Of a stretch of DNA of 64,000 nt, positions 1 to 64,000 are shown in pieces. How positions within the stretch are numbered: the stretch's first letter is position 1; the number at the start of each line of letters is the position of its first letter. The position numbers were made by a program, and so were the translations under genes. The notes beneath the pieces were generated by a model. It searched no databases and was not told the DNA's origin. It was given only the letters and a program-made list of their open reading frames with translations. Source of the stretch: Arthrobacter sp. Marseille-P9274 (lineage in GTDB: Bacteria > Actinomycetota > Actinomycetes > Actinomycetales > Micrococcaceae); assembly GCF_946892675.1 (NCBI RefSeq), contig NZ_CAMPOV010000002.1, positions 372,001-436,000 on the forward strand, in the 5' to 3' direction.

Positions 1-2
1 CC

Positions 3-254
3 GCCGCCACCCTCACAACCGCCGATCCGGACCTGCATTCCGCAACCTGCGCCGGTCCCTGCGGAGGGGAGCACACGATGGAAGCCGCGTGTGTCTTCCT
101 GGTGGTGCCGACCGGCTTGCTCCTGGCCTTCCTGCTGCAGCGGCATCACGTGAGCGGCGCCCATGGACTGCGCGCACCCCCGCCTTCGCCCTCGTGGATC
201 CGGGCCATTCCCAGATCACCTTCGTTGCTGGAACTTTCCGTCAGCCGCACGTAG
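3..254 (+). CDS. DUF6153-family protein, 3' part only
   Basis: A reading frame is open from the left edge to a TAG at 252-254; the gene begins outside the window. The visible 83 residues have a Cys/His-rich stretch (CAGPCGGEH), one hydrophobic segment (CVFLVVPTGLLLAFLL) and the tail SPSLLELSVSRT. This layout matches DUF6153 proteins of actinobacteria as I know them: a membrane segment, a Cys/His-rich part and a short conserved tail. They often sit beside DUF305 genes, as here. Their function is unknown; the copper genes downstream suggest a metal link. An internal ATG at 78 preceded by GGAGGGGA could start a 58-residue protein, but the open upstream frame with family-like residues favours a truncated longer gene. 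Confidence 0.65.
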   Translation, partial: AATLTTADPDLHSATCAGPCGGEHTMEAACVFLVVPTGLLLAFLLQRHHVSGAHGLRAPPPSPSWIRAIPRSPSLLELSVSRT

Positions 255-351
255 GCCGCCTGTTTGATCCCGTTACGGGAACGGCCTATTTCCGCATGCC
301 CTGCGCGTGCGGCCTCGACAGACACCCAAGACTTACGAAGGACCGATCGCT

Positions 352-966
352 ATGAAGCGTTATGCAGTCATCGCCTCTTCCGCCGTCGCCGCTGCCCTGC
401 TCCTCTCCGGCTGCGGCTCGGACACCGGCTCCGATTCCTCCGCCCCGAACGCTGGCCAGCAGGGAGCGGCCCCGTCCGCTGCGGCATCCGGATCCGAGGC
501 GGCACAGGCGGGCGCCGCGTTCGCCCAGGCGATGATCCCCCACCACGAACAAGCCGTGGATATGAGCGAGATGATGCTCGTCAAGGACGGCGTGGATCCA
601 GAGGTGAAGCAGCTGGCCGAAGACATCAAGGCGGCTCAGGGCCCCGAAATCGAGAAGATGCACAGCTGGCTCGAGGCCCGGGGACAGCCGACCACGATGG
701 CGGGCGGCAGCGACCACAGCAGCCACTCGAGCATGAGCGGAATGATGAGCGACGCCGACCTCGACAAGCTCAGAGGGGCCGAAGGAACCGACGCCTCGCG
801 GATGTTCCTGGAGCAGATGATCGAGCACCACGAGGGCGCCATCACCATGGCCGAGCAGGAAGCGGCCAATGGATCGGATGCCCAGGCCGTGGTGCTGGCC
901 AAAAAGATCGTGGCAGACCAGCAGGCTGAAATCGACAAGATGAAGGGCCTGCTCGCCGGGCTCTGA
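352..966 (+). CDS. DUF305-family lipoprotein
   Basis: A 204-residue predicted lipoprotein: an N-terminal signal with lipobox LLLSGCG, then a low-complexity Ser/Ala linker and two copies of the DUF305 motif, MIPHHEQAVDMSEMM and MIEHHEGAITMAEQE. The paired His and the Met residues suit binding of copper or another metal outside the membrane, which is the usual proposal for the family and not proven. A Met/His/Ser-rich loop (GGSDHSSHSSMSGMM) lies between the repeats. I chose the ATG at 352 because GAAGGA lies just upstream and the signal peptide starts there; the upstream in-frame ATG at 307 would put 15 extra residues before it. It is followed by the BNR lipoprotein gene on the same strand, and a copper ATPase converges from the right. 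Confidence 0.9.
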   Translation: MKRYAVIASSAVAAALLLSGCGSDTGSDSSAPNAGQQGAAPSAAASGSEAAQAGAAFAQAMIPHHEQAVDMSEMMLVKDGVDPEVKQLAEDIKAAQGPEIEKMHSWLEARGQPTTMAGGSDHSSHSSMSGMMSDADLDKLRGAEGTDASRMFLEQMIEHHEGAITMAEQEAANGSDAQAVVLAKKIVADQQAEIDKMKGLLAGL

Positions 967-1074
967 GTCCTCCCGCCGGCGCGGCTGCCCAGGCGCGCAA
1001 CCACGCGTGCCCGGGCAGCCGCCCCACGACCCCTTCTGCTTCAACCTCCACGGATTCAACTTCTACGGAGAAAC

Positions 1075-1974
1075 ATGAAAGCCCCATTTTCCAGGCTGCC
1101 CGCAGGCGCGCGCCTGGTCCTGCCCGCTGCGGCCGCAGCGGCGGGCCTGCTGCTCAGCGGCTGCGGCGGCACGGCCGCCCCGCCCTCGAACGCGGCAGCC
1201 GAGTCCTCCGGCGCGACAAAGGCCGCGGCAGCGGCCGCCGAACTCTACGGCCATGTGCATGGCATCAGCGCCGACCCGCAATCCGGACGCGTGCTGCTGG
1301 CAACACACAACGGCCTCTTCGAAGCCGGTTCCGGATCGGCGGCGCCGCTCAGCCCGGTCATCGACCTGATGGGCTTCGCCGCGGGCGACGGCCAGTTCTT
1401 CGCCTCCGGGCACCCCGGCCCCGGGTCGGACCTGCCCGAACCTGTCGGGTTGATCCGCTCCTCTGACGGCGGCCGCACCTGGGAGCAGCTGTCCAGGCAG
1501 GGCGAGTCGGATTTCCACGCGCTGACCGCCACGGGCTCCGGTGTCATCGGCTTCGACGGGCAGCTGCGCATCACCGAGGACCTCGAAACCTGGCAAACCG
1601 TGGACGCCGGCTTCCACCCGTACAGCCTCGCCGGAACGCCTACCAGTCCGGTGGTGCTCGCGACCACCGAGCAGGGCATCCACCGGTCCGATGACGGCGG
1701 CAAGACCTGGTCCTCCCCCGAGGACGGGCCGGTCCTCCTGCTGACCGCGTTCGCGGACGATGCCACGGTGGCCGGCATCGCGCCCGACGGATTGGTGTAC
1801 ACCAGCTCCGACGCCGGCCGCTCCTGGCAGAAGGCCGGGAACGCCTCCGCCCCGCCCGAGGCCATGACCGCCGGAATCGGAGAGGGAGGCAAGCTGCTCG
1901 TCTGGGTCTACACAGCCAACGGGCTGGAGTACTCCGACGACGGCGGGAAAACGTTCGCGCCGCAGGGCACCTGA
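1075..1974 (+). CDS. F510_1955-type BNR-repeat lipoprotein
   Basis: A 299-residue predicted lipoprotein (lipobox LLLSGCG near residue 30) with at least three Asp-box/BNR elements of the form S-D-D/A-G-G/R-x-T/S-W: SSDGGRTW, RSDDGGKTW, SSDAGRSW and YSDDGGKTF. These mark a beta-propeller such as those of sialidases or photosynthesis-assembly factors. Proteins of this type are often annotated as F510_1955-family glycosylhydrolases and often follow DUF305 genes, but no catalytic residues can be assigned here, so an enzymatic role is not supported. It lies 108 bases after the DUF305 gene on the same strand, probably in one transcript, and converges with the copper ATPase. A role in extracytoplasmic metal homeostasis is inferred from context only. 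Confidence 0.8.
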   Translation: MKAPFSRLPAGARLVLPAAAAAAGLLLSGCGGTAAPPSNAAAESSGATKAAAAAAELYGHVHGISADPQSGRVLLATHNGLFEAGSGSAAPLSPVIDLMGFAAGDGQFFASGHPGPGSDLPEPVGLIRSSDGGRTWEQLSRQGESDFHALTATGSGVIGFDGQLRITEDLETWQTVDAGFHPYSLAGTPTSPVVLATTEQGIHRSDDGGKTWSSPEDGPVLLLTAFADDATVAGIAPDGLVYTSSDAGRSWQKAGNASAPPEAMTAGIGEGGKLLVWVYTANGLEYSDDGGKTFAPQGT

Positions 1975-2046
1975 GTAGGCGCTAGGTCCGGGTGTTAACG
2001 CTGGCAAGCGCGGCGCCCCTGCATTGCCCCTCAAGTAAGTAAGCAG

Positions 2047-2078
2047 CGACAGCCGCGGCCCCAGGGCCGCGGCTGTCG
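2047..2078. terminator. Bidirectional hairpin terminator
   Basis: A perfect 15-bp inverted repeat (CGACAGCCGCGGCCC and its complement) with a 2-base centre lies between two convergent genes, the BNR lipoprotein and the copper ATPase. There is no strong U-run on either side, as is common in high-GC actinobacteria. Confidence 0.8.
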
Positions 2079-2110
2079 TCATCTCTGTGGCGCTCACTGT
2101 GTGAGCCGTC

Positions 2111-4243
2111 CTAGCGGATCCGCTCCGGGTCAAGGTCGATCCTGCGCAGCAGCTGCGCGTTGAGGGCCACCACGATGGTGGAGACCGACATCAGGATCGC
2201 GGCGACGGCCGGCGAGATCGCGACGCCGGCGAAGGCCAGCACGCCGGCGGCCAGCGGCACCGCGACGATGTTGTAGCCCGTCGCCCAGACCAGGTTCTGG
2301 ATCATCTTCCGGTAGCTGGCCCTGGACAGGTCGATCATCGACAGCACCGCGCGGGGATCGTTTCCTGCGAGCACGACGCCGGCCGATTCCATCGCCACAT
2401 CGGTTCCCGCGCCGATGGCGATGCCGACCTCCGAGCGGGCCAGCGCCGGGGAATCGTTGACGCCGTCGCCGACCATGGCCACCTTCAGGCCGCGCTGCTG
2501 CAGTTCGGTGACCTTCTTGTCCTTGTCCTGAGGGAGGACCTCGGCGAAGACCTCGTCGATACCGAGGTCCCGGCCCACGGCTTCGGCGACCTGGCGGGCG
2601 TCGCCCGTGATCATGGCGACCTTCACGCCGCGCTGCTGGAGCGCCTTGACGGCGGCCCGGGATTCGGGACGGACCTTGTCTTCAAGGGCCAGCCCGCCGA
2701 CAATCCGGCCGTCGTGGACCACGTGCAGCACGCCCGCGCCGCGTTCCCGCCAGGCGTCGGTCTGTGCGGCAATGTCCTGTGGCTCGGCCAGGCCCAGTTC
2801 GCGGAGCATGTTCGGCCCGCCCACGGAGACCTCCGAGCCGCCAACGGTGGCCCGGACGCCGCGGCCGGTGCGGGAGCTGAAATTGCTGCCGGCCAGGCCC
2901 AGCCCTTGGGCATCGGGGTTCTCGGCGGCGACGCGGACGATGGCGCGGGCGACGGGGTGTTCGCTGTCGGACTCGGCGGCGGCGGCCAGCGCCAGCAGCT
3001 CGGCCTCGGAAACACCGCTGGCGGGGGCGGTCCCGGTGACGGCGTGCTCGCCTTCGGTCAGGGTCCCTGTCTTGTCGAACAGGACCACGTCCACGGTGCG
3101 CATCCGTTCCAGGGCCATGCGGTTCTTGATCAGCACGCCGGAACGGGCGGCACGCTCGGTCGAGATGGCGATGACCAGCGGGATGGCCAGCCCGAGGGCG
3201 TGGGGGCAGGCGATGACCAGGACGGTCACGGTGCGGATGACGGCCTCGTCCGGGCTGCCGAGCAGCAGCCAGGCGGCGAAGGTGATGATGCCGGCAACCA
3301 GCGCGAAGTAGAACAGCAGGGCGGCGGCTCGGTCGGCCAGCGCCTGGGCCCGAGACGAGGACGCCTGCGCCTCGGCGACCAAGCGCTGGATGCCGGCCAG
3401 CGCGGTGTCGGAGCCGACGGCGGTGATCTCCACCCGTACGGCATTGTCCGTGGCGACGGTCCCGGCGACCACGGTGTCACCCGTTCCGCGGCCGACGGCC
3501 TTGGACTCGCCGGTGATCATCGACTCGTCGAACTCGGCCTCACCATGAATGATCCGCCCGTCCGCGGGCACCCGGGCTCCGGAGCGCACCAGCACGACGT
3601 CGCCCGTGCCCAAGGAGGCCACCGGCACCGTGGTGACGCCGCCGTCGTCGTTAATCCTGTCCGCTTCATCCGGAAGCAGGGCGGCCAGCGCATCGAGGGC
3701 GCCCTGCGCGGAGCCCAGCGCCCGCATCTCCATCCAGTGGCCCAGCAGCATGATCACGATCAGCAGCGCCAGTTCCCACCAGAAGTCCAGGTCGAAGCCG
3801 CCGATCCCCAGGCTCGTGATCCAGGAGGCGACGAAGGCGACCGTGATGGCCATGGCGATCAGCAGCATCATGCCCGGCTGGCGCGACTTCAGTTCCTTCA
3901 GGCCGCCCTTCAGGAACGGGGTGCCCCCGTAGAAGAAGATGACGGTTCCCAGCACCGGCGGAATCCAAGCGGCGCCGGGGAAATCCGGAATGGCGTAGCC
4001 GAGGATGTCGGCGAACATCGGACTGAAGAACACCACCGGGATCGACAGCAGCAGGGACAGCCAGAACTTGTTCTTGAACATCGCCGTGCTGTGCCCGGCG
4101 TGTTCGCCGTGCGTGTGGACGGCATGCTCGTCGTCCACCGCCGAGTGCGCCTGGCCGGCAGGCATGGCCTGCCCGTGGGTGTCGTGGTCGGTCATCGCCG
4201 GGCCGTGGCCGGAATGGTCGTGCTGCGAATGCGGGGTTTTCAT
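2111..4243 (-). CDS. copB: CopB-type (P1B-3) copper-exporting P-type ATPase
   Basis: A 710-residue heavy-metal P-type ATPase of the cytoplasmic membrane. A His/Met-rich N-terminus (many HxH and HG pairs in the first 50 residues) is followed by membrane helices, the actuator motif ITGES, the metal-binding helix motif CPH in VIACPHALGLAIPL, the phosphorylation site DKTGTLTEG, the EHPVARAI motif and the hinge GDGVNDSPALA. CPH instead of CPC, with a His-rich N-terminus and no CxxC domain, marks the CopB/P1B-3 group, known for copper or silver export. The ATG at 4243 starts the His-rich tail and overlaps by ATGA the stop of a 38-residue Cys-rich ORF, so the two are probably translationally coupled. 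A CsoR-like palindrome upstream suggests copper-dependent derepression. Confidence 0.93.
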   Translation of the reverse strand: MKTPHSQHDHSGHGPAMTDHDTHGQAMPAGQAHSAVDDEHAVHTHGEHAGHSTAMFKNKFWLSLLLSIPVVFFSPMFADILGYAIPDFPGAAWIPPVLGTVIFFYGGTPFLKGGLKELKSRQPGMMLLIAMAITVAFVASWITSLGIGGFDLDFWWELALLIVIMLLGHWMEMRALGSAQGALDALAALLPDEADRINDDGGVTTVPVASLGTGDVVLVRSGARVPADGRIIHGEAEFDESMITGESKAVGRGTGDTVVAGTVATDNAVRVEITAVGSDTALAGIQRLVAEAQASSSRAQALADRAAALLFYFALVAGIITFAAWLLLGSPDEAVIRTVTVLVIACPHALGLAIPLVIAISTERAARSGVLIKNRMALERMRTVDVVLFDKTGTLTEGEHAVTGTAPASGVSEAELLALAAAAESDSEHPVARAIVRVAAENPDAQGLGLAGSNFSSRTGRGVRATVGGSEVSVGGPNMLRELGLAEPQDIAAQTDAWRERGAGVLHVVHDGRIVGGLALEDKVRPESRAAVKALQQRGVKVAMITGDARQVAEAVGRDLGIDEVFAEVLPQDKDKKVTELQQRGLKVAMVGDGVNDSPALARSEVGIAIGAGTDVAMESAGVVLAGNDPRAVLSMIDLSRASYRKMIQNLVWATGYNIVAVPLAAGVLAFAGVAISPAVAAILMSVSTIVVALNAQLLRRIDLDPERIR

Positions 4244-4356
4244 GATGCGGCCTTCCGCTGGGATTCGTTTGGCTCTTCGGCAGTCTGGGAGCAGCAACTG
4301 CAGCCGGAGGCTGATTTCCCGGTCAGGGGCAGTACGCGGTCGATCGACGCGCTCAT
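4240..4356 (-). CDS. 38-residue Cys-rich peptide coupled to copB
   Basis: A short ORF of 38 codons begins with an ATG preceded by GAGGAG at good spacing and ends in a TGA that overlaps the copB start (ATGA). Residues 18-23 read GCSCCS; the rest is polar with no membrane segment. It is the first ORF downstream of the CsoR-like operator. An SD sequence, tight coupling and a cluster of three Cys argue that it is translated. It could be a small copper-binding peptide or a leader that tunes copB translation. I do not recognise a named family, and function is inferred only from position and the Cys cluster. Confidence 0.65.
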   Translation of the reverse strand: MSASIDRVLPLTGKSASGCSCCSQTAEEPNESQRKAAS

Positions 4357-4499
4357 GATGATCTCCTCACACAGCATTCGTTGGCGGCGCGGGGATCGGG
4401 GGCGTCAGGCCACTGGATGGCGCTCCGCTGCCGCGGCGGTGAGGACCTTCGCTGCGTTGGAGTCCGTCGGACTCGGACGCTGGTTTCCGGTACTGCCGA

Positions 4500-4524
4500 A
4501 TATATACCCCTAGGGGGTATATAT
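4500..4524 (-). promoter_or_regulatory. CsoR-like copper operator
   Basis: A perfect 11-bp inverted repeat, ATATATACCCC then TAG then GGGGTATATAT, sits 144 bases upstream of the Cys-rich peptide start. Operators of CsoR-family repressors typically hold a TACCC/GGGTA inverted repeat with a G/C-rich centre, and they control copper efflux genes. No csoR gene is present in the window, so the repressor must be encoded elsewhere. The 143-base leader between the operator and the first ORF also contains a small stem (GAGTCC and GGACTC around position 4466). Confidence 0.8.
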
Positions 4525-4590
4525 CAAGAGTTGATTGGCATCGCCGCACGCCCTGACCAAGCGCGGCTCGGTGTCGCGACGGAACCGATG

Positions 4591-5442
4591 TCAGGCGTAA
4601 AAGCTGGCGAGGAGTTCGATGACGTCCTTGCGCGCCGGGGGCGGATCGGCCTTGGACCAGGCGACGTAGACAGGCAGCGGCGGAGCGTCGCGCACGAGAC
4701 GGTAGACGAGGCCGGGCCGCCGGTATTGGTACGCGGTGGATTCGGCAGTCACGCCGCGGGCTGCGCCGGTCGATATGACGGTAAGCCAGTCGTCGACGTC
4801 CTCGATGGAGATGCTCTTGCCTGGACGCCGCTCCTCCGGCCAGAGCTCCAGCCGTGTGCTTCCGGTTCTCAGGTCGAGCGCCACCGGCTTGTCGGCGAGC
4901 TGCGCTAGCGAGACGGTCCGCTTGCCGGCCAGGGGGTCGTCGGAGGCCATCGCACAGTAGCGCCTCTCGTGCCCGATCAGCACAAGGTCCACGGCCGCTG
5001 TGTCGGGAACGCGCCGCAGGATGGCGAAGTCGCTGGTGCCTTCGACGAGTCCCGACGTCGGCGAGTTGGTCCTGACCAGTCGCAGCTCGCTGTGCGGGAA
5101 CACCACCTCCCATCGACGCTGGAATTCCTGCGTGTGCCGGCCCAGCGCGGACCAGGGATACCCGATGCTGACGGTGCCGCCGCTACCGGCAGCCTCCCGC
5201 TGGAGCTCCGCGACGATCGACAGGGCCCGGCGGGCTTTCCGGATGGCCCGCTCCCCCGCGGTGGTCGGCTCGACGCTGCGGGTGGTGCGGTGCAGGAGCC
5301 GTACGCCGAGGGCACGTTCCAGCGCGGCCACGTTCCGGGAAACCGCGGCCTGCGAAATGCCCAGCTCGATCCCGGCGTCGGTAAAGCTTCCGGTTTCGAC
5401 GACGGCAACGAGGGATCGCAGGTGGCGCAGCTCGACGTCCAT
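4591..5442 (-). CDS. LysR-family transcriptional regulator
   Basis: A 283-residue LysR-type regulator, a usual length. The N-terminal winged HTH (LRHLRSLVAVVETGSFTDAG...ISQAAVSRNVAALERALGVRLLHRTTRSV) is canonical; the rest is the periplasmic-binding-like effector domain. It is divergent from an EamA transporter, with starts 85 bases apart, so it probably controls that exporter and itself. No effector can be read from the sequence. Confidence 0.9.
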   Translation of the reverse strand: MDVELRHLRSLVAVVETGSFTDAGIELGISQAAVSRNVAALERALGVRLLHRTTRSVEPTTAGERAIRKARRALSIVAELQREAAGSGGTVSIGYPWSALGRHTQEFQRRWEVVFPHSELRLVRTNSPTSGLVEGTSDFAILRRVPDTAAVDLVLIGHERRYCAMASDDPLAGKRTVSLAQLADKPVALDLRTGSTRLELWPEERRPGKSISIEDVDDWLTVISTGAARGVTAESTAYQYRRPGLVYRLVRDAPPLPVYVAWSKADPPPARKDVIELLASFYA

Positions 5443-5527
5443 GGGACGAGTCTATTCATACGTGCAGCGCATAGACACCCGCGTCCATGCATTATGCGAA
5501 TGCTGGCCGGCGGAGCAGACTCGGCGC

Positions 5528-6406
5528 ATGGAGCAGAAAGAATCTTTCGCCCGCGGACGCAGGGCCGGCGTCATCACCCTGATGGGCAGCGCCTTGTCCA
5601 ACCAGCTGGGTGCGGCCAGCGGTTCCCTTGCCTTCCCGGTGCTCGGCCCCGTCGGGGTCGTGGCGGTGCGCCAGCTCATCGCCGCCGCCGTACTCGTCCC
5701 AGTGGTCCGGCCGCGCCTGCGGTCCTTCACCGCGCAGCAATGGTGGCCGGTGCTGCTCCTCGCGCTCGCGTTCGGAACCATGAACCTCAGCCTTTACGCA
5801 GCCGTGGAGCGGATCGGGCTGGGGCTCGCCATGACCCTCGAATTCGTGGGCCCCCTGACCGTGGCCATCGTCGGCGCCCGCCATTGGAAGGCCAGAGCGT
5901 GCGCCCTTCCCGCCGCGGCCGGCGTCCTGGCGATCACGCAGCCCGGGCCGTCCACGGATTACGTCGGCATCATGCTCGCGCTGACGGCGGCGGGCGGCTG
6001 GGCCGCCTACATCATGCTCAACAAGACCGTGGGGGCGCGCATCCCCGGCGTCCAGGGCACCGCGGCCGCCACGGGCGTCTCCGCCACCCTCTTCCTGCCC
6101 GTCGCGGTGATCATTTTCGCCACGCAACGGCCCGACGGCGCCACCCTCCTCTTCGCAGTGGGTGCGGGCATCCTGGCGACCGTTGTCCCCTACACGGCGG
6201 ATCTGCTGGTCCTGCGCCGGTTCCCGGCGAACCTCTTCGGGATCCTGATGAGCATCAATCCGGTCTTCGCGGCCCTGGTCGGCGTCTTCGCCCTCCACGA
6301 AGCGCTCAACACCGTGCACTGGCTCGGCATCGCCCTCATCGTCGGCGCCAACGTCGCCGCGCTGCGGCTGAGGGACGGTGGCCGCAGCGCCGCCGGCCGG
6401 CCCTAA
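5528..6406 (+). CDS. EamA/RhtA-like DMT-superfamily exporter
   Basis: A 292-residue inner-membrane protein with about ten hydrophobic segments and the two-fold EamA layout (MNLSLYAAVERIGLGLAMTLEFVGPL in the first half, LFGILMSINPVFAALVGVFALHE in the second). The sequence resembles RhtA-type threonine/homoserine exporters. The ATG at 5528 is the only Met that leaves a short cytoplasmic tail before the first helix; the long upstream open frame overlaps the divergent LysR gene and is not coding. The substrate is unknown; regulation by the divergent LysR protein is likely. Confidence 0.85.
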   Translation: MEQKESFARGRRAGVITLMGSALSNQLGAASGSLAFPVLGPVGVVAVRQLIAAAVLVPVVRPRLRSFTAQQWWPVLLLALAFGTMNLSLYAAVERIGLGLAMTLEFVGPLTVAIVGARHWKARACALPAAAGVLAITQPGPSTDYVGIMLALTAAGGWAAYIMLNKTVGARIPGVQGTAAATGVSATLFLPVAVIIFATQRPDGATLLFAVGAGILATVVPYTADLLVLRRFPANLFGILMSINPVFAALVGVFALHEALNTVHWLGIALIVGANVAALRLRDGGRSAAGRP

Positions 6407-6518
6407 CCGGGGCTGCCCGTTCCGCCCTTGACCTCCCATGCAACCGGACTAGGCTTGGCACCAGGCGCCAGGTACGTCATTTCCGCAGTTCAACTCCGGT
6501 TGGAGAGGACAAACAAGC

Positions 6519-7001
6519 GTGGAAGCAACGGCAGCAAGCACCGCCGGCGAGATCATGACCAGCCCCGTCATCACTGTCACGGCCGAGACGCCGGTGGACC
6601 GGGTGGCCGGGCTCCTGCGGCGGCACCGGATCAGCGCCGTTCCCGTGGTGGACAACTCCGGAAATGTCGTGGGGCTGGTTTCCGAGTACGACCTGCTCGC
6701 GCGGAGCGGCACCACCGCCGGCCAGCTGATGAGCAGCGAGATCGCGACGGTCAGCCCGGAGACCTCGATCGACACCGTACGGAAACTCCTGGTGGACCGC
6801 CATTTCCGCCGGATTCCCGTGGTCCAGGGCGGACAGCTTGTCGGCATCGTCAGCCAGGGCGACATCATCGCACTGATGGCGACCGAGTGGATCTGCGGCG
6901 CGTGCGGCGAGGCGGTCCGGGGCGACGAGCCGCCGGAAAAGTGTCCCCGCTGCGGCAGCGCGGACCAGTTCAGCTTGCAGGAGCAGCTGCCCGGAACCTA
7001 G
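6519..7001 (+). CDS. Tandem CBS-domain protein with C-terminal zinc ribbon
   Basis: 160 residues starting at a GTG with GAGAGGA upstream. Two CBS motifs cover about residues 10-120 (IMTSPVITV...ISAVPVVDNSGNVVGLVSEYDLL and MSSEIATVSPETSI...RRIPVVQGGQLVGIVSQGDI). The C-terminus is a rubredoxin-like knuckle, CGACGE then CPRCGS, with four Cys able to bind Zn or Fe. CBS pairs usually sense adenine nucleotides. It lies 31 bases before the E1 alpha gene on the same strand, so it is probably co-transcribed and may link energy state or redox state to the dehydrogenase complex; that link is inference. Confidence 0.88.
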   Translation: MEATAASTAGEIMTSPVITVTAETPVDRVAGLLRRHRISAVPVVDNSGNVVGLVSEYDLLARSGTTAGQLMSSEIATVSPETSIDTVRKLLVDRHFRRIPVVQGGQLVGIVSQGDIIALMATEWICGACGEAVRGDEPPEKCPRCGSADQFSLQEQLPGT

Positions 7002-7032
7002 GGCCGGGGCAAGAGTAGACGCAGGAGCGGCC

Positions 7033-8070
7033 ATGAGCGAAGAAGTGCAGGATGCCCGGCAACTGACGGACTACTACGCGCAGATGGTGCTGATCCGCCG
7101 GTTCGAACTGGTGGCGGACCAGATGTACAAGCGGGCCAGGATCGGCGGCTACTGCCACCTCAACCTCGGCGAGGAGGCGACCGTCGTCGGGCTGATGGCC
7201 GCGCTGCGGGAGCAGGACTACCTCTTCACCACCTACCGCGACCACGGCTACGCGCTGGCCCGCGGCATGGAGCCCGGCCGGGTGATGGCGGAGCTGTTCG
7301 GCAAGTCCACCGGGGTGGCCAAGGGCCGCGGCGGCTCCATGCACATGTTCGATGCCGGGCTGCACATGCTCGGCGGCTACGGCATCGTCGGCGGCCAGAT
7401 CCCCCCGGCCACCGGGGCCGCCCTCGCCCTGACCTACCGCACCACGGCGGGCCCGGAAGCCGGCGCCGTGCTCTGCCAGCTGGGCGACGGCACCACCAAC
7501 ATCGGCGCCTTCCACGAATCCCTCAACCTCGCCGCTATCTGGAAGCTGCCCATCGTCTACGCCATCGTGAACAACCGGTTCGGCATGGGCACCGCAGTGG
7601 AGGCGGCCTCCGGCGAGCCGGACCTGTACAAGCGCGGCGCCTCCTACCGGATTCCCGGCGAGCGCGTGGACGGCGGTGATCCCGTCGCCGTCCGGCAGGC
7701 CGCCGAGGCCATGCTCACCCGAGCCCGCGAGCAGCACCAACCCGGCCTGCTCGAGCTGATGAGCTACCGGCTCAAGGGCCACTCCGTCGTCGACCCGGCC
7801 AAGTACCGTTCCCAGTCCGAGGTGGAGACCGCCCAGGCCGCCGACCCGGTGCCGGCGTTCCGTGCGCGGCTGCTGGAAGCGGGCGTCCTCACCGAGGATG
7901 CGGCCAGGGAGATAGAGGACGACGCCGAGGAGAAGGTGGGTGCCGCCGTCGCGTTCGCCGAGAACTCACCCGATCCGGCGCCCTCCGAGCTCTTCGACTT
8001 CGCCTACGCCCAGGACGTGCCCAACGCGCCGCGGGCCCTGCCGGGCGACCCGCTGGAGGTGGAGCCGTGA
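7033..8070 (+). CDS. pdhA: 2-oxoacid dehydrogenase E1 component, alpha subunit (pyruvate type)
   Basis: A 345-residue thiamine-diphosphate-dependent E1 alpha subunit. It has the family start region (YAQMVLIRRFE), the conserved RDHG and GRGGSMHMF blocks and the ThDP/Mg motif GDG...NN (GDGTTNIGAFHESLNLAAIWKLPIVYAIVNN). It decarboxylates a 2-oxoacid and passes the acyl group to the E2 lipoyl arm with the beta subunit. Sequence and gene order resemble pyruvate or acetoin dehydrogenases; branched-chain substrates cannot be excluded. Its TGA overlaps the GTG start of the beta gene. No E3 gene follows, so E3 must be shared from another locus. Confidence 0.9.
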   Translation: MSEEVQDARQLTDYYAQMVLIRRFELVADQMYKRARIGGYCHLNLGEEATVVGLMAALREQDYLFTTYRDHGYALARGMEPGRVMAELFGKSTGVAKGRGGSMHMFDAGLHMLGGYGIVGGQIPPATGAALALTYRTTAGPEAGAVLCQLGDGTTNIGAFHESLNLAAIWKLPIVYAIVNNRFGMGTAVEAASGEPDLYKRGASYRIPGERVDGGDPVAVRQAAEAMLTRAREQHQPGLLELMSYRLKGHSVVDPAKYRSQSEVETAQAADPVPAFRARLLEAGVLTEDAAREIEDDAEEKVGAAVAFAENSPDPAPSELFDFAYAQDVPNAPRALPGDPLEVEP

Positions 8071-9071
8071 ACGCCGAGCCAGCCCCGATCACCTACCGCC
8101 AGGCGCTGAACGACACCCTGCGCGCCGAGCTCACCCGGGACCCCAACGTCATCCTGCTCGGCGAGGAGATCGGCAAGTTCGAGGGCTCCTACAAGATCAC
8201 CGCCGGCCTGCTCAAGGAGTTCGGCCCGGAACGCGTCCGCGACACCCCGATCGCCGAGGAAGGCTTCGTCGGCGCCGCCATCGGCGCCGCGATGCTCGGT
8301 TTGCGCCCCGTCGTCGAAATCATGACGCTGAACTTCAGCCTGATCGCGATCGACCAGATCGTGAACCACGGCGCCAAAATCTACGGCATGTTCGGCGGGC
8401 AGACCCCGGTGCCCATCGTCATCCGGTTCCCGGGCGGCGGCGGCCAGCAGCTGGCGGCCACGCACTCCCAAAACCTCGAGGTCTGGTACGCCCACGTGCC
8501 GGGCCTGAAGGTCATCGCCCCCTCCACGCCGGCGGACGCCAAGGCCATGCTCACCGCTGCCATCCGCGACGACGATCCGGTCATCTTCCTGGAGAACCTC
8601 GCGCTCTACAACACCAAAGGCGTGGTCCCGGACGGCGAGCAGGTCGCCGAAATCGGCCGCGCCGCCGTCGTCCGCGAAGGAACGGACCTGACGGTCATCA
8701 CCTACTCGCGCGGCACCCTGATCGCCCTCGAGGTGGCCCGCCGCTTCGCCGACGAAGGCATTTCGCTGGAGGTCGTGGACCTGCGCAGCCTGCGCCCGCT
8801 GGATCGTGCAGCCTTCTGCCGGTCGGTGCGCAAGACCAGCCGCGCCGTGGTGCTCGAGGACGACTGGCTCAGCTACGGCGTCGGCGCCGAAATCTCGGCC
8901 ACCCTGATGGAGTGCGCCTTCGACTACCTCGACGCCCCGGTCCGCAGGGTCGCCGCGGCCGAGGTGCCGCTGCCCTACGCCAAGCCGCTCGAACTCGCCG
9001 CCCTGCCCGACGCCGAGGACCTCGTCCGCGTGGTGCGCGAAGTCCTGGCCGCAACCGGTTTCCACAGTTAG
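8067..9071 (+). CDS. pdhB: 2-oxoacid dehydrogenase E1 component, beta subunit
   Basis: A 334-residue transketolase-like E1 beta subunit with the usual pyrimidine-binding region (GEEIGKFEGSYKITAGL, DTPIAEEGFVGAAIGAAMLGLRPVVEIM) and C-terminal transketolase domain (ITYSRGTLIALEVARRFADEGI...VVDLRSLRPLD). The GTG start overlaps the alpha-subunit stop (GTGA), showing translational coupling. It forms the alpha2beta2 E1 with the preceding gene. Confidence 0.92.
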   Translation: MNAEPAPITYRQALNDTLRAELTRDPNVILLGEEIGKFEGSYKITAGLLKEFGPERVRDTPIAEEGFVGAAIGAAMLGLRPVVEIMTLNFSLIAIDQIVNHGAKIYGMFGGQTPVPIVIRFPGGGGQQLAATHSQNLEVWYAHVPGLKVIAPSTPADAKAMLTAAIRDDDPVIFLENLALYNTKGVVPDGEQVAEIGRAAVVREGTDLTVITYSRGTLIALEVARRFADEGISLEVVDLRSLRPLDRAAFCRSVRKTSRAVVLEDDWLSYGVGAEISATLMECAFDYLDAPVRRVAAAEVPLPYAKPLELAALPDAEDLVRVVREVLAATGFHS

Positions 9072-9080
9072 GTGACAGCC

Positions 9081-10547
9081 ATGTCGGAAATTTTCATGCC
9101 GCGGCTCTCGGACACCATGGAAGAAGGTGTCATCGCGCGCTGGACCAAGAAGCCGGGGGACGCGGTGAAGGCCGGCGAGGTCATCGCCGAGATCGACACG
9201 GATAAGGCCACCATGGAGCTCGAGGTGTTCGAGGACGGCGTGATCGAGCAGCTGCTGGTCGAGGAGGGCGCCACGGTGCCCATCGGTCAGGTCGTCGCGC
9301 TGATCGGCACGGGTGCCCGTGGCACCGGCGGCGGGACCGGCGGTTCAACAACGACGGCGGCGCCCGCCGTGGCGGGGTCCGTCACCGAGGGCGCGGCGCA
9401 GGAAAAGGTCGGGGCGGAACCCGAGCCGGGCCAGGGACCGGTAGAGCCGGCCGGCGCGGGGCAGGCTGCCGGCGGACGGGCTGCCGGCGCCGAAGGACAG
9501 GCCGCCCGGGAGCCCGGGGCCCGCGTGCCGATGTCCCCGCTGGCCCGCAAGATCGCCCACGAGCACGGCATAGATCCGGACACGCTGGCCGGCTCGGGAC
9601 CCGGCGGACGCGTGGTGCGGCAGGACGTGGAAGCCGCCATCGCCGCCCAGGCTGCCGGGGGCGCAGCCGCAGCGCAGCCGGCCGCAGCGCAGGCGGTCGC
9701 AGGCACACCCTCGGCCCGGCCTGCCGGGGCTGCAGAAGCCGGGCAGGCCGCCGGTCCCGAAGCCGGGGCAGCCGCCGGTCCGGCGGGCGCAACCCGGCCG
9801 CCCGCCGTCGTCGCCGGTCCCGCCGCCGCCGCGGTGCCGGGGGTGGAAACCGGGCAGGCCGCTGAAGCCACCGAGATACCGCTGACCCAGATGCGCAAGG
9901 CGACCGCGCGCCGGCTGACGGAGAGCGCCGCCGTCCCGCACTTTGACCTGATCATCCCCGTGACGGTGGACCCGCTGCTGGCCTTCCGGGCGGACATCAA
10001 CACGCGGCTGGCCGACGACGGCGTCAAGGTCAGCGTGACGGACCTGCTGGTGCGGGCGGTGGCGGTCACGCTGCGGCGGCACCCCAAGGTCAATTCGTCC
10101 TGGGCCGGGGACAAGATCCTGCAGCACCACCATGTGCACGTCGGCATGGCCGTGGCCATCGAGGCCGGGCTGATCGTGCCGGTCATCCGGGACGCGGACG
10201 TCAAGGGCCTGGCCGTGCTGGCGCGCGAGAGCAAGGAACTGGCGGAGAAGGCCCGGACCGGCAAGCTCCGGCCCGAGGAATTCAGCGGCGGCACCTTCAC
10301 GCTCAGCAACCTCGGCATGTTCGGGATCGAGCAGTTCACCGCGGTGATCAATCCGCCGGAGGCCGCCATCCTGGCGGTCGGCGCGAGCGTGGCCGCGCCC
10401 TACGTGGAGGAGGGCGCCCTGCGCGAACGCACTGTGATGCGCCTGACCATGACCTCGGACCACCGGGTGCTCGACGGCGCCGTCTCCGCGGGGTTCCTGC
10501 GGGATCTGAAGCAAACGCTGGAGGAACCGCTGCGGATCCTGCTCTGA
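9081..10547 (+). CDS. pdhC: Dihydrolipoamide acyltransferase (E2)
   Basis: A 488-residue E2 core enzyme. One lipoyl domain (lysine in EIDTDKATMELE) is followed by a long Ala/Gly/Pro linker, the peripheral subunit-binding domain (PMSPLARKIAHEHGIDPDTLAGSGPGGRVVRQDVEAAI region), a second very long Ala/Pro linker of about 80 residues and the catalytic domain ending in the active-site motif DHRVLDGA. I prefer ATG 9081, where the lipoyl domain starts and AGGTGA lies upstream; the GTG at 9072, directly after the beta stop, would add three residues. It completes the operon except for E3. Confidence 0.92.
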   Translation: MSEIFMPRLSDTMEEGVIARWTKKPGDAVKAGEVIAEIDTDKATMELEVFEDGVIEQLLVEEGATVPIGQVVALIGTGARGTGGGTGGSTTTAAPAVAGSVTEGAAQEKVGAEPEPGQGPVEPAGAGQAAGGRAAGAEGQAAREPGARVPMSPLARKIAHEHGIDPDTLAGSGPGGRVVRQDVEAAIAAQAAGGAAAAQPAAAQAVAGTPSARPAGAAEAGQAAGPEAGAAAGPAGATRPPAVVAGPAAAAVPGVETGQAAEATEIPLTQMRKATARRLTESAAVPHFDLIIPVTVDPLLAFRADINTRLADDGVKVSVTDLLVRAVAVTLRRHPKVNSSWAGDKILQHHHVHVGMAVAIEAGLIVPVIRDADVKGLAVLARESKELAEKARTGKLRPEEFSGGTFTLSNLGMFGIEQFTAVINPPEAAILAVGASVAAPYVEEGALRERTVMRLTMTSDHRVLDGAVSAGFLRDLKQTLEEPLRILL

Positions 10548-10658
10548 GATAGCTTGCTAGACTAGGTAAGCCCCAAAAACACCCCACGGCGCGTCCGCAT
10601 GCCCAGCAGCGGTGCGCAAACAGCTGCCCGGCACGGCGCAAGGAGATACCTCACTTTC

Positions 10659-11294
10659 ATGACAGCCCTGGCTACCGAGTCCTTCCATGACCAGCTCTTC
10701 GACCGCCGCTACGACCCGAACGTGGCCGTGGTCAACCAGCTCTGCGACAGCCTGCAAGAGCAGAAGCCGGGCAGCGAGGTCCCGTACGTCGATCCCGGGC
10801 ACAACGTAGAAGAATGCCGGATCATCAGCCTGTTCTCGAATATCGGCACCGCATCTCCTTCCGGTTTCATCACGGCCGGGGACGACGACGCCGCGACACG
10901 CCTTCTCGGCGTGCACTGGCAGCTGGGCCTGCGGCCCGAGTACGTCATGCCCTGGAACGTGCACCCCTGGTTCGTGCCCGGCCAGCCCAACGGCAAGCTC
11001 TCGCCCCAGCAGGTCACGGCGGGCCTGAAGCCGCTGCTGAAGTTCCTCGCCCTGGTGCCCCGCGCCTCCGCGCTGGTCGCCCACGGCACCGAGGCCCAGC
11101 GGCTGGCGGCGCAGCTGCTGAAGACCGAAGCCCCGCTGCTCTGGCGTCGCGGCTTCAAGACCTACAAGGTGCGCGCCCTCAGCGGCCGCTCCTTCGCCGG
11201 CTCGCCGGAGCGCCAGGCCCAGTGGCTCGGCGACATGAAGGACGCCTACGGCGACGCGATGGCCCGCACCGGCCTGCCCCGCCGCATCAAGTAG
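10659..11294 (+). CDS. Uracil-DNA glycosylase-like protein
   Basis: A 211-residue protein that resembles actinobacterial proteins annotated as uracil-DNA glycosylase. Recognisable blocks are VPYVDPGHNVEECRIISLFSNIG, YVMPWNVHPW, LLKFLALVPRASALVAHGTEA and FKTYKVRALSGRSFAG. The N-x-x-P-W block and the HGTEA block would correspond to the two active-site regions of the superfamily, but the classical GQDPY and HPSPLS motifs are absent, so activity is not certain. I chose the ATG at 10659 with AAGGAG upstream; an earlier ATG at 10599 would add 20 residues unlike the family. Confidence 0.65.
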   Translation: MTALATESFHDQLFDRRYDPNVAVVNQLCDSLQEQKPGSEVPYVDPGHNVEECRIISLFSNIGTASPSGFITAGDDDAATRLLGVHWQLGLRPEYVMPWNVHPWFVPGQPNGKLSPQQVTAGLKPLLKFLALVPRASALVAHGTEAQRLAAQLLKTEAPLLWRRGFKTYKVRALSGRSFAGSPERQAQWLGDMKDAYGDAMARTGLPRRIK

Positions 11295-11326
11295 TCCGCA
11301 ACCGGTCGGGTTCGGCCCGACCATTC

Positions 11327-11405
11327 GACGACGGCGGCGCCCGCCTTCCGCTCCCCGGCACCCTAAGGGGTGGGCAAGGGACCTCGGGCGGGCACCGCCG
11401 TCGTC
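11327..11405. terminator. Long inverted repeat between convergent genes
   Basis: A 19-bp inverted repeat (left arm 11327-11345 starting GACGACGGCGG, right arm 11387-11405) with one G-U pair encloses a 41-base loop that itself contains CCCC and GGGG runs able to pair. It lies between the convergent glycosylase-like and glycerophosphodiesterase genes and probably ends both transcripts. Confidence 0.55.
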
Positions 11406-11432
11406 AGTTGGAACTGCGGAAGGCCGCTGCCG

Positions 11433-12665
11433 CTAGTTCGCGAAGACGTCCTGCAGGGTGTCCTGCGGCGACCACAGCGCGACCGAATCGCCCGTGTTGT
11501 TCAGGACATTGGCGTCCCCGCCGTTGTAGTAGGCCTCGGCGGAGTTGGTGCCCGGCCCGGTGTAGACGCGCAGTTCGGCGCCCGGTTCCAGCACGTAGCC
11601 CTCGCCTACGGTCAGGATGTTGTTGGCCGCATCGCGGAGGATGTAGCCGCTGACGTCCACGCTGCGGTCGGTGGTGTTGCGCAGGACCACGTGCTCGCCG
11701 GTCTCGGCCTGCACGTCATCGCCGGCCGGGTTGTTGACGGCGCCTTCGATCTCGATCCCGGTGCTGGCCGGGAACGGCTTGTTGCCGTCCACGTAGCGCA
11801 TGGTCTGGATCGGGAAATCACCGGTGACGGCGTCCACGCCGAGGTCGATGGAGTGCTGGACGGCTTCCGGCGAGTTGGCCGTGTAGACGCCGATGATGAG
11901 GCCGGCGGCCTTGGCATCCGCGACGTTCTGCTCGGTCAGCGTGCGGTAGTTGGTGCCGACCGAGTCGACGAAGGTGGCCCAGGAGTCCAGCACGGACTTG
12001 GCGGGAACGATGCTGGAAAGCTGCTGCAGCTCGATCTCCGGGGCGATCTCGGCGAACTTCCGGTTAGAGGCCTCGTCGAAGCCGAGCACCTGGATCTTGT
12101 CCGCGGCGACCAGCTTCTTCCACTTCGCGTCCGTGCGCAGTTCGTCGGCGACCAGCTGCTCCACGCCGGGAGAGTTCTTCGGGGACTTGATCTCGATGTA
12201 GACGCCGGTGTTGATGGTGGCGACCTCGGCGGCATCGTCCAGGTGCGGGATGCGCTCCCCCTCGAACTCTTCGCCGAAGTAGGAGCCCGCGTCCAGCTGT
12301 TGAAGCTCGGCCCAGGTGAAGGACGTGATCGGATCCTTGGCCCGCTCCGGGAAGACCTCTTCCACGTTGGTGGTACGGGCCGGGGTGTCGTCGTGGAACA
12401 GGAACGGCACGCCGTCCTTGCTGAGCTGGACATCGATCTCGAAGAAGTCGGCGCCGGAGGCGCGGCCGTCCTTGAAGGCGGCGACGGTGTTCTCCGGTGC
12501 GGTGCCGGCCGCACCGCGATGCCCGATGATGAGCGGTGAGGTTTCGGCAGCGGCTTCGGCCGGAGCCTCAGTCTCCTGTGCCGTGGCGGGCGCAGCGAAC
12601 AGGGTGAGTCCGACGGCGGCGGCGGCCGCGGAACTGGTCAGGGTCTTGGTCAAGCGGGATGGCAT
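11433..12665 (-). CDS. Secreted glycerophosphodiester phosphodiesterase with lamin-tail domain
   Basis: 410 residues: a signal peptide of about 30 residues ending ATAQE, then a GDPD catalytic domain with HRG at 49-51, EN at 58-59, the metal ligands E76 and D78, and HDD at 91-93; these are the conserved catalytic and Ca/Mg-binding positions. From about residue 300 an LTD (lamin-tail) beta-sandwich follows (GDDVQAETGEHVVLRNTTDRSVDVSGYILRD). GDPDs hydrolyse glycerophosphodiesters to glycerol-3-phosphate and an alcohol, so the protein may scavenge phosphate or turn over teichoic acid or lipid head groups outside the cell. Its SD is GAAGGA. A noncoding hairpin element lies about 150 bases upstream on the opposite strand. 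Confidence 0.9.
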   Translation of the reverse strand: MPSRLTKTLTSSAAAAAVGLTLFAAPATAQETEAPAEAAAETSPLIIGHRGAAGTAPENTVAAFKDGRASGADFFEIDVQLSKDGVPFLFHDDTPARTTNVEEVFPERAKDPITSFTWAELQQLDAGSYFGEEFEGERIPHLDDAAEVATINTGVYIEIKSPKNSPGVEQLVADELRTDAKWKKLVAADKIQVLGFDEASNRKFAEIAPEIELQQLSSIVPAKSVLDSWATFVDSVGTNYRTLTEQNVADAKAAGLIIGVYTANSPEAVQHSIDLGVDAVTGDFPIQTMRYVDGNKPFPASTGIEIEGAVNNPAGDDVQAETGEHVVLRNTTDRSVDVSGYILRDAANNILTVGEGYVLEPGAELRVYTGPGTNSAEAYYNGGDANVLNNTGDSVALWSPQDTLQDVFAN

Positions 12666-12813
12666 GCGTCGTTCGAATCCTTCGTCGTGGTGGTTGTTTC
12701 CCCTTCGCGATGTTCACAGCCGAGTCCGTCCGGAAAGACAAATGCCCGTGAACTCAAGGTGAAACGAGCTATCGGTGGGCGCGGCTGCCACTGAAATAAC
12801 TGGATTTTCAGGC

Positions 12814-12938
12814 TTTTAACAGGTTCTACCCCGGGTTTCCTCAAACTCCGTCCCTACATTTGAATTACCTCATCAAGGTGCGAGTGATTGAAACCCCGGT
12901 GGCCAGGAGCTTCCCCCATCTCCTGGCCGCCGGGGTTT
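12814..12938 (+). ncRNA. Putative noncoding element A with C-rich-loop hairpin
   Basis: This fills most of the 415-base gap between the glycerophosphodiesterase start and the FG-GAP gene end. It starts with TTTTAACAG (12814), has CTAC ending 44 bases from the start (12857), TTGAA, ACCTC, then GTGCGAGTG (12878-12886) and a 19-bp hairpin (12891-12909 with 12920-12938, one G-U pair) with the 10-base loop CTTCCCCCAT. A second element with the same markers in the same order and nearly the same spacing lies at 16697-16828. No ORF or SD is seen in it. Strand is assigned from the loop cytosines and the T-rich end after the hairpin, and is not certain. It may be a small RNA, a leader or a DNA element. 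Confidence 0.5.
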
Positions 12939-13029
12939 CCCCTTGTCCGGGATCGGCCCTTACCTGCGCCTTCCCGCCGGCCGGAACCGCGGCGCCTAAG
13001 ACTGGCGGAGCCGAAGCCCCGGGCACGCA

Positions 13030-13062
13030 GCAAGGCCCCCTGCCGCTGGCAGGAGGCCTTGC
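13030..13062 (-). terminator. Hairpin terminator after the FG-GAP gene
   Basis: A 15-bp inverted repeat (GCAAGGCCCCCTGCC, one mismatch) with loop GCT begins 18 bases past the stop of the FG-GAP gene, on the minus strand. Confidence 0.65.
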
Positions 13063-13080
13063 CTGGTTGGGCGGGTCGAG

Positions 13081-16000
13081 CTAGAAGGCCGACATGTTGT
13101 TCCAGCCCCTGCTACCGATGACGTTCCAGGTCAGCCAGCGGCCTTCCCCGTTGCCCCGGTAGAGCCACAGCGAGCCGTTCTTATTCCGGGCAAGCACATC
13201 GGCGTTGTCGTCGCCGTCGAAATCGCCGGCGCTGAAGATCGACGTCATGGAGTTCCACCCGGTACCGATCTGCTTCCAAGGCAACCAGCGGCCCTTGCCG
13301 TTGCCCGGGTACAGCCACAGCGTCCCGTTCTTGTGCCGGGCGAGCACGTCGGCGTTGTCGTCGCCGTCGAAATCACCGGCACTGAAGATCGCCGTCATGC
13401 CGTTCCAGCCCGTGCCGACCTGGACCTTCTTGAGCCAGCCGCCGTTCCCGTTGCCCGGGTAGAGCCACAGCGTCCCGTTCTTGTGCCGTGACAGCACGTC
13501 CGTGTCGCGGTCCCCATTGAAGTCGCCGGGGCTGAAGATCGACGTCATGGTGTTCCAGCCGGTGCCGGCCTGGATCCGCTTCAGCAAGCGGCCTTCGCCC
13601 GTGCCTGGATAGAGCCATAGCTTGCCCGCCCGGTCGCGGGCGAGGACATCGGCATCGCCGTCGCCGTCGAAGTCGCCGGGGCTGAAGATCGACGTCATCG
13701 TGTTCCAGCCGCTGGCGCCCATCTTGATCTTCGGCAGCAGACGGCCTTCCCCGTTGCCCGGGTAGAGCCACAGGACGCCCTGGCTGTCGCGGGCGATGAC
13801 GTCCACGGCGTTGTCGCCGTTGAAGTCGCGGTTGTCGGAGATCCGGCCGGATGAGCCGCCCGGAGTCTCCCCGCCGGGTTCAGCCGGGTTCTCGGTGCCA
13901 GGATCGCCCGGATCGCCCGGGTTCTCCTCGCCCGAGCCGTCTGCGGCTTCGAAGGTCCACGCACCGATGTCGCTGACGTTCCCGGCCTGGTCAATCGCGA
14001 TCGCCCGCAGCGTGCTCGCCCCCGTGACCTCCATGGGGCCGGAATAGGACAGGCTCTGGTCCGTGGGCTGCGATCCGTCCAGCGTGTAGTAGATCGCCGC
14101 ATTCTCACTGGCGGTCAGGGTCACCAGGCTGCCCGCGGCGAGTGTCCCGCCCGCCGGATCAGCTGTGACGGCCGGAGCCGTGAAGTCCAGCGTGTAGGTT
14201 TCCGTGACGATGTCCGAGGCCACGCCGTTGAAGGCGATGAACTTCAGGGTGGTCGCACCCTCGGCGGTGATGTCGATCGGACCCGTGTACAGCGTGCTGT
14301 CCGTGTCCGGATCGGTCCCGTCGGTAGTGAAGAAGATCTGCGCCCCTGCGGGATCGGCCGCCAGCTCGATGGCCTGCGGTGCGGCGAACGTTCCGCCGGC
14401 CACGCTGGCCGCTGCCGTTGCGGGAGCCGGAGCCTCCGCGCCCGCCGTGCGGCCCTGGACGATGAACTCTTCGGTCTCGCCGACGATGGCCGGGGAGTCC
14501 AGTTCGGCCCCGGTGCCGTCGGTGAGCTGCTCGATGCGGAAGACGTTGGTGTTGAACGGGCTGCCGACAACGGCGTGCGGCGTGGTGCCGTCGCCCAGGT
14601 AGCCTGCCGGCGCACCTTCGGTCCAGCGCAGGAACGGCCCGATCTTGGCCTCAAGCAGCGGCGTGAAGTCGCCGTTGCCGTTCATGCTGCCCAGGTCCTC
14701 GGTGAAGTTGATGTCGCCGACCTCGTCCGCGGCCACCTCCAGCACTCCGTACGGATGGGTGATCCGGTACGTGGCGCCGGGCACGAAGACCCCGTCGCCA
14801 CGGACCCGGATGCGGCCAAATGCCACCTGGTCGCCGTCACGGACTTCCTCTGCGGCCCACGCGGCCTCAGAGGCCAGGGTCAGTCGGATGTCTTCCGCGC
14901 CAATCGTCATTTCCGCATCCGCGGCCCACCAGAACGCTTCACCGGGGAAGTTGTCCGGGAAGGACGCCGGCTGCGCCGGATCGGGCAGTACGTCGACTAT
15001 CGGGCAGAGCGGATCATCCAGGCACAGCTCCAGCCGGACCGGATCCTGGCCTTCCCAGCCGTTGTCCTCAAGCCACTGCGGGAAGCCGTGGTCACCGACC
15101 GGGCCGACCGCCTTGAGGTTGTGGATGACGTAGCGGAAGGATCGGATCTCCCCGGCTGCGCCCGTGCCGTCGACCGACACTGCGCGCAGCGTCGCCGTGC
15201 TCGCGATGGTGAACGGGTCGCTGTACAGGCGGGTGCTGCCCTCGGGCTGGCCGTCCGCGGTGAACCTCGGAGCGGAGCCGTCCAGCGTGTAGAAGATCGA
15301 TGGCGCCTCGCCCGTCTGGGTGGTTCCGGTCAGGGTCACCGTCTGGGGCCCGGCCATCGGGCCCTCGGCCGCAGGTGTCGCCTCGATCCACGGCTTGGTG
15401 GCGTCGAGTTCGTACGTCTCGCTGTAGATTTCGGTGGTCTCTCCCGTGGCCGGGACCACGGCGAGGTACTTCAGCGTGGTCGTGCCCGGCGTATCGAGGG
15501 TAACGACGGCGGCGGCGTCCTTGTTGCCAGCATCCGGAACGTACTCGAGGCCGTTGACTACCGCGCCGGCCTCGCCCACCTGCGGGTCGGTGCCGTCGGT
15601 CGTGTAGACGATCTTGGCTTCCTCCGGGAAGGAGGCCTGGATCTTCACGTCCTGGGCGGCGTTGTAGAGCCCACCGCGCTTGTCCACGCCGGCTTCCAGC
15701 GTGGCGATCTTGCCCTGGACCGCGAAGAGGTCCGTCTGTGCGGTTGCCATGGCTCCGCCCGCGGTGAAGACGCCCTCCACCCGGAAGAAGTTCGTGCCGT
15801 TCGGGCTGCCAACCACCTGATGCTGCACATTCGGGTCACCGATAAACCCTTCCGGCGCGGCGGGCGCCACGGCGGGATCCCAGCGCAGGAACGGGCCGAT
15901 GCTGCCGTCCAGCGGCTCGTCCCAGGTGCAGGGCTGCTGCAGGCAGCCGATGTCCTCAGTGTGGCGAACGCGTCCGCGGTCGTCGGCGACCAGAGTCTCG

Positions 16001-16560
16001 GTGCCGTAGGGATGGGTGAACGTATAGCTCTGGCCAGGCACGCCGTCGTCAATGCGGATCCGCAGGCGGGCAAAGCCGTTCTGCTGGCCCGCGGCCACTT
16101 CGCCGGCACCGCCGAACGCGGCCTCCTGCGCCAGGACCAGGAGGGCCTGGCCGCCGCCGGGCAGATCCATCTCGGCCTCGGCGGACCACCAGAAGGACTC
16201 CTCCGGGAAGTTGCCCGGGATCGCCAGCGGCTGGGTGTTGTCGTAGTCGACGCCGATCACCGGGCAGCCGACGGCGTCGAGGCACAGCTCCAGGCGGACC
16301 GGATCCAGTCCGGCTTCGGGGATGCCGGTGTCGCCGTACCAGTACGGGTAGCCGTTGTTCGGGTTAACCGGGCCAACGCCCTCGGGTGCAACATTCAGCG
16401 CGGCCGGGAGCATCCCGCCCGGACCGGCCTGTGCGACGGCGGGCGGCAGGATGCCGAGCCCGGAAACAAGGACGGCGCCGGTGGCAGCTACTGCCGCTGC
16501 CTTCCGCCGGAAATGCCAGTGCACGGCAGGCCTGCCGCGCAGTTCAGGTTGTGACGTCAT
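13081..16560 (-). CDS. Large secreted FG-GAP/chitobiase-repeat protein
   Basis: 1159 residues with an RKAAAVAATGAVLVSGLGILPPAVAQA signal peptide and no LPXTG or other anchor, so it is probably released. Order: an unnamed module (about 70-275; PVRLELCLD, FPEESFWWSAEAEM, THPYG, IGPFLRW, VVGSPNGTN), two chitobiase-C-terminal-type repeats (IVYTTDGTDP, IFYTLDGSAP), a second copy of the unnamed module (FPGEAFWWAADAEM, THPYG, IGPFLRW), two more such repeats (IFFTTDGTDP, IYYTLDGSQP), an acidic Pro/Gly linker, and five FG-GAP/VCBS repeats with Ca-binding loops (DFDGDGDADVLAR, ...LWLYPG). The start at 16560 has AGGGGG five bases upstream. No catalytic domain is recognised; adhesion or surface carbohydrate binding is possible. 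Confidence 0.85.
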   Translation of the reverse strand: MTSQPELRGRPAVHWHFRRKAAAVAATGAVLVSGLGILPPAVAQAGPGGMLPAALNVAPEGVGPVNPNNGYPYWYGDTGIPEAGLDPVRLELCLDAVGCPVIGVDYDNTQPLAIPGNFPEESFWWSAEAEMDLPGGGQALLVLAQEAAFGGAGEVAAGQQNGFARLRIRIDDGVPGQSYTFTHPYGTETLVADDRGRVRHTEDIGCLQQPCTWDEPLDGSIGPFLRWDPAVAPAAPEGFIGDPNVQHQVVGSPNGTNFFRVEGVFTAGGAMATAQTDLFAVQGKIATLEAGVDKRGGLYNAAQDVKIQASFPEEAKIVYTTDGTDPQVGEAGAVVNGLEYVPDAGNKDAAAVVTLDTPGTTTLKYLAVVPATGETTEIYSETYELDATKPWIEATPAAEGPMAGPQTVTLTGTTQTGEAPSIFYTLDGSAPRFTADGQPEGSTRLYSDPFTIASTATLRAVSVDGTGAAGEIRSFRYVIHNLKAVGPVGDHGFPQWLEDNGWEGQDPVRLELCLDDPLCPIVDVLPDPAQPASFPDNFPGEAFWWAADAEMTIGAEDIRLTLASEAAWAAEEVRDGDQVAFGRIRVRGDGVFVPGATYRITHPYGVLEVAADEVGDINFTEDLGSMNGNGDFTPLLEAKIGPFLRWTEGAPAGYLGDGTTPHAVVGSPFNTNVFRIEQLTDGTGAELDSPAIVGETEEFIVQGRTAGAEAPAPATAAASVAGGTFAAPQAIELAADPAGAQIFFTTDGTDPDTDSTLYTGPIDITAEGATTLKFIAFNGVASDIVTETYTLDFTAPAVTADPAGGTLAAGSLVTLTASENAAIYYTLDGSQPTDQSLSYSGPMEVTGASTLRAIAIDQAGNVSDIGAWTFEAADGSGEENPGDPGDPGTENPAEPGGETPGGSSGRISDNRDFNGDNAVDVIARDSQGVLWLYPGNGEGRLLPKIKMGASGWNTMTSIFSPGDFDGDGDADVLARDRAGKLWLYPGTGEGRLLKRIQAGTGWNTMTSIFSPGDFNGDRDTDVLSRHKNGTLWLYPGNGNGGWLKKVQVGTGWNGMTAIFSAGDFDGDDNADVLARHKNGTLWLYPGNGKGRWLPWKQIGTGWNSMTSIFSAGDFDGDDNADVLARNKNGSLWLYRGNGEGRWLTWNVIGSRGWNNMSAF

Positions 16561-16696
16561 GAATCCCCCTAGTGCGAATGTTGCCCCTTGCGGAAGCGGG
16601 CGATCGGCCCCGGCTCCCGCCACTAGACTTGCTTCGCGACGCTGGAAAATCCTTGCAGCAGCCTCCCGCGAGCTGCGGAGGCACCGGTTCACAGCG

Positions 16697-16828
16697 TTTT
16701 AACAGCTTTCGTAAAGCCTGTGTCCAAACGGCAGTCCTACGGTGGAACCACCTCTTGAAGAGTGCGAGTGGTGTCAAAGCACCGGCTGGCAGGAATTCCC
16801 CCCAACGTCCTTGCCAGCCGGTGCTTTT
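16697..16828 (+). ncRNA. Putative noncoding element B with C-rich-loop hairpin
   Basis: It lies in the 431-base gap upstream of the FG-GAP gene, on the opposite strand. TTTTAACAG at 16697, CTAC ending at 16740 (44 bases from the start, exactly as in element A), TGGAA, ACCTC, GTGCGAGTG at 16762-16770, then a hairpin with a 16-bp perfect stem (16776-16791 with 16812-16827) extended by 3 bp past a bulge, and the loop ATTCCCCCCAACG with six C. TTTTC follows, as in a terminator. The loop GAATTCCCCCC could pair with the FG-GAP gene SD region (AGGGGGATTC) with one bulge. No ORF is seen. The rest of the gap, 16829-16991, shows nothing beyond the SD of the next gene. Confidence 0.55.
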
Positions 16829-16991
16829 CTCGTTCCCACAGGAAAATCCCATGCCCGGCGTCGTAGGCTGCACCAAATCTCATACCTACGGCGGATGCCC
16901 GGAGCCCGTCGGGTTACTTATGCTCTTTGCGGGGCGCCGTCGAGGGGAGGGCCCCGGCAGGACCGGCTTTTCGCCGGAAATAGGGGGACGC

Positions 16992-17222
16992 ATGGAATTC
17001 GATCCGGTGCTGTGGGTCATGGCTCTGCTGAGCGCCGGGCCGTTCGCCCTGGCTGTCACGGCGGGCGCCATCGTCAGCATCTTCCGCAGCCATTTCAGCG
17101 GCCCGAGGACGGCAGGGTGGATCCTGCTGGTCGTGCTCCTGCCGCTTCTCGGCCCTGCCTTTTGGTTCGGCCGCCACCTGCTCCAGCGGCTTCCAACCGG
17201 CGTTGCCCGGACCCCCGGTTAG
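16992..17222 (+). CDS. PLDc_N-type small membrane protein
   Basis: A 76-residue protein with two membrane segments (VLWVMALLSAGPFALAVTAGAIVSIF and TAGWILLVVLLPLLGPAFWFG), separated by a short polar loop. The LLPLLGPAFWFG end resembles the N-terminal domain of phospholipase D/cardiolipin synthase proteins (PLDc_N), which also occurs alone. The SD AGGGGG lies before the ATG at 16992. Role unknown; a second protein of this type is encoded at 53605-53850. Confidence 0.7.
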   Translation: MEFDPVLWVMALLSAGPFALAVTAGAIVSIFRSHFSGPRTAGWILLVVLLPLLGPAFWFGRHLLQRLPTGVARTPG

Positions 17223-17290
17223 CGGCAGATGTTCGCGCGGCGTGACGCCGCCGCAATCACTGCGAAACACCGCACCGCCATGATGGCTGC

Positions 17291-18133
17291 ATGACGCGCC
17301 GAACCACAACCAACGCCCACACCGACCTGCTCTGCAGCGCCTGCGGCCAGTTTCCCGAGCCGCCCAAGTCCCGCCTCGTAGTGGCCAACCTTGCGGCAGT
17401 GCTGCCCATCGAGCTGCTGGTCCATGCCGCCGTCCTCAGCGCGGAGCTGCCCTACTTCTGGAAGGTCCTGACCCTCGCGGTCACGACGACGGTGCTGGTC
17501 ATGTGGGTCGCCGAGCCGTCCGTCGCCCGTTTGCTGCGCCGCTGGCTCCATGCCGCGGCACTCAAGCACCGCCGTCGTTATGACGCCGCTCCCGCGCTGT
17601 GGCGGGCCCGCACCGTCGTCGACGACCGCCCCGGCTCGCTCGAACGCATCACGCACGCGCTGAGCTGCCTGGACGTCAACATCCTCAGCATCCAGGTGCA
17701 CCCGGTGGTCGGCGGGGCGCTCGACGAGTTCGTCCTCTCGACACCGGCGGGCACCACCGAGCAGGACCTGCTGGATGCGCTCGAGGCCGGCAGCGGCCGC
17801 CGCCCGCGGGTCTGGACCACCACCGCGCTGGCCCTCGCCGACGGCCAGACCCGGGCGCTTGGCCTGGCCGCCAAGGTCGCGGCCGATCCCGACGCGCTGC
17901 CGCACGCCGCCGCGTCGCTGCTCTCTGCCGTCGTCCTGGACGACGACACCGCGCGCAGCCTGCCGCTCCTGCCGAAGGACGGCACGGTCTTGAAAATCCC
18001 GACCGTGTGGGGCGCCCCGCTGCTCCTATCCCGCCCGGACGAGCCGTTCACTCCCGCCGAATCCGCCCGCGCCCACCGGCTCGCGGAACTGGCGGAAACC
18101 GTACAGCTTACCGGGCGGAGCCAGCGGGAGTGA
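17291..18133 (+). CDS. Membrane-anchored ACT-domain protein
   Basis: 280 residues. A short N-terminus with CSACG leads into two hydrophobic segments (about 30-70: [20 protein letters not shown] and [16 protein letters not shown]), then an ACT-like fold ([45 protein letters not shown], about 108-155) and a C-terminal domain without a recognised match. ACT domains usually bind amino acids. No SD is visible; the 3' end overlaps the convergent luciferase-like gene by 26 bases. Function unknown. Confidence 0.7.
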
Positions 18134-19112
18134 CCAACCCGACGGCCCGGGCGGTCAGCTCCACAGAGCGCAGCCGCTGCTCCACCGTCGGGGCCTGGTG
18201 CGCGACGATGAGCTCGTCCGCGTCGGCGTGCTTGGCGAAACCCTCAAGGTATTCGCGGACCGCATCGGGCGTCCCCACGGCCGTGTACTTGACCATCTGC
18301 TCCACGTGCTGGCCCTGCGGCGACTCAAGCACCATGTCCGCTTCCTCGTCGGTGAACTTCCGGCCGCGGCCGAACAGCAGCCCGACGCGGGCACGCCGGA
18401 CCACCTGGAACTGCGCCTGCGCGTCCTCGTTGGAGTCGGCGGCGATCGCGTTCACGCCGGCGATCACATAGGGCTCGGCCAGCTGCTCCGACGGCTGGAA
18501 TTCGCGGCGGTAGGCTGCCACGGCGTCGTTCAGCGCGGCCGGTGAGAAGTGCGAGGCGAACGAATAGGGCAGCCCGAGCGCGGCGGCCAGTTTGGCGCCG
18601 AACAGCGACGAGCCCAGGATGTAGAGAGGCACGTTGGTCCCCTTGCCCGGCGTCGCATCGACCCCGGGGATCCGCGAGTTGCCGGTCAGGTAGCCCTGCA
18701 GCTCCAGCACGTCCTGCGGGAAGGTCTCGGCGCTCATCGGGTCCCGCCGCATTGCGCGCATGGTCTGCTGGTCGCTGCCCGGCGCCCGGCCCAGGCCAAG
18801 GTCGATCCGCCCCGGGTGCAGGGTCTCCAGGGTGCCGAACTGCTCCGCGATGGGCAGCGGCGCGTGGTTGGGCAGCATGATGCCGCCGGCGCCCAGCCGG
18901 ATCCTCTTGGTGTGCGCCGCCACGTGCGCGATCAGCACGCTGGTCGCCGAGGACGCGATGCTCGCCATGTTGTGGTGCTCGGCGTACCAGACCCGCCGGT
19001 AGCCCAGTTCCTCGGCAAGCTGCGCCAGCCTGACGCTGCCGTCCAGGCTTTCCCGCACCGTCTCGTCCTTGCCGATCGTTGCGAGGTCGAGGATGGAGAG
19101 GGGAACAGTCAT
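18108..19112 (-). CDS. LLM-class flavin-dependent oxidoreductase
   Basis: A 334-residue luciferase-like monooxygenase (MsnO8-type). Signature blocks: [13 protein letters not shown] at the start, [54 protein letters not shown]. Such enzymes use reduced flavin from a partner. The substrate is unknown and no operon partner is close. A 207-base gap upstream separates it from the frameshifted HNH gene. Confidence 0.88.
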
Positions 19113-19319
19113 GTCGCGGACCGGCCTTTCGTCGTCTTGTGTGGTGTCCGGACGCGGGAGCGGCGGACACTGGAGACAACGACGCCGGTGCCCCGGTTAT
19201 TTCAGCCCGTCCCGGTGACGGGGCGTACGTACCGCTTTGCCGCCCGTCCTAGCTGGTTAAGCCCGGTGTCTGATGTGGGCCGGTTTCTGATGTCGGGTAT
19301 AGGTGGTGTTATCACGTTT

Positions 19320-20982
19320 CTACCAAGGAGGCGTCGCCGGTTGCAGTGGCCCGTCGCCGAAGGGCCGGGTCCAGCCGTCGGTTGATTCGACCGGCGCCAC
19401 TGCGGGAGGCGCCGCGGCAGTGCCCAATGGCGGAGACAGTTCCAAAGGCGGGCTCGAACCGTCACTCCCTCGTGCGGGGACAGCCGGTCGTTCGGCGCGT
19501 TTGAGGTCGGGCGGGAAGCGGTATCTGTTGCGTCGCGGGACTTGTGAGGGGTCGATGTAGGCGGGCGGGATGAACCACGGTATGCCGTCCATCGATTCGA
19601 TGATCCAGTCTCCGGCGTGGACCAGGTGATGGTGGAAGGAGCAGAGGAGCACGCCGTTTGCGACGGAGGTGCGGCCTTTGTGCTTTTTCCAGTAGCGGAT
19701 GTGGTGGGCTTCGGTCCAGTGGGCTGGCATGGTGCAGCCGGGGAAGGCGCAGCCCTTGTCGCGGGCGACGAGGGCGCGGCGCTGGGCGGGGGTGAAGAGG
19801 CGCTGGGCGCGTCCGATGTCGAGGACTTCGCCTTTGCCGCCGAACACGATGGGGATGAGGTCGGCGTCGCAGGCCATCTTGCGGACCGTGCGGGGTGTGA
19901 TGAGTCCGGTGAAGACGGCCTGGCCGGTGGTGCCGGCTTCGGTTTTACTCATGAGGTCCTGGTAGTCGATGGTGACCATGACCTGCGGGCGGTGGCCCTC
20001 CGCTGGCGGGAAGCTTGTCCGTGGACAGCGCGATCTGGCAGGCTCCGACCAGACCCTGGAGCAGCAGTTGGGGCCGGGTGGGATTCGGCCAGCCCGGGGG
20101 CGGTCCGGCTTCTCCGGCGGGATCGGCTGCCGCTTCGCTTGCCTCCCCGGCGGCGCCGTCGGTGAGGTGGCCGGGGCTGCTGTCGGTGGCCTGGAGGTTG
20201 CCGGCTTCGGGTGAGAAGGTGGTTTGCAGGCGCGGGTTGGTTGCCGTGTTCATGGCGGTGATCAGGTGTTCGTACTGTTCATCCGTGGCTCGCACTTCGA
20301 AACGGTGCAGGCCCCAGCGCTTCCCTTTCACAAACACACCCTGCTGGGCGGTGAGCTGTTCGGTGCTGGGTTCGCGTCCGTCCGGGTCGATGGCAGCTTC
20401 CCAGCTCCGGGCGACGATGCGGAGCGTATCCAGGTCCGCCTCCGCCGCCTGCCGGGTCAGCTGTTCCTCCATGGCGGCCAGGTGGTCCGGGGCGGCTACC
20501 GGGCGGATGCGTTCGAGGGTGTCATGGATGAGGGTGGCGGCCGTGCCGCCGATCTCCGATGCCGCCAGCCCGGCTGCGAGGTGTTCGTACTTCGGCGGGG
20601 CCTCGCCGCCGGAGATGAGGGTGTGCGGCATGGTGCCGGCACCGACGCGGATGCGGCGGCGGGCTTCGGTCCGGCTGATCCGCAGCCGGGCCCGGAGGTA
20701 GTCCGCGGTGTCCCGGAATTCGGTCTTTGACTCCGGGTTGCCCGGGTCCCGGCCGAACAGGCTCGCTACGCCCTGCTGCTCGATGGCATGCGCGCCGGTG
20801 ACCTGCAGTTGCTCGACGGTCCTGGAGAAGTCCTCGAAGAGTCCCACGCATTCGGCCAGCACCCCAGGGGTCTCAAGGGCCGCCGCCTCGCGGAAGACCG
20901 CGGCGAATTCCTGCAGTTGGTCGCGCATCGAAGCGAGGAAGCCGGTGACTTCCTCGGTCGCTTCGAATGCCGCTATTGCCAT
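19320..20982 (-). pseudogene. DUF222-HNH endonuclease-like gene split by a frameshift
   Basis: Two overlapping reading frames together encode one DUF222/HNH protein of about 550 residues. The first frame (20982 down) carries DUF222 (MAIAAFEATEEVTGFL... to STDKLPASGG) and then runs into unrelated PPPAGHGHH. The second frame continues with HRPQVMVTIDYQDL, the normal continuation, and holds the HNH part (CAFPGCTMPAHWTEAHHI...NGVLLCSFHHHLVH). The shift fits one extra base in the run CCC at 19996-19998. These proteins occur in many copies in actinobacteria and their role is unknown. It could be a real pseudogene, a slippage site or a sequencing error. Confidence 0.8.
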
Positions 20983-21265
20983 GCATTAACGCTATTGAAT
21001 GCCTATCCGAAGTGCACCTGAAATTAGGCCATGTGTAGGGCAAGTGGGAATCACCAATCAGCCGGAAGCCACTTTCCAGAAGCGGGTGAGTGGCTTCCCG
21101 TTCGCTGAGCTTGGAACAGGCCATTTCCAGGCGGCGGGCATGGGCCCAGCATGCCGATCAGCCAGAGCCGGAAGCCCCAATAGGGCCTGCAGCGCGAGCC
21201 GCCGTACCCGCAGCCGGCGTTCGCGAGGGACTGCCTCAATGTGAGACTTCATAGGACTTGGTCAG

Positions 21266-21721
21266 CTAGATGGGCAGGCCGGCGTTCGCCTTCAGGTTCT
21301 TCATGACGATGGTCGACTGCAGCTTCTCCACGGCCGGCAGGTCCGTGAGCTCCTCGTCGTAGAACTTCTGGTAGGCCGCCAGGTCCGGCGCGACGACCTT
21401 GAGCTGGTAGTCGATGTCGCCGAAGAGCCGCAGGGCCTCGATGATGTGCGGATTGGCGCTGACCTTCGCCTCGAAGTCCGCGAGGGTGGCCCGGTCCACT
21501 TGGCGCAGGCTGACGAAAACGATCGCCTCGAAGCCGAGCCCCAGCGCCCCGGCGTCGAGGTCGGCCCGGTAGCCGCGAATGACGCCCTTGGACTCCAGCT
21601 CACGCAGCCGCCGGTGGCAGGGAGCCACCGTGAGGCCGATCTTCGATGCGAGCGCAGTAGCAGTCATTCGCCCGTCCTGCTGGAGCTCGCGCAAAATACT
21701 TCGATCAATTGCATCTACCAC
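21266..21721 (-). CDS. Lrp/AsnC-family transcriptional regulator
   Basis: 151 residues, the usual length. N-terminal HTH (IDRSILRELQQDGRMTATALASKIGLTVAPCHRRLRELESKGVIRGY) and C-terminal RAM/AsnC ligand domain. It is divergent from a LysE-family exporter, with 105 bases between the starts, a common regulator-exporter pairing in which an amino acid is the signal. The 283 bases between this gene and the HNH gene start hold no supported gene. Confidence 0.92.
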   Translation of the reverse strand: MVDAIDRSILRELQQDGRMTATALASKIGLTVAPCHRRLRELESKGVIRGYRADLDAGALGLGFEAIVFVSLRQVDRATLADFEAKVSANPHIIEALRLFGDIDYQLKVVAPDLAAYQKFYDEELTDLPAVEKLQSTIVMKNLKANAGLPI

Positions 21722-21826
21722 GCAAGAACCTTACCCTTCAGCCCGCATGTTGCGCGAAAACAGCAAGCACTTCCGCGAGCGTTTTCCCTACAGTTGGCTC
21801 GTCGCCAACTTCGAAGGAGTTCCCCC

Positions 21827-22486
21827 GTGGACCAGCAGCTGTACCTGGGCTTCGCCGCCGTCGCCATCACGCTGGCCTGCACCCCGGGAGCGGACTGGGC
21901 CTACTCCATCGCAGCGGGCCTGAACCAGCGCAGCTTCGCCCCGGCCATCGCCGGGCTCTGCAGCGGCTACGTGGTGCTCACGCTGCTCGTGACGGCCGGC
22001 GTGGCCGCCGTGATCGCCAGCGTGCCCGCCCTGCTGGGGTGGCTCACCGTCGCGGGCGCCGCCTACCTGCTCTGGCTGGGCTTCAGCACCGCACGTTCCT
22101 GGCGCGCGGCGGCGTTCTCGAGCATGGAGCAATCCGGGTCCTCGCGCCTGCGCAGCTTCTTCCGCGGCCTGGGCACCAGCAGCATCAACCCGAAGGGGCT
22201 GCTCCTGTTCCTCGCGCTCGTCCCCCAGTTCATCAACCCGGCGGCTGCGCTGCCTGCCCCGGTGCAGCTGGGCGTCCTCGGGCTGTCCTTCGTGCTGATG
22301 GCCGCCGTCGTCTACGCCATGGTGGCGCTGGCGGCAAAGAAACTGCTGCAGTCCCGGCCCGCCGCCGCCCGCGCCGTCACGCTGGCCAGCGGCCTCATCA
22401 TGATCGTCCTCGGCGCAGCCCTGCTGTTCGAACAGGTCGCCCCGCTCATCGCCGACAGCCCGCTCCTGGCCGCCTCTTCGTTCTGA
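21827..22486 (+). CDS. LysE-family amino-acid exporter
   Basis: A 219-residue membrane protein with about six hydrophobic segments. It has the LysE/RhtB start region (LGFAAVAITLACTPGADWAYSIAAGL) and the motif SSINPKGLLLFLALVPQFI typical of the family. The GTG at 21827 follows GAAGGAG and leaves a short N-terminus; the longer open frame upstream overlaps the divergent regulator. Probably controlled by the divergent Lrp protein. The exported amino acid cannot be read from sequence. Confidence 0.9.
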   Translation: MDQQLYLGFAAVAITLACTPGADWAYSIAAGLNQRSFAPAIAGLCSGYVVLTLLVTAGVAAVIASVPALLGWLTVAGAAYLLWLGFSTARSWRAAAFSSMEQSGSSRLRSFFRGLGTSSINPKGLLLFLALVPQFINPAAALPAPVQLGVLGLSFVLMAAVVYAMVALAAKKLLQSRPAAARAVTLASGLIMIVLGAALLFEQVAPLIADSPLLAASSF

Positions 22487-22596
22487 CACAGCCGGGACTC
22501 CGGCAGGTGAAAGACTGCTGGGAGAACGAAGACCGACAAGGGGAACCCCTGACCGCCTGTACATGACTGGCCGAGGGGCATGAAAGGCAATGGCAC

Positions 22597-22917
22597 ATGG
22601 GTTATGTCTTCCTGCTGCTCGCAATCGCCGCCGAAGTCTTCGGCACGAGCCTGCTGAAATCGACCGAAGGCTTCAGCAGGCTGTGGCCAACCGTCCTGTG
22701 CCTCACGGCCTACGCGGCCTCGTTCGCGCTCCTCGCGCAGGTCGTCAAGAGCGTGCCGGTAGGAGTGGCTTACGCCCTCTGGTCCGGCCTAGGAACCATA
22801 GCCATCGTCGCCATCGGTACTGCCTTCCTGGGCGAGCCCATCAGCCTCGTTAAGGTCCTCGGGATAGGCCTGATCGTGGCCGGGGTCGTGGTGCTCAACC
22901 TCGGCGGCGCGCACTAA
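22597..22917 (+). CDS. Small multidrug resistance (SMR) family transporter
   Basis: A 106-residue protein with four membrane helices, the standard SMR length. The essential Glu in helix 1 is present (IAAEVFGTSLLKSTEGF), as are the helix-3 block VAYALWSGLGTIAIVAIG and the LGEPIS loop. It would exchange cationic compounds or guanidinium for protons as a dimer. It stands alone here, so whether it is a single-gene (EmrE/Gdx-like) protein or has a distant partner is open. Confidence 0.92.
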   Translation: MGYVFLLLAIAAEVFGTSLLKSTEGFSRLWPTVLCLTAYAASFALLAQVVKSVPVGVAYALWSGLGTIAIVAIGTAFLGEPISLVKVLGIGLIVAGVVVLNLGGAH

Positions 22918-22988
22918 CCTGCCGGCCGCCGCCCGCAACTTCGGCCGACCGCCTACAGTCTGTCAGTAGCCGGGCGTAGGGTGGGCCC

Positions 22989-24056
22989 ATGCGGATCGCG
23001 ATCATCGGAGCAACCGGCAATGTAGGGACCGCTGTGCTGCGGCGGATCAAGAGGGCGGCGGCCACACGCCCCGGAGGTGTGGAGCTGGTGGGCATCGCGC
23101 GGCGGCTGCCGGACACGTCCCGGGAACCGTACGACGGCGTGGCCTGGCACAGCATCGATGTCGCCTCGGAGTCGGCGCGCGAAAAGCTGACGGCGGCACT
23201 GGCCGGGTGCGACGCCGTCGTACATTTGGCCTGGCTCCTCCAGCCGAACCGCGACGAAGAGTTCATGCGCCGGGTCAACGTCGACGGCACGGCCAACGCC
23301 CTGGCCGCGGCCGCGGCCGCAGGCGTGAAGCAGTTCGTTTGCGCCTCCTCGCTCGGGGCGTACAGCCCGGGGCCGAAGGACCGGCCGGTGGACGAGAGCT
23401 GGCCCGCGCGCGGCATCGCGAGCTCGCACTACAGCCGGTTCAAGGGCGAGCAGGAGGCGCTGCTGGACGGCTTCGAACGCAGCCACCCGGAGATCAAAGT
23501 CGCCCGCCTGCGCCCGGGCCTGATCTTCCAGACCGACGCGGGCTCCTCGATCGGCCGCTACTTCCTGGGCCGGGCCATCCCCAAGTTCTTCCTCAACAAG
23601 GTGCGCCCGCCGCTGCTGCCGTTCCCGCGGGAGTTCGTGTTCCAGGCCGTCCATTCCGACGATATTGCCGATGCGTACTGGCGCGTTGTGGACCAGGGCG
23701 CCAGCGGGCCCTTCAACATCGCTGCGGACCCGGTGATCACTCCCCAGCTGCTGGGCGGATTCCTCGGCGCCAGGCGCGTGCTGCATGTGCCGGTGCCGCT
23801 GGTCCGCGCCTTGGTGGGTGCGGCATGGTCACTGCGCCTGGTGGCCATGGATCCGGGATGGGTGGACATGGCCCGCTTCGCTCCGGTGATGAAGACCACC
23901 CGGGCCCGTGAGGAGCTGGGCTGGGTTCCCGCGAAGACCTCGCTCGAGGCCCTGCAGGAGGTGCTGGACGGTCTGAGCTCGGGCGACGGGGTCGGCGGGT
24001 CCCCGGTGCTGTACGGCCGCGGGGACCTGGAGTCCGCGGAGCCAGCCCCGCGCTGA
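22989..24056 (+). CDS. NAD-dependent epimerase/dehydratase-family protein
   Basis: A 355-residue extended SDR protein. The N-terminal Rossmann motif is GATGNVG; VVHLAW, VNVDGTANAL and the SS...Y...K triad (CASSLGAYS, SSHYSRFKGEQE) follow. The substrate is unknown. There is no SD before the ATG at 22989, but a -10-like TAGGGT ends 7 bases upstream, which fits a leaderless mRNA. Confidence 0.85.
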   Translation: MRIAIIGATGNVGTAVLRRIKRAAATRPGGVELVGIARRLPDTSREPYDGVAWHSIDVASESAREKLTAALAGCDAVVHLAWLLQPNRDEEFMRRVNVDGTANALAAAAAAGVKQFVCASSLGAYSPGPKDRPVDESWPARGIASSHYSRFKGEQEALLDGFERSHPEIKVARLRPGLIFQTDAGSSIGRYFLGRAIPKFFLNKVRPPLLPFPREFVFQAVHSDDIADAYWRVVDQGASGPFNIAADPVITPQLLGGFLGARRVLHVPVPLVRALVGAAWSLRLVAMDPGWVDMARFAPVMKTTRAREELGWVPAKTSLEALQEVLDGLSSGDGVGGSPVLYGRGDLESAEPAPR

Positions 24057-24137
24057 GCCGGGCCGCTCCCGGACGGCAGGACTGGCCGCATGCGGCGAGG
24101 CATCGGAGGCAGGCTTCCGGCGCCGGGTAACACGAAA

Positions 24138-24176
24138 GCCGGCGGCGAACCGCCGGCGACCCGTCCAAAAGACGGG
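24138..24176. terminator. Two adjacent hairpins between convergent genes
   Basis: GCCGGCGG-CGAA-CCGCCGGC (24138-24157) and CCCGTC-CAAAA-GACGGG (24160-24176, one spacer-base uncertainty) lie between the convergent epimerase and 3-hydroxybutyrate dehydrogenase genes and probably end both transcripts. Confidence 0.65.
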
Positions 24177-24217
24177 CCGCCGGGCATGCTGCTGGCTGGT
24201 TGTGCGCGGGCTGCCTC

Positions 24218-24994
24218 CTACCGGGCGGACCAGCCGCCGTCCATGGTGTAGCTGGCGCCGGTGACCATGGCCGCGTCGTCGGACGCCAGCCAGGCCACCA
24301 GCGAGGCCACTTCATCCGGTTCGACCAGCCGCTTGATGGCGCTCTCGGTCAGCATGATCTTGGCCAGCACCTCCGTCTCCGGGATGCCGTGCAGCCGAGC
24401 TTGGTCACCGATCTGCTTCTCCACCAGCGGCGTGCGTACGTAGCCGGGATTGACGCAGTTGCTGGTCACGCCGTGGGGGCCGCCCTCCAGGGCGGTCACC
24501 TTGGACAGGCCCTCGAGCCCGTGCTTGGCCGTGACGTAGGCGCTCTTGAAGGCCGAGGCGCGCAGCCCGTGCACGGAGGAGATGTTGATGATCCGCCCGA
24601 ACTCGTTTGCGTACATCTTCGGCAGCGCCGCCCGTACCAGCAGGAACGGGACCTCCAGCATCAGTGTGATGATCCGGCGGAAGTCCTGCGGGTCGAACTC
24701 CTCGATGGGGCTCACCCGCTGGATGCCGGCGTTGTTCACCAGGATGTCCACGCCGTCCAGCGCCTCGGACAACCGGGCCTCCGAGACTGCTTCCGGATCC
24801 AGCAGGTCCACCACCCAGGCGGAGCCGCCGAGCTCGGCGGCGGCCGCCTCGGCCCCCTCACGGTCTCGGTCGGCGACGACCACGTGGGCCCCTCGGGCGG
24901 CCAGCGCCTTGGCCGCGGCAAGGCCAATCCCGCCCGCGCCGCCGGTGACGAGCGCGCGGCGGCCCTTCAGCGCCTGCCCGTCCGCGGCGGTCAC
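24218..24994 (-). CDS. 3-hydroxybutyrate dehydrogenase (SDR)
   Basis: A 258-residue classical SDR: cofactor motif TGGAGGIG, VADRDR (Asp selecting NAD), NNAG, and the catalytic Ser, Tyr and Lys in SSVHGL...SAYVTAKHG. The sequence around GIQRVSPIEEFDPQDFRRII, CVNPGYVRTPLVEKQI and VTGASYTMDGGWSA is typical of D-3-hydroxybutyrate dehydrogenase, which makes acetoacetate. The GTG start overlaps the stop of the upstream MHS transporter, so the two are an operon for import and oxidation of a hydroxy acid. Confidence 0.85.
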   Translation of the reverse strand: MTAADGQALKGRRALVTGGAGGIGLAAAKALAARGAHVVVADRDREGAEAAAAELGGSAWVVDLLDPEAVSEARLSEALDGVDILVNNAGIQRVSPIEEFDPQDFRRIITLMLEVPFLLVRAALPKMYANEFGRIINISSVHGLRASAFKSAYVTAKHGLEGLSKVTALEGGPHGVTSNCVNPGYVRTPLVEKQIGDQARLHGIPETEVLAKIMLTESAIKRLVEPDEVASLVAWLASDDAAMVTGASYTMDGGWSAR

Positions 24995-26367
24995 CGGGCC
25001 GCCTGTGCGTTGGTGTCGAGTCCGTGCTTGCGGGCGTCTTCGGCGTCCACATCACGCAGGGACAGGCCCTTGGTCTCGCGCAGCGTCAGGACCGTCGCGG
25101 CGGTGATGGCGCAGGCGACCAGGACGTAGACGGCCACGGCAACCCAGCTGCCGGTTTCCTGCAGCAGCGCGGTCGCGATGATCGGCGCCAGCGAACCGGC
25201 CAGGATTGAGGTCACCTGGTAGCCGAGCGAGACGCCGGAGTAGCGCATCCGGGTCGGGAACATCTCCGCCATGATGGCCGGCTGGCCGGCGTACATCAGG
25301 GCGTGGAAGCACAGACCGATGGTCACGGCCAGGATGATCACCAGGGGGTTGAGCGTGTCGAACATCGGGAAAGCGAAGAAGGCCCAGGTCGCGGACAGGA
25401 CGGCGCCGACCAGGTAGACCGGCTTCCGGCCCAGCGAATCCGCCATGCGGCCGACCTGCGGAATGACCAGGAAGTGGACCACGTGGGCGATCAGCAGCGC
25501 CAGCAGCAGCTGGCTCGTGTCGTACTGGTGCACGGTCTTCAGGTACACGATCGTGAAGCTGACGATGATGTAGTAGATGATGTTCTCGGCGAACCGCAGT
25601 CCCATGGCCTTCAGGACGCCCTTCGGGTACCGCTTCACCACCTCGAACACGCCGTAGCTAACGGACTTCTCGGACTCCACCTGTGCACGGGCCTCAAGGA
25701 AGATCGGTGCCTCGCTGACATGCGTGCGGATGTAGTAGCCGACGATGACGATGACGGCGGACAGCCAGAACGCCACGCGCCAGCCCCAGCTCAGGAACTG
25801 GTCGGGCGGGAGGATCCAGGACATGCTCAGCAGGACCAGAGTGGCCAGCAGGTTGCCCACCGGCACCGCGGCCTGCGGCCAGCTGGCCCAGAACGCGCGC
25901 TGCTTATTCGGGCTGTGCTCGGCCACCAGCAACACCGCGCCGCCCCATTCGCCGCCGACCGCGAAGCCCTGGATGAACCGCAGGATGACCAGCAGCGCGG
26001 GTGCCCAGTAGCCGATCGAGTTGAAGCCGGGCAGGCAGCCCATGAGGAAGGTGGCCACGCCGACCAGGATGATGGTGACCTGCAGCGTGTGCTTGCGGCC
26101 CAGCTTGTCGCCGATCTGGCCGAACACGATGCCGCCCAGCGGCCGCGCGACGAAGCCGACGGCGTAGGTCAGGAAGGCGGCAATGATGCCGTCCAGCTCG
26201 GAGCCGGTATTCGGGAAGAAGAACTGCCCGAACACCAGCGAGGCGGCGGTGGCGTAGAGGAAGAACTCGTACCACTCCACCACCGTGCCGACCATCGAGG
26301 CGGCAACAATCTTCTTCAAGCCCGATCGCTCCGTCTGCGCGGCAGCCGCGGGTTGGTTCACGCTCAT
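24991..26367 (-). CDS. MFS transporter, metabolite:H+ symporter (MHS) type
   Basis: A 458-residue, 12-helix carrier. MHS hallmarks: GTVVEWYEFFLYATAASLVFGQFFFP in helix 1, ARPLGGIVFGQIGDKLGRK between helices 2 and 3, and GGEWGGAVLLVAEHSP. MHS carriers import carboxylates, betaines or shikimate with protons. Coupling to 3-hydroxybutyrate dehydrogenase suggests 3-hydroxybutyrate as substrate, which is inference. A divergent LysR gene lies 137 bases upstream and is the likely regulator. Confidence 0.9.
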   Translation of the reverse strand: MSVNQPAAAAQTERSGLKKIVAASMVGTVVEWYEFFLYATAASLVFGQFFFPNTGSELDGIIAAFLTYAVGFVARPLGGIVFGQIGDKLGRKHTLQVTIILVGVATFLMGCLPGFNSIGYWAPALLVILRFIQGFAVGGEWGGAVLLVAEHSPNKQRAFWASWPQAAVPVGNLLATLVLLSMSWILPPDQFLSWGWRVAFWLSAVIVIVGYYIRTHVSEAPIFLEARAQVESEKSVSYGVFEVVKRYPKGVLKAMGLRFAENIIYYIIVSFTIVYLKTVHQYDTSQLLLALLIAHVVHFLVIPQVGRMADSLGRKPVYLVGAVLSATWAFFAFPMFDTLNPLVIILAVTIGLCFHALMYAGQPAIMAEMFPTRMRYSGVSLGYQVTSILAGSLAPIIATALLQETGSWVAVAVYVLVACAITAATVLTLRETKGLSLRDVDAEDARKHGLDTNAQAAR

Positions 26368-26504
26368 GCGAGCACTCCTTTGTGTCCTTGACTTGCTGTA
26401 AGTTTTGTGACGCGAGACACGCCAATGGCCTCACTCGAGTATCGACTGAGACCGAGTGTGCAGCAATGACTACTTCCGCAGACTGAGAGTGCAGAATTGC
26501 AGAT

Positions 26505-27434
26505 ATGGGAACGTCGCCAGCGCCCAACCCCGACGACCTGCTGATCCTGCTCGCCGTGGCACGCAGCGGGAGATTTACGACGGCGGCGGAGGGCTTGGGC
26601 CTGAACCACACCACTATTTCGCGCAGGATTGCGGCCCTGGAGAAGGTGCTGGGCGGCCGGGTGCTGGCCAGGACGGTGGGCGGCTGGGAACTGACCGAGC
26701 TGGGCCGCCGCGCGGCCGGAGCCGCGGAACACATCGAGACCGCCGTCGCCAGGATCCACGAAGGCGAGAAAGAAACGGACCAGGTTTCCGGCGTCGTCCG
26801 CGTTTCCGCCACTGACGGCTTCAGCGGCTACATCATTGCCCCGGCGGTGGCCATCCTCCGCCGCACGCACCCCAACCTCAGCGTGGAGATCGTCAACGTC
26901 ACCCGGCGGGCGCTGCAGCACCGCTCCGGGCTGGACATCGAAGTGGTGGTCGGCGAGCCCCAGGTGCACCGGGCCGAGGCCGTCTGCCTGGGCCAGTACA
27001 TGCTCGGAATGTACGCATCGCGCAGCTACCTCGAGGAGAACGGGACGCCGGCCGATGCCCGCGAGCTCACCCGGCACGGCCTGGTCTACTTCGTCGACTC
27101 CATGCTGCAGGTCGACGCGCTGGACGCGCCGCGCCGGCTGGTGCCCTCGATGCAGGACTCGCTCAGCTCCACCAACGTCTTCGTGCACGTCCAGGCCACC
27201 CGGGCCGGCGCCGGCATCGGCTTCCTACCCTGCTTCATGGCGGACCCCCATCCGGACCTGGTCCGGCTGCTGCCGGACGACTTCGCCGAACTGCTGCCGT
27301 ACTGGATGGTGCTGCGCCCCGACTCGCTGCGCCAGCCCGCCGTCGCCGCCGTCGCCAGAGCCCTGCGAGCGCGGACCGCCGCCTTCGAGCCCGAACTGCT
27401 CGGCCGCGGCCCCGGCTCCGGCACCGGCACCTGA
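26505..27434 (+). CDS. LysR-family transcriptional regulator
   Basis: A 309-residue LysR protein. HTH: PDDLLILLAVARSGRFTTAAEGLGLNHTTISRRIAALEKVLGGRVLARTVGGW. The 'NHTTISRRI' variant of the recognition helix is common in one LysR subgroup. Divergent from the MHS/3-hydroxybutyrate dehydrogenase operon, which it probably controls. The C-terminus is Pro/Gly/Thr-rich (GRGPGSGTGT). Confidence 0.9.
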   Translation: MGTSPAPNPDDLLILLAVARSGRFTTAAEGLGLNHTTISRRIAALEKVLGGRVLARTVGGWELTELGRRAAGAAEHIETAVARIHEGEKETDQVSGVVRVSATDGFSGYIIAPAVAILRRTHPNLSVEIVNVTRRALQHRSGLDIEVVVGEPQVHRAEAVCLGQYMLGMYASRSYLEENGTPADARELTRHGLVYFVDSMLQVDALDAPRRLVPSMQDSLSSTNVFVHVQATRAGAGIGFLPCFMADPHPDLVRLLPDDFAELLPYWMVLRPDSLRQPAVAAVARALRARTAAFEPELLGRGPGSGTGT

Positions 27435-27448
27435 CCGCACCGGCACCG

Positions 27449-27522
27449 GCTGCCGCCCAGGCCGCCTCATGCCAGCCCGCCTCCCGCTGCCGCCCAGTCC
27501 GCCTCATGCCAGGTCGCCTCCC
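27449..27522. repeat. 37-bp tandem duplication after the LysR gene
   Basis: Two adjacent 37-base units (27449-27485 and 27486-27522) match at 34 of 37 positions; each begins GCTGCCGCCCAG and ends CGCCTCCC. They lie in the 449-base gap between the LysR stop and the BCCT gene end, just past the LysR stop codon. Confidence 0.7.
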
Positions 27523-27586
27523 CTGCTTGCCGGCCCGCCTTGCCTCCCGGCCCGACTCATCGAGCGACCCCCTCCCGGCGACGGAA

Positions 27587-27682
27587 ACGGTGCAGGTCTT
27601 GCCGACGGCCCGGGATAAAACCGCTCGTCAGGGGGCTTGCCGCCTTCCAAGAACTGCACTTCTTCCGCCAAACCTGCACGTT
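27587..27682. repeat. Three related ~20-bp intergenic motifs
   Basis: A motif of the form GGAAnn(n)GTGCAGGTnTTG appears once on the plus strand (about 27583-27606) and twice in tandem on the minus strand (about 27644-27682, AAGTGCAGTTCTTGG and ACGTGCAGGTTTGGCGG). The copies share GTGCAG followed by a T-rich TTGG/TTGC block. No gene is seen here. They could be a dispersed intergenic repeat of the genus or binding sites. Confidence 0.45.
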
Positions 27683-27739
27683 CCCCGTCGCCCACGAGCC
27701 CTGCCTGCTCCGACCCGGCGGCATTGAAGGCGCTTAAGC

Positions 27740-27773
27740 GGGTGAGCCCCCGGCGTTGGCCGGGGGCTCACCC
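27740..27773. terminator. Strong hairpin terminator
   Basis: A perfect 15-bp stem, GGGTGAGCCCCCGGC and its complement, with the loop GTTG, lies between the convergent LysR and BCCT genes. Confidence 0.8.
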
Positions 27774-27809
27774 ATGGGAGGGATCAGGGCAGGGTCGGCT
27801 CCGGGATCA

Positions 27810-27856
27810 TCCGGCGCCAGTCCGGCGCGTGGTCCGGCGCGTGGTCCGGCGCCAGG
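27810..27856. repeat. Short tandem repeat, four TCCGGCGC units
   Basis: Four TCCGGCGC-led units at 27810, 27821, 27833 and 27845; the middle two are identical 12-mers, TCCGGCGCGTGG. The array is 28 bases beyond the stop of the BCCT gene. It is untranslated on either strand as far as I can tell. Confidence 0.7.
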
Positions 27857-27883
27857 TCCTCGCCCGGGTCATGGTCCCTGGCG

Positions 27884-29581
27884 TCAGGGCCGGTCGCGGT
27901 CCTCGCCGGGTTTGTCGACCGTGGTGATCGATCCAGTCTCCGTCGGCTCGGCGAAGGGCACGGTGCTGGGGACCGTCACCGCTCCCCGGACCGGGCCGAT
28001 CCGCCGCTGCCGGAGCGGGTCGCGCCTCAGGTCGGCGTAGAGGGCTACGCAGAGGCCGATGATGATGATCACGAACGGGCTGGCCGCGAGGATGGTGAAG
28101 GTCTGCAGCGCCCCGAGTCCGCCGACGAACAGCAGCACGGCGGCCACGGTTCCGGTGAGGATGGCCCACATGAGCACCAGCGGGGTCCACGGTTCCTTGG
28201 TTCCCCGCGAGGAGAGCGTGCCGAGCACCAGCGAACCCGCGTCGGCACCGCTGATGAAGAACACAGCGGTCAGCACCATGACCACCAGCGCCGCGCCGAA
28301 GAAGAACGGGTACTGCTGCAGGGCGGCGAAGAAGCCTGCGGCTTCGTTGCCGGTGCCGGCGATGTCCACGCCGCCGAGCTGCAGGTGGATGCCGGCGCCG
28401 CCGAAGATGGTGAACCAGATCATGCTGACGGCGGTGGGGACCAGCAGCACGCCCAGCACGAACTCGCGGACCGTGCGGCCCCGCGAAATCCTGGCGATGA
28501 AAGTGCCCACGAACGGCGTCCAGGAGATCCACCAGGCCCAGTAGAAGATGGTCCAGCTGGCCAGCCACTCATGTCCGCCGAAGACGCCGGAGTTGAAGCT
28601 CATCTCCACGAAGTCCGAGAAGTAGGCGCCGACCGAGGCCGGAATCAGGTCGAGGATGAACACGGTCGGACCGACCACGAACACGAAGACCACCAGCACG
28701 AAGGCCAGGACCATGTTGGTGTTGCTGAGCCACTTGATGCCGCGGGAGACGCCGCTCGCGGCCGAAATCACCACGCCCACGGTCAGCACGCAGATGATGA
28801 TGATCGGCACAGCCGTGCCCGGGTCCTCCTGGAACTGCCCGGTCCGCAGCAGGGCCAGGCCGGCCGCGATCTGGAGTGCGCCCAGGCCCATCGACGTTGC
28901 GGAACCGAACTTGGTGCAGATGATCGCCAGGATGTCGATCGGCTTGCCCCAGCCCTTGTCCTCGATCCGCTCGCGGCCGAACAACGACTGGAACGGCGAG
29001 CTCATCAGGTTGCCGCGGCCCATCCGGTAGGTCGAGTACGCCAGCGCCAGGCCAACGACGGCGTAAATCGCCCAGGGGTGCAGGCCCCAGTGGAAGAACG
29101 TGTAGGCCATGGCGGTGCTGGCCGCCTCCTGGCTGCCGGGCTCGACATTGGCGAACGGCGGCGGCGACGCCAGGTGGGTGACCGGTTCGTACACGCCGAA
29201 GAACATCAGGCCGATCCCCATGCCGGCGCTGAACATCATGGCCACCCAGGACAGCGTGGAGAACTCGGCCTCCTCGCCCTCGCGGGAGAGCGGGATGTTG
29301 CCGTAGCGCCCGAAGGCCAGCACCAGGGAGAAGACCACGAACCCCGTGGCACCGAGCACGAACAGCCAGCCGAACGACGTCGTTACCCACGCCAGCGCGG
29401 CGGCCGCCGCGGTCTCCACCGCCTCCGTGAAGAAGATTCCGAGCAGGCAGACCACCGCGATGATGCCTACCGAAACCCCGAAAACTGTTTTATCCACCGT
29501 CGCGAATCCCTTGGCGGGAGGAGCGGAAACGGTGTCCCCCAGCCTGGATTGTGCGCTTTCACCGGACGGTTCGTTGCTCAT
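27884..29581 (-). CDS. BCCT-family betaine/choline/carnitine transporter
   Basis: A 565-residue, 12-helix carrier. BCCT signatures: GMGIGLMFFGVYEPVTHLASPPP (Na/substrate region), the Trp-rich segment WTIFYWAWWISWTPFVGTFIARISRGRTVREF and YTFFHWGLHPWAIYAVVGLALAY. It would import a quaternary ammonium solute with Na+ or H+. I chose the ATG at 29581 (MSNEPSGES) because the upstream 40 in-frame residues overlap the promoter region of the divergent gene. Substrate choice is unknown. Confidence 0.92.
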   Translation of the reverse strand: MSNEPSGESAQSRLGDTVSAPPAKGFATVDKTVFGVSVGIIAVVCLLGIFFTEAVETAAAAALAWVTTSFGWLFVLGATGFVVFSLVLAFGRYGNIPLSREGEEAEFSTLSWVAMMFSAGMGIGLMFFGVYEPVTHLASPPPFANVEPGSQEAASTAMAYTFFHWGLHPWAIYAVVGLALAYSTYRMGRGNLMSSPFQSLFGRERIEDKGWGKPIDILAIICTKFGSATSMGLGALQIAAGLALLRTGQFQEDPGTAVPIIIICVLTVGVVISAASGVSRGIKWLSNTNMVLAFVLVVFVFVVGPTVFILDLIPASVGAYFSDFVEMSFNSGVFGGHEWLASWTIFYWAWWISWTPFVGTFIARISRGRTVREFVLGVLLVPTAVSMIWFTIFGGAGIHLQLGGVDIAGTGNEAAGFFAALQQYPFFFGAALVVMVLTAVFFISGADAGSLVLGTLSSRGTKEPWTPLVLMWAILTGTVAAVLLFVGGLGALQTFTILAASPFVIIIIGLCVALYADLRRDPLRQRRIGPVRGAVTVPSTVPFAEPTETGSITTVDKPGEDRDRP

Positions 29582-29669
29582 GAATACCTCGCTGGTAGCG
29601 GTCGGTTCCTTGCCCGGCGGGACGGAATGTCCACTCTTTCCTCTCTTCGACGCCGGCCTTTTCCTTACG

Positions 29670-29675
29670 TATAGT
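29670..29675 (+). promoter_or_regulatory. -10 element for a leaderless transcript
   Basis: TATAGT lies 7 bases before the ATG of the adenosyltransferase gene, with TTCGAC 18 bases further upstream as a -35. There is no SD, so transcription probably starts at or next to the ATG. Confidence 0.5.
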
Positions 29676-29682
29676 TTCAGCC

Positions 29683-30309
29683 ATGGACGAGCACGACGCA
29701 CCGCTTCCGAACATTCCGGCAGAGTCTGCCAGGACAGGCGACTACGGCCGGACGGACTTCGGCGGGCACGGCAACGTTTCCAAGAACGACGCGCGGGTCC
29801 TCGCCTATGACGAATGCGATGCGGGTAACGCTTCCATCAGTGTCGTGATGGCCAGCGCGGCGGTGTCGACGCACGTCGGGGCTACCTTGCTCAGCATACA
29901 GAACGATCTCTACGACCTCGCCGCCGACCTGATGCAGCCGACGGACAGCGAGGAGCCGGCGCAGGCACGCATCGTGCCGGGCCACACGGAGCGGCTGGAG
30001 CGGGCGATCGAGCACTTCGCGCAGGACGCGGAAGACCTCAGCGGCATGATCCTCCCCGGCGGCACGCTCGCGGCGGCGCTGCTGTATCAGGCCCGGGCCA
30101 CTGTGCGGCGGGCCGAACGCGCCGTCTGGGCGGCCGTGGAGGAATTCCCGGACAGCGTCAACGCGGAGTGCGCCCGCTACCTGAACCGGCTCTCGAGCCT
30201 GCTGTTCGTCCTGGGCCGGGTCGCCAACGCCGAGCACGGCGACGTGATGTGGGTGCCCGAAGCCTCGGTCCGGCCGGCCGATCCGGAGCCCGAGGTCGGC
30301 GAGGCCTGA
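29683..30309 (+). CDS. PduO-type cob(I)alamin adenosyltransferase (divergent)
   Basis: A 208-residue protein with the PduO-type plan: ATP-loop region RTGDYGRTDFGGHGNVSKNDARVLAYDECDAGNASI, helical core, and the conserved Arg-rich helix ATVRRAERAVW followed by LNRLSSLLFVLGRVAN. PduO enzymes make adenosylcobalamin from ATP and cob(I)alamin. The usual D-E-L/D-E-A residues of the first motif read D-A-G here, so activity is less certain. No B12-dependent enzyme lies nearby. The start at 29683 fits a leaderless mRNA. Confidence 0.75.
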   Translation: MDEHDAPLPNIPAESARTGDYGRTDFGGHGNVSKNDARVLAYDECDAGNASISVVMASAAVSTHVGATLLSIQNDLYDLAADLMQPTDSEEPAQARIVPGHTERLERAIEHFAQDAEDLSGMILPGGTLAAALLYQARATVRRAERAVWAAVEEFPDSVNAECARYLNRLSSLLFVLGRVANAEHGDVMWVPEASVRPADPEPEVGEA

Positions 30310-30401
30310 GCCCCGTCCGGCGGCCCGGACCCGCGTTCGGAGCAGGGCACCGGCTGTAACGGACGTCTCATCCACCAACCCGCCCCGGCTATCCTGAAGT
30401 G

Positions 30402-31211
30402 ATGACAACCACAGCGCCGGCGGTTTCCGCTGCGTCCCCTGCGCCCCCGGTGGCCCCGGTGCGTGCGCTGGTCCGCGGGCTGTCGGTACTGAACGCCTTC
30501 GACGAAGAGCATCAGGCGATGCGCGCGGCGGAGGTCGCCGCGCGGGCGGGCCTGAACCGCGCTGCCACTGCCCGGGTCCTGCGCACTCTCCACCAGCTCG
30601 GCTACGTGCGGATCAGAGGCGACAAGTTCTTGCTGACCCACAAGGTCCTGGAACTCGGCCACGGCTACATCTCCGGCGTTCCCCTGGCGGTTTCCGCGCG
30701 GCGCCGCGCTGAGGAGCTGACCGCGGCCTTCTCCGAACCCTGCACGGCCGGAGTGCTCTCCGGCGCCGAGGTAATCTGCATCGCCGGCACCCGCGCCCCC
30801 GGCCTGATCCGCAGCGGGCTCTCGGTCGGGGCCCGGATTCCGGCGCACGCCTCTTCCATGGGCAAAGTCATGCTGGCCGACCTCAGCGACGAAGAGCTGC
30901 GCCGGGTCGTCGGGGACCGGCTGAGCCGACTCACTGGCAACACCATTGGGCGCCTTGACACCCTGCTGGAAGAGATCCACACCGTCCGCTCCCGGGGCTA
31001 CGCCACCAATGACAGCGAGCTGCAGCCCGGCCACCGCACCATGTCCGTGCCGGTCCGCGGCCCGGACGGCCGGGTCGTCGCCGCCATCGGGGTCAACATG
31101 CTTCGTTCCGGGCCGGAAGCCCTCGAGGCCGCCACCGCCGAGTACCTCCCGCCGCTCCAGGCCGCGGCCCGCCGAATCGAGGAGGACCGCGCCCGCTTGT
31201 CACACGATTAA
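30402..31211 (+). CDS. IclR-family transcriptional regulator
   Basis: 269 residues: N-terminal winged HTH (RGLSVLNAFDEEHQAMRAAEVAARAGLNRAATARVLRTLHQLGYV) and the IclR effector domain (SVGARIPAHASSMGKVMLADLSDEEL...RGYATNDSELQPGHRTMSVPVRGPDGRVVAAIGV). This is the PcaR/PcaU/CatR-like branch that often controls aromatic pathways, but its neighbour is a PutP-like symporter 79 bases downstream. An in-frame GTG at 30399 is an alternative start. TATCCT ends 6 bases before the ATG and no SD is seen, so a leaderless mRNA is likely. Confidence 0.9.
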   Translation: MTTTAPAVSAASPAPPVAPVRALVRGLSVLNAFDEEHQAMRAAEVAARAGLNRAATARVLRTLHQLGYVRIRGDKFLLTHKVLELGHGYISGVPLAVSARRRAEELTAAFSEPCTAGVLSGAEVICIAGTRAPGLIRSGLSVGARIPAHASSMGKVMLADLSDEELRRVVGDRLSRLTGNTIGRLDTLLEEIHTVRSRGYATNDSELQPGHRTMSVPVRGPDGRVVAAIGVNMLRSGPEALEAATAEYLPPLQAAARRIEEDRARLSHD

Positions 31212-31290
31212 CCGGCCGGCGGATGGTCTTGGAATACTGGTACGGCTCGCTCGAGCAACCGAACCCGGTCGCGCCGGAAGGAAAGCCCAC

Positions 31291-32787
31291 GTGAACGACC
31301 AGATTTTCCAGTACATGGCCATGGTCCTCTATATGGCCGGCATGCTCGCAATAGGCTGGTGGGCGTACAAGCGGACCAGCGACCTCGACGACTATATGCT
31401 CGCCGGCCGCGGCCTCAAGCCGGGCGTGGCCGCGCTCAGCGCCGGCGCCTCGGACATGTCCGGCTGGCTGCTGATGGGCCTGCCCGGCGCCCTCTATGTG
31501 AACGGCCTCTTCGAAGCCTGGATCGCCATCGGGCTGACCGTCGGCGCGTGGCTGAACTGGAAGTTCGTGGCACCGCGGCTGCGCTCCTACACCGAGGTCT
31601 CGAACGACTCCATCACCGTGCCGAGCTTCCTGGAGAACCGGCTCAAGGACAACTCGCACATCCTGCGCGTCGTGTCCGGCCTGATCATCCTGGTCTTCTT
31701 CACCTTCTACGTTTCCTCCGGCATGGTGGCCGGCGGCATCTTCTTCGAATCCTCGTTCAACTCCACCTACACCATCGGCATGCTGCTGGTCGGCGGCGTG
31801 ACCGTGCTCTACACCCTCTTCGGCGGCTTCCTCGGCGCCAGCTACACCGACGTGGCACAGGGCCTGCTGATGTTCGCCGCCCTGCTGGCCGTGCCCATCG
31901 CCGGCCTCTTCGCCACCGGCGGCCTCGGCGCCACCTTCGACTCAGTCCGCGAGGCCGACCCGGCCCACCTGAGCCTCTTCGCCGGCGGCGCCGTCGCCGG
32001 CATCTCGGCCGCGGCATGGGGCCTGGGCTACTTCGGCCAGCCGCACATCATCGTTCGCTTCATGGCGCTGCGCTCCCCCGGCGAAGCCAAGGCCGCGCGG
32101 CGGATCGGCATCGGCTGGATGGTCATGACCGTCCTCGGCGCCACGGCCACGGCCCTGATCGGCATCGCCTACTTCCGGCAGAACCCGCAGGCCACGCTGA
32201 CCGATCCGGAGTCCGTCTTCCTGGACCTTGCCCAGATCCTGTTCCATCCCTTCATCGCCGGGCTGGTCCTCGCCGCCGTGCTCGCGGCCATCATGAGCAC
32301 CATCTCCTCGCAGCTCATCGTCTGCTCCTCCGCGCTGGTCGAGGACCTGTTCAAGATCGTCGCGAAGCGCGAGGCCTCGCCGAAGACGCAGGTCATGCTG
32401 GGCCGGCTCGGGGTGCTGGTCGTCTCCGTCGTCGCGGCCGTCCTCGCCTGGAGCCGCAACGACACCATCCTCGGCCTGGTCGCCTTCGCCTGGGCCGGGT
32501 TCGGCGCCTCCTTCGGCCCGACCATCCTGCTGTCGCTGTTCTGGCGAAAGCTCACGATGCCCGGCGCCCTCGCCGGCATGGTGGCCGGCGCCGTCACCGT
32601 CTTCACCTGGGGCAACTCGGAGCTGACCGACACGATGTACGAGATCGTCCCCGGCTTCATCCTCAACGTCGTGGTCGCGGTCGTGGTCAGCCTGCTCACC
32701 TTCCGGCACAAGCCGGAGATCGAGGCGGAGTTCGACGCCGCGCTCAGCGGGCTCAAGCCGGAACCGGTCGGCGCCGGCGCACGCTAG
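31291..32787 (+). CDS. putP: Sodium:solute symporter, PutP-like
   Basis: A 498-residue SSS-family carrier with about 13 helices. PutP-like blocks: YMLAGRGLKPGVAALSAGASDMSGWLLMGLPGALYVNGL, GFLGASYTDVAQGLLMF, AAWGLGYFGQPHIIVRFMA and AAIMSTISSQLIVCSSALVEDL. PutP imports L-proline with Na+. The GTG start at 31291 has GGAAGGAAA upstream. The preceding IclR protein is the likely regulator. Confidence 0.9.
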   Translation: MNDQIFQYMAMVLYMAGMLAIGWWAYKRTSDLDDYMLAGRGLKPGVAALSAGASDMSGWLLMGLPGALYVNGLFEAWIAIGLTVGAWLNWKFVAPRLRSYTEVSNDSITVPSFLENRLKDNSHILRVVSGLIILVFFTFYVSSGMVAGGIFFESSFNSTYTIGMLLVGGVTVLYTLFGGFLGASYTDVAQGLLMFAALLAVPIAGLFATGGLGATFDSVREADPAHLSLFAGGAVAGISAAAWGLGYFGQPHIIVRFMALRSPGEAKAARRIGIGWMVMTVLGATATALIGIAYFRQNPQATLTDPESVFLDLAQILFHPFIAGLVLAAVLAAIMSTISSQLIVCSSALVEDLFKIVAKREASPKTQVMLGRLGVLVVSVVAAVLAWSRNDTILGLVAFAWAGFGASFGPTILLSLFWRKLTMPGALAGMVAGAVTVFTWGNSELTDTMYEIVPGFILNVVVAVVVSLLTFRHKPEIEAEFDAALSGLKPEPVGAGAR

Positions 32788-33009
32788 GCGCTAACGACGG
32801 CGGGGCCCGGCCGGGTGCCCGGGGCCTCCTGGGCGTTCACTCGCGCCACAGTAGCCGGCGGGGGCACCGGAAGCGGTGGCCCCGCCATCGTCGTCAAGGT
32901 CAACACCGGAAACCCGTGCCCCCGCTGTCGTCATTGACGCCCCAAGTGGTTTGCGCTTCCCAATCACTTGGTGGATACTGGTGCCCTGCCCTACGTCCAA
33001 GGGAAAACC

Positions 33010-34332
33010 ATGTCCTTGCCCCGCGCCATGCGACCCTTCGTCCACCGCGACTACCGCGTCCTGATCGCTGCCCTGGCGATCTCGATTTTCGGCACCGGCA
33101 TGTGGGCGGTTGCCATGGTCTACCAGGTCATCCACCTCGGCGGCGGGCCGGTGGAGCTCTCCATAGTCGCGACCGCCTCCAGCATCGGCCTGCTCGCGTT
33201 CGTGCTGCTGGGCGGCATTGCCGCGGACCGGCTGCCGCAGCGCCGGCTGATCATCGCCGTGGAGGCTGCCAACCTGCTCGCGGTCGGCACTGTGGCGGTG
33301 CTGGCCGTTACGGACCTGCTGCAGTTGTGGCACCTGGCCGCCGCCGCATTCCTGCTCGGCGTCGGCGCCGCGTTCTTCTTTCCGGCCTACTCGGCGATCC
33401 TGCCGCGCATCCTGCCGGCGGAGGACCTGCTGGCCGCCAACGGGATGGAAGGCACCATGCGCCCGCTGCTGCAGATGGCGGCGGGGCCCGCCGCGGCCGG
33501 CATGATCGTGGCCGCCTTCTCGCCCGCGAGCGCGACGGCCTGGATCGCCGTTTGCCATCTGTCGGCGCTGGTCATCCTGACCTTCCTGAGCCGCGCGGTG
33601 GCGTCAGCCGCGCCGGCGGCCGCGGAAGGACCGTCCGGCGAGATTGGCCCAACCGACGCGGGCGGCCCGGAGGCCGCAGCCGGCCGCTCATCGGTCTGGC
33701 GCGACCTGCGCGAGGGCGTCGCCTACACGGTAAAGACCCCGTGGCTGTTCTGGACCCTGCTGTGGGCCGTCGTCTACGTGCTGCTCTTCATCGGGCCGAT
33801 CGAGGTGCTGCTGCCCTTCGCCGTCGCCGACCAGCTCGGCGGGGACTCCAGCACGTTCGGCTTCCTGCTCGGCACCTACGGCGCCGGCGGGGCGGTCGGC
33901 GCGCTGGCGACGGCATCCTTCCGGCTGCCCCGGCGCTACCTCAGCGGCATGCTGCTGCTTTGGGGCGTCGGCTCGGTCCCGCTGGCCATCACCGGCTTCG
34001 CCACGAACTTCTGGGTACTGGCCGCCGCCCTGTTTGTCGTCGGGCTAACCGGGGGCGCGGGCCAGGTCATCTGGGGCACGCTGTTGCAGCGCCGCGTCCC
34101 GCCGCACCTGCTCGGCCGGATTTCCAGCCTGGACTTCTTCGTCTCCCTCGCGCTGATGCCGGTATCGATGGCACTGGCCGGACCGCTGGCCGCGGTGGTG
34201 CCGATCTGGCTGATCTTCCTGGTGGTCGGGCTCATCTCGCCCGTGCTGTCCGTACTCGCCATCGCCTGCGGCGGCATGCTCAAGGACGAGATCGCCCATC
34301 CGCTGGACCGGGAGGCGGCCCCCGTCGACTGA
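33010..34332 (+). CDS. MFS exporter (MFS_3/enterobactin-exporter-like)
   Basis: A 440-residue carrier with about 11-12 helices (FVHRDYRVLIAALAISIFGTGMWAVAMVYQVIHLGGGP at the start; LGGIAADRLPQRRLI between helices). The layout resembles EntS-type drug or siderophore exporters. I chose the ATG at 33010, 14 codons after the first possible Met, as the family begins near MSLPRAMRPF. Substrate unknown. The 222 bases upstream hold no other gene. Confidence 0.8.
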   Translation: MSLPRAMRPFVHRDYRVLIAALAISIFGTGMWAVAMVYQVIHLGGGPVELSIVATASSIGLLAFVLLGGIAADRLPQRRLIIAVEAANLLAVGTVAVLAVTDLLQLWHLAAAAFLLGVGAAFFFPAYSAILPRILPAEDLLAANGMEGTMRPLLQMAAGPAAAGMIVAAFSPASATAWIAVCHLSALVILTFLSRAVASAAPAAAEGPSGEIGPTDAGGPEAAAGRSSVWRDLREGVAYTVKTPWLFWTLLWAVVYVLLFIGPIEVLLPFAVADQLGGDSSTFGFLLGTYGAGGAVGALATASFRLPRRYLSGMLLLWGVGSVPLAITGFATNFWVLAAALFVVGLTGGAGQVIWGTLLQRRVPPHLLGRISSLDFFVSLALMPVSMALAGPLAAVVPIWLIFLVVGLISPVLSVLAIACGGMLKDEIAHPLDREAAPVD

Positions 34333-34341
34333 CCGGCTTTG

Positions 34342-34389
34342 CCATACCTAGAGCTGCTATGCTTCAATGCGTAGTAGATCTAGGTATGG
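34342..34389 (+). promoter_or_regulatory. Long inverted repeat, likely PadR operator
   Basis: CCATACCTAGA (34342-34352) and TCTAGGTATGG (34379-34389) are exact complements, and the inner CTGCTATGC/GCGTAGTAG pair with two mismatches, giving an almost continuous dyad just upstream of the PadR-family gene. Self-regulation by the PadR protein is the simplest reading. Confidence 0.65.
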
Positions 34390-34397
34390 GAGGCGCA

Positions 34398-34760
34398 GTG
34401 CGCATCGATAAGGACCTGGTCGCCGCTTCGGCCACCCCGCTGGTGCTGGGGATCCTGGCGGAGGGCGACCTGTACGGCTACGCGATCATCAAGCGGGTGA
34501 GCGAGCTGTCGGCCGGGGGCATGCAATGGACCGACGGGATGCTCTACCCGCTGCTGCACCGGCTGGAGCGGCTCGGCTATGTCTCCTCCTCGTGGGGAAC
34601 ATCCGAGGCCGGGCGGCGGCGCAAGCACTACGCGATCACGGCGGCGGGCCGCGAGGCACTCGCCGACCGGCAGGAGCAGTGGGCCGTCGTTGCCGACGCG
34701 CTGCGGCAGGTCTGGCAGTCCGCCCAGCTGCCGCCCGTCGTGACGGAGGGGTGGGCATGA
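34398..34760 (+). CDS. PadR-family regulator, partner of a HAAS-domain membrane protein
   Basis: 120 residues from the GTG at 34398 (VRIDKDLVAASATPLVLGILAEGDLYGYAIIKRV); the winged HTH includes GMLYPLLHRLERLGYVSSSW and RRRKHYAITAAGREAL. The GTG follows GGGAGG and matches where the family starts; an ATG at 34386 lies inside the palindrome and would add four residues. Its stop overlaps the start of the HAAS gene (ATGA), a well-known pairing in which the regulator controls a membrane partner. Confidence 0.88.
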   Translation: MRIDKDLVAASATPLVLGILAEGDLYGYAIIKRVSELSAGGMQWTDGMLYPLLHRLERLGYVSSSWGTSEAGRRRKHYAITAAGREALADRQEQWAVVADALRQVWQSAQLPPVVTEGWA

Positions 34761-36109
34761 TGGAGGCGCACGCGGAACTGGAGGCACAGATCGGGCGGTG
34801 GCGCGGGTACGTCCAGCGGCGCCAGGCGATCTCCCCGGCGGACCTCGACGAGCTCGAGGACCACCTGCGCGAGCAGATCGCCGACCGGCGGGCCACGGGG
34901 CTCGACGACGAGGAGGCCTTCCTCGTCGCCATCAAGCGCATGGGCAACCTCGACGCCGTTTCCCGGGAGTTCGCACGCGAGCACTCCGACCGGCTGTGGA
35001 AGCAGCTCGTCCTCGTCCCCGAGGACACCGACGACGCCGGCGCCGGGCGCTGGCGCGAGCTCGCGGTGGTCCTCGCCCTGGCGGTAGGCGCCGGGCTGAC
35101 GGTCAGGGCCGGGATGGCGTGGCTCGGCGACGGGACCGCTTTCGTCCGCAACGCCGGCCTGCTCGTCATCCCGTTCCTCGCCGCCTACTTCGCCTGGAAG
35201 CGGCGGCTCGGCGCGCGGCCGGTGGCGGTGCTGCTGGCCGGATTTGCCGCGCTGGCGGTGGCCCTCAACGCCTACCCGTTCTCCCCCAACGGTTCCACTG
35301 AACTGCTCGCCGCGCTGCATGCTCCCGTGGTGCTCTGGCTGCTGGCCGGGATCGCGTACGCCGGCGGGCGGTGGCGGTCCGACAACCGGCGCATGGACTT
35401 CGTCCGCTTCACCGGCGAGCTGGCCATCTACTACACGCTGCTGGCGCTGGGCGGCGCCGTGCTGATCGGCCTGACCTTCGCGTCGCTCCAGATCGTCGGC
35501 GCCGACTTTGAGCCGGTCCTGGAGGGCTGGATCCTGCCGTTCGCCGTCCCCGGGGCGCTCGTCGTCGCCGCCTGGCTCGTCGAGGCCAAGCAGAACGTCG
35601 TCGAAAACATCGCGCCGATCCTGACCCGCGTCTTCACGCCGCTGACCATCGCCATGCTGCTGGCCCTGCTCGCCGTACTCACCGCCGCCGGCGGCTTCGC
35701 CGAGGTCGACCGCGGCCTGCTCATCCTGATGGACGCAATCCTGATTCTGGTCCTGAGCCTGCTGCTCTACTCCATCTCGGCGCGCGACTCGCTGGCCGCG
35801 CCCGGGCTCGTCGATGCCCTGCAGCTGGTCCTCGTCATCGCCGCCCTCGCGGTGGACGCCGCGATGCTGACCGCGATGCTGGCGCGGATCGCGGAGTTCG
35901 GCTTCAGCCCGAACAAGATCGCGGCGCTGGGCCTGAACCTGCTGCTGCTCGTGCACCTGGTCCGGGCGGGCTGGCTCACCCTCGGGTTCCTGCGCGGGCG
36001 GCGCCCGTTCGGCACCCTCGAGCGCTGGCAGACCCGCTATCTCCCGGTCTACGGTGCCTGGGCCGCCGTCGTGGTCCTGGTCTTCCCGCCGCTCTTCGCC
36101 TTCGCCTGA
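34757..36109 (+). CDS. Permease-prefix/HAAS-domain multi-helix membrane protein
   Basis: 450 residues. The first ~80 form the HAAS/permease-prefix domain (WRGYVQRRQAISPADLDELEDHLREQIADRRATGLDDEEAFLVAIKRMGNLDAVSREFAREH); the rest has about ten hydrophobic segments resembling DUF4153. Proteins of this class are co-encoded with PadR regulators and their function is not established; membrane-stress sensing or regulation is one proposal. Translation is coupled to the PadR gene. Confidence 0.75.
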   Translation: MMEAHAELEAQIGRWRGYVQRRQAISPADLDELEDHLREQIADRRATGLDDEEAFLVAIKRMGNLDAVSREFAREHSDRLWKQLVLVPEDTDDAGAGRWRELAVVLALAVGAGLTVRAGMAWLGDGTAFVRNAGLLVIPFLAAYFAWKRRLGARPVAVLLAGFAALAVALNAYPFSPNGSTELLAALHAPVVLWLLAGIAYAGGRWRSDNRRMDFVRFTGELAIYYTLLALGGAVLIGLTFASLQIVGADFEPVLEGWILPFAVPGALVVAAWLVEAKQNVVENIAPILTRVFTPLTIAMLLALLAVLTAAGGFAEVDRGLLILMDAILILVLSLLLYSISARDSLAAPGLVDALQLVLVIAALAVDAAMLTAMLARIAEFGFSPNKIAALGLNLLLLVHLVRAGWLTLGFLRGRRPFGTLERWQTRYLPVYGAWAAVVVLVFPPLFAFA

Positions 36110-36181
36110 TCCGCGATCCGAGACCTGCGGGGGGGGATCGTCGTTGAAGACCCGCCAGTACGTTTGGCCGGCAGGCACAGC

Positions 36182-36220
36182 CACATGGCGGCGGGAGCAA
36201 CAAGCTTCCGCCGCCATGTG
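36182..36220. terminator. Hairpin terminator between convergent genes
   Basis: A perfect 13-bp stem (CACATGGCGGCGG and complement) with a 13-base loop lies between the HAAS gene and vanK. Confidence 0.75.
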
Positions 36221-36274
36221 CGGGACCGGGCTGCGTCGCCCGGCCCCGGAACCGCCGTCGTTATTGCAGCCGGA

Positions 36275-37615
36275 CTAAAGCGCAGAGACCTTTTCCCGCT
36301 CGGGCTGGACGCGGCTCCGGGCAGGGCCCAGCATCCGCACGGCAACCGCGGCCACCAGCACAACCGCCCCGACGCCCAGGTACAGCTGGACCGGACTCCA
36401 CGCCGCGTCCAGCAGTGCGCCAGTGATCATCGGCGCGACAATGGCGCCGGCACGGCCGATGCCAATGGCCCACCCCACGCCGGTGCTGCGCGTGCGGGTG
36501 GCGTAGAGCGAGGGGGTGATGGTGTAGAGGCCAGCGATGCAGCCATTGATGAGCATGCCCACTCCCACGCCCGTGACGAAGGCCAGCGCCAGCATCGCGG
36601 CAGTGCTGATGAACAGGACCATAGAGGCCGCAGAGAGCACGGCGAACACGATGAAGACTCCCCGGCTGCTCCATTTGCCCGCCAGCACGCCGTACAGAAT
36701 GGAGCCGAAGGTTCCGCCCAGGGTGAGCATCAGGCCGCCGACAACGCCCTGCTGCTCGGTCATTCCGGCCTCCACAAGGAGCCGCGGCGTCCAGCTGTTG
36801 ACGAAGTAGAAGCCGAACATCGTGGCGAAGAAGGCCAGCCAGATCAGTAGGGTGGTCCGGCGCTGCTCGGGGGCCAGCAGTTCACCCACCCGGTTCCGGC
36901 CGGGGGCCCCGGCATCGGCCGCGGGCGTGGCGGCCAGCTCACCGACCGCCGGCTGGCCCAGGCGGCGGGCGATCTTGTTGAGACGCTCGACGACGTTGCG
37001 GGGCCGCTTCGCCAGGAGGAAGTCCACCGATTCCGGCAGCAGCACCGCGAGCAGCGCCAGCGCCAGGGCCGTGGCGGTGCCGCCGAAGATAAAGACCGAG
37101 CGCCAGCCATAGCTGCCCTGCAAGGCCACCGCTGCCATGCCGCCCAGTGTCGCGCCTACGCCATAGCCGGCGGTGTAGATGCCGATGCACAGTCCGCGCC
37201 GCCGGTCGGAGGAGTACTCACTGGCGATGACGTTGGTGCAGGCCAGGATGCCGCCGACACCGAGCCCGGTGACCGCGCGCCACAGGCCCAGCTCACCGGC
37301 GGAGTGCGCCGTGGCGGACAGGAACATGCCGCCCGCGGCCAAGGCCAGCGACACGAGGATCAGCGGGCGGCGCCCGAAGGCGTCGGCGAACGGGGCCAGG
37401 CCCAGCGAGCCGATGGCCATGCCCACCAGTCCCGCGCTGAGAAGCAGGCCGAGTTCGGTCCCGCTCAGGCCGAAATCGTTGGTCACGCTGGTGGCGGTGA
37501 AGGCCATGGCCATCACGTCGAAGCCGTCCAGCGCATTCAGCAGGACGCAGAGTCCGATGATGAGCCACTGGTACGGCGACATGGCCGACTGGTTGATCCG
37601 GTCGCGCAGTTCCAT
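36275..37615 (-). CDS. vanK: Aromatic acid:H+ symporter (VanK-like)
   Basis: A 446-residue MFS carrier of the AAHS type: LLNALDGFDVMAMAFTATSV in helix 1 (the D-G-F-D motif needed in PcaK/BenK), LAPFADAFGRRPLIL after helix 2, and ASEYSSDRRRGLCIGIYTAGYGVGATLGG. It is the third gene of a vanA-vanB-vanK operon, 34 bases after vanB, as in Corynebacterium glutamicum, and most likely takes up vanillate or a similar hydroxybenzoate. A Gly/Pro-rich central loop separates the two halves. SD AAGGAAG. Confidence 0.88.
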   Translation of the reverse strand: MELRDRINQSAMSPYQWLIIGLCVLLNALDGFDVMAMAFTATSVTNDFGLSGTELGLLLSAGLVGMAIGSLGLAPFADAFGRRPLILVSLALAAGGMFLSATAHSAGELGLWRAVTGLGVGGILACTNVIASEYSSDRRRGLCIGIYTAGYGVGATLGGMAAVALQGSYGWRSVFIFGGTATALALALLAVLLPESVDFLLAKRPRNVVERLNKIARRLGQPAVGELAATPAADAGAPGRNRVGELLAPEQRRTTLLIWLAFFATMFGFYFVNSWTPRLLVEAGMTEQQGVVGGLMLTLGGTFGSILYGVLAGKWSSRGVFIVFAVLSAASMVLFISTAAMLALAFVTGVGVGMLINGCIAGLYTITPSLYATRTRSTGVGWAIGIGRAGAIVAPMITGALLDAAWSPVQLYLGVGAVVLVAAVAVRMLGPARSRVQPEREKVSAL

Positions 37616-37649
37616 TCGTTCTTCCTTCTTGTGCAGCCGGAGTCCGGCG

Positions 37650-38657
37650 TCAGGATACGTCGATAGTGATGATGGCGGGGCCGGCGGGCGAGGCGTCCGC
37701 CCTTGCGCCGGTTTTCGAGGTGACGCCGCGGGAGACGCAGCAGCACATCTTTTCCGTGGCCTTCTGCTGGCGCTCGCTGTAGAACACGTCGCGGTGGTCG
37801 ATGCCGCCGTCGAGCGCCAGGATCCGCACCTCGCAGAGGCCGCATTCGCCCTTGCGGCAGTCGAACATCATGTCCGCTCCGGCGTCTTCGAGGGCCTCCA
37901 GCATGGAACGGCCCTGCCCGACCTTCGCCTCGATGCCAAGCCGGGGGACCTTGACGATGAACTCCTCCGGGTCGAACCAGCCGCTGTTGCCGAAGGTCTC
38001 GTAGCGCAGGTTCGGGGAATCGAGCTCGCGCTCGGACCAGGCCCGGCGGACGGCGTCCATCAGCCGGATCGGCCCGCACATGTAGAGCTCCGTGTCCAGG
38101 TCCGCCCCGGCAACGAGTTCGTCCACCTTCAACGAGGTGCCCTCGTCGTCGACATGGACCACCAGGTTCTCCCCGTGCCGCTCCTCCAACTCGGCCAGGT
38201 ACGCCATCGCGGCGCGGCTGCGGCCGGCATATACCAGCGTGTAGCTGGCCTTGAGCCGCTGCAGGACCGCCGCCATGTTGGCGATGGCCGTGATGCCAAT
38301 GCCGCCGGCGAGCAGGAGGTAGCGCTCGGCACCCACCCGCAGCGGGAAGTTCTGCAGCGGCTGCGTGATCTCCAGCTGCTGCCCGGTTTCCAGCCCGTGC
38401 ATAAAGACCGAGCCGCCGCGGGACTGCGGAGCCCGCATCACGCTGATCACCAGGCGGCCGGCGTCGTCGGACTCCACCACGGAATAGGAACGCTTCTGCT
38501 CCTCCCCGCCGATGGTGACCTTGACATCGATGTGGGACCCCGGTTCCGCCGCCTTGGGCAGGGCGGGTTCCAGCACAATGCGCCGGATGTCCGTCGCGAC
38601 GGTGTGGATTTCGACGACGGTGGCCCGCTGCCAGACTTCGGTATTCGTTGCTGCCAT
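37650..38657 (-). CDS. vanB: Vanillate O-demethylase reductase subunit
   Basis: A 335-residue reductase of the class IA type: an N-terminal flavin-binding domain (KRSYSVVES), an NAD-binding domain (LLLAGGIGITAIANMAAV, YMCGP) and a C-terminal plant-type [2Fe-2S] domain with C267, C272, C275 and C305-307 (CRKGECGLC...MCCC). It passes electrons from NADH to VanA. 30 bases separate it from vanA. The Rieske partner and the AAHS carrier on either side support vanillate over phthalate, which uses similar reductases. Confidence 0.88.
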   Translation of the reverse strand: MAATNTEVWQRATVVEIHTVATDIRRIVLEPALPKAAEPGSHIDVKVTIGGEEQKRSYSVVESDDAGRLVISVMRAPQSRGGSVFMHGLETGQQLEITQPLQNFPLRVGAERYLLLAGGIGITAIANMAAVLQRLKASYTLVYAGRSRAAMAYLAELEERHGENLVVHVDDEGTSLKVDELVAGADLDTELYMCGPIRLMDAVRRAWSERELDSPNLRYETFGNSGWFDPEEFIVKVPRLGIEAKVGQGRSMLEALEDAGADMMFDCRKGECGLCEVRILALDGGIDHRDVFYSERQQKATEKMCCCVSRGVTSKTGARADASPAGPAIITIDVS

Positions 38658-38687
38658 TGTTCTCTGCCTGTCTCTCGATCGGCCGGC

Positions 38688-39782
38688 TCAGGCGGTCGGG
38701 ACCAGGCGGCCCTCGGCGTCGAGCATCCGCTCGATCAGCCTCCGCACCCACATGCCCCCGGCGTCGATGTTGAGGTTGTAGAACTCGTAGTCCGGGTTGG
38801 CGTCGATGGCTTCCTGCTGAGCCTTGAGCATCTCCTCGTCCTCGCCGAACACGCCGTGCACGCCGTTGCGCAGCTGGGTCGTGATGAGCTGGCTCTCCAG
38901 CCGGTAGTTGCGCATAAACGCCCAGAAGTAGTGGCAGGATCGATCAGTTTCCGGGGTGATCGTGTTCATGACGAAGCCGTTCACGCCCTGGCTGCGGTCG
39001 CCCTCGGGTGCCCCAGTGCCGGCGGCCGCCACACCGACGTCGATGCAGATGGTGGACGGCGCCTGGAAGGTGATGATCTGCCAGCGGTCCACCCTGCCCT
39101 CGAACCCGGGGAACTTGTCCCGCATGTTCTTGAGCCAGAACGGCGGCGCATCGATGTCCAGCATCCACCGCGAAACCGTGACGGTGTTGCCGTCGTGCGA
39201 GACGACGAAGTCGGACTCGCTGAGCTCCTCCTGGCCGATCGAGGACGAGTGCACGAACTCCTCGTGCGTGAGGTCCATCAGGTTGTCCAGCACCAGCTGG
39301 TAGTTGCACGGCGCATGGATCGTCTCGCCGTCCCCGGCCCACTCCTCGGAGGACATCTGGTGCATGTCCGGCACCAGGTCGGGGTCCGCCTTGGTCGGAT
39401 CACCGAGCCAGACCCACACATAGCGGTGACGCTCGACGACGGGAAAAGACGGGACGGTCGCGCTCGGGTTGATCGTCTCCTGGGCCGGCATGGACATGCA
39501 GCGGCCCGCGGAGTTGTAGACGATGCCGTGGTACGGGCACTGGATGCCATCCTTGCCGACGGTCTTTCCCATCGACAACGGGGCCAGCCGGTGCCAGCAC
39601 GCGTCGGCGAGCGCCACGGCCTTGCCGTCCTCGGTCCGGTAGAGCGCCACCGGGCGGTTGGCGATCCGGCGGGACATCGGAGTGCGCGTGACCTCGTGGT
39701 CCCACGCCGCCACGTACCAGGCATTCAGTGGGTGCCCGAGGACCTTATTGGTCGTCGAACTCTGGGATTGGACAGCGGTCAC
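38688..39782 (-). CDS. vanA: Vanillate O-demethylase oxygenase subunit
   Basis: A 364-residue Rieske oxygenase. The Rieske centre is C62, H64, C82, H85 (CWHRLAPLSMG...CPYHG, spacing C-x-H-x17-C-x2-H); the mononuclear-iron region contains NLMDLTHEEFVHSSSIG. It demethylates vanillate to protocatechuate and formaldehyde. I chose the GTG at 39782, preceded by AAAGGA, over the TTG at 39806, which would lie inside the operator. Protocatechuate ring-cleavage genes are not in the window. Confidence 0.9.
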   Translation of the reverse strand: MTAVQSQSSTTNKVLGHPLNAWYVAAWDHEVTRTPMSRRIANRPVALYRTEDGKAVALADACWHRLAPLSMGKTVGKDGIQCPYHGIVYNSAGRCMSMPAQETINPSATVPSFPVVERHRYVWVWLGDPTKADPDLVPDMHQMSSEEWAGDGETIHAPCNYQLVLDNLMDLTHEEFVHSSSIGQEELSESDFVVSHDGNTVTVSRWMLDIDAPPFWLKNMRDKFPGFEGRVDRWQIITFQAPSTICIDVGVAAAGTGAPEGDRSQGVNGFVMNTITPETDRSCHYFWAFMRNYRLESQLITTQLRNGVHGVFGEDEEMLKAQQEAIDANPDYEFYNLNIDAGGMWVRRLIERMLDAEGRLVPTA

Positions 39783-39804
39783 TGCGGATCCTTTCGGCTG
39801 ATTC

Positions 39805-39865
39805 AACTATCTATCTCCATAGATAGTGCTCTGGGTCACCAGAATAACTATCGATATAGTGATTT
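39805..39865. promoter_or_regulatory. Two VanR-type operators in the vanA-vanR intergenic region
   Basis: Site 1 (39805-39828): AACTATCTAT-CTCC-ATAGATAGTG, arms matching at 9 of 10 positions. Site 2 (39842-39865): GAATAACTAT-CGAT-ATAGTGATTT, with a perfect ACTAT-N4-ATAGT core. The 10-N4-10 dyad is the architecture reported for VanR of C. glutamicum, as I recall. Between them the sites cover both divergent promoters. A third copy lies at 52804-52827. Confidence 0.75.
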
Positions 39866-39896
39866 GCAACACCCGCGAGAAGGAGCCTGGAAGCCC

Positions 39897-40484
39897 GTGA
39901 GCCTGCGATACGCCCTGCTGGCGCTGCTCAGCGTCGAGCCCATGACCGGCTACGACCTTTACAAGGAATTCGAATCCTCCGTCGGCCACGTCTGGCATGC
40001 GCCGGATTCCCAGATCTACCCCGAGCTGCGACGCATGGAGAAGGACGGACTGCTCGAGGGTGAAGAGGTCGCCTGGGGCCAGCGGGGGAAGAAGCGTCAG
40101 TACCACATCACACAGGCAGGAACAGAGGCCTTCCGGGACTGGATGAACGGGACCCTCGAGTACTCGCGCGAGCGCGACCCGGCCCACCTCAAAGCGGCCT
40201 ATCTGGAGTGGGCCGCGCCGGAGGCCGCCCGCGAGCAAATGCGGGCACACATCCGGCACCACTCGGCCCAGCTGGAGCAGTGGCGGGACAAGGTCCGGGA
40301 AATCGAAGAGGGCAGCAGCCCGATGCTGGCCCGGAGGCTGGCCAGCCTGCCGACCTCGGACCGGGAAAAAACAACGGCCTTCAAAAAGTTCACCTACCAG
40401 GGCCTGATTTCCCGGGCCGAGCAGGAAATCGCCTGGGCGCAGCAGGGCCTCGCCCTGATCGACGAGCTCTATCCCGGCAGCTGA
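39897..40484 (+). CDS. vanR: PadR-family regulator of the van operon
   Basis: A 195-residue PadR protein with the longer C-terminal helical domain (subgroup with PadR_C). HTH: SLRYALLALLSVEPMTGYDLYKEFESSVGHVWHAPDSQIYPELRRMEKDGLLEGEEV. It is divergent from vanA, and two dyads lie between the starts; in C. glutamicum the PadR protein VanR represses vanABK and is released by vanillate. The GTG at 39897 with AAGGAGCC upstream is the start; the long open frame before it is not coding. Confidence 0.85.
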   Translation: MSLRYALLALLSVEPMTGYDLYKEFESSVGHVWHAPDSQIYPELRRMEKDGLLEGEEVAWGQRGKKRQYHITQAGTEAFRDWMNGTLEYSRERDPAHLKAAYLEWAAPEAAREQMRAHIRHHSAQLEQWRDKVREIEEGSSPMLARRLASLPTSDREKTTAFKKFTYQGLISRAEQEIAWAQQGLALIDELYPGS

Positions 40485-40555
40485 CGGCCGCCCCTTCTCG
40501 CCTCAGCAAAAACCAGCTAGTGTTTCCGGCAATCCCGCCGAGGTTGGAGGAAGCC

Positions 40556-40948
40556 ATGGATACCGTCAGCGTCCGGTACATCGTCGAGGACATCGATGCC
40601 GCCGTCCGGTTCTACACCGAACTGCTCGGCTTCGAACTGCGGATGCAGCCCGGCGGCGGATTTGCCATGCTCACCCGCGGCAGCCTGCGCCTGCTGCTCA
40701 ACACCCCGACAGGTCCGGGAGGCGCCTCGCAGCCGATGCCCGATGGCCGCCGCCCGGAGCCCGGCGGCTGGAACCGGATCCAGTTCGAGGTCGGGGACCT
40801 GGCCGCCGAGGTGGACAGGCTCCGCAGCCAAGGTGCCAGCTTCCGCAACGACATCGTCTCCGGGATCGGCGGCCGGCAGATCCTGCTGGAGGACCCCGCC
40901 GGCAACCTAATCGAGCTCTTCGAATCCGGCCGCCCCGACGCGCCGTAG
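40556..40948 (+). CDS. VOC/glyoxalase-family protein
   Basis: 130 residues; a single VOC domain pair (VRYIVEDIDAAVRFYTELLGFELRMQ...LLLEDPAGNLIELFES). The terminal Glu of the EDPAGNLIELFE motif is a typical metal ligand. The SD is GGAGGAAG before the ATG at 40556. Substrate unknown; it ends 7 bases from the convergent CoA ligase stop. Confidence 0.85.
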   Translation: MDTVSVRYIVEDIDAAVRFYTELLGFELRMQPGGGFAMLTRGSLRLLLNTPTGPGGASQPMPDGRRPEPGGWNRIQFEVGDLAAEVDRLRSQGASFRNDIVSGIGGRQILLEDPAGNLIELFESGRPDAP

Positions 40949-40954
40949 GCGCCC

Positions 40955-42505
40955 CTAGCCCGAGTACTGCTTCCGCAGGTCCGCCTTGCGGATCTTGCCG
41001 CTCGCCGTGCGCGGCAGGTCATCCACGATCACCACGCTCTTGGGGATCTTGTACCGCGCAACCCGTCCCGAGAGGTGGTTGATGACGTCGTCGCCCGTGA
41101 GCTGGAAGCCGTCCCGAAGGGTGACGATTGCCCGCGGGACCTCTCCCCACTTCTCGTCCGGAACACCGATCACCGCGACGCTGCTCACCGCCTCGAGCTC
41201 CACGATGACCTGCTCAACCTCGGCCGGATAGATGTTTTCACCGCCGGAGATGATCATGTCCTTCAACCGGTCCGAGATGAAGAGGTAGCCCTCGTCGTCG
41301 ACATAGCCCATGTCCCCGGACCGGAACCAGTCGCCGTCGGCGTAGCTGTCCGCCGTGGCATCAGGACGCTGCCAGTATTCCTTGATGACGTTGGGGCCCT
41401 GGATCTGGATCTCCCCCACCTCACCCGGACCGGCCGGCCCGCCCAGCGGGTCCACGATCCGGACGTCGGTGAAGAAGTGCGGCAGGCCGGCGGAACCGGC
41501 CTTCTCCCGCGACTTGTCCGACGCGAGCGTGGTGGTGCCCGGCGCGGTCTCGGTCATTCCGTACCCGTTGGTGAAGGACAAACCACGCGCCTCATAGGCC
41601 TCCAGCACGCGCATCGGAACCGCGGAGCCGCCGCACGTCAGCTTGTTGAGCGAACTGACATCGGTGGTATCCCACGCCGGATGTTCACAGATCAGCTGGA
41701 ACGTCGTCGGCACGCCGCTCAGGGTGGTCACCTTGTACCGCTCCACCAAGTGCAGCGTCCGCCCCGGATCGAAGCGCGGCTCCAGGATGACGGTGGCGCC
41801 CTTGAGCAGCGACGGCAGCACTCCCATGCCCAGCGAGGCCACGTGGAACATTGGCGCAATCATCAGCGACACATCCTTGCTGGACAGATCGAAGTCCACC
41901 AGCACGTTGAAGCTGTTCCACGTCATGTTCGCGTGGGTCAGCAGGGCCCCCTTCGGGCGGCCCGTGGTCCCGGACGTGTAGAGGATCATGGCCGGATCAT
42001 CGAGCGCCACCTCAAGGTCAAGGTGCGTGTCGGCTCCGGAGGCGATGACGTCTTCGAAGAGTTCGACGGCGGCGCCCGCCCCGTCTTCCGGCGCGCCTTG
42101 CGCCGCGGCGTCCTCCACGACGATGCGGCGCTCCACCCCGGTATCCCGGGCCCCGCCGACGGCCAGCCCGTCAAGGCTGCGCGCGTTGACCAGGATCCGG
42201 CTGCCCGAATCCTCCAGCGCGAACTGGATCTCGGGCGGCGCCAGCCGGGTGTTCAGCGGAACAAAAATGGCGCCTAGGGTGCCGCAGGCGAAGAACGTCT
42301 CTAGGAAGGCCGCATGGTTTTCGCCAAGGTAGGCGACCCGGTCGCCCTTGGCAACGCCGCGGTCCGCGAAAGCATTAGCCAGGCGATCCACGCGGCTGGC
42401 GAAGTCCGCGTAGCTCAACTCGGCCCCGCTGCTGACGAGCGCCACCTTATCGGCGAACTTCCTCCGCCTGCGGTGGATCCACGTCCCGACCCCTTGGTTG
42501 TGCAT
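40955..42505 (-). CDS. Acyl/aryl-CoA synthetase (AMP-binding)
   Basis: A 516-residue ligase of the ANL superfamily. AMP-binding motif YTSGTTGRPKGALLTH; NGYGMTETAPGTT; GDWFRSGDMGYVDDEGYLFISDRLKDMIISGGENIYPAEVEQ (adenylation and hinge) and the C-terminal lysine motif PRTASGKIRK. It forms a CoA thioester of a carboxylic acid via an acyl-AMP. It resembles medium-chain, cinnamate-type or fatty-acid ligases; feruloyl- or coumaroyl-CoA synthesis is a reasonable guess given vanAB nearby, but no hydratase-lyase is seen here. It is divergent from the phn-like operon, sharing its promoter region. Confidence 0.85.
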   Translation of the reverse strand: MHNQGVGTWIHRRRRKFADKVALVSSGAELSYADFASRVDRLANAFADRGVAKGDRVAYLGENHAAFLETFFACGTLGAIFVPLNTRLAPPEIQFALEDSGSRILVNARSLDGLAVGGARDTGVERRIVVEDAAAQGAPEDGAGAAVELFEDVIASGADTHLDLEVALDDPAMILYTSGTTGRPKGALLTHANMTWNSFNVLVDFDLSSKDVSLMIAPMFHVASLGMGVLPSLLKGATVILEPRFDPGRTLHLVERYKVTTLSGVPTTFQLICEHPAWDTTDVSSLNKLTCGGSAVPMRVLEAYEARGLSFTNGYGMTETAPGTTTLASDKSREKAGSAGLPHFFTDVRIVDPLGGPAGPGEVGEIQIQGPNVIKEYWQRPDATADSYADGDWFRSGDMGYVDDEGYLFISDRLKDMIISGGENIYPAEVEQVIVELEAVSSVAVIGVPDEKWGEVPRAIVTLRDGFQLTGDDVINHLSGRVARYKIPKSVVIVDDLPRTASGKIRKADLRKQYSG

Positions 42506-42874
42506 CGTTACACGTACCCTTCGCTATTCGTTCCGACGACGGATCTGAGGACCGAGTCCCTTCACCAAACGAGCCGGTGAGTCCCGTCACATGTTCGTAC
42601 CCATACGTTAGGAACTATTGATTGAATAAGTCAATAGTTGTGAAAACGCTGAATACCGCCCGCGGAAATCAAAACCGTTGACAACTTCAATCGATAGTGA
42701 TGCACTGTGTTTCGCACCACACACATCCCAGACCCTTCGATCAGCGTGGATCAATAGGCCACAGTTATTTGAGCTTCAGACTACATAACTGGCGTCCATT
42801 GTCCGGCACGAACCTGATCCGGCCGGACCCGGACGGTCAGCATCCAGCCAAAGGAACCACAGGAAGACCCGATC
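42506..42874. promoter_or_regulatory. Divergent promoter region of the CoA ligase and the ABC/P450 operon
   Basis: A 369-base, relatively AT-rich gap without a gene. At 42613-42639 there is a perfect 9-bp inverted repeat, AACTATTGA-N9-TCAATAGTT, which is a candidate operator. TTGACA at about 42677 is followed by TCGATAGTGAT, which resembles half of the VanR-type site (ATAGTGAT). The PhnD gene SD is GGAAG. PaaX (47708-48670) is the nearest regulator for the dyad. Confidence 0.6.
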
Positions 42875-43867
42875 ATGCACAAGATCTTCAAAGCCGTCGC
42901 GACTTTGACCGCGGCCGGACTCCTGCTCACTGCTTGCGGCGCCAGCCCCAATGCGCGCACTAATTCGGCGAATGCCGAAGGTGAGGCCCCCGATTCCCTC
43001 GTCTTTGCGGTTGTTCCGACCGACGACAGCAAAGAGCTGGAGAACAGCTTCAAGCCGATTGTGGAGGCGATCGAGAAGGAAACCGGGCTCCCGACGAGCA
43101 TCGAGGCGGTGAGCAGCAACGCGGGCGTGATCGAGGCCCAGGTGGCCCAGCGGGTAGACGTCGCGACCTACGGCGCATTCTCCTACTACCTGGCCAAGGA
43201 CGTCGCGGACGTCACTCCGGTTGCCATGGACCAGCGCACACCGGAATCCGGCTCGGGCGCCGTGCAATCCCTCGGCGTCGTTCCTTCCGGTTCGGATATC
43301 GGCCAGCTGGCGGATGTGAAGGGCAAGGACGTGTGCTTCACCGACCCGGCTTCCAGCACCGGTTACCTGGCCGCGGCGGCGGGCATGATGGAAGCCGGCA
43401 TCGACCCGGAGAAGGACATCAACCCGATCTTCGCAGGATCGCATGATGTTGCGGTGACCCAGATGCTCGCCGGCGACTGCGACGTAGCCTTCGTGGCGGC
43501 CACCTTCATCACGGACTTGCTGCCGGCCCGCGGCATCCTCCAGGACGGCGATGTGGAGACCGTCTGGACGTCCCCGGACATTCCTGGCACACCGCTCGTC
43601 GTCGGCAACTGGTTGCCCGAGGAACTGCGCACCAAGATCACCGAGGCCGTTTTCAAGTACGACGCCGTCACCGGGGCCGAAGCGGGTCTCTGCCCGGACA
43701 ACCAGCGCGAGGCGCCCGAGGCCTGGGGCGACGAGTACGCGGGCCAGATGGCCTGCGAGTGGGGCGGCACCGGCGCTTTCGCCTTCGAGCCTGCTTCCGA
43801 GGCCGATTTCGACTCGATCCGCGAAATCTGCGAAACCACCCAGGCCGAAGTCTGCCGCAACGAGTAG
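42875..43867 (+). CDS. phnD: Phosphonate-type ABC transporter substrate-binding lipoprotein
   Basis: A 330-residue PhnD-family lipoprotein (lipobox LLLTACG). Family features: LVFAVVPTDDSKELENSFKPIVEAIEKETGLP, an AQRVDVATYGAFSYYLAKD block, FTDPASSTGYLAAAAGM and HDVAVTQMLAGDCDVAFVA. PhnD proteins bind phosphonate, phosphite or phosphate, but the family is broad, and neighbouring genes point to an aromatic or other organic acid. There is no C-P lyase or phosphonatase gene in the window. First gene of an operon with the ATPase, permease, P450 and PaaX-type genes. Confidence 0.8.
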   Translation: MHKIFKAVATLTAAGLLLTACGASPNARTNSANAEGEAPDSLVFAVVPTDDSKELENSFKPIVEAIEKETGLPTSIEAVSSNAGVIEAQVAQRVDVATYGAFSYYLAKDVADVTPVAMDQRTPESGSGAVQSLGVVPSGSDIGQLADVKGKDVCFTDPASSTGYLAAAAGMMEAGIDPEKDINPIFAGSHDVAVTQMLAGDCDVAFVAATFITDLLPARGILQDGDVETVWTSPDIPGTPLVVGNWLPEELRTKITEAVFKYDAVTGAEAGLCPDNQREAPEAWGDEYAGQMACEWGGTGAFAFEPASEADFDSIREICETTQAEVCRNE

Positions 43868-43885
43868 TCCCCAAGGAGCCACACG

Positions 43886-44716
43886 ATGACCGCCGCCACC
43901 CGCCGCCCACACATCACCGAAGCCCAGGCCGCCGCACCCGCCGCCGGCGCTGCGGACATAGCACCGCCCAGCTTGCTCCTCCAAGGACTCGGCATGAGCT
44001 TTGGCGGAAAACAAGTGCTTGGCAACGTCAATCTCGAGGTCCGCCCCGGACAGTTCCTGGCCCTCGTCGGCCCCTCGGGTGCAGGCAAATCCACGCTGCT
44101 GCGCCTCATCAACGGCAGCCACCGCCCTACCGCGGGCTCTGTCTCCGTGCTGGGTGCCGATCCTGCTACCTGCAGCCGGAGGGATCTCCAGAAGCTGCGC
44201 ACCCGGGTGGGCTTCGTCTTCCAGCAGTTCGGCCTCGTCGGGCGCCTCAGTGCCCTAGAGAACGTGCTCATGGGGACCTTGGGATCCCTGACGATGCCGC
44301 GCTACGGCATTTCTACGTACCCGAAGGCCCTCCGGGAAAGGGCCGTGGCGAACCTGGAGCGTGTGGGGCTAGTCAACGAGCGGTTCCAGCGCTGCGATAC
44401 GCTCTCCGGCGGCCAACAGCAACGCGTGGCCATCGCGCGAACGCTCATGCAGGAAGCCGAGATCGTGCTTGCGGACGAACCTGTGGCGTCCTTGGACCCC
44501 AGCGCCAGCCTGTCGGTGCTCACTACTCTGAAGAAGCTCAGCGCCGAAGATGGCTTCACCGTGGTCTGTTCCCTGCACCAGGTGGACCTGGCCCTGCAGA
44601 TCTCGGACCGGATCGTTGCGGTCCGTGGCGGCTCGCTCATTATGGACACCCCCACCGAAGCAACGTCGGAAGAGGCCATCCGGGCGATTTACCAGCAGGC
44701 GGGGGATCAACCGTGA
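43886..44716 (+). CDS. phnC: Phosphonate-type ABC transporter ATP-binding protein
   Basis: 276 residues. Walker A GPSGAGKST, Q-loop VFQQFGLVGRLSALENVLMG, signature LSGGQQQRVAIAR, Walker B EIVLADEPVASLDP and the H-loop CSLHQVDLAL. The Q-loop region and 'LDPSAS' match PhnC. An N-terminal extension of about 40 residues rich in Ala precedes the ATPase. The TGA overlaps the GTG of the permease gene. Confidence 0.88.
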   Translation: MTAATRRPHITEAQAAAPAAGAADIAPPSLLLQGLGMSFGGKQVLGNVNLEVRPGQFLALVGPSGAGKSTLLRLINGSHRPTAGSVSVLGADPATCSRRDLQKLRTRVGFVFQQFGLVGRLSALENVLMGTLGSLTMPRYGISTYPKALRERAVANLERVGLVNERFQRCDTLSGGQQQRVAIARTLMQEAEIVLADEPVASLDPSASLSVLTTLKKLSAEDGFTVVCSLHQVDLALQISDRIVAVRGGSLIMDTPTEATSEEAIRAIYQQAGDQP

Positions 44717-46407
44717 GCAGCACGATGCAGGACAATCCCGCCGAGGCGCGGCCGCTGCGGGGCGGAAGCGCCGACGGGGAAATCGTCACGGTGACGACCG
44801 GACCGTCCGCACACCGGACCGGCAAGTGGGCGGGCGTCTCGGCCGCAACGCTGGGCATCCCTCTTGCCTACCTGGCGATCACCGCCTTCGGTACCTGGTG
44901 GATCGACATCCGACCATCGGCTCTGGCCGCGGGCGTGGGCGACATCGCACGGCTCCTCGAGCGAATGCTTCCGCCCACCACGGGTCCGCTCCCGGACCTG
45001 TTGGCGCTGGCGTTGGAGACCCTCTGGATCGCCATCGCAGGTACGGCCATGGCGACTCTCGCTTCCGTGTTCCTGGCCGCGGCCGCCTCACGCCGCTACA
45101 CCGGGCCCAGGGCAGTCCAGTGGCTCGCCCGCGCGATCATCATCGTGACCCGCGCCGTCCCGTCACTGATCTTCGCCATCCTCTTCGTCCGGATTTTCGG
45201 CCTGGGTCCGCTCGCGGGCGGCCTGGCTATCGCCTTCCACTCCGTCGGCATGATCGGCAAGATGATGGCGGACAGCTTCGAGGAGCAGGATCCTGCCCCG
45301 CGTGAGGCGATTGCCTCCGTCGGTGCCACCCAGTTGCAGAACTTCGTCTCGACGACCCTGACCCGCGCCCTGCCCGCGCTGGCGTCGCTGGTGCTCTACC
45401 GGCTGGACATCAACATCCGCGCCTCGGCGGTACTGGGGCTCGTGGGCGCAGGCGGGATCGGCGTAGCCCTCCAAACGGCCATCGGCTCGTTGAACTATCA
45501 GCGGGCGGCGGGCATCATCGCCGTGATCGTGGCCATGCTCCTGGTCCTGGAGCTGGTCTCCTACGTGGTGCAGCGTGCCGTTGCCGAACACGCGGACGAG
45601 CATACACAGTCGCAGCTGCACCGGGCAGGCACCCACCCTGCCACGCCAGGCTGGGACCGCGCCCGCGCACTGAGGACCGGCGGTGCCGTGGCGGCCGCCC
45701 TGCTCTTTGTCTACTCGCTGAGCCAACTCTCCCTCAACCCGGCACGGCTTGACCAGGCGTGGGAGAACGCGCTGGCCCTGCTCTCCGGCTTCGTGCCGCC
45801 GGTCTTCACCGCGGAAGTCGCCCTGGGTATCTTCGAGAGCGTCATCATGGCCCTCACGGCCACGTCCTTCGGCGTGGTCCTGGGACTCGCGATTGCGGTG
45901 CTGTCCACCCGCCACCTCGTTCGTTTCGAGCCCCTTTCCCTGGCCCTGCGAGGCATCGTCGTAGTCCTGCGGGGGATCCCCGACATCATCTACGCCCTCG
46001 TTTTCGTCGCAGCCCTGGGCCTCGGTCCCTTTGCTGGTTTCCTGGCCTTGTCCCTCTCCTGCACCGCGCTGGCCTCCAAGTTCTTCACCGATTCGCTGCA
46101 GAATGTCGACCCCGCTCCCCTGCGCGCCCTCGAAGCAACCGGGGCCAGCCGGCTGCAGGTATTCGTTAGCGGGGTGTGGCCGCAGTTCGTGCCCAGCTTC
46201 ATTGGGAACAGCCTGTTCACATCTGACCTGGCCCTACGCGAATCCGCTGTGCTGGGCATCGTCGGAGCCGGAGGGATCGGTTTCCTCCTCGACGAATCGG
46301 TCGCCACTCTTCACTACCAACAGACCGCCGGCATCCTGATCGGGCTGATCGTCGTCGTCGTAGCCCTCGAGTCCGTGGCCCGCTGGGCCAGAAGAAAGGT
46401 CATCTGA
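44713..46407 (+). CDS. phnE: Double PhnE-type ABC permease (two permeases fused)
   Basis: 564 residues made of two complete PhnE-like halves, each with about six helices and an EAA-type ATPase contact (DSFEEQDPAPREAIASVGATQLQNFVSTTL in half 1; DSLQNVDPAPLRALEATGASRLQVFVSGVW in half 2). Separate PhnE proteins are about 270 residues, so this is a fusion; fused phnE genes are known. The GTG at 44713 overlaps the PhnC stop. Followed one base after the stop by the P450 gene. Confidence 0.88.
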   Translation: MSSTMQDNPAEARPLRGGSADGEIVTVTTGPSAHRTGKWAGVSAATLGIPLAYLAITAFGTWWIDIRPSALAAGVGDIARLLERMLPPTTGPLPDLLALALETLWIAIAGTAMATLASVFLAAAASRRYTGPRAVQWLARAIIIVTRAVPSLIFAILFVRIFGLGPLAGGLAIAFHSVGMIGKMMADSFEEQDPAPREAIASVGATQLQNFVSTTLTRALPALASLVLYRLDINIRASAVLGLVGAGGIGVALQTAIGSLNYQRAAGIIAVIVAMLLVLELVSYVVQRAVAEHADEHTQSQLHRAGTHPATPGWDRARALRTGGAVAAALLFVYSLSQLSLNPARLDQAWENALALLSGFVPPVFTAEVALGIFESVIMALTATSFGVVLGLAIAVLSTRHLVRFEPLSLALRGIVVVLRGIPDIIYALVFVAALGLGPFAGFLALSLSCTALASKFFTDSLQNVDPAPLRALEATGASRLQVFVSGVWPQFVPSFIGNSLFTSDLALRESAVLGIVGAGGIGFLLDESVATLHYQQTAGILIGLIVVVVALESVARWARRKVI

Positions 46408-46408
46408 C

Positions 46409-47683
46409 ATGGGCCAGTGCCCCGTAGGCTTCACCGCTGCCGTGCAAGAGCGGCCGGCGGACACCCGAACAGCCAGCGAGCGCGGGTCCGAATGGTCGCC
46501 GGCTCTGGACGAAACGTTCGGCAGCGCCCACCAGGACTACGCCCGGCTGCGCCGGAGCAACCCCTTTCCCTGGAGCAGCGATTTCGGCGGATTCTGGTCC
46601 GCCACCACGTACGAGGACATTGCTCGGGTCGCCCAGGACGACGACCTGTTCATCACCTCAGTGCAGAACGTCGTGCCGCATGTGCCCCGCTCATCGCGCC
46701 GTCCCCCTTTGCATTTCGATCCGCCCGAACACACGGCGTACCGGGAGGCGATCGATCCGGTCCTCCGGCGGTCCTTGCTGCGCAATCACGAGGCCGCCTT
46801 CCGGGCGAGCGCGGAAGAGCTGCTGGACGGGATGCTCGCCGGAGACGGCGCGGACGGGGTCCGCGACTTCGCCGCTCCGTTCGTGATGGACTGCTTCGCT
46901 GCGTTCCTCGGCGTCCCTTCCTCGCTGACGCGGCACATCAGGGACATCGGTGTCCGCTACGCCTTCGCCATCCAGGACATGGACAACGAGGTGATCGGCG
47001 AGTGCAGCGCGGAGCTGTACCGGATTGCGGAGCAGGTCTATCGAGACCGTGTGTCGGCCGGCGCCGACCCGCGGCGGGACCTCGTCTCCAGCCTCCACCA
47101 CGCTGCCCTTAGCCCGGACAACCACATCACCGAAGGGACCGCCATCGCCACCATCCGCCAAATGATCGTGGCAGGAATGGGCGCTCCCCAGGCAGTACTG
47201 GGCAGTTGCGTGGTGCATCTGGCCCAGGACCAGGACCTGCAGCGGCACCTTCGTGAGCATCCCGAGGAGCTTCCGTCCGCGATCGAGGAGTTCCTCCGCC
47301 TGCATGCGCCCTACCGGGTGTTTGCCCGCACCGCGCGGCGGGACACGGAGTTGCACGGACGCCTGGTGCGCGCAGGCGAGCCCATCGCGCTGATCTTCCC
47401 CTCTGGCAATCGGGACGGGACCGCCTTCCCGGATCCGGACACGTTCGTGCTGCGCAGGCCCAACAACTCCCATCTTGCTTTCGGCCGGGGCGCCCACAAA
47501 TGCCCCGCGGCCACGATGGGCCGTCTGGAACTACTCATCGCGCTGGAGGTACTCCTGGAACGCACCGAAGCCTTCGCGCTGGCTGGCGACGTCGTGATGA
47601 TGAACTGGCTCGAGTACGGACCACGCTCCGTCCCCCTGCAGTTGGCAGGACGGACAGCGGCAGGCAAGCAGGCGGCGTCGTAG
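46409..47683 (+). CDS. Cytochrome P450 with atypical I-helix
   Basis: 424 residues. Heme loop HLAFGRGAHKCPAA (Cys365 ligand), ExxR at E294-R297 (EFLR), and FDPPEHTAYR at the B-C loop. In the I-helix the usual acid-alcohol pair (A/G-G-x-D/E-T-T/S) is replaced by VAGMGAPQAV at 254-263; no Thr is present. Similar unusual I-helices occur in some O-demethylating P450s (for example GcoA, AMQEPGH). It probably acts on an aromatic ether or acid brought in by the adjacent importer. No ferredoxin or reductase is adjacent. Same strand, one base after phnE, so same transcript. Confidence 0.85.
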   Translation: MGQCPVGFTAAVQERPADTRTASERGSEWSPALDETFGSAHQDYARLRRSNPFPWSSDFGGFWSATTYEDIARVAQDDDLFITSVQNVVPHVPRSSRRPPLHFDPPEHTAYREAIDPVLRRSLLRNHEAAFRASAEELLDGMLAGDGADGVRDFAAPFVMDCFAAFLGVPSSLTRHIRDIGVRYAFAIQDMDNEVIGECSAELYRIAEQVYRDRVSAGADPRRDLVSSLHHAALSPDNHITEGTAIATIRQMIVAGMGAPQAVLGSCVVHLAQDQDLQRHLREHPEELPSAIEEFLRLHAPYRVFARTARRDTELHGRLVRAGEPIALIFPSGNRDGTAFPDPDTFVLRRPNNSHLAFGRGAHKCPAATMGRLELLIALEVLLERTEAFALAGDVVMMNWLEYGPRSVPLQLAGRTAAGKQAAS

Positions 47684-47707
47684 TCACCGCGATGGCAGAA
47701 TCAACGC

Positions 47708-48670
47708 ATGTCCACTCCAGCGCCGAGCCTGCCGCGCTTCCAGCAGGGAGCACGCCCCCAGCAGCTGCTGACCGTCCTGCTGGGAGACTACTGGCACGCA
47801 CGCAACGAGCCGATCCCCTCGGCGGCGCTCGTGGAGTTGCTGCAGGGCTTCGATGTGACCGTTACGGGGGCGCGTGCAGCCATTCAGCGGCTGGCCCAGC
47901 GAGGCTTCCTAGTGGGGATAAAGGCGGGACGCCAGACGGCCTACGCGGTGCCGACCATGAGCCAAGACAGGATCAATGCGCACGTGCGCTCGCTCTTCAT
48001 GAGCCACCTGCCGCAACAGTGGGACGGCGCCTGGACGCTTGTCGGCTATTCCCTCCCCGAGGATGCCAGGGGCACGCGGCGGGCCCTGCGCGAACAGCTG
48101 CGCCAACTGCGCTTCGGGAACCTGTACGACGCCCTCTGGATCCGGCCGGGCGACCATTTGGCGGCGGTTCGCGACTTGCTGGACGGCCTCGGCAGCGCGC
48201 TCGATCCCGAACACGTTACGGTGTTCACGGGAGCACGACTGCCGGAGGGAACGGGGCTGAGCGCGGTAGCCTCCGCCTTCGACTTGCCGGCCTTGGCCGA
48301 GCAGTATCGCGAATTCCTGGACCGTTGGGAGCCAGTCGCTTCGCGGCTGCAGGACGGGCTGGAGGCCGCCCTCGAGGTCTCGCCCGAGGCGGGAGCCAGG
48401 CCGGGGGACGCGGCCCTCCGCTTGCGCACGTCGATCATGGCCGACTGGCGCACGCTGCGCAGGCTCGACCCCCGCCTGCCGCACGAACTGCTTGGCGAGG
48501 ACTACCCCATGCATCGGGCTGTAGCGGCCTGCTGCGCCATCTACGACGCCCTCGGGCCGCCGGCGGAAGCCGCCTTCCGCCGTATCCTGCGCGCACACGA
48601 TGGGCATCTGGCCGAGCTGGTCACGCACCACACTTTCGCAGCCTCTGCTTCACTGCTTTCCGAGGCGTAG
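47708..48670 (+). CDS. PaaX-family transcriptional regulator
   Basis: 320 residues. N-terminal HTH of the PaaX type (ARPQQLLTVLLGDYWHARNEPIPSAALVELLQGFDVTVTGARAAIQRLAQRGFLV), a central PaaX_C region (WDGAWTLVGYSLPEDARGTRRALREQLRQLRFGNLYDALWIRPGD) and a C-terminal domain. PaaX repressors respond to an acyl-CoA thioester (phenylacetyl-CoA in the model). A CoA ligase gene divergent from this operon could provide such an effector. It follows the P450 gene by 24 bases, and so may autoregulate the operon. Confidence 0.85.
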   Translation: MSTPAPSLPRFQQGARPQQLLTVLLGDYWHARNEPIPSAALVELLQGFDVTVTGARAAIQRLAQRGFLVGIKAGRQTAYAVPTMSQDRINAHVRSLFMSHLPQQWDGAWTLVGYSLPEDARGTRRALREQLRQLRFGNLYDALWIRPGDHLAAVRDLLDGLGSALDPEHVTVFTGARLPEGTGLSAVASAFDLPALAEQYREFLDRWEPVASRLQDGLEAALEVSPEAGARPGDAALRLRTSIMADWRTLRRLDPRLPHELLGEDYPMHRAVAACCAIYDALGPPAEAAFRRILRAHDGHLAELVTHHTFAASASLLSEA

Positions 48671-48771
48671 GCGCGCCGCGCAATTACACGCGGCGCAACA
48701 GCACCTTTCCCCTTATCTCTTTCGCATCGCAGCCGGCCCTTTCATGAGCCGTGCCGCTGGAAGGATTTTCC

Positions 48772-50205
48772 ATGCCCCAACATACGTCCGGTCCGTTACG
48801 TCCGTCCCGGAGACCACGTAGACTCTTGGCGGCCACCGCAGCGGCCTGCCTCGCACTCCCCTTAATCGGCGCCGCTACGTCAGCCGTATCGCCGCCTTCC
48901 GCGAAGGCCGCTCCTCTGGCCGGCAGTGCCGCCGTCGAAAAGCGCGGCACGCTTCCCGGCGGAGGTCGATATGTCCTCTTCGAACCCGCGCAGTGGAACG
49001 GCATCGTGCTGGTATGGAATCCGGGCTACGGCAGCAGCGGTGCCCCGACAGCCGCCGCCGGACCCACGAACCCGGTCAAGGCGTGGCTGCTGGACCAGGG
49101 CTACGCCCTTGCCGGAACCACCGCATCCTCCGGCGGCTGGGCCGTCGAGGATCTCGTCGCTAACCAGCCTGACGTTCTCCGGATTGTCAGCGCAGAGCTC
49201 GGCGAGCCCGAGGAAGTCATTGCCTGGGGTGAGTCCATGGGTGGCCTGACCTCCGCCGCCGCCTTGGAAGCGCACCCGGAACTCATCGATGCCGCATTGC
49301 CGTTGTGCGGCTCGGTCTCCGGCGCGGTTCCAATGCTGAACGGTGGCCTGGACGGCACGTTTGTGCTCAGGATGCTCCTTGCACCCGACGACGAACGGCT
49401 CGAACTGGCCGACGTCCGGAACGAAGCCGCGCGCCAGGCGGCCTTCCGCGAGGTGCTGGAGGAAGCACAGGCCACCCCCCAGGGCCGGGCACGTATCGCT
49501 CTTGCCGCCAGCGCGGCCCAGATACCCGCGTGGACCCAGGCCTCGGACCCGGAGCCTTCAAAGGGAGACCTGGCAGCGCAGCAGGAACAGCTCTACGCAG
49601 CATTCATGTTCGGGGTGGTTTCTCCCCGGCAACCGCTGGAAGCCCGCGCCGGCGGAAACTTCTCTTGGAACACAGGGGTGGACTACGGGCAGTCGCTTGT
49701 CCATTCGGGCAACGCCCAACTGGTCCGTGCCCTCTACCGCGAGGCAGGCCTGTCCCTGTCCGAGGACCTCGGCACCCTCGCCTCCAGCGACCGAATTGCG
49801 GCCGACCCGCGCGCCGTCGCCTACATGCAGGAGAACGCTACACCTGAGGGCAAACTCTCCGGGCCGGTGCTCACCCTGCATGAAACGGGTGACACCGCAC
49901 CGACCGTGGCGCAGGCCGCGACCTACGAGGACCGCGTGCGGGCTAACGGCGACAATGCGCTGCTCCGGCAGGCCTTCGTGGATCGGCCGGGCCATTGCGA
50001 CTATGCCGATGCGGAGATAGCCGCCATGGTCACTACCCTCCATGAGCGCCTTGACGAGGACCATTGGGCCGATTTGGCACATCCTGCCTCCCTGAATGCC
50101 CTGGCCGACAGGATCACCGCGGAGAGCGGCCTCGAGCGCGGAGGCTCCTTCGCCAGCTACGCACCGAACAGCATGCTCCGCCCCGAACGGGAGGTACAAC
50201 GATGA
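48772..50205 (+). CDS. Secreted alpha/beta hydrolase 1
   Basis: A 477-residue protein with a signal peptide (RRLLAATAAACLALPLIGAA). The nucleophile elbow is G-E-S-M-G-G (Ser155); VKAWLLDQGYALAGTTASSGG, ALPLCGSVSG, FSWNTGVDYGQSL and RPGHCDYADAEIAA (candidate His) follow. It shares these blocks with the next gene. ATG at 48772 follows GGAAGGA. The family is not named by me; esterase activity on a plant-derived ester is plausible from the neighbourhood. Its stop overlaps the start of hydrolase 2 (ATGA). Confidence 0.75.
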   Translation: MPQHTSGPLRPSRRPRRLLAATAAACLALPLIGAATSAVSPPSAKAAPLAGSAAVEKRGTLPGGGRYVLFEPAQWNGIVLVWNPGYGSSGAPTAAAGPTNPVKAWLLDQGYALAGTTASSGGWAVEDLVANQPDVLRIVSAELGEPEEVIAWGESMGGLTSAAALEAHPELIDAALPLCGSVSGAVPMLNGGLDGTFVLRMLLAPDDERLELADVRNEAARQAAFREVLEEAQATPQGRARIALAASAAQIPAWTQASDPEPSKGDLAAQQEQLYAAFMFGVVSPRQPLEARAGGNFSWNTGVDYGQSLVHSGNAQLVRALYREAGLSLSEDLGTLASSDRIAADPRAVAYMQENATPEGKLSGPVLTLHETGDTAPTVAQAATYEDRVRANGDNALLRQAFVDRPGHCDYADAEIAAMVTTLHERLDEDHWADLAHPASLNALADRITAESGLERGGSFASYAPNSMLRPEREVQR

Positions 50206-51632
50206 CCAGAATTATCCAGACCCCAACCAGGAAAAGCCGGGCGGCAAAGGCCCTTTGCCTGGTCGCCCTCATGGCCTCGGCAGCCCCACTGTCCGCGGCA
50301 CCCGTTTCCGCTTCTCCGCCAGCCTCCAGCCCCACTGCCGTGCCGTTCACCGGAGATCTAGCCCCGGGAAAGGAGCTCATCCGGGAAGGCACCTTGGGCG
50401 GCGAGGCTCCCTATTCCCTCATCAAGCCTGCCATCTGGAACGGCGCCATCGTCGTTATGCCGGGCCGCCCGGACCTTGCCGGTGTCACCGCACGGTGGCT
50501 GGTCGAGCAGGGCTATGGCGTGATCGGCTACGACTTCACGGCCAACTGGGACCTGGAACTGAACCGTGACAATGCGGGTGCCGCCGTCAAAGTGTTCACG
50601 ACCGTCGCCGGAGAGCCTGAAACCGTTGTCGTGAACGGCAGGTCGCAGGGAGGGCTGACCACGCGCATTATCGCCGACTCCCGACCGGAATGGCTCGACG
50701 GCGCCCTGCCGATGTGCGGCGGCGGAGCGGGGTCCGTCAGCACCTGGAACTATAAGCTGGATACCGCGTTTGCACTCCGGGAGCTCGTGGATCCGGGCTC
50801 ACCGATGAGGATCCAAGGTATCACCGACCGCCAAGCCGAACTCCAGGCGATGAATGACCTGGTGGCCACGGCGGCGTCCACCCCTGAGGGACGGGCCCGT
50901 GCCGTGCTCGCAGCGGCCCTTGGAAAGATCCCCGCCGTGGATCCTGCAACCGACAGGGAAATCCCCGAGACGGACCTGGACGCCCGCATCGACCGGTACA
51001 TCGACCATCTGCCATTTGCCATGGGCTCCCACGTCCGCGCCGGATACGAGCAGACGGTCGGCGGCGTCTTCTCGTGGAACACCGGCGTGGACTACGTGAG
51101 GTCGTTGAAGGAGTCCGGTCGATGGTCCGAGATCATGGCTGCCTACCGGGCCGCTGGTATCTCCCTCGAAGAGGATCTGGATGCGCTTGCCTCCGCGAAA
51201 CGGCTGTCCGCAGACCCTGAGGCAGTGGCCTTCGTTGAACGAACCGCAACTTTCACGGGTGAGCTCTCAGTCCCTGTGTTGTCCCTGCACACTAACGGCG
51301 ACGGCGCCGGGACCACGGCGGACGACCAGGCCTACGCGTCGGTGGTCCGCTCGACCGGCTCCTCGCCGCTGCTACGCCAACTGTTCGTTTCGGCTGATGG
51401 CCACTGCACCTTCACCCCGGCCGAAGAAATCGCTTCCCTTCAGGTACTCTTCGAGCGGATAGAAGACGGCCGCTGGGGCGCCACGTCCCCGCAGGCCCTC
51501 TCCTCCGTGGCCGCCGAGGTGAAGGCCCGTTCGGAGCTGGACCTGGGCGCGTCCCGTTTCACCCAAGTCTCCACGGCCGGCACGCCCGCCCGCATGTGGG
51601 ATGCACGGGACTGGGGAAGCTACAGCCGGTAA
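50202..51632 (+). CDS. Secreted alpha/beta hydrolase 2
   Basis: A 476-residue paralogue of the preceding protein: signal peptide (AAKALCLVALMASAAPLSAAP), elbow G-R-S-Q-G (Ser148), LPMCGGG, FSWNTGVDYVRSL and SADGHCTFTPAEEIAS. Same block order and spacing show a tandem duplication, now clearly diverged. The overlap with hydrolase 1 suggests co-expression, perhaps with different ester substrates. Whether the promoter is shared with the P450/PaaX operon is not known; 101 bases lie between PaaX and hydrolase 1. Confidence 0.75.
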   Translation: MTRIIQTPTRKSRAAKALCLVALMASAAPLSAAPVSASPPASSPTAVPFTGDLAPGKELIREGTLGGEAPYSLIKPAIWNGAIVVMPGRPDLAGVTARWLVEQGYGVIGYDFTANWDLELNRDNAGAAVKVFTTVAGEPETVVVNGRSQGGLTTRIIADSRPEWLDGALPMCGGGAGSVSTWNYKLDTAFALRELVDPGSPMRIQGITDRQAELQAMNDLVATAASTPEGRARAVLAAALGKIPAVDPATDREIPETDLDARIDRYIDHLPFAMGSHVRAGYEQTVGGVFSWNTGVDYVRSLKESGRWSEIMAAYRAAGISLEEDLDALASAKRLSADPEAVAFVERTATFTGELSVPVLSLHTNGDGAGTTADDQAYASVVRSTGSSPLLRQLFVSADGHCTFTPAEEIASLQVLFERIEDGRWGATSPQALSSVAAEVKARSELDLGASRFTQVSTAGTPARMWDARDWGSYSR

Positions 51633-51666
51633 GACTGGCGGTAAGGCCCGGCGCCAAGCCGGCAAT

Positions 51667-51707
51667 GGCGTTGTTGCTGCCCCGAAGTCTGTGGCGGCAA
51701 CAACGCC
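51667..51707. terminator. Hairpin terminator between convergent genes
   Basis: A 15-bp stem (GGCGTTGTTGCTGCC with GGCGGCAACAACGCC, one G-U pair) and an 11-base loop lie between hydrolase 2 and the convergent substrate-binding protein gene. Confidence 0.75.
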
Positions 51708-51770
51708 TCCTCCGTTATAGGCAATGCCTGTCCAATCGCTCGGGAGGGGCTGCCCGCCGTCGTCGCTGCC

Positions 51771-52754
51771 TTACTGCTGCGGGAGCAGCGCTGCCATGTC
51801 CGGCTTCTCGTCGATCAGGCCATCTTTGAGGGAAATGTCGGCGATGGCCTCGAGGGAGTCCGTGTTTACCTCCTGGGCGAACTTCGGCAGGGTGAGCTGC
51901 TCGATGATGGCGGGGTCCAGCTGGGTGTAGGTCGGCAGGATCCCGCGGACCTTGTCCGGATTGGCGTCGGCGAAGGCCTGCGACTCCTTCATGGCGGCAG
52001 TAAAGGCCTCGGTTTCCCCGGACTTCTGCTGGGCGATCTGGTCCGAGGTGAAGTAGACGGCCACGGTGAGGTCGTCCACGGGATGCGCATAGTTGGAGAA
52101 GACGGGGGTGGCGCCGTCGCCCTTGGCCATCGTCACGAAGGGCTCGACGGCGGCGATGGCGTCCACGTTGTCCTGCTCCAGGGCTGCGCACATGTCCGGG
52201 AAGGGCATCTCCACGTAGTCGATGCTGGCGGCGTCTCCCCCGGCTTCTTGCACGGCCGCGCTGATGGTGGAGTCGGAGATATTGTTGAGCGTGTTGACCG
52301 CAATGCTCTTGCCGGCCAGGTCCGCGATCTCCTTGATGCCGCTCTCCGGCTTGACCATCACGGCGGCGAAGTCCGCATCCTGGTCGCCGGTGGAGGAGGA
52401 GCCGCTGGCGAGGATCTGCAGCGGCAATCCCTTGGACCGGGCGATGATCAGCGACGTTACGTTGCTGAAGCCGAAGTCCATCTGTCCGCTGGTGATGGCC
52501 GGGACGATGGCGGCACCGCCCTGGGCAGGCGTGAGTTCGACGTCGAGCCCGTGCTTTTCGAAAATGCCCTCCTGCACGCCGAGGTAGATCGGGGCGACGT
52601 CAACGATGGGGATGACACCGACGGTGACGGGTGTGAGGTTCCCGCTGGCCCCGGAAGACGCAGCCGCCCCCTCCCCGCCCGAGGGGCTTCCCCCGCCGCA
52701 AGCGGTCAAAGCAAGGACCGCCGTCATCGCCAGAGCCGCACCGAGTTTCTTCAT
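51771..52754 (-). CDS. NMT1/SsuA-like ABC substrate-binding lipoprotein (orphan)
   Basis: A 327-residue lipoprotein (lipobox LALTACGGG) of the NrtA/SsuA/TauA/THI5 type: TVGVIPIVDVAPIYLGVQEGIFEKHGLDVELTPAQGGAAIVPAITSGQMDFGFSNV and GKSIAVNTLNNISDSTISAAVQEAG. No ABC permease or ATPase is adjacent. I chose ATG 52754, after GAGGGG; the earlier start is in the leader. A VanR-like dyad lies 50 bases upstream of it, so it may bind an aromatic acid or be induced with the van operon. Confidence 0.85.
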   Translation of the reverse strand: MKKLGAALAMTAVLALTACGGGSPSGGEGAAASSGASGNLTPVTVGVIPIVDVAPIYLGVQEGIFEKHGLDVELTPAQGGAAIVPAITSGQMDFGFSNVTSLIIARSKGLPLQILASGSSSTGDQDADFAAVMVKPESGIKEIADLAGKSIAVNTLNNISDSTISAAVQEAGGDAASIDYVEMPFPDMCAALEQDNVDAIAAVEPFVTMAKGDGATPVFSNYAHPVDDLTVAVYFTSDQIAQQKSGETEAFTAAMKESQAFADANPDKVRGILPTYTQLDPAIIEQLTLPKFAQEVNTDSLEAIADISLKDGLIDEKPDMAALLPQQ

Positions 52755-52803
52755 GCTTGTACCCCTCACACCTTCCCCGCGCACGATTGTGCGTTGCGCC
52801 ACA

Positions 52804-52827
52804 TACTAACTATTGCCATAGTGAGTG
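52804..52827 (-). promoter_or_regulatory. Third VanR-like operator
   Basis: TACTAACTAT-TGCC-ATAGTGAGTG, arms complementary at 8 of 10 positions with a perfect ACTAT-N4-ATAGT core, as in the vanA-vanR region. It lies in the 219-base gap between the divergent substrate-binding protein and flavin-reductase-like genes and could serve either. Confidence 0.6.
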
Positions 52828-52973
52828 GTCAACGGCGGCGGGTTGCACCTTCATCAAGGTCCGACCGGGAACCCAAGACGGAGGAACTGATCTGCCCGTA
52901 GGCGGGGAGCAAGTCACGTCCAATTTAATCGCGTTGCCGCGGGGGCACGGTGAGGCTGTGGTCAGATGGGACA

Positions 52974-53603
52974 ATGCGCGTTGACATTTCCCCGGAGGAA
53001 CTGGGGCCCAAGGACTTCTACAAGTTCCTCACGTCGGTGATCATCCCGCGGCCCATCGCCTGGGTATCGACGATCAGCGCCGACGGCGTGCTGAACCTGG
53101 CGCCGCATTCGTTCTTCACCGTGGCGTCCACCGATCCGCCCATCGTGCAGTTCACCCCGACGGCCCGCAAGGACAGCCTCAACAACGCGGAGTCGACGGG
53201 CGAGTTCGTGGTCAACTTCGCGCCGGAGGAGTTGTTCGCGGACATCAATGGCACGGGCACCAATTTTCCGCCGGAGGTCAGCGAGTTCGACGCCGTGGGG
53301 TTGGGCACGGAGCCGAGCCTGACCGTGCGTCCACCGCGGGTGGCCGAGTCCCCCGCGGCCCTCGAGTGCCGTGTGCACGAGATCATCCCGGTGGGCAATT
53401 CGTGGCTGGTGCTGGGGCGGGTCCTGCACGCCGCCATTAATGAGGAGATGATGGAGGGCGGCCACCCCGAGGCGACCCGGCTGAAGCCGCTTGCCCGCCT
53501 GGGGCGCAATGAGTGGAGCCGGCTGGGGGAGATTGTGCGGATCGACCGGATCCCGTACCGCGACTGGCCGAAGGACCAGCTGACCCCAAAGGACCGGAGC
53601 TGA
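52974..53603 (+). CDS. Flavin reductase-like domain protein
   Basis: 209 residues of the DIM6/NTAB flavin reductase-like (split-barrel) family: FYKFLTSVIIPRPIAWVSTISADGVLNLAPHSFFTVASTDPPIVQFTPT (FMN site) and FVVNFAPEEL. Proteins of this group bind FMN and either reduce flavins or act as oxidoreductases. I chose the ATG at 52974 (MRVDISPEEL). No partner monooxygenase adjacent. Confidence 0.85.
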   Translation: MRVDISPEELGPKDFYKFLTSVIIPRPIAWVSTISADGVLNLAPHSFFTVASTDPPIVQFTPTARKDSLNNAESTGEFVVNFAPEELFADINGTGTNFPPEVSEFDAVGLGTEPSLTVRPPRVAESPAALECRVHEIIPVGNSWLVLGRVLHAAINEEMMEGGHPEATRLKPLARLGRNEWSRLGEIVRIDRIPYRDWPKDQLTPKDRS

Positions 53604-53604
53604 T

Positions 53605-53850
53605 CTAGAGCTTTTTCCAGGCGGCGATCGCGGTCTTCTTGCGGCCGAAGAGGAAGTAGGCGGTGGGACCTATGAAGCTGATGAACGAGCCCACGGCCCA
53701 TGCCGCCTTGGGTCCGTTGATCTCCGCGGCGGGCCGTTTCCTCAGGTCGCTCAGCGCCGCGACCATGAGGCTCAGCTGGACGCCGATGGAAAGGAGGACG
53801 GACACCTTCTGGGCCGTGGTCAGTTCGTTCCAGGACTTCTTCTGTCGCAT
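53605..53850 (-). CDS. PLDc_N-type small membrane protein
   Basis: 81 residues: WNELTTAQKVSVLLSIGVQLSLMVAALSDLRKRPAAEINGPKAAWAVGSFISFIGPTAYFLFGRKK. Two membrane segments and the ending GPTAYFLFGRK match the PLDc_N domain. It converges with the flavin-reductase-like gene with one base between stops. Role unknown. Confidence 0.75.
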   Translation of the reverse strand: MRQKKSWNELTTAQKVSVLLSIGVQLSLMVAALSDLRKRPAAEINGPKAAWAVGSFISFIGPTAYFLFGRKKTAIAAWKKL

Positions 53851-53918
53851 GGCTGCTCCCTGTCATATTCGCTGGTGAGCCCAGTGTACGGTCAGCGTCG
53901 GTGGGCATAATAGGGCCC

Positions 53919-54245
53919 ATGAGCATCATCAAGATCAACGCCATCACCGTGCCAGCAGACTCCGGCGACGAGCTCGCCAAGCGCTTCGCCGCCCGCGCCG
54001 GGGCGGTGGACAACCAGGACGGCTTCGAGGGTTTCGAACTGCTGCAGCCCACCGACGAACGGACCACCTGGCTGGTCATCACCCGGTGGCGCGACGAGGA
54101 GTCCTTCGAAACCTGGAAGAACTCCAAGGCCTTCGGCCGCGGGCATGCGCAGGCCGAGGGCGAGTCCCCGCACAAACCGGTGGGCATGTCCGCCGAGCTG
54201 TGGAGCTACAAGGTCGCCGGGGGCTCAACCGGCCGGCAGGCGTAG
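53919..54245 (+). CDS. ABM/heme-degrading-monooxygenase-like protein
   Basis: A 108-residue single-domain ferredoxin-like protein: IIKINAITVPADSGDELAKRFAARAG, GFEGFELLQPTDERTTWLVITRWRDEESFETWKNSKAFGRGHAQ. The N near the start, the W in the RW motif and H in FGRGHAQ match the catalytic Asn, Trp and His of IsdG/MhuD-like heme oxygenases, so heme degradation is likely. The ATG at 53919 is preferred. Confidence 0.75.
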   Translation: MSIIKINAITVPADSGDELAKRFAARAGAVDNQDGFEGFELLQPTDERTTWLVITRWRDEESFETWKNSKAFGRGHAQAEGESPHKPVGMSAELWSYKVAGGSTGRQA

Positions 54246-54263
54246 CCCGGCCGGCCTAACCGG

Positions 54264-54980
54264 TCAGCCGTCGGTGCGCTGGTAGCTCCAGGGCAGCGAG
54301 CTGACGTCCAGCCGGTGCCGACCCCCCGCCCGGGGGCCGGCAGAGGCGTCGGCATCGGGATAATCCGCGTCGCCGGACCAGAGCACCAGTCTGCGTCCGT
54401 CGGCGTCCGCCCGCTGGCGGCTCTGGTAGGTCTCGGGCTCACCCGTCCGGGCGCGGCCGAGGGCGGTCTCGACGTTGGCACAGCCGGAGAGCCAGTGCAG
54501 CGTCACCCAGGTGGGCGGGATCAGGGACATGGCTCCGGCGGCATGCCGGGACAACGCCTCCCTCGGGCTGAGCCACGCATAATCCTCGAGCTCTCCCACG
54601 TTCAGGACGATCTCCTGTCCAGGCACCGGCGCGGGCGCAACAAAAAAGTAGGTCCGGAAACGGCGCGGCTGTACGGAGTCCGGAATCCACACGGACAAGT
54701 GGACCAACTGGTCGGCGTGCACCTGAAGCCGGGTCTCTTCCCAGGTTTCCCTGACGCCGGCGCGGCGGGCGGCGAGCACTTCATGCGCATCCGCCCTGCC
54801 GCCGTCGTTGGCGTCATCATGCCCGCGGGGACCAAAATCCTCCGGATCCACCTTGCCGCCCGGAAACACCCAGGCGCCGGCGAAGGAGCCGGTCTGGGGC
54901 CGCTCCAGCAAGAGCACCTCAAGGCCGCCGGGCACATCCCGCAGCAGTACCACGGTGGCAGCAAGAACCGCAGGCGGCAT
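54264..54980 (-). CDS. NUDIX hydrolase
   Basis: 238 residues: N-terminal AATVVLLRDVPGGLEVLLLERP, GAWVFPGGKVDPEDFG, and the Nudix box helix ARRAGVRETWEETRLQV (REtwEE core). A ~25-residue insertion lies between the GG of the box start and the RE helix, which is wider than the standard GX5EX7REUXEEXGU spacing, as in a subgroup of CoA/diphosphate hydrolases (NUDT19-like). Start chosen at ATG 54980 with AAGGGG upstream. Substrate unknown. Confidence 0.85.
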   Translation of the reverse strand: MPPAVLAATVVLLRDVPGGLEVLLLERPQTGSFAGAWVFPGGKVDPEDFGPRGHDDANDGGRADAHEVLAARRAGVRETWEETRLQVHADQLVHLSVWIPDSVQPRRFRTYFFVAPAPVPGQEIVLNVGELEDYAWLSPREALSRHAAGAMSLIPPTWVTLHWLSGCANVETALGRARTGEPETYQSRQRADADGRRLVLWSGDADYPDADASAGPRAGGRHRLDVSSLPWSYQRTDG

Positions 54981-55080
54981 GATCGGGCCCCTTCTTTTCG
55001 ACGCGCACAGCTGGCTCCAACGTACATTGCCCGCCGCTGCCCCGCGCAATACGAGGCGGAGGCGAAGAGCTGAAAACGTT

Positions 55081-55112
55081 GCGGCGGCCGCGAATATTCG
55101 GGCGGCCGCCGC
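55081..55112 (-). terminator. catA terminator
   Basis: A perfect 11-bp stem (GCGGCGGCCGC and complement) with a 10-base loop and a short TTTT nearby lies just past the ancestral catA stop (55131), on the minus strand. Confidence 0.75.
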
Positions 55113-55130
55113 TCAAATGGTGGATGAAGC

Positions 55131-55980
55131 TTAGTTGGCCGGATCCAGCACGAAGTTGTGAGATGACTTCGCGGCCGGAGCCGTCGGCCTTGTCCTGCGG
55201 GTCAAGGACCAGCTCGGGCTTGACGGCCGAGGCGATGTCGTCGGACAGGTGCTCATCGCCTACGAAGTAGAGCTGGGCGGTGATCTCCTGGTACCCCTCG
55301 GCATGGACCTTGACGTGAATGTGCGCCGGGCGCCAGGCATGCCAGCCGGCCGCGGCGATCAGCTGGCCGCAGGCACCGTCCGTCGGAATCTGGTAGGGAG
55401 CCGGCTGCATGGTGTTGATCTGGAAGTAGCCGTCGGCGTCGGCGACGACAGTGCCGCGCAGGTTCCATTCGGGCAGGCCGGGCGCGTACTGCGAGTAGAA
55501 GCCGGCGTCATCGGCGTGCCAGATTTCCACGATGCCGCCGGGCAGCGGTTCGCCGGCCACGTTGGTGATGCGGCCTTCCCAGAGCAGCGGCGTGCCGGAC
55601 TCGTCTTCACGCATCGGCAGGGTCGCCGGCGATTCCAGCTTCGGTGCATCCGGGACGTAGTAAGGACCCTCGATGCTGCCCTTGCTGCCCTCGCGGCTCT
55701 CGTTGGCCACTTCCTCCACGGAGTGCTCGACCCAGACGTCGAGGAACAGCGGCCATTCGCCGTCTTCGCCGACCTTGATCAGCCAAGCCTTGAAGGCGTT
55801 GTACTCGTCGTACGTCACCTTCTCTTCGAGCACCGTATCGTTGACGGCCTTGACGAGGCGCGAGGCCAGGAGGTTGACGCGCTCCTGGCTGGTGCCGGCG
55901 GCGAACTTCTTGTTTTCGTGGAAACGCTCCGTCGCCTTCGCGCCTGAAGCGGCGGCAGTGGCTTGGGTTTCAGCAGTCAT
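55131..55980 (-). CDS. catA: Catechol 1,2-dioxygenase, with a frameshift near the 3' end
   Basis: An intradiol dioxygenase that cleaves catechol to cis,cis-muconate. Fe(III) ligands are Tyr162 (GFYSQY), Tyr196 (PYQIPTDG), His220 and His222 (HAWRPAHIHVKV). The N-terminal helical domain is that of catechol dioxygenases. Residues to about 271 (DGSGREV) are normal, but the frame then continues as ISQLRAGSG for about 80 residues to 54919, overlapping the NUDIX gene. One extra base at 55155-55167 explains this: without it the end reads FVLDPAN and stops at 55131-55133, just before a hairpin terminator. This may be a real mutation or an assembly error. Start ATG 55980. Confidence 0.9.
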
Positions 55981-56168
55981 GTCGGTTCCTTCTCTCGTAC
56001 TGTTCCGGGCCCCTTCGCCCGGCAGCGGCTGCTCGAACGTGCTGCAGCCGGGCAACCCCAACAGTGGGCCCGGGCACATCTGATTTTGCCCTGCAGTAAC
56101 CGTAGCCACATTTTTTAGGACCAACAAATACAAATATCCCGCCGATTAGTATCAATCACGTCTCAATC

Positions 56169-56193
56169 CACCCCTAGGTCAAGCCTAGGGGTG
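56169..56193 (+). promoter_or_regulatory. Dyad in the divergent catA-benA promoter region
   Basis: CACCCCTAGG-TCAAG-CCTAGGGGTG, a perfect 10-bp inverted repeat with a 5-base spacer, lies in the 324-base gap between catA and benA; a further half site, ACCCTAG, follows at 56194. It is a strong candidate for the binding site of the LuxR-type regulator at 60150-62822. A small hairpin (GCCACCAC at 56258 with GTGGTGGC at 56277) lies closer to benA. Confidence 0.65.
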
Positions 56194-56304
56194 ACCCTAG
56201 TGTGAGCCGCGCTTCCTGCTGGAACAGTTGTCGCTAAATGTCGAGCAGCATGTGACAGCCACCACGCTACTCAGTGGTGGTGGCCATAGATGAAGGAGAC
56301 GTAC

Positions 56305-57681
56305 ATGACCCGGACACTGAGCGCTGTCGGCGCAACACTGGACGATGCCGTCGTAGAGGATCACGAGAACGGAGTTCATCGGGCGAAGCGGAGCATCTTC
56401 ACGGACGAGGAGCTGTTCGAGCTAGAGATGAAGCACATCTTCGAGGGCAACTGGGTGTACCTGGCGCACGAGAGCCAGATCCCGGAGATCGGGGACTACT
56501 TCACCACGTACATCGGCAGGACCCCGGTGGTCATTTCCCGCTCCAAGGACGGCGAGCTGAACTGCCTGGTCAACGCGTGCAGCCACCGCGGCGCGATGCT
56601 GTGCCGGCGCAAGACGGACAACCGGACCAACTTCACCTGCCCGTTCCACGGCTGGACGTTCAACAACAAGGGCAAACTGCTCAAGGTCAAGGACTCCCGC
56701 GGCGCCGGCTACCCCGAGCAGTTCAACAAGGACGGCTCGCACGATCTGACGAAGGTCGCCCGTTTCGAGTCCTACCGCGGGTTCCTCTTCGGCTCCCTGA
56801 AGGCAGACGTCAAGCCGCTCGAGGAGCACCTGGGCGACGCGACGAAGATCATCGACATGGTCGTGGACCAGTCCCCGGAGGGCCTGGAGGTCCTGCGCGG
56901 GTCCTCGACCTACACCTACGACGGGAACTGGAAGGTCCAGGCCGAGAACGGCGCGGACGGCTACCACGTCTCCGCCACGCACTGGAACTACGCCGCGACC
57001 ACGGCCCGGCGCACCGCGGGCGAGTCCACGAACGAGACGAAGGCGATGGACGCCGGGACCTGGGGCAAGCAGGGCGGCGGCTACTACTCGTTCGAGCACG
57101 GCCACCTGCTGCTGTGGATGTGGTGGGGCAACCCCGAAGACCGCCCGCTCTACGAACGCCGGCAGGAACTGGCCGCCGAATTCGGCGCGGAGAAGGCCGA
57201 GTTCATGGTCGGCGCGTCCCGCAACCTGTGCCTGTACCCGAACGTGTACCTGATGGACCAGTTCTCCTCGCAGATCCGCCACTTCCGCCCGATCTCGGTG
57301 GACAAGACCGAGGTCACGATCTACTGCATCGCCCCGAAGGGCGAGTCCGACGCCGCCCGCGCGAACCGGATCCGCCAGTACGAGGACTTCTTCAACGCCT
57401 CCGGCATGGCCACCCCCGACGACCTCGAGGAATTCCGCTCCTGCCAGAAAACCTACCTCGCCGAAACCGCCAAATGGAACGACCTCAGCCGCGGCGTGGC
57501 ACACCAGCTCAACGGCCCGGACGAACAGGCCCGAAAGATCGGCATCAACCCGCTCTCCAGCGGCGCCAAGACCGAAGACGAAGGCCTCTACCCCGTCCAG
57601 CACGGTTACTGGGCAGAAACCATGCGCAAGGCCGTTGCGGCGGAAGAAGCCGAAGAACGCGCTGCACAGGCCCAGAACTAG
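56305..57681 (+). CDS. benA: Benzoate 1,2-dioxygenase alpha subunit
   Basis: A 458-residue Rieske oxygenase. Cluster ligands C92, H94, C112, H115 (CSHRGAMLC...CPFHG); catalytic-iron region [19 protein letters not shown] with D, H and H of the facial triad. It forms, with BenB, the dioxygenase that makes the benzoate cis-diol. The ATG at 56305 follows AAGGAG; an earlier ATG at 56290 has no SD. First gene of benABCD; toluate-type substrates cannot be excluded, as XylX is close. Confidence 0.93.
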
Positions 57682-57701
57682 CCCGGATAAGGATTCCTGC
57701 C

Positions 57702-58217
57702 ATGACTGTCACCATGTCCGAAAACAAGGCCGCCACTCTCGAGGGCATCCGCGAGTTCCTGTTCCGGGAGGCGCGGTTCCTGGACGACCGGGAGTTCGAG
57801 CGGTGGCTTGACTGCTACCACCCGTCCGCCGAGTTCTGGATGCCGGCCTGGGACGACAACGACGAACTCACCGAGGACCCGCAGCGCGAGATCTCGCTGA
57901 TCTACTACTCCAACCGCGGCGGCATCGAAGACCGCGTCTTCCGCATCCGCACCGACCGCTCCAGCGCCACCAGCCTGCCCGAACCCCGCACCGGGCACAA
58001 CATCACCAACGTCGAAATCATCGAACAACGCGACACCGAAGTCGACGTCCGCTTCAACTGGTTCACCCTCTACTACCGCTACAACAACGTCGACACCTAC
58101 TTCGGCACCTCGTACTACACCATCGACACCTCCGGCACCCAGCCCGTGATCCTCAAGAAGAAAGTCGTCCTCAAAAACGACTACATCCACCACGTCGTGG
58201 ACATCTACCACATCTGA
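57702..58217 (+). CDS. benB: Benzoate 1,2-dioxygenase beta subunit
   Basis: 171 residues with the small-subunit fold: REFLFREARFLDDREFERWLDCYHPSAEFWMPAW, YYSNRGGIEDRVFRIRTDRSSATSLPEPRTGHNITNVEI. It structurally supports the alpha subunit. Starts 20 bases after benA with AAGGATT. Confidence 0.93.
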   Translation: MTVTMSENKAATLEGIREFLFREARFLDDREFERWLDCYHPSAEFWMPAWDDNDELTEDPQREISLIYYSNRGGIEDRVFRIRTDRSSATSLPEPRTGHNITNVEIIEQRDTEVDVRFNWFTLYYRYNNVDTYFGTSYYTIDTSGTQPVILKKKVVLKNDYIHHVVDIYHI

Positions 58218-58243
58218 TTCCCTGGCCTGAAAGGAAAATCCTC

Positions 58244-59287
58244 ATGACCTACAAGGTTGCATTGAGCTTCGAAGATGGCGTCACCCGGTTCATCAAGTGC
58301 GGACCGAACGAGACGGTCGCCGACGCCTCCTACAAGGCGCGCATCAACATCCCGCTGGACTGCCGCGACGGCGCCTGCGGCACCTGCAAATCCCTCTGCG
58401 AATCCGGCACCTACGACGGCGGGGACTACATCGACGAGGCCCTCACCGACGAGGAGGCCGAGGCCGGCTACGCCCTGCCGTGCCAGATGACGCCCAAGAG
58501 CGACCTGGTGCTGCAGATCCCCACTACCTCCGACATGGCCAAGACCGGCGCCAGCACCCACAGCGGCACTATCACGGAGATCAGGCGCTACTCCCCGACC
58601 ACCATCGGCTTCAGCATGGCGGTCGAGGACCGCGCGGCGCTCTCCTACCTGCCCGGCCAGTACGTGAACATCCAGGTCCCGGGCACGGACGTCGAGCGGT
58701 CCTACTCCTTCAGCAACGGCCCGGACACCGAGGACATCTCGTTCCTGGTCAAGATCACCGAGGGCGGGGCCATGTCCACCTACCTCAGCGACCGGGCGGA
58801 AGTCGGAGACACTCTGGCCCTCACCGGCCCGATGGGGTCCTTCTTCCTCCGCGAGCCCAAGCGTCCCGCGCTGCTGCTCGGTGGCGGCACCGGCCTGGCG
58901 CCCCTGCTCGCGATGCTCGAAACCATGACGACGACGGCGCCCGGCCAGCCCGTGCACCTCATCCTGGGCGTGACCACGGATGCGGACCTGGTGGAGCTGG
59001 ACAAGCTTCGCCACTACGCGGACACCATCGAGGGCTTCACCTGGGACTACTGCGTCGCCGACCCGGAGAGCGAGGCCCCGAACAAGGGCTACGTCACCGC
59101 CCTGATCGAGCCGACCCACGTCAACGACGGCGACGTCGACGTGTACCTCTGCGGCCCGCCTCCCATGGTCGAAGCGGTGCGCGGCTTCCTGAAGTCCGAG
59201 GGCATCACGCCGGCGAACTTCTACTCCGAGAAGTTTGCCCTGGCCACCGCTCCCGCCGCCGGCGACCTCGTCGGGGCCTCAGCGTGA
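58244..59287 (+). CDS. benC: Benzoate dioxygenase reductase
   Basis: A 347-residue reductase: N-terminal [2Fe-2S] ferredoxin domain with C40, C45, C48 and C80 (CRDGACGTC), FAD domain (ERSYSFSN) and NAD domain (LLLGGGTGLAPLLAMLE, YLCGPPPMVEAV). It carries electrons from NADH to BenAB. The GTGA overlap with benD couples translation. Confidence 0.93.
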   Translation: MTYKVALSFEDGVTRFIKCGPNETVADASYKARINIPLDCRDGACGTCKSLCESGTYDGGDYIDEALTDEEAEAGYALPCQMTPKSDLVLQIPTTSDMAKTGASTHSGTITEIRRYSPTTIGFSMAVEDRAALSYLPGQYVNIQVPGTDVERSYSFSNGPDTEDISFLVKITEGGAMSTYLSDRAEVGDTLALTGPMGSFFLREPKRPALLLGGGTGLAPLLAMLETMTTTAPGQPVHLILGVTTDADLVELDKLRHYADTIEGFTWDYCVADPESEAPNKGYVTALIEPTHVNDGDVDVYLCGPPPMVEAVRGFLKSEGITPANFYSEKFALATAPAAGDLVGASA

Positions 59288-60111
59288 GCACCGGCTCCGC
59301 GGCTGCCTCAACGGAACGGCCCGAACGGGTTTTTCCGGGACGGTTCGACGGCAAGGTCGCCATGGTGACCGGTGCCGCGCAAGGCATCGGGCTGGCAGTG
59401 GCGCGCAGGATCAGCGCGGAGGGCGCCGCCGTCGTACTGGTTGACCGCTCCGAACTCATCCACGAGGTCGCCGCGGAACTGGCCGCGGCCGGGGCCAAGG
59501 CTACCAGCGTGACGGCCGACCTAGAGCGATTCGCCGGCGCCGAAGCGGCGGTGGCCGAGGCGGTGGCGGCGCATGGCCGGATCGATGTGCTGGTCAACAA
59601 CGTCGGCGGCACCATCTGGGCCAAGCCGTACGAGCACTATGCCGCCGAGGAAATCCAGCAGGAAATCCAGCGCTCCCTGTTTCCAACCCTGTGGACGTGC
59701 CGCGCGGCGCTGCCGCACCTGATCGAACAGGGCGCGGGCGTGATCGTGAATGTCTCCTCGGTGGCCACGCGCGGCGTCAACCGGGTGCCCTACGCTGCCG
59801 CGAAGGGCGGGGTGAATGCCCTGACGCAGTCACTGGCCCTGGAGGCGGCGCCGCACGGCATCCGCGTCGTCGCCACCGCGCCCGGCGGCACCGAGGCGCC
59901 GGTGCGGAAGGTCAAACGCGGGCCGGAACCGGAGCAGGAGCAAGAGAAGGCCTGGTACCAGCAGATCGTGGACCAGACGGTGAATTCGTCGCTGCTGAAG
60001 CGCTATGGAAGCCTCGATGAGCAGGCCGCGGCCATCGTGTTCCTGGCCTCGGACGAAGCCTCGTACATCACCGGCACCGTCCTGCCCGTGGCCGGCGGCG
60101 ACCTCGGCTGA
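59284..60111 (+). CDS. benD: Benzoate cis-diol dehydrogenase
   Basis: A 275-residue SDR: TGAAQGIG (NAD motif), VDRSE, NNVGG, and S/Y/K catalysis in NVSSVATRGVNRVPYAAAKGG. It oxidises 1,6-dihydroxycyclohexa-2,4-diene-1-carboxylate with loss of CO2 to catechol. An N-terminal extension of about 20 residues precedes the Rossmann fold. GTG at 59284 overlaps benC. Confidence 0.92.
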   Translation: MSTGSAAASTERPERVFPGRFDGKVAMVTGAAQGIGLAVARRISAEGAAVVLVDRSELIHEVAAELAAAGAKATSVTADLERFAGAEAAVAEAVAAHGRIDVLVNNVGGTIWAKPYEHYAAEEIQQEIQRSLFPTLWTCRAALPHLIEQGAGVIVNVSSVATRGVNRVPYAAAKGGVNALTQSLALEAAPHGIRVVATAPGGTEAPVRKVKRGPEPEQEQEKAWYQQIVDQTVNSSLLKRYGSLDEQAAAIVFLASDEASYITGTVLPVAGGDLG

Positions 60112-60149
60112 ACTGTGCCGCGGCGCACATCGGGCTAATCTCGTAATCT

Positions 60150-62822
60150 ATGGTCCACCGGAATCACCACAGCCTGTTCGTCGGGCGCCTGCAGGAGCTC
60201 TCCGTTCTCGGGGAGCTCCTGCAGGACGTTAAACGGTCCCGGCCCAGAATCGCCGTCCTCACCGGGCGCAGCGGTACGGGCAAGAGCGCCGTCCTGGACA
60301 AGTTCCTCGCCGACCACCCGGAGCTACAGGTCCTGCGGTCGGGGGGCCTGGAGTGGCTGCGTCCCGCGCCGCGATCGGGGCTGGAGCGGGTAGCGCGGGG
60401 CGGCGACCCGGCCCGGCTGGTGGCCTCCCTCCAGGAGCAGGGACCCGTCGCCGTCGTTCTCGAAGACATTCAATGGGTCGATGCCGAATCCGTGCACGAA
60501 CTTCTCCAACTGGCGGAAGACCCGTCCGCCGGCGCGCTGCTCCTGCTGCTGACGCTGGACAGCGGCGCGGCGCTGGACCGCGCCACCGCGCGCCATCTGT
60601 CCGGCCACTCGATCTCCAAACTGGCGCTGGAGCCGCTGTCCCCCGCGGAAATCCGGGAGCTGCACGAGCTGCTGACCGGCCGCACCCTCGCCGGCCCCGC
60701 GGCCCAGCAGCTGCGCCGCCACACGGGAGGCAAGCCGGGCTATGTCCGCGAACTGGTACCCGAGCTGCCGCCCGCCTTCGCCAGCGTAGGCATGAACCGG
60801 CTGCCGGCGCCGTCGTCAACCGCCGCACAGGTGGCGCGCGAGCTCGAGGGAGCGTCCGACGAGGCGCGGGCGCTGATTGAAGCGACGGCCATCATCGGAC
60901 AGTCCGGCGACCTCTTCGACATCGCCGCGATCGCCGAAATTTCCCGCCCGCTGGCCGTCATGGACGCCGCCGTGGCGACCGGTCTGCTGCGCACCGAGTT
61001 CACCGACAGCGCGCATCTCCTGGATTTCCGGCTCCCGCTGTTCCGGGCCGCCGTCTACGACACGCTCTCGGGGGAGCGGCGGGCCGCACTGCACCGGCAG
61101 GCCGCCCGTGTGCTCCCGGACGAGGCCCTGCAGCTCTGGCATCTGGCGCGGTCCGCCCCGGACGCTGACGACGCACTGGCGGACCGGCTCGACGAGTTCG
61201 CCGCCAGCCAGGCGTCCAACGGGGCGTGGGCGGCCGCCGCCGATGCCCTGCTGGAGGCCAGCCGGCTCAGCACGCAGGCCCGCAACCGGCAGGGCCGCCT
61301 GGTCCGTGCGGTGGACGCGCTGGTGGGCGCCGGCCGCCTGGTCAAGGCCATCCGCCTGCTCCCGGCACTGGAAAGCATGCCGGCGTCGGCCGAACGGGAC
61401 GGCGTGCTCGGCTACCTCGCCGCGTGCCGTGGGCGCGAGGCCGAGGCCCGGTTCCATCTGGACAATGCGTGGCGGCGCAGGCCGTCCGGGGACCGCGCCA
61501 CCGGCGCCAGGATCGCCCAGCGCCAGGTCATTCACGCGCTGGCCCGATGGCAGGGAGCCGACATCGTCGAATGGGCCACGCGTGCAGTGGAGCTTGCTGA
61601 GCCCGGAAGCCCCACCGCCATCGAGACCAAGGCCATCATCGGCCTGGGGCTGGCTGCCTCGGGGCAGCCGGATGCCGCGCGCAGGCACTACGAGGCCGTG
61701 CTGGCCGACGCCCCGCCGGGCGCGCACAGCCAGCGGGTCCTGCTGGGCAGCGGCTGGACCAGGCTGGCGTTGGACGATCCGGAAACCGCGCGGATGCAGC
61801 TGGAAGCCGCGGTGCCCAGCGAGTACCGGTCCGGTTCGCTGCGCATCTCGCTATGGGCCAGCGCCTGGCTCGCCCGGACGCACTTCACCCTCGGCGACTG
61901 GGACGCCGCCCTCGCCGTCGTGGGTACGGCGTCGGCCCAGCTGGAACGGGCCCAGCTGGACCTGCTGCGGCCGCTGATCCATTGGACCGCCGTCCAGATC
62001 CACGCCCTCCGCGGCAACCCAGTGCAGGCCAGGGAGCATCTGCTGCTGGGCGCCGCCTTGGCGGAGAATTACGAGAGCATGGTCAGTCCCGCACTGCTGG
62101 CCCACGCCCAGCTGCTGGAAGCGGCCGGCGACTACCAGGGCGTGGTCCGGGTGCTGGCTCCGCTGGCACAGACCCGTTCGGCGCAGCTGGCCGAACCGTT
62201 CTTCTGGATCTGGCAGGATACCTATGCCAACGCCCTGGTGGTGCTGGACCGGGTAGACGAAGCCTCCGCTTTCCTGGCGCCCTACGAGAGCCTCGCCGCG
62301 GAGCGCCGGCACCGCACCTCGCTGTCGCAGCTGAGGTCGGTCCGCGGGCGAATCCACGCGGCCAAGGGCGACCTGGACGCGATGCGCCGCTCGTACCAGA
62401 GCGCCCTCGGACAGCTGGATACGCTGTCCGCCCCGTACTACCGGGCGCGGGTGCAGTACTCGTACGGGCAGAGCCTGCGCCGGGCGGGAAAACGGCGGGA
62501 GTCGGCGGAGCAGCTGGCGGCCGCCCGGCAGGCCTTCGTCCTGCTGAACGCGCAGGTCTACGTGGCGCGCTGCGACCGCGAACTGGGGGCAAGCGGAGTG
62601 GACGTGCAGCGCCGGGACGATCCCACCGGCAGCTCGCTCACGGCACAGGAGGAAGCGGTCGCCCTGCTCGTCGCCCGGGGCAAGAGCAACCGGGAAGCGG
62701 CCCAGGAGCTGATCGTCTCGGTGAAGACGGTGGAATACCACCTCACCCGGATCTACGCGAAGCTGCAGATCCGATCCCGCACCGAGCTGGCCGCGCGATA
62801 CCGGCCGGAGGACCCTGCCTAG
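60150..62822 (+). CDS. LAL-type LuxR-family regulator, likely of ben/cat genes
   Basis: 890 residues. N-terminal AAA/STAND ATPase: Walker A GRSGTGKS (39-46), Walker B VVLEDIQWVDAES (about 102-113). A large middle region of helical repeats rich in Ala/Leu follows, and a C-terminal LuxR HTH (LTAQEEAVALLVARGKSNREAAQELIVSVKTVEYHLTRIYAKLQIRSRTELAARY, about 830-885). Large ATP-dependent LuxR regulators sit beside ben or cat operons in several actinobacteria (BenR-like), as here after benD. No SD; TAATCT about 8 bases upstream suggests a leaderless transcript. Ligand (benzoate or muconate) is inferred. Confidence 0.85.
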   Translation: MVHRNHHSLFVGRLQELSVLGELLQDVKRSRPRIAVLTGRSGTGKSAVLDKFLADHPELQVLRSGGLEWLRPAPRSGLERVARGGDPARLVASLQEQGPVAVVLEDIQWVDAESVHELLQLAEDPSAGALLLLLTLDSGAALDRATARHLSGHSISKLALEPLSPAEIRELHELLTGRTLAGPAAQQLRRHTGGKPGYVRELVPELPPAFASVGMNRLPAPSSTAAQVARELEGASDEARALIEATAIIGQSGDLFDIAAIAEISRPLAVMDAAVATGLLRTEFTDSAHLLDFRLPLFRAAVYDTLSGERRAALHRQAARVLPDEALQLWHLARSAPDADDALADRLDEFAASQASNGAWAAAADALLEASRLSTQARNRQGRLVRAVDALVGAGRLVKAIRLLPALESMPASAERDGVLGYLAACRGREAEARFHLDNAWRRRPSGDRATGARIAQRQVIHALARWQGADIVEWATRAVELAEPGSPTAIETKAIIGLGLAASGQPDAARRHYEAVLADAPPGAHSQRVLLGSGWTRLALDDPETARMQLEAAVPSEYRSGSLRISLWASAWLARTHFTLGDWDAALAVVGTASAQLERAQLDLLRPLIHWTAVQIHALRGNPVQAREHLLLGAALAENYESMVSPALLAHAQLLEAAGDYQGVVRVLAPLAQTRSAQLAEPFFWIWQDTYANALVVLDRVDEASAFLAPYESLAAERRHRTSLSQLRSVRGRIHAAKGDLDAMRRSYQSALGQLDTLSAPYYRARVQYSYGQSLRRAGKRRESAEQLAAARQAFVLLNAQVYVARCDRELGASGVDVQRRDDPTGSSLTAQEEAVALLVARGKSNREAAQELIVSVKTVEYHLTRIYAKLQIRSRTELAARYRPEDPA

Positions 62823-62870
62823 GGCTTCCATCCTCCGGCCGGTCTCGCCGGCGCTCTTGCTGAGGCGGTC

Positions 62871-63149
62871 CTACTTGATCGAAGAGGGGTGCTTCGCCAG
62901 CGGAATCACGTCGATATCCATGTACGGGAAGAGCGGCAGGCCGGAGAGCAGTTCGTGCAGCTCGTCATTGCTCTCGACGTCGAATACCGAATAGTTGGCG
63001 TACTCGCCCACGACGCGCCAGATGTCCGCCCAGCGGCCGTCCTTCTGCAGCTCCTGCGAGTAGGCCTTTTCCGTCGCCTTGATCGACGCCGCCTCCTCGG
63101 CGGGCATGTCGACCGGCAGGTTCACGTCCATTCGAACCAAAAACAGCAT
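62871..63149 (-). CDS. catC: Muconolactone delta-isomerase
   Basis: A 92-residue protein with the full family sequence: MLFLVRMDVNLPVDMPAEEAASIKATEKAYSQELQKDGRWADIWRVVGEYANYSVFDVESNDELHELLSGLPLFPYMDIDVIPLAKHPSS, including the FLVRM start and the GEYAN block. It converts muconolactone to beta-ketoadipate enol-lactone. SD GAGGGAAG. It follows catB, with 37 bases between; the LuxR regulator converges from the left. Confidence 0.93.
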   Translation of the reverse strand: MLFLVRMDVNLPVDMPAEEAASIKATEKAYSQELQKDGRWADIWRVVGEYANYSVFDVESNDELHELLSGLPLFPYMDIDVIPLAKHPSSIK

Positions 63150-63158
63150 GTGCTTCCC

Positions 63159-63194
63159 TCTATTCGTTCTATTCGTTCTATTTGTTCTATTTGG
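63159..63194. repeat. 9-bp tandem repeat with in-frame stops
   Basis: Four 9-base units, TCTATTCGT, TCTATTCGT, TCTATTTGT, TCTATTTGG, span the catB stop and the catB-catC gap. On the minus strand each unit reads AAATAGAAC or a variant, so the catB stop codon TAG is repeated every three codons in frame. The array likely arose by slippage and expands the stop region; it directly precedes the catC SD. Confidence 0.75.
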
Positions 63195-64000
63195 TGTCCT
63201 GGCGGTAATGCGCCAGCTTGGCTTCGTCGATGGCTGCGCCGACGCCCGGCACCTGCCGGACGCTGATGGCGCCGTCCCGGATCACGATCGGCTCGGCCAG
63301 CAGGTCGTCGCTCATGTCCAGGAAGTTGGAGAGCTCGCCGGCGCGCCGGGAGGACGCCTCGTGGGCGGCGCCGAACGTGACGGTGGCGATAGTGCCGATC
63401 TGCGTGTCGATCTGGTTGCCCATGGTCACGTCCACGCCCAGCCCGGTGCAAAGCCCGAGGATCTGGGTGGCTTCGGTGAAGCCGCTGCGCGCGGTCTTGA
63501 TGCAGATCGCGTTGCAGCCCCCGGCGAGCAGTTCGCGGGAGACGTCCCCCGCCGTCGGGACGCTTTCATCCCCGACGACCGGGATCGGCGACTTGTCCAC
63601 CAGCCGCTTCCGGCTCATCGTTTCCTTGGCGTCGCACGGTTCCTCGAGCAGGGACAGGCCCAGCCCCTCGGTCCGGCGCAGCACCTCGAGCGCCTCGTTG
63701 GCCGTCCAGCCGCGGTTGGCATCCAGGTAGATGTCGGTGTCCTCGCCCAGCCCCTCGCGGAGCACGTGGCACGCCTCGATGTCGAGGGCCAGCGGACGCC
63801 GGCCGACCTTCAGTTTGAACGTGTTGATGCCGTAGTCGCTGCGGAAGCGCAGCGCCTCGTCCAGCAGCTTCTGCGCCGGCTGGAAGCCGAGCATGTGGCT
63901 GACCTGCATCGAATCGGTGTAGCCGCCGAGCATCTGGCTGACCGGCATCCCCGCCGCCTGGCCGAAGATGTCCCAGAGGGCGATGTCCAGCCCGCCCTTT
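63187..64000 (-). CDS. catB: Muconate cycloisomerase, 5' end cut by window
   Basis: The frame is open to the right edge; 270 C-terminal residues are visible. Enolase-superfamily residues: FKLKVGRRP (catalytic K in KxK), DANRGW (D), LLEEPCD (E), GDESV (D) and KTARSGF (K). It cyclises cis,cis-muconate to muconolactone. The visible start of the window includes GGLDIALWDIFGQAAGMPVSQMLGG, the family sequence, so the gene begins beyond 64000. Precedes catC. Confidence 0.92.
   Translation of the reverse strand, partial: KGGLDIALWDIFGQAAGMPVSQMLGGYTDSMQVSHMLGFQPAQKLLDEALRFRSDYGINTFKLKVGRRPLALDIEACHVLREGLGEDTDIYLDANRGWTANEALEVLRRTEGLGLSLLEEPCDAKETMSRKRLVDKSPIPVVGDESVPTAGDVSRELLAGGCNAICIKTARSGFTEATQILGLCTGLGVDVTMGNQIDTQIGTIATVTFGAAHEASSRRAGELSNFLDMSDDLLAEPIVIRDGAISVRQVPGVGAAIDEAKLAHYRQDTK

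Follow-up and report, generated by a model that had tools for sequence, protein, structure and literature searches.

What does an importer of the PhnDCE type do in a cluster that also encodes a CoA ligase, a cytochrome P450, a PaaX-type regulator and putative secreted hydrolases? We addressed this question in a 64-kb stretch of DNA from Arthrobacter sp. Marseille-P9274, referred to below as the window. The CoA ligase gene is divergently transcribed and lies opposite a run of phnD, phnC, a fused phnE, the P450 gene and paaX, which is followed by two hydrolase paralogues. This arrangement had been proposed in an initial annotation, and it was borne out by Pfam and TIGRFAM matches and, for the two hydrolases, by alignments and a reading of the N-termini as secretion signals:

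40955..42505, minus strand: CoA ligase (AMP-binding; PF00501/PF13193)
42875..43867, plus strand: PhnD-family substrate-binding protein (PF12974, 177 bits)
43886..44716, plus strand: PhnC-type ATPase (TIGR02315, 269 bits against a cut-off of 266)
44713..46407, plus strand: fused PhnE-PhnE permease (two TIGR01097 stretches, hence a fusion)
46409..47683, plus strand: cytochrome P450 (PF00067)
47708..48670, plus strand: PaaX-type regulator (PF07848, PF20803 and PF08223, all three PaaX Pfam domains)
48751..50205, plus strand: H1, predicted secreted alpha/beta hydrolase (from alignments: S162, D381, H415; C186 and C416)
about 50202..51632, plus strand: H2, predicted secreted paralogue of H1 (from alignments: S148, D367, H401)

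A conserved block of genes

We define the "comparison loci" as the 20 others that carry a P450 at least 57% identical to that of the window. The block is not a chance association, because phnD, phnC, phnE, the P450 gene and paaX are kept together in all 20. On the plus strand of the window, genes up to paaX overlap or are separated by 1-24 bp, and the next gap is 80 bp. The paaX gene directly follows the P450 gene in 19 of the comparison loci; the exception is L050, where the divergent arm carries two paaX-like genes. A hydrolase of the H1 type is also present in 19, and none was found within the stretch fetched for L031. H1 and H2 form a single open frame in L029, L039, L040 and L048. A survey of 295 family genomes placed PhnD (E <= 1e-60) in nine, and the P450 clade in the same nine and no others (Fisher 2.4e-17, not corrected for relatedness). 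The initial annotation had made its reading depend on conservation of the block in other genomes, and the block extends far beyond this strain.

CouR-type boxes and the Cou-like operon

The promoters of the unit carry RTTGA-N5-TCAAY over the -35 box, matching the CouR box that controls Rhodococcus catabolism of p-hydroxycinnamates such as coumaric and ferulic acid, published as cATTGA-N5-TCAATg over the -35 box (PMC4737184). The window contains two such boxes, both perfect under the pattern:

42621..42635, minus strand: CouR-type box ATTGA-N5-TCAAT with perfect half-sites, facing the CoA ligase
42677..42691, plus strand: CouR-type box GTTGA-N5-TCAAT, covering a -35-like TTGACA in the phnD promoter

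Scored with a PWM built without the window, the phnD box is the best match in the window at 30.7, whereas 20 random 64-kb sequences reached no more than 15.4. The box facing the ligase has a core score of 18.9, and 22 of 20,000 random stretches score as high. A box without mismatch was found in 12 of 21 unit promoter regions, compared with none of 1050 randomised promoters; allowing up to one mismatch raises the count to 16 (random expectation 3.2%). The five unit promoters that have no box at this threshold (L031, L043, L044, L046 and L050) imply that CouR control is not universal. Genome-wide, the pattern has 35 matches in 14 unit genomes, compared with 3 for a reversed-pattern control. These fall at unit promoters (16), SDR|MarR or SDR genes (10), CoA ligases (6) and a third H-family hydrolase, H3, that is unlinked to the unit (3). 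Because unit promoters and the CoA ligase site of the window went into the design of matrix and pattern, 18 of these matches arise partly by construction; the other 17 are independent.

A plausible owner of the boxes has its gene some 64 kb away from the unit, beside an operon outside the window that contains genes for an acyl-CoA dehydrogenase, a MaoC hydratase, an SDR and an amidohydrolase. The best PDB matches of this MarR protein are CouR itself (3FM5 and 5CYV, 87 bits); 56 of 112 aligned columns are identical (about 50%), Asp65-Pro-Ser67-Gln68 is unchanged, Arg38 is kept and Arg36 is replaced by Lys. It had been suggested that a thioester relieves PaaX. Judged from these alignments and boxes, the CouR-type MarR is the best-supported candidate for the thioester-sensing switch, and we correct the earlier assignment accordingly.

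We call the operon "Cou-like" on the basis of protein family, order and composition, and it was compared with CouL/M/N/O of Rhodococcus jostii RHA1 by description only. The two systems have in common a CouR-type MarR whose recognition residues agree, the same box over -35 and, by family and order, a CoA ligase, hydratase, SDR and amidohydrolase. They differ in four additions made here under the same box, namely the secreted hydrolases, the Phn-type importer, the P450 and the PaaX-type regulator, none of which was found in the passages on RHA1 (PMC4737184). Predicted CouR control of the unit is the new part. The Cou-like amidohydrolase occurs in 9/9 unit genomes versus 118/286 others (p=4e-4) and in all of 10 additional unit genomes, which makes 19 of the 19 searched; since it is common in the family (127/295), its presence is only moderately telling.

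The CoA ligase is a member of the regulon that stands outside the conserved block. Apart from the window, Arthrobacter mangrovi (L035) is the only one of the loci compared in which it adjoins the unit. Four Microbacterium loci have a CoA ligase about 2-4 kb from phnD, past the hydrolase genes, to which the window ligase is 54-55% related, and in one of them, L045, this ligase is the last gene of the Cou-like operon. In genome G062 a 78% relative lies 1.4 Mb from the unit with the same box upstream. The stretch read around this genome's own Cou-like operon contains no CoA ligase, and the window enzyme is probably the ligase of that pathway. The initial annotation had placed ligase and block in one unit; we correct this to a ligase outside the block that has a regulator box in common with it. 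Its broader idea, that secreted esterase-like hydrolases, importer, P450 and CoA ligase form one catabolic set, is supported.

Hydrolases, P450 and the aromatic context

The predicted substrate class is p-hydroxycinnamate-like, which is more specific than the methoxylated aromatic acid suggested earlier. The latter is nonetheless plausible, in view of a VanA_C/Rieske gene near the unit here and, in Microbacterium L045, a LigM gene scoring above cut-off that flanks the unit together with the Cou-like operon and its ligase:

37650-38657: van-named gene with Fer2, FAD and NAD domains, the van name being weakly backed
38688-39806: VanA_C/Rieske gene (VanA_C match)

The hydrolases have a G-x-S-x-G-G motif, an Asp, a His-Cys pair and one more Cys that are invariant in 27 aligned sequences. 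In an AF2 model of H1 (pLDDT 87.6), the top PDB match is MHETase, followed by feruloyl esterase B, and feruloyl esterases B and C are both among the best matches, at a TM of about 0.4. The motifs and the conserved second Cys, which may correspond to the tannase disulfide, are common to the tannase/feruloyl esterase group and MHETase. H1, H2 and H3 nonetheless differ from that group in having no match to PF07519 or another tannase Pfam family in the profile search, and the differences extend to an identity of about 15% and to the TM of about 0.4; matches of the hydrolase family to Pfam are at most weak.

Alignment of the P450 identifies Cys365, E294-x-x-R297, G258-A259 and R250-Q251; of 48 aligned sequences, at least 97% retain C365, E294 and R297. 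An I-helix acid-alcohol pair is usual in P450s, though not universal, and this family is without it: the acid position is V, G, I or A and the alcohol position is Ala in 48/48. Such P450s have esterases and CoA-thioester genes as neighbours, and they occur in Actinobacteria, Proteobacteria and Bacillota. The window P450 has no close PDB relative by sequence. Members of the CYP199A family act on para-substituted benzoates and cinnamates; CYP199A4 has Asp251/Thr252 as its acid-alcohol pair, unlike the window P450, and 2fr7, which we take to be CYP199A2, ranks only about 50th among the PDB matches by sequence. What the two do share is a basic residue followed by a polar one at equivalent positions of the I helix, R250-Q251 corresponding in register to the carboxylate contacts Arg243/Ser244 of CYP199A4, which are named along with Ala248 in PMC11854964. 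A search of Novosphingobium literature for a name for the P450 found no relevant paper, nor did we find one explaining why distant P450s cluster with 2-hydroxyacyl-CoA dehydratase, CoA transferase and CapA. Tentatively, a transporter family known for small phosphorus oxyanions may here have been turned to aromatic plant acids, and the P450 may perform an undescribed step on them, such as cleaving an ether or methoxyl group of hydroxycinnamates or of their dimers.

The register of R250-Q251 would also suit a unit for benzoate-type aromatic esters (benzoyl or methoxybenzoyl) that feeds benABC and the catechol route, with the CouR boxes providing cross-control only. BenA and BenC, both above cut-off, and a catechol dioxygenase adjoin the unit and are kept in A. 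mangrovi, and the P450 relative of Novosphingobium aromaticivorans lies beside catechol 1,2-dioxygenase and muconate genes. We consider this reading unlikely: among L023-L065 the ben/cat flank is confined to L035 and its duplicate L023, whereas every unit genome searched has the Cou-like amidohydrolase.

Importer, PaaX and the proposed route

Scavenging of organophosph(on)ates, in which PhnDCE would import a phosphonate or phosphate ester for degradation by the P450 and hydrolases, is improbable to a slightly greater degree. The window importer shares with PhnCDE, PtxB and GpxB (TC 3.A.1.9) the domain, the fold and an S-x-T plus His anion motif. PtxB, GpxB and PhnD are the nearest folds of the window PhnD, and these solved relatives bind phosphite, methylphosphonate and glycerol phosphate. 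Three residues of the head site for phosphite and phosphonate (PMC5700983), S160, T162 and H190, are invariant in 21 aligned sequences, so a phosph(on)ate-bearing ligand is still conceivable. The PhnD score against the equivalog model TIGR03431 is 156 bits, below the cut-off of 261, while the subfamily level TIGR01098 is reached; the cap Tyr is Thr239, Tyr138 of GpxB is Val130 and further head and tail residues have changed (counted in alignments; PMC5700983 and PMC12718374). The fold matches also include ArrX with acetate, ArrX with malonate and a sterol transporter, and related P450s are paired with quite different importers. PhnJ, the C-P lyase marker through which the phosphonate route was tested, is absent from 9/9 unit genomes (E. 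coli control positive), in agreement with the earlier view that this is not a C-P lyase operon. On this absence, the CouR-type boxes and the Cou-like operon in an aromatic catabolic context, we rejected phosphonate use as the main reading.

The PaaX-type regulator has the three-domain architecture of the phenylacetate PaaX, but scores 114 bits against TIGR02277, well below the equivalog cut-off of 264.55, and the unit is without paa genes. We considered PaaX as owner of the TTGA-N5-TCAA box and dropped it, since the box equals the CouR box and occurs at SDR|MarR promoters. A second conserved leader element is a possible PaaX site:

42753..42764, plus strand: AATAGGCCACAG, the AGGCCAC element of phnD leaders

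This element (AGGCCAC / ATAGGCCACA) is found in the leaders of 10/21 phnD genes and, in L026, once ahead of a hydrolase gene; this genome has a single match. That PaaX is the real switch of a unit serving another aryl-CoA pathway, the TTGA-N5-TCAA boxes being promoter -35 sequence, is very improbable: paaX is universal in the comparison loci and ATAGGCCACA marks 4/5 of the leaders that have no good CouR box, but TTGACA alone does not account for the TCAAY half, randomised promoters yielded no perfect box and genome-wide matches lie only beside related genes.

The conserved gene content, the CouR-type boxes, the CouR-like MarR, the co-occurrence of the Cou-like amidohydrolase, the arrangement in Microbacterium L045 and the fold of H1 count for the reading we prefer, to which we assign a probability of about 0.7: a CouR-controlled unit for utilisation of hydroxycinnamate esters, added to a CouR regulon. 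Against it count the five promoters without a good box, the retained anion-site residues of PhnD, the hydrolases' lack of a tannase Pfam match and a PaaX that has no assigned part. Building on what was computed (gene content and conservation, the boxes in common, the regulator and the amidohydrolase co-occurrence), we infer a route in which the esterase substrate, importer ligand, P450 reaction, inducer and role of PaaX are the conjectural elements. Outside the cell, H1, H2 and the unlinked third hydrolase would split plant esters to yield a p-hydroxycinnamate-type acid, and the PhnDCE-type ABC importer would bring in the acid or a small conjugate. The P450 would modify it, most likely by O-demethylation or hydroxylation of an aromatic carboxylic acid, and the CoA ligase would form the thioester. 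The Cou-like operon could then shorten the thioester, yielding a hydroxybenzoate or vanillate that would pass to VanA and ring cleavage. This thioester, whose counterpart as inducer of the Cou regulon is p-hydroxycinnamoyl-CoA, may also lift the CouR-type MarR repressor off its RTTGA-N5-TCAAY boxes and so free the promoters of phnD, the CoA ligase, the hydrolases and SDR/marR.

An annotation of phnDCE alone is not proof of phosphonate use. A concrete substrate class can be proposed for a Phn-type importer, for a P450 family for which we found no close solved relative and for a family of secreted hydrolases. In several actinobacterial genera, one predicted CouR regulon would connect the extracellular release of plant phenolic acids with their uptake, oxidation and CoA-dependent breakdown.

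Gene content and conservation of the block

Family searches of the 4.78-Mb Arthrobacter genome (G000, in which the window is contig C2, positions 372001-436000) bore out the places and families that the initial annotation had given to a CoA ligase on the minus strand and, on the plus strand, to PhnD, PhnC, a fused PhnE, a P450, a PaaX-type regulator and two hydrolase paralogues (H1 and H2), which, from their N-termini as read by eye, are predicted to be secreted. Of the vanABK neighbourhood that it had described, a VanA_C/Rieske gene is present, but the aromatic-acid MFS gene falls below its subfamily cut-off (353 vs 418 bits); both lie on one flank of the unit, with PadR and glyoxalase genes, and BenA, BenC and a catechol dioxygenase lie on the opposite flank.

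40955-42505, minus strand: CoA ligase
51771-53603, downstream of the hydrolases: SsuA/NMT1-type binding protein and flavin reductase

Conservation in other genomes had been proposed as a check on the reading of these genes as one catabolic unit. Genome contigs scanned with the window P450 yielded 58 loci, and a separate family search 11 of 295 genomes; with duplicates between the two set aside, the comparison set comprised 20 further loci with a P450 at least 57% identical. PhnD, PhnC, PhnE and PaaX accompany the P450 in all 20, and the order phnDCE-P450-paaX is kept in 19; the exception, Thermocatellispora (L050), has two paaX-like genes, on the divergent arm. H1 occurs in 19 of the 20, placed downstream or, in divergent orientation, upstream of phnD. 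The named genera are Arthrobacter, Citricoccus, Microbacterium, Frigoribacterium, Agromyces, Nocardioides and Thermocatellispora, and in several loci unrelated genes surround the block (ORF starts read by eye). Neither PhnD nor PhnE was found at any of 18 loci whose best P450 is 39-46% identical, a test that did not include loci L066-L092 (25-35%). The reverse search with PhnD (E ≤ 1e-60) recovered 9 of 295 genomes, exactly the nine with the P450 clade. H1 and H2 form a single open reading frame of roughly 885-965 codons at four loci (L029, L039, L040 and L048).

The CoA ligase, which had been counted in the same set, did not prove to be a conserved member. It adjoins the unit only in the window and in Arthrobacter mangrovi (L035; 96% identical), the nearest named relative among the loci gathered. 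In L039, L040, L042 and L045 a relative of 54-55% identity lies some 2-4 kb away from phnD; others occur in L059 (51%, beside a distant P450 pair) and L064 (34%).

A CouR-type box and a Cou-like operon

A position matrix was derived from 18 of 19 phnD promoters, with the window and L035 left out; it scores the window phnD promoter at 30.7, vs a maximum of 15.4 in 20 random 64-kb sequences. A second window site, facing the CoA ligase, scores 15.6 with the full matrix, hardly over the random maximum; its 21-base core scores 18.9, attained by 22 of 20,000 random stretches of equal length and composition. The element, RTTGA-N5-TCAAY, overlies TTGAC. It is perfect in 12 of 21 phnD promoter regions and has at most one mismatch in 16, vs never and 3.2%, respectively, in 1,050 randomised regions. 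In four Microbacterium regions the perfect copy belongs to the divergent hydrolase; when each gene's own phnD site is counted, eight boxes are perfect and eight have one mismatch. The regions of L031, L043, L044, L046 and L050 lack a good box.

The zero-mismatch pattern WYYRTTGACWNNNNCAAY, designed on the promoters of the unit and on the site at the window's CoA ligase, has 35 matches across the 14 unit genomes searched (present in 13), vs 3 for the reversed control. All were placed, 30 through loci and the others by position or separate look-ups.

Placement of the 35 matches of WYYRTTGACWNNNNCAAY
16 matches: unit promoters
9 matches: SDR-MarR intergenic regions, with 1 more before an SDR gene
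4 matches: upstream of the window's CoA ligase and its relatives (window, L035 and the genomes G062 and G296)
2 matches: before other CoA ligases, 42-43% identity
3 matches: upstream of a third H-family hydrolase, unlinked to the unit

Because the pattern was drawn from such sites, the 16 unit matches and the CoA ligase matches of the window and L035 hold by construction, and 17 of the 35 are independent. The boxed ligases of G062 and G296 are unlinked to the unit and 78% and 63% identical to the window's, the latter lying behind an SsuA-type gene. Binding proteins resembling the window's SsuA/NMT1-type protein accompany these two ligases and also the Cou-like operon. The third hydrolase of G000 (L140:3082-5093; contig C1, 195 kb) has a CouR-type box upstream and is followed by a DUF3237 protein; L046:15227-17247 seemingly holds a similar pair.

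Behind the SDR-MarR site (G000 contig C2, about 472-479 kb) lies a Cou-like operon of SDR, amidohydrolase (PF04909), acyl-CoA dehydrogenase and MaoC genes, then two SsuA-like binding proteins. The best PDB matches of its MarR are CouR itself (3FM5, 5CYV), with 56 of 112 columns identical. Otani et al. (PMC4737184) describe CouR as a MarR-type regulator that represses p-hydroxycinnamate catabolism in R. jostii RHA1. They report that it binds the sequence cATTGA-N5-TCAATg, which overlies the -35 box, that p-coumaroyl-CoA releases it and that the amidohydrolase CouO carries out the final catabolic step. Residues predicted there as base contacts (Asp65, Ser67 and Gln68) are identical in the G000 MarR and Arg38 is kept, whereas Arg36 is Lys (numbers matched by count).

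The Cou-like amidohydrolase is present in 9 of 9 unit genomes, vs 118 of 286 other genomes of the family. A further 10 unit genomes (duplicates of earlier ones excluded; L043 and L044 not among them) all have it too. In Microbacterium (L045/L143) the counterpart operon (SDR 79%, MaoC 66%, acyl-CoA dehydrogenase 61%) includes a CoA ligase, directly adjoins the unit and has a perfect box in its MarR-SDR gap. The G000 stretches read around the operon (462-481 kb) showed no CoA ligase, and the window's is therefore the natural candidate for its ligase step.

Features of the encoded proteins

In the H1/H2 family, G-x-S-x-G-G, Asp, His-Cys and one more Cys are invariant in 27 aligned sequences, an arrangement resembling that of tannases. 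The top PDB match of the H1 AF2 model (pLDDT 87.6) is MHETase, and feruloyl esterases B and C rank 16 and 37 within the first 50 matches, though at TM values of about 0.4 or less.

The folds nearest to the PhnD model (AF2, pLDDT 80.4) are PtxB and GpxB; the fold matches also include a sterol transporter and ArrX with either acetate or malonate. Ser160, Thr162 and His190, invariant in 21 sequences, match the STS-H head motif described in PMC5700983. Counted in the alignment, however, the cap Tyr is replaced by Thr239, and GpxB Tyr138 and Arg223 (PMC12718374) correspond to Val130 and to a variable residue.

A PDB search gave no close relative of the P450 with a solved structure. Across 48 members of its family, Val, Gly, Ile or Ala occupies the acid position and Ala the alcohol position, and Arg250-Gln251 is invariant. 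In ungapped sequence register, with no superposition, this pair falls at Arg243-Ser244 of CYP199A4, two residues in contact with the carboxylate of the substrate (PMC11854964).

Every unit has a PaaX-type gene, scoring under the PaaX equivalog cut-off. The element ATAGGCCACA, found in 10 of 21 phnD leaders (window 42753-42764, the single copy in G000), is possibly a PaaX site, for which only position speaks since genome-wide counts equal those of the control (14 vs 15).

The wider P450 family and a putative pathway

P450 relatives of about 40-46% identity, in Massilia, Paraburkholderia, Nonomuraea, Evansella and others, have varied neighbours, including tannase and other esterase genes, CoA transferase III, 2-hydroxyacyl-CoA dehydratase-type subunits, a CapA-like protein and importers of MFS, TRAP-TAXI or other ABC types. 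Relatives also occur on seven Novosphingobium and Croceicoccus plasmids, three of which carry an H1 relative; on N. aromaticivorans pNL2 (L106:28-4706) the P450 adjoins a LacI gene, catechol 1,2-dioxygenase and muconate genes. Clusters of P450, CoA transferase III, dehydratase-type subunits, CapA-like protein and esterases (L065:16111-21001, L051:14016-18833, L057:1443-6604, L107, L108 and L109) span Actinobacteria and Proteobacteria, and a limited literature search found no published description of them. The initial annotation was aware of no report of the unit's own gene combination, and our literature search, with most subscription journals outside its coverage, likewise found none.

Beside the unit in Microbacterium L045 (17166-20435) are an MTHFR-like gene and one for a LigM-type O-demethylase (878 bits vs a cut-off of 580); together with vanA in the window, these suggest that the substrates are methoxylated. 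At many loci of the wider family esterase and P450 recur while the importer changes, a pattern consistent with a shared substrate in the form of an acid derived from an ester. Judged from sequence, the most likely order is that the secreted hydrolases would act first, followed by the importer, the P450 and the CoA ligase; Cou-like side-chain shortening would then lead to vanillate or hydroxybenzoate and on to ring cleavage, and CouR would act as the switch.
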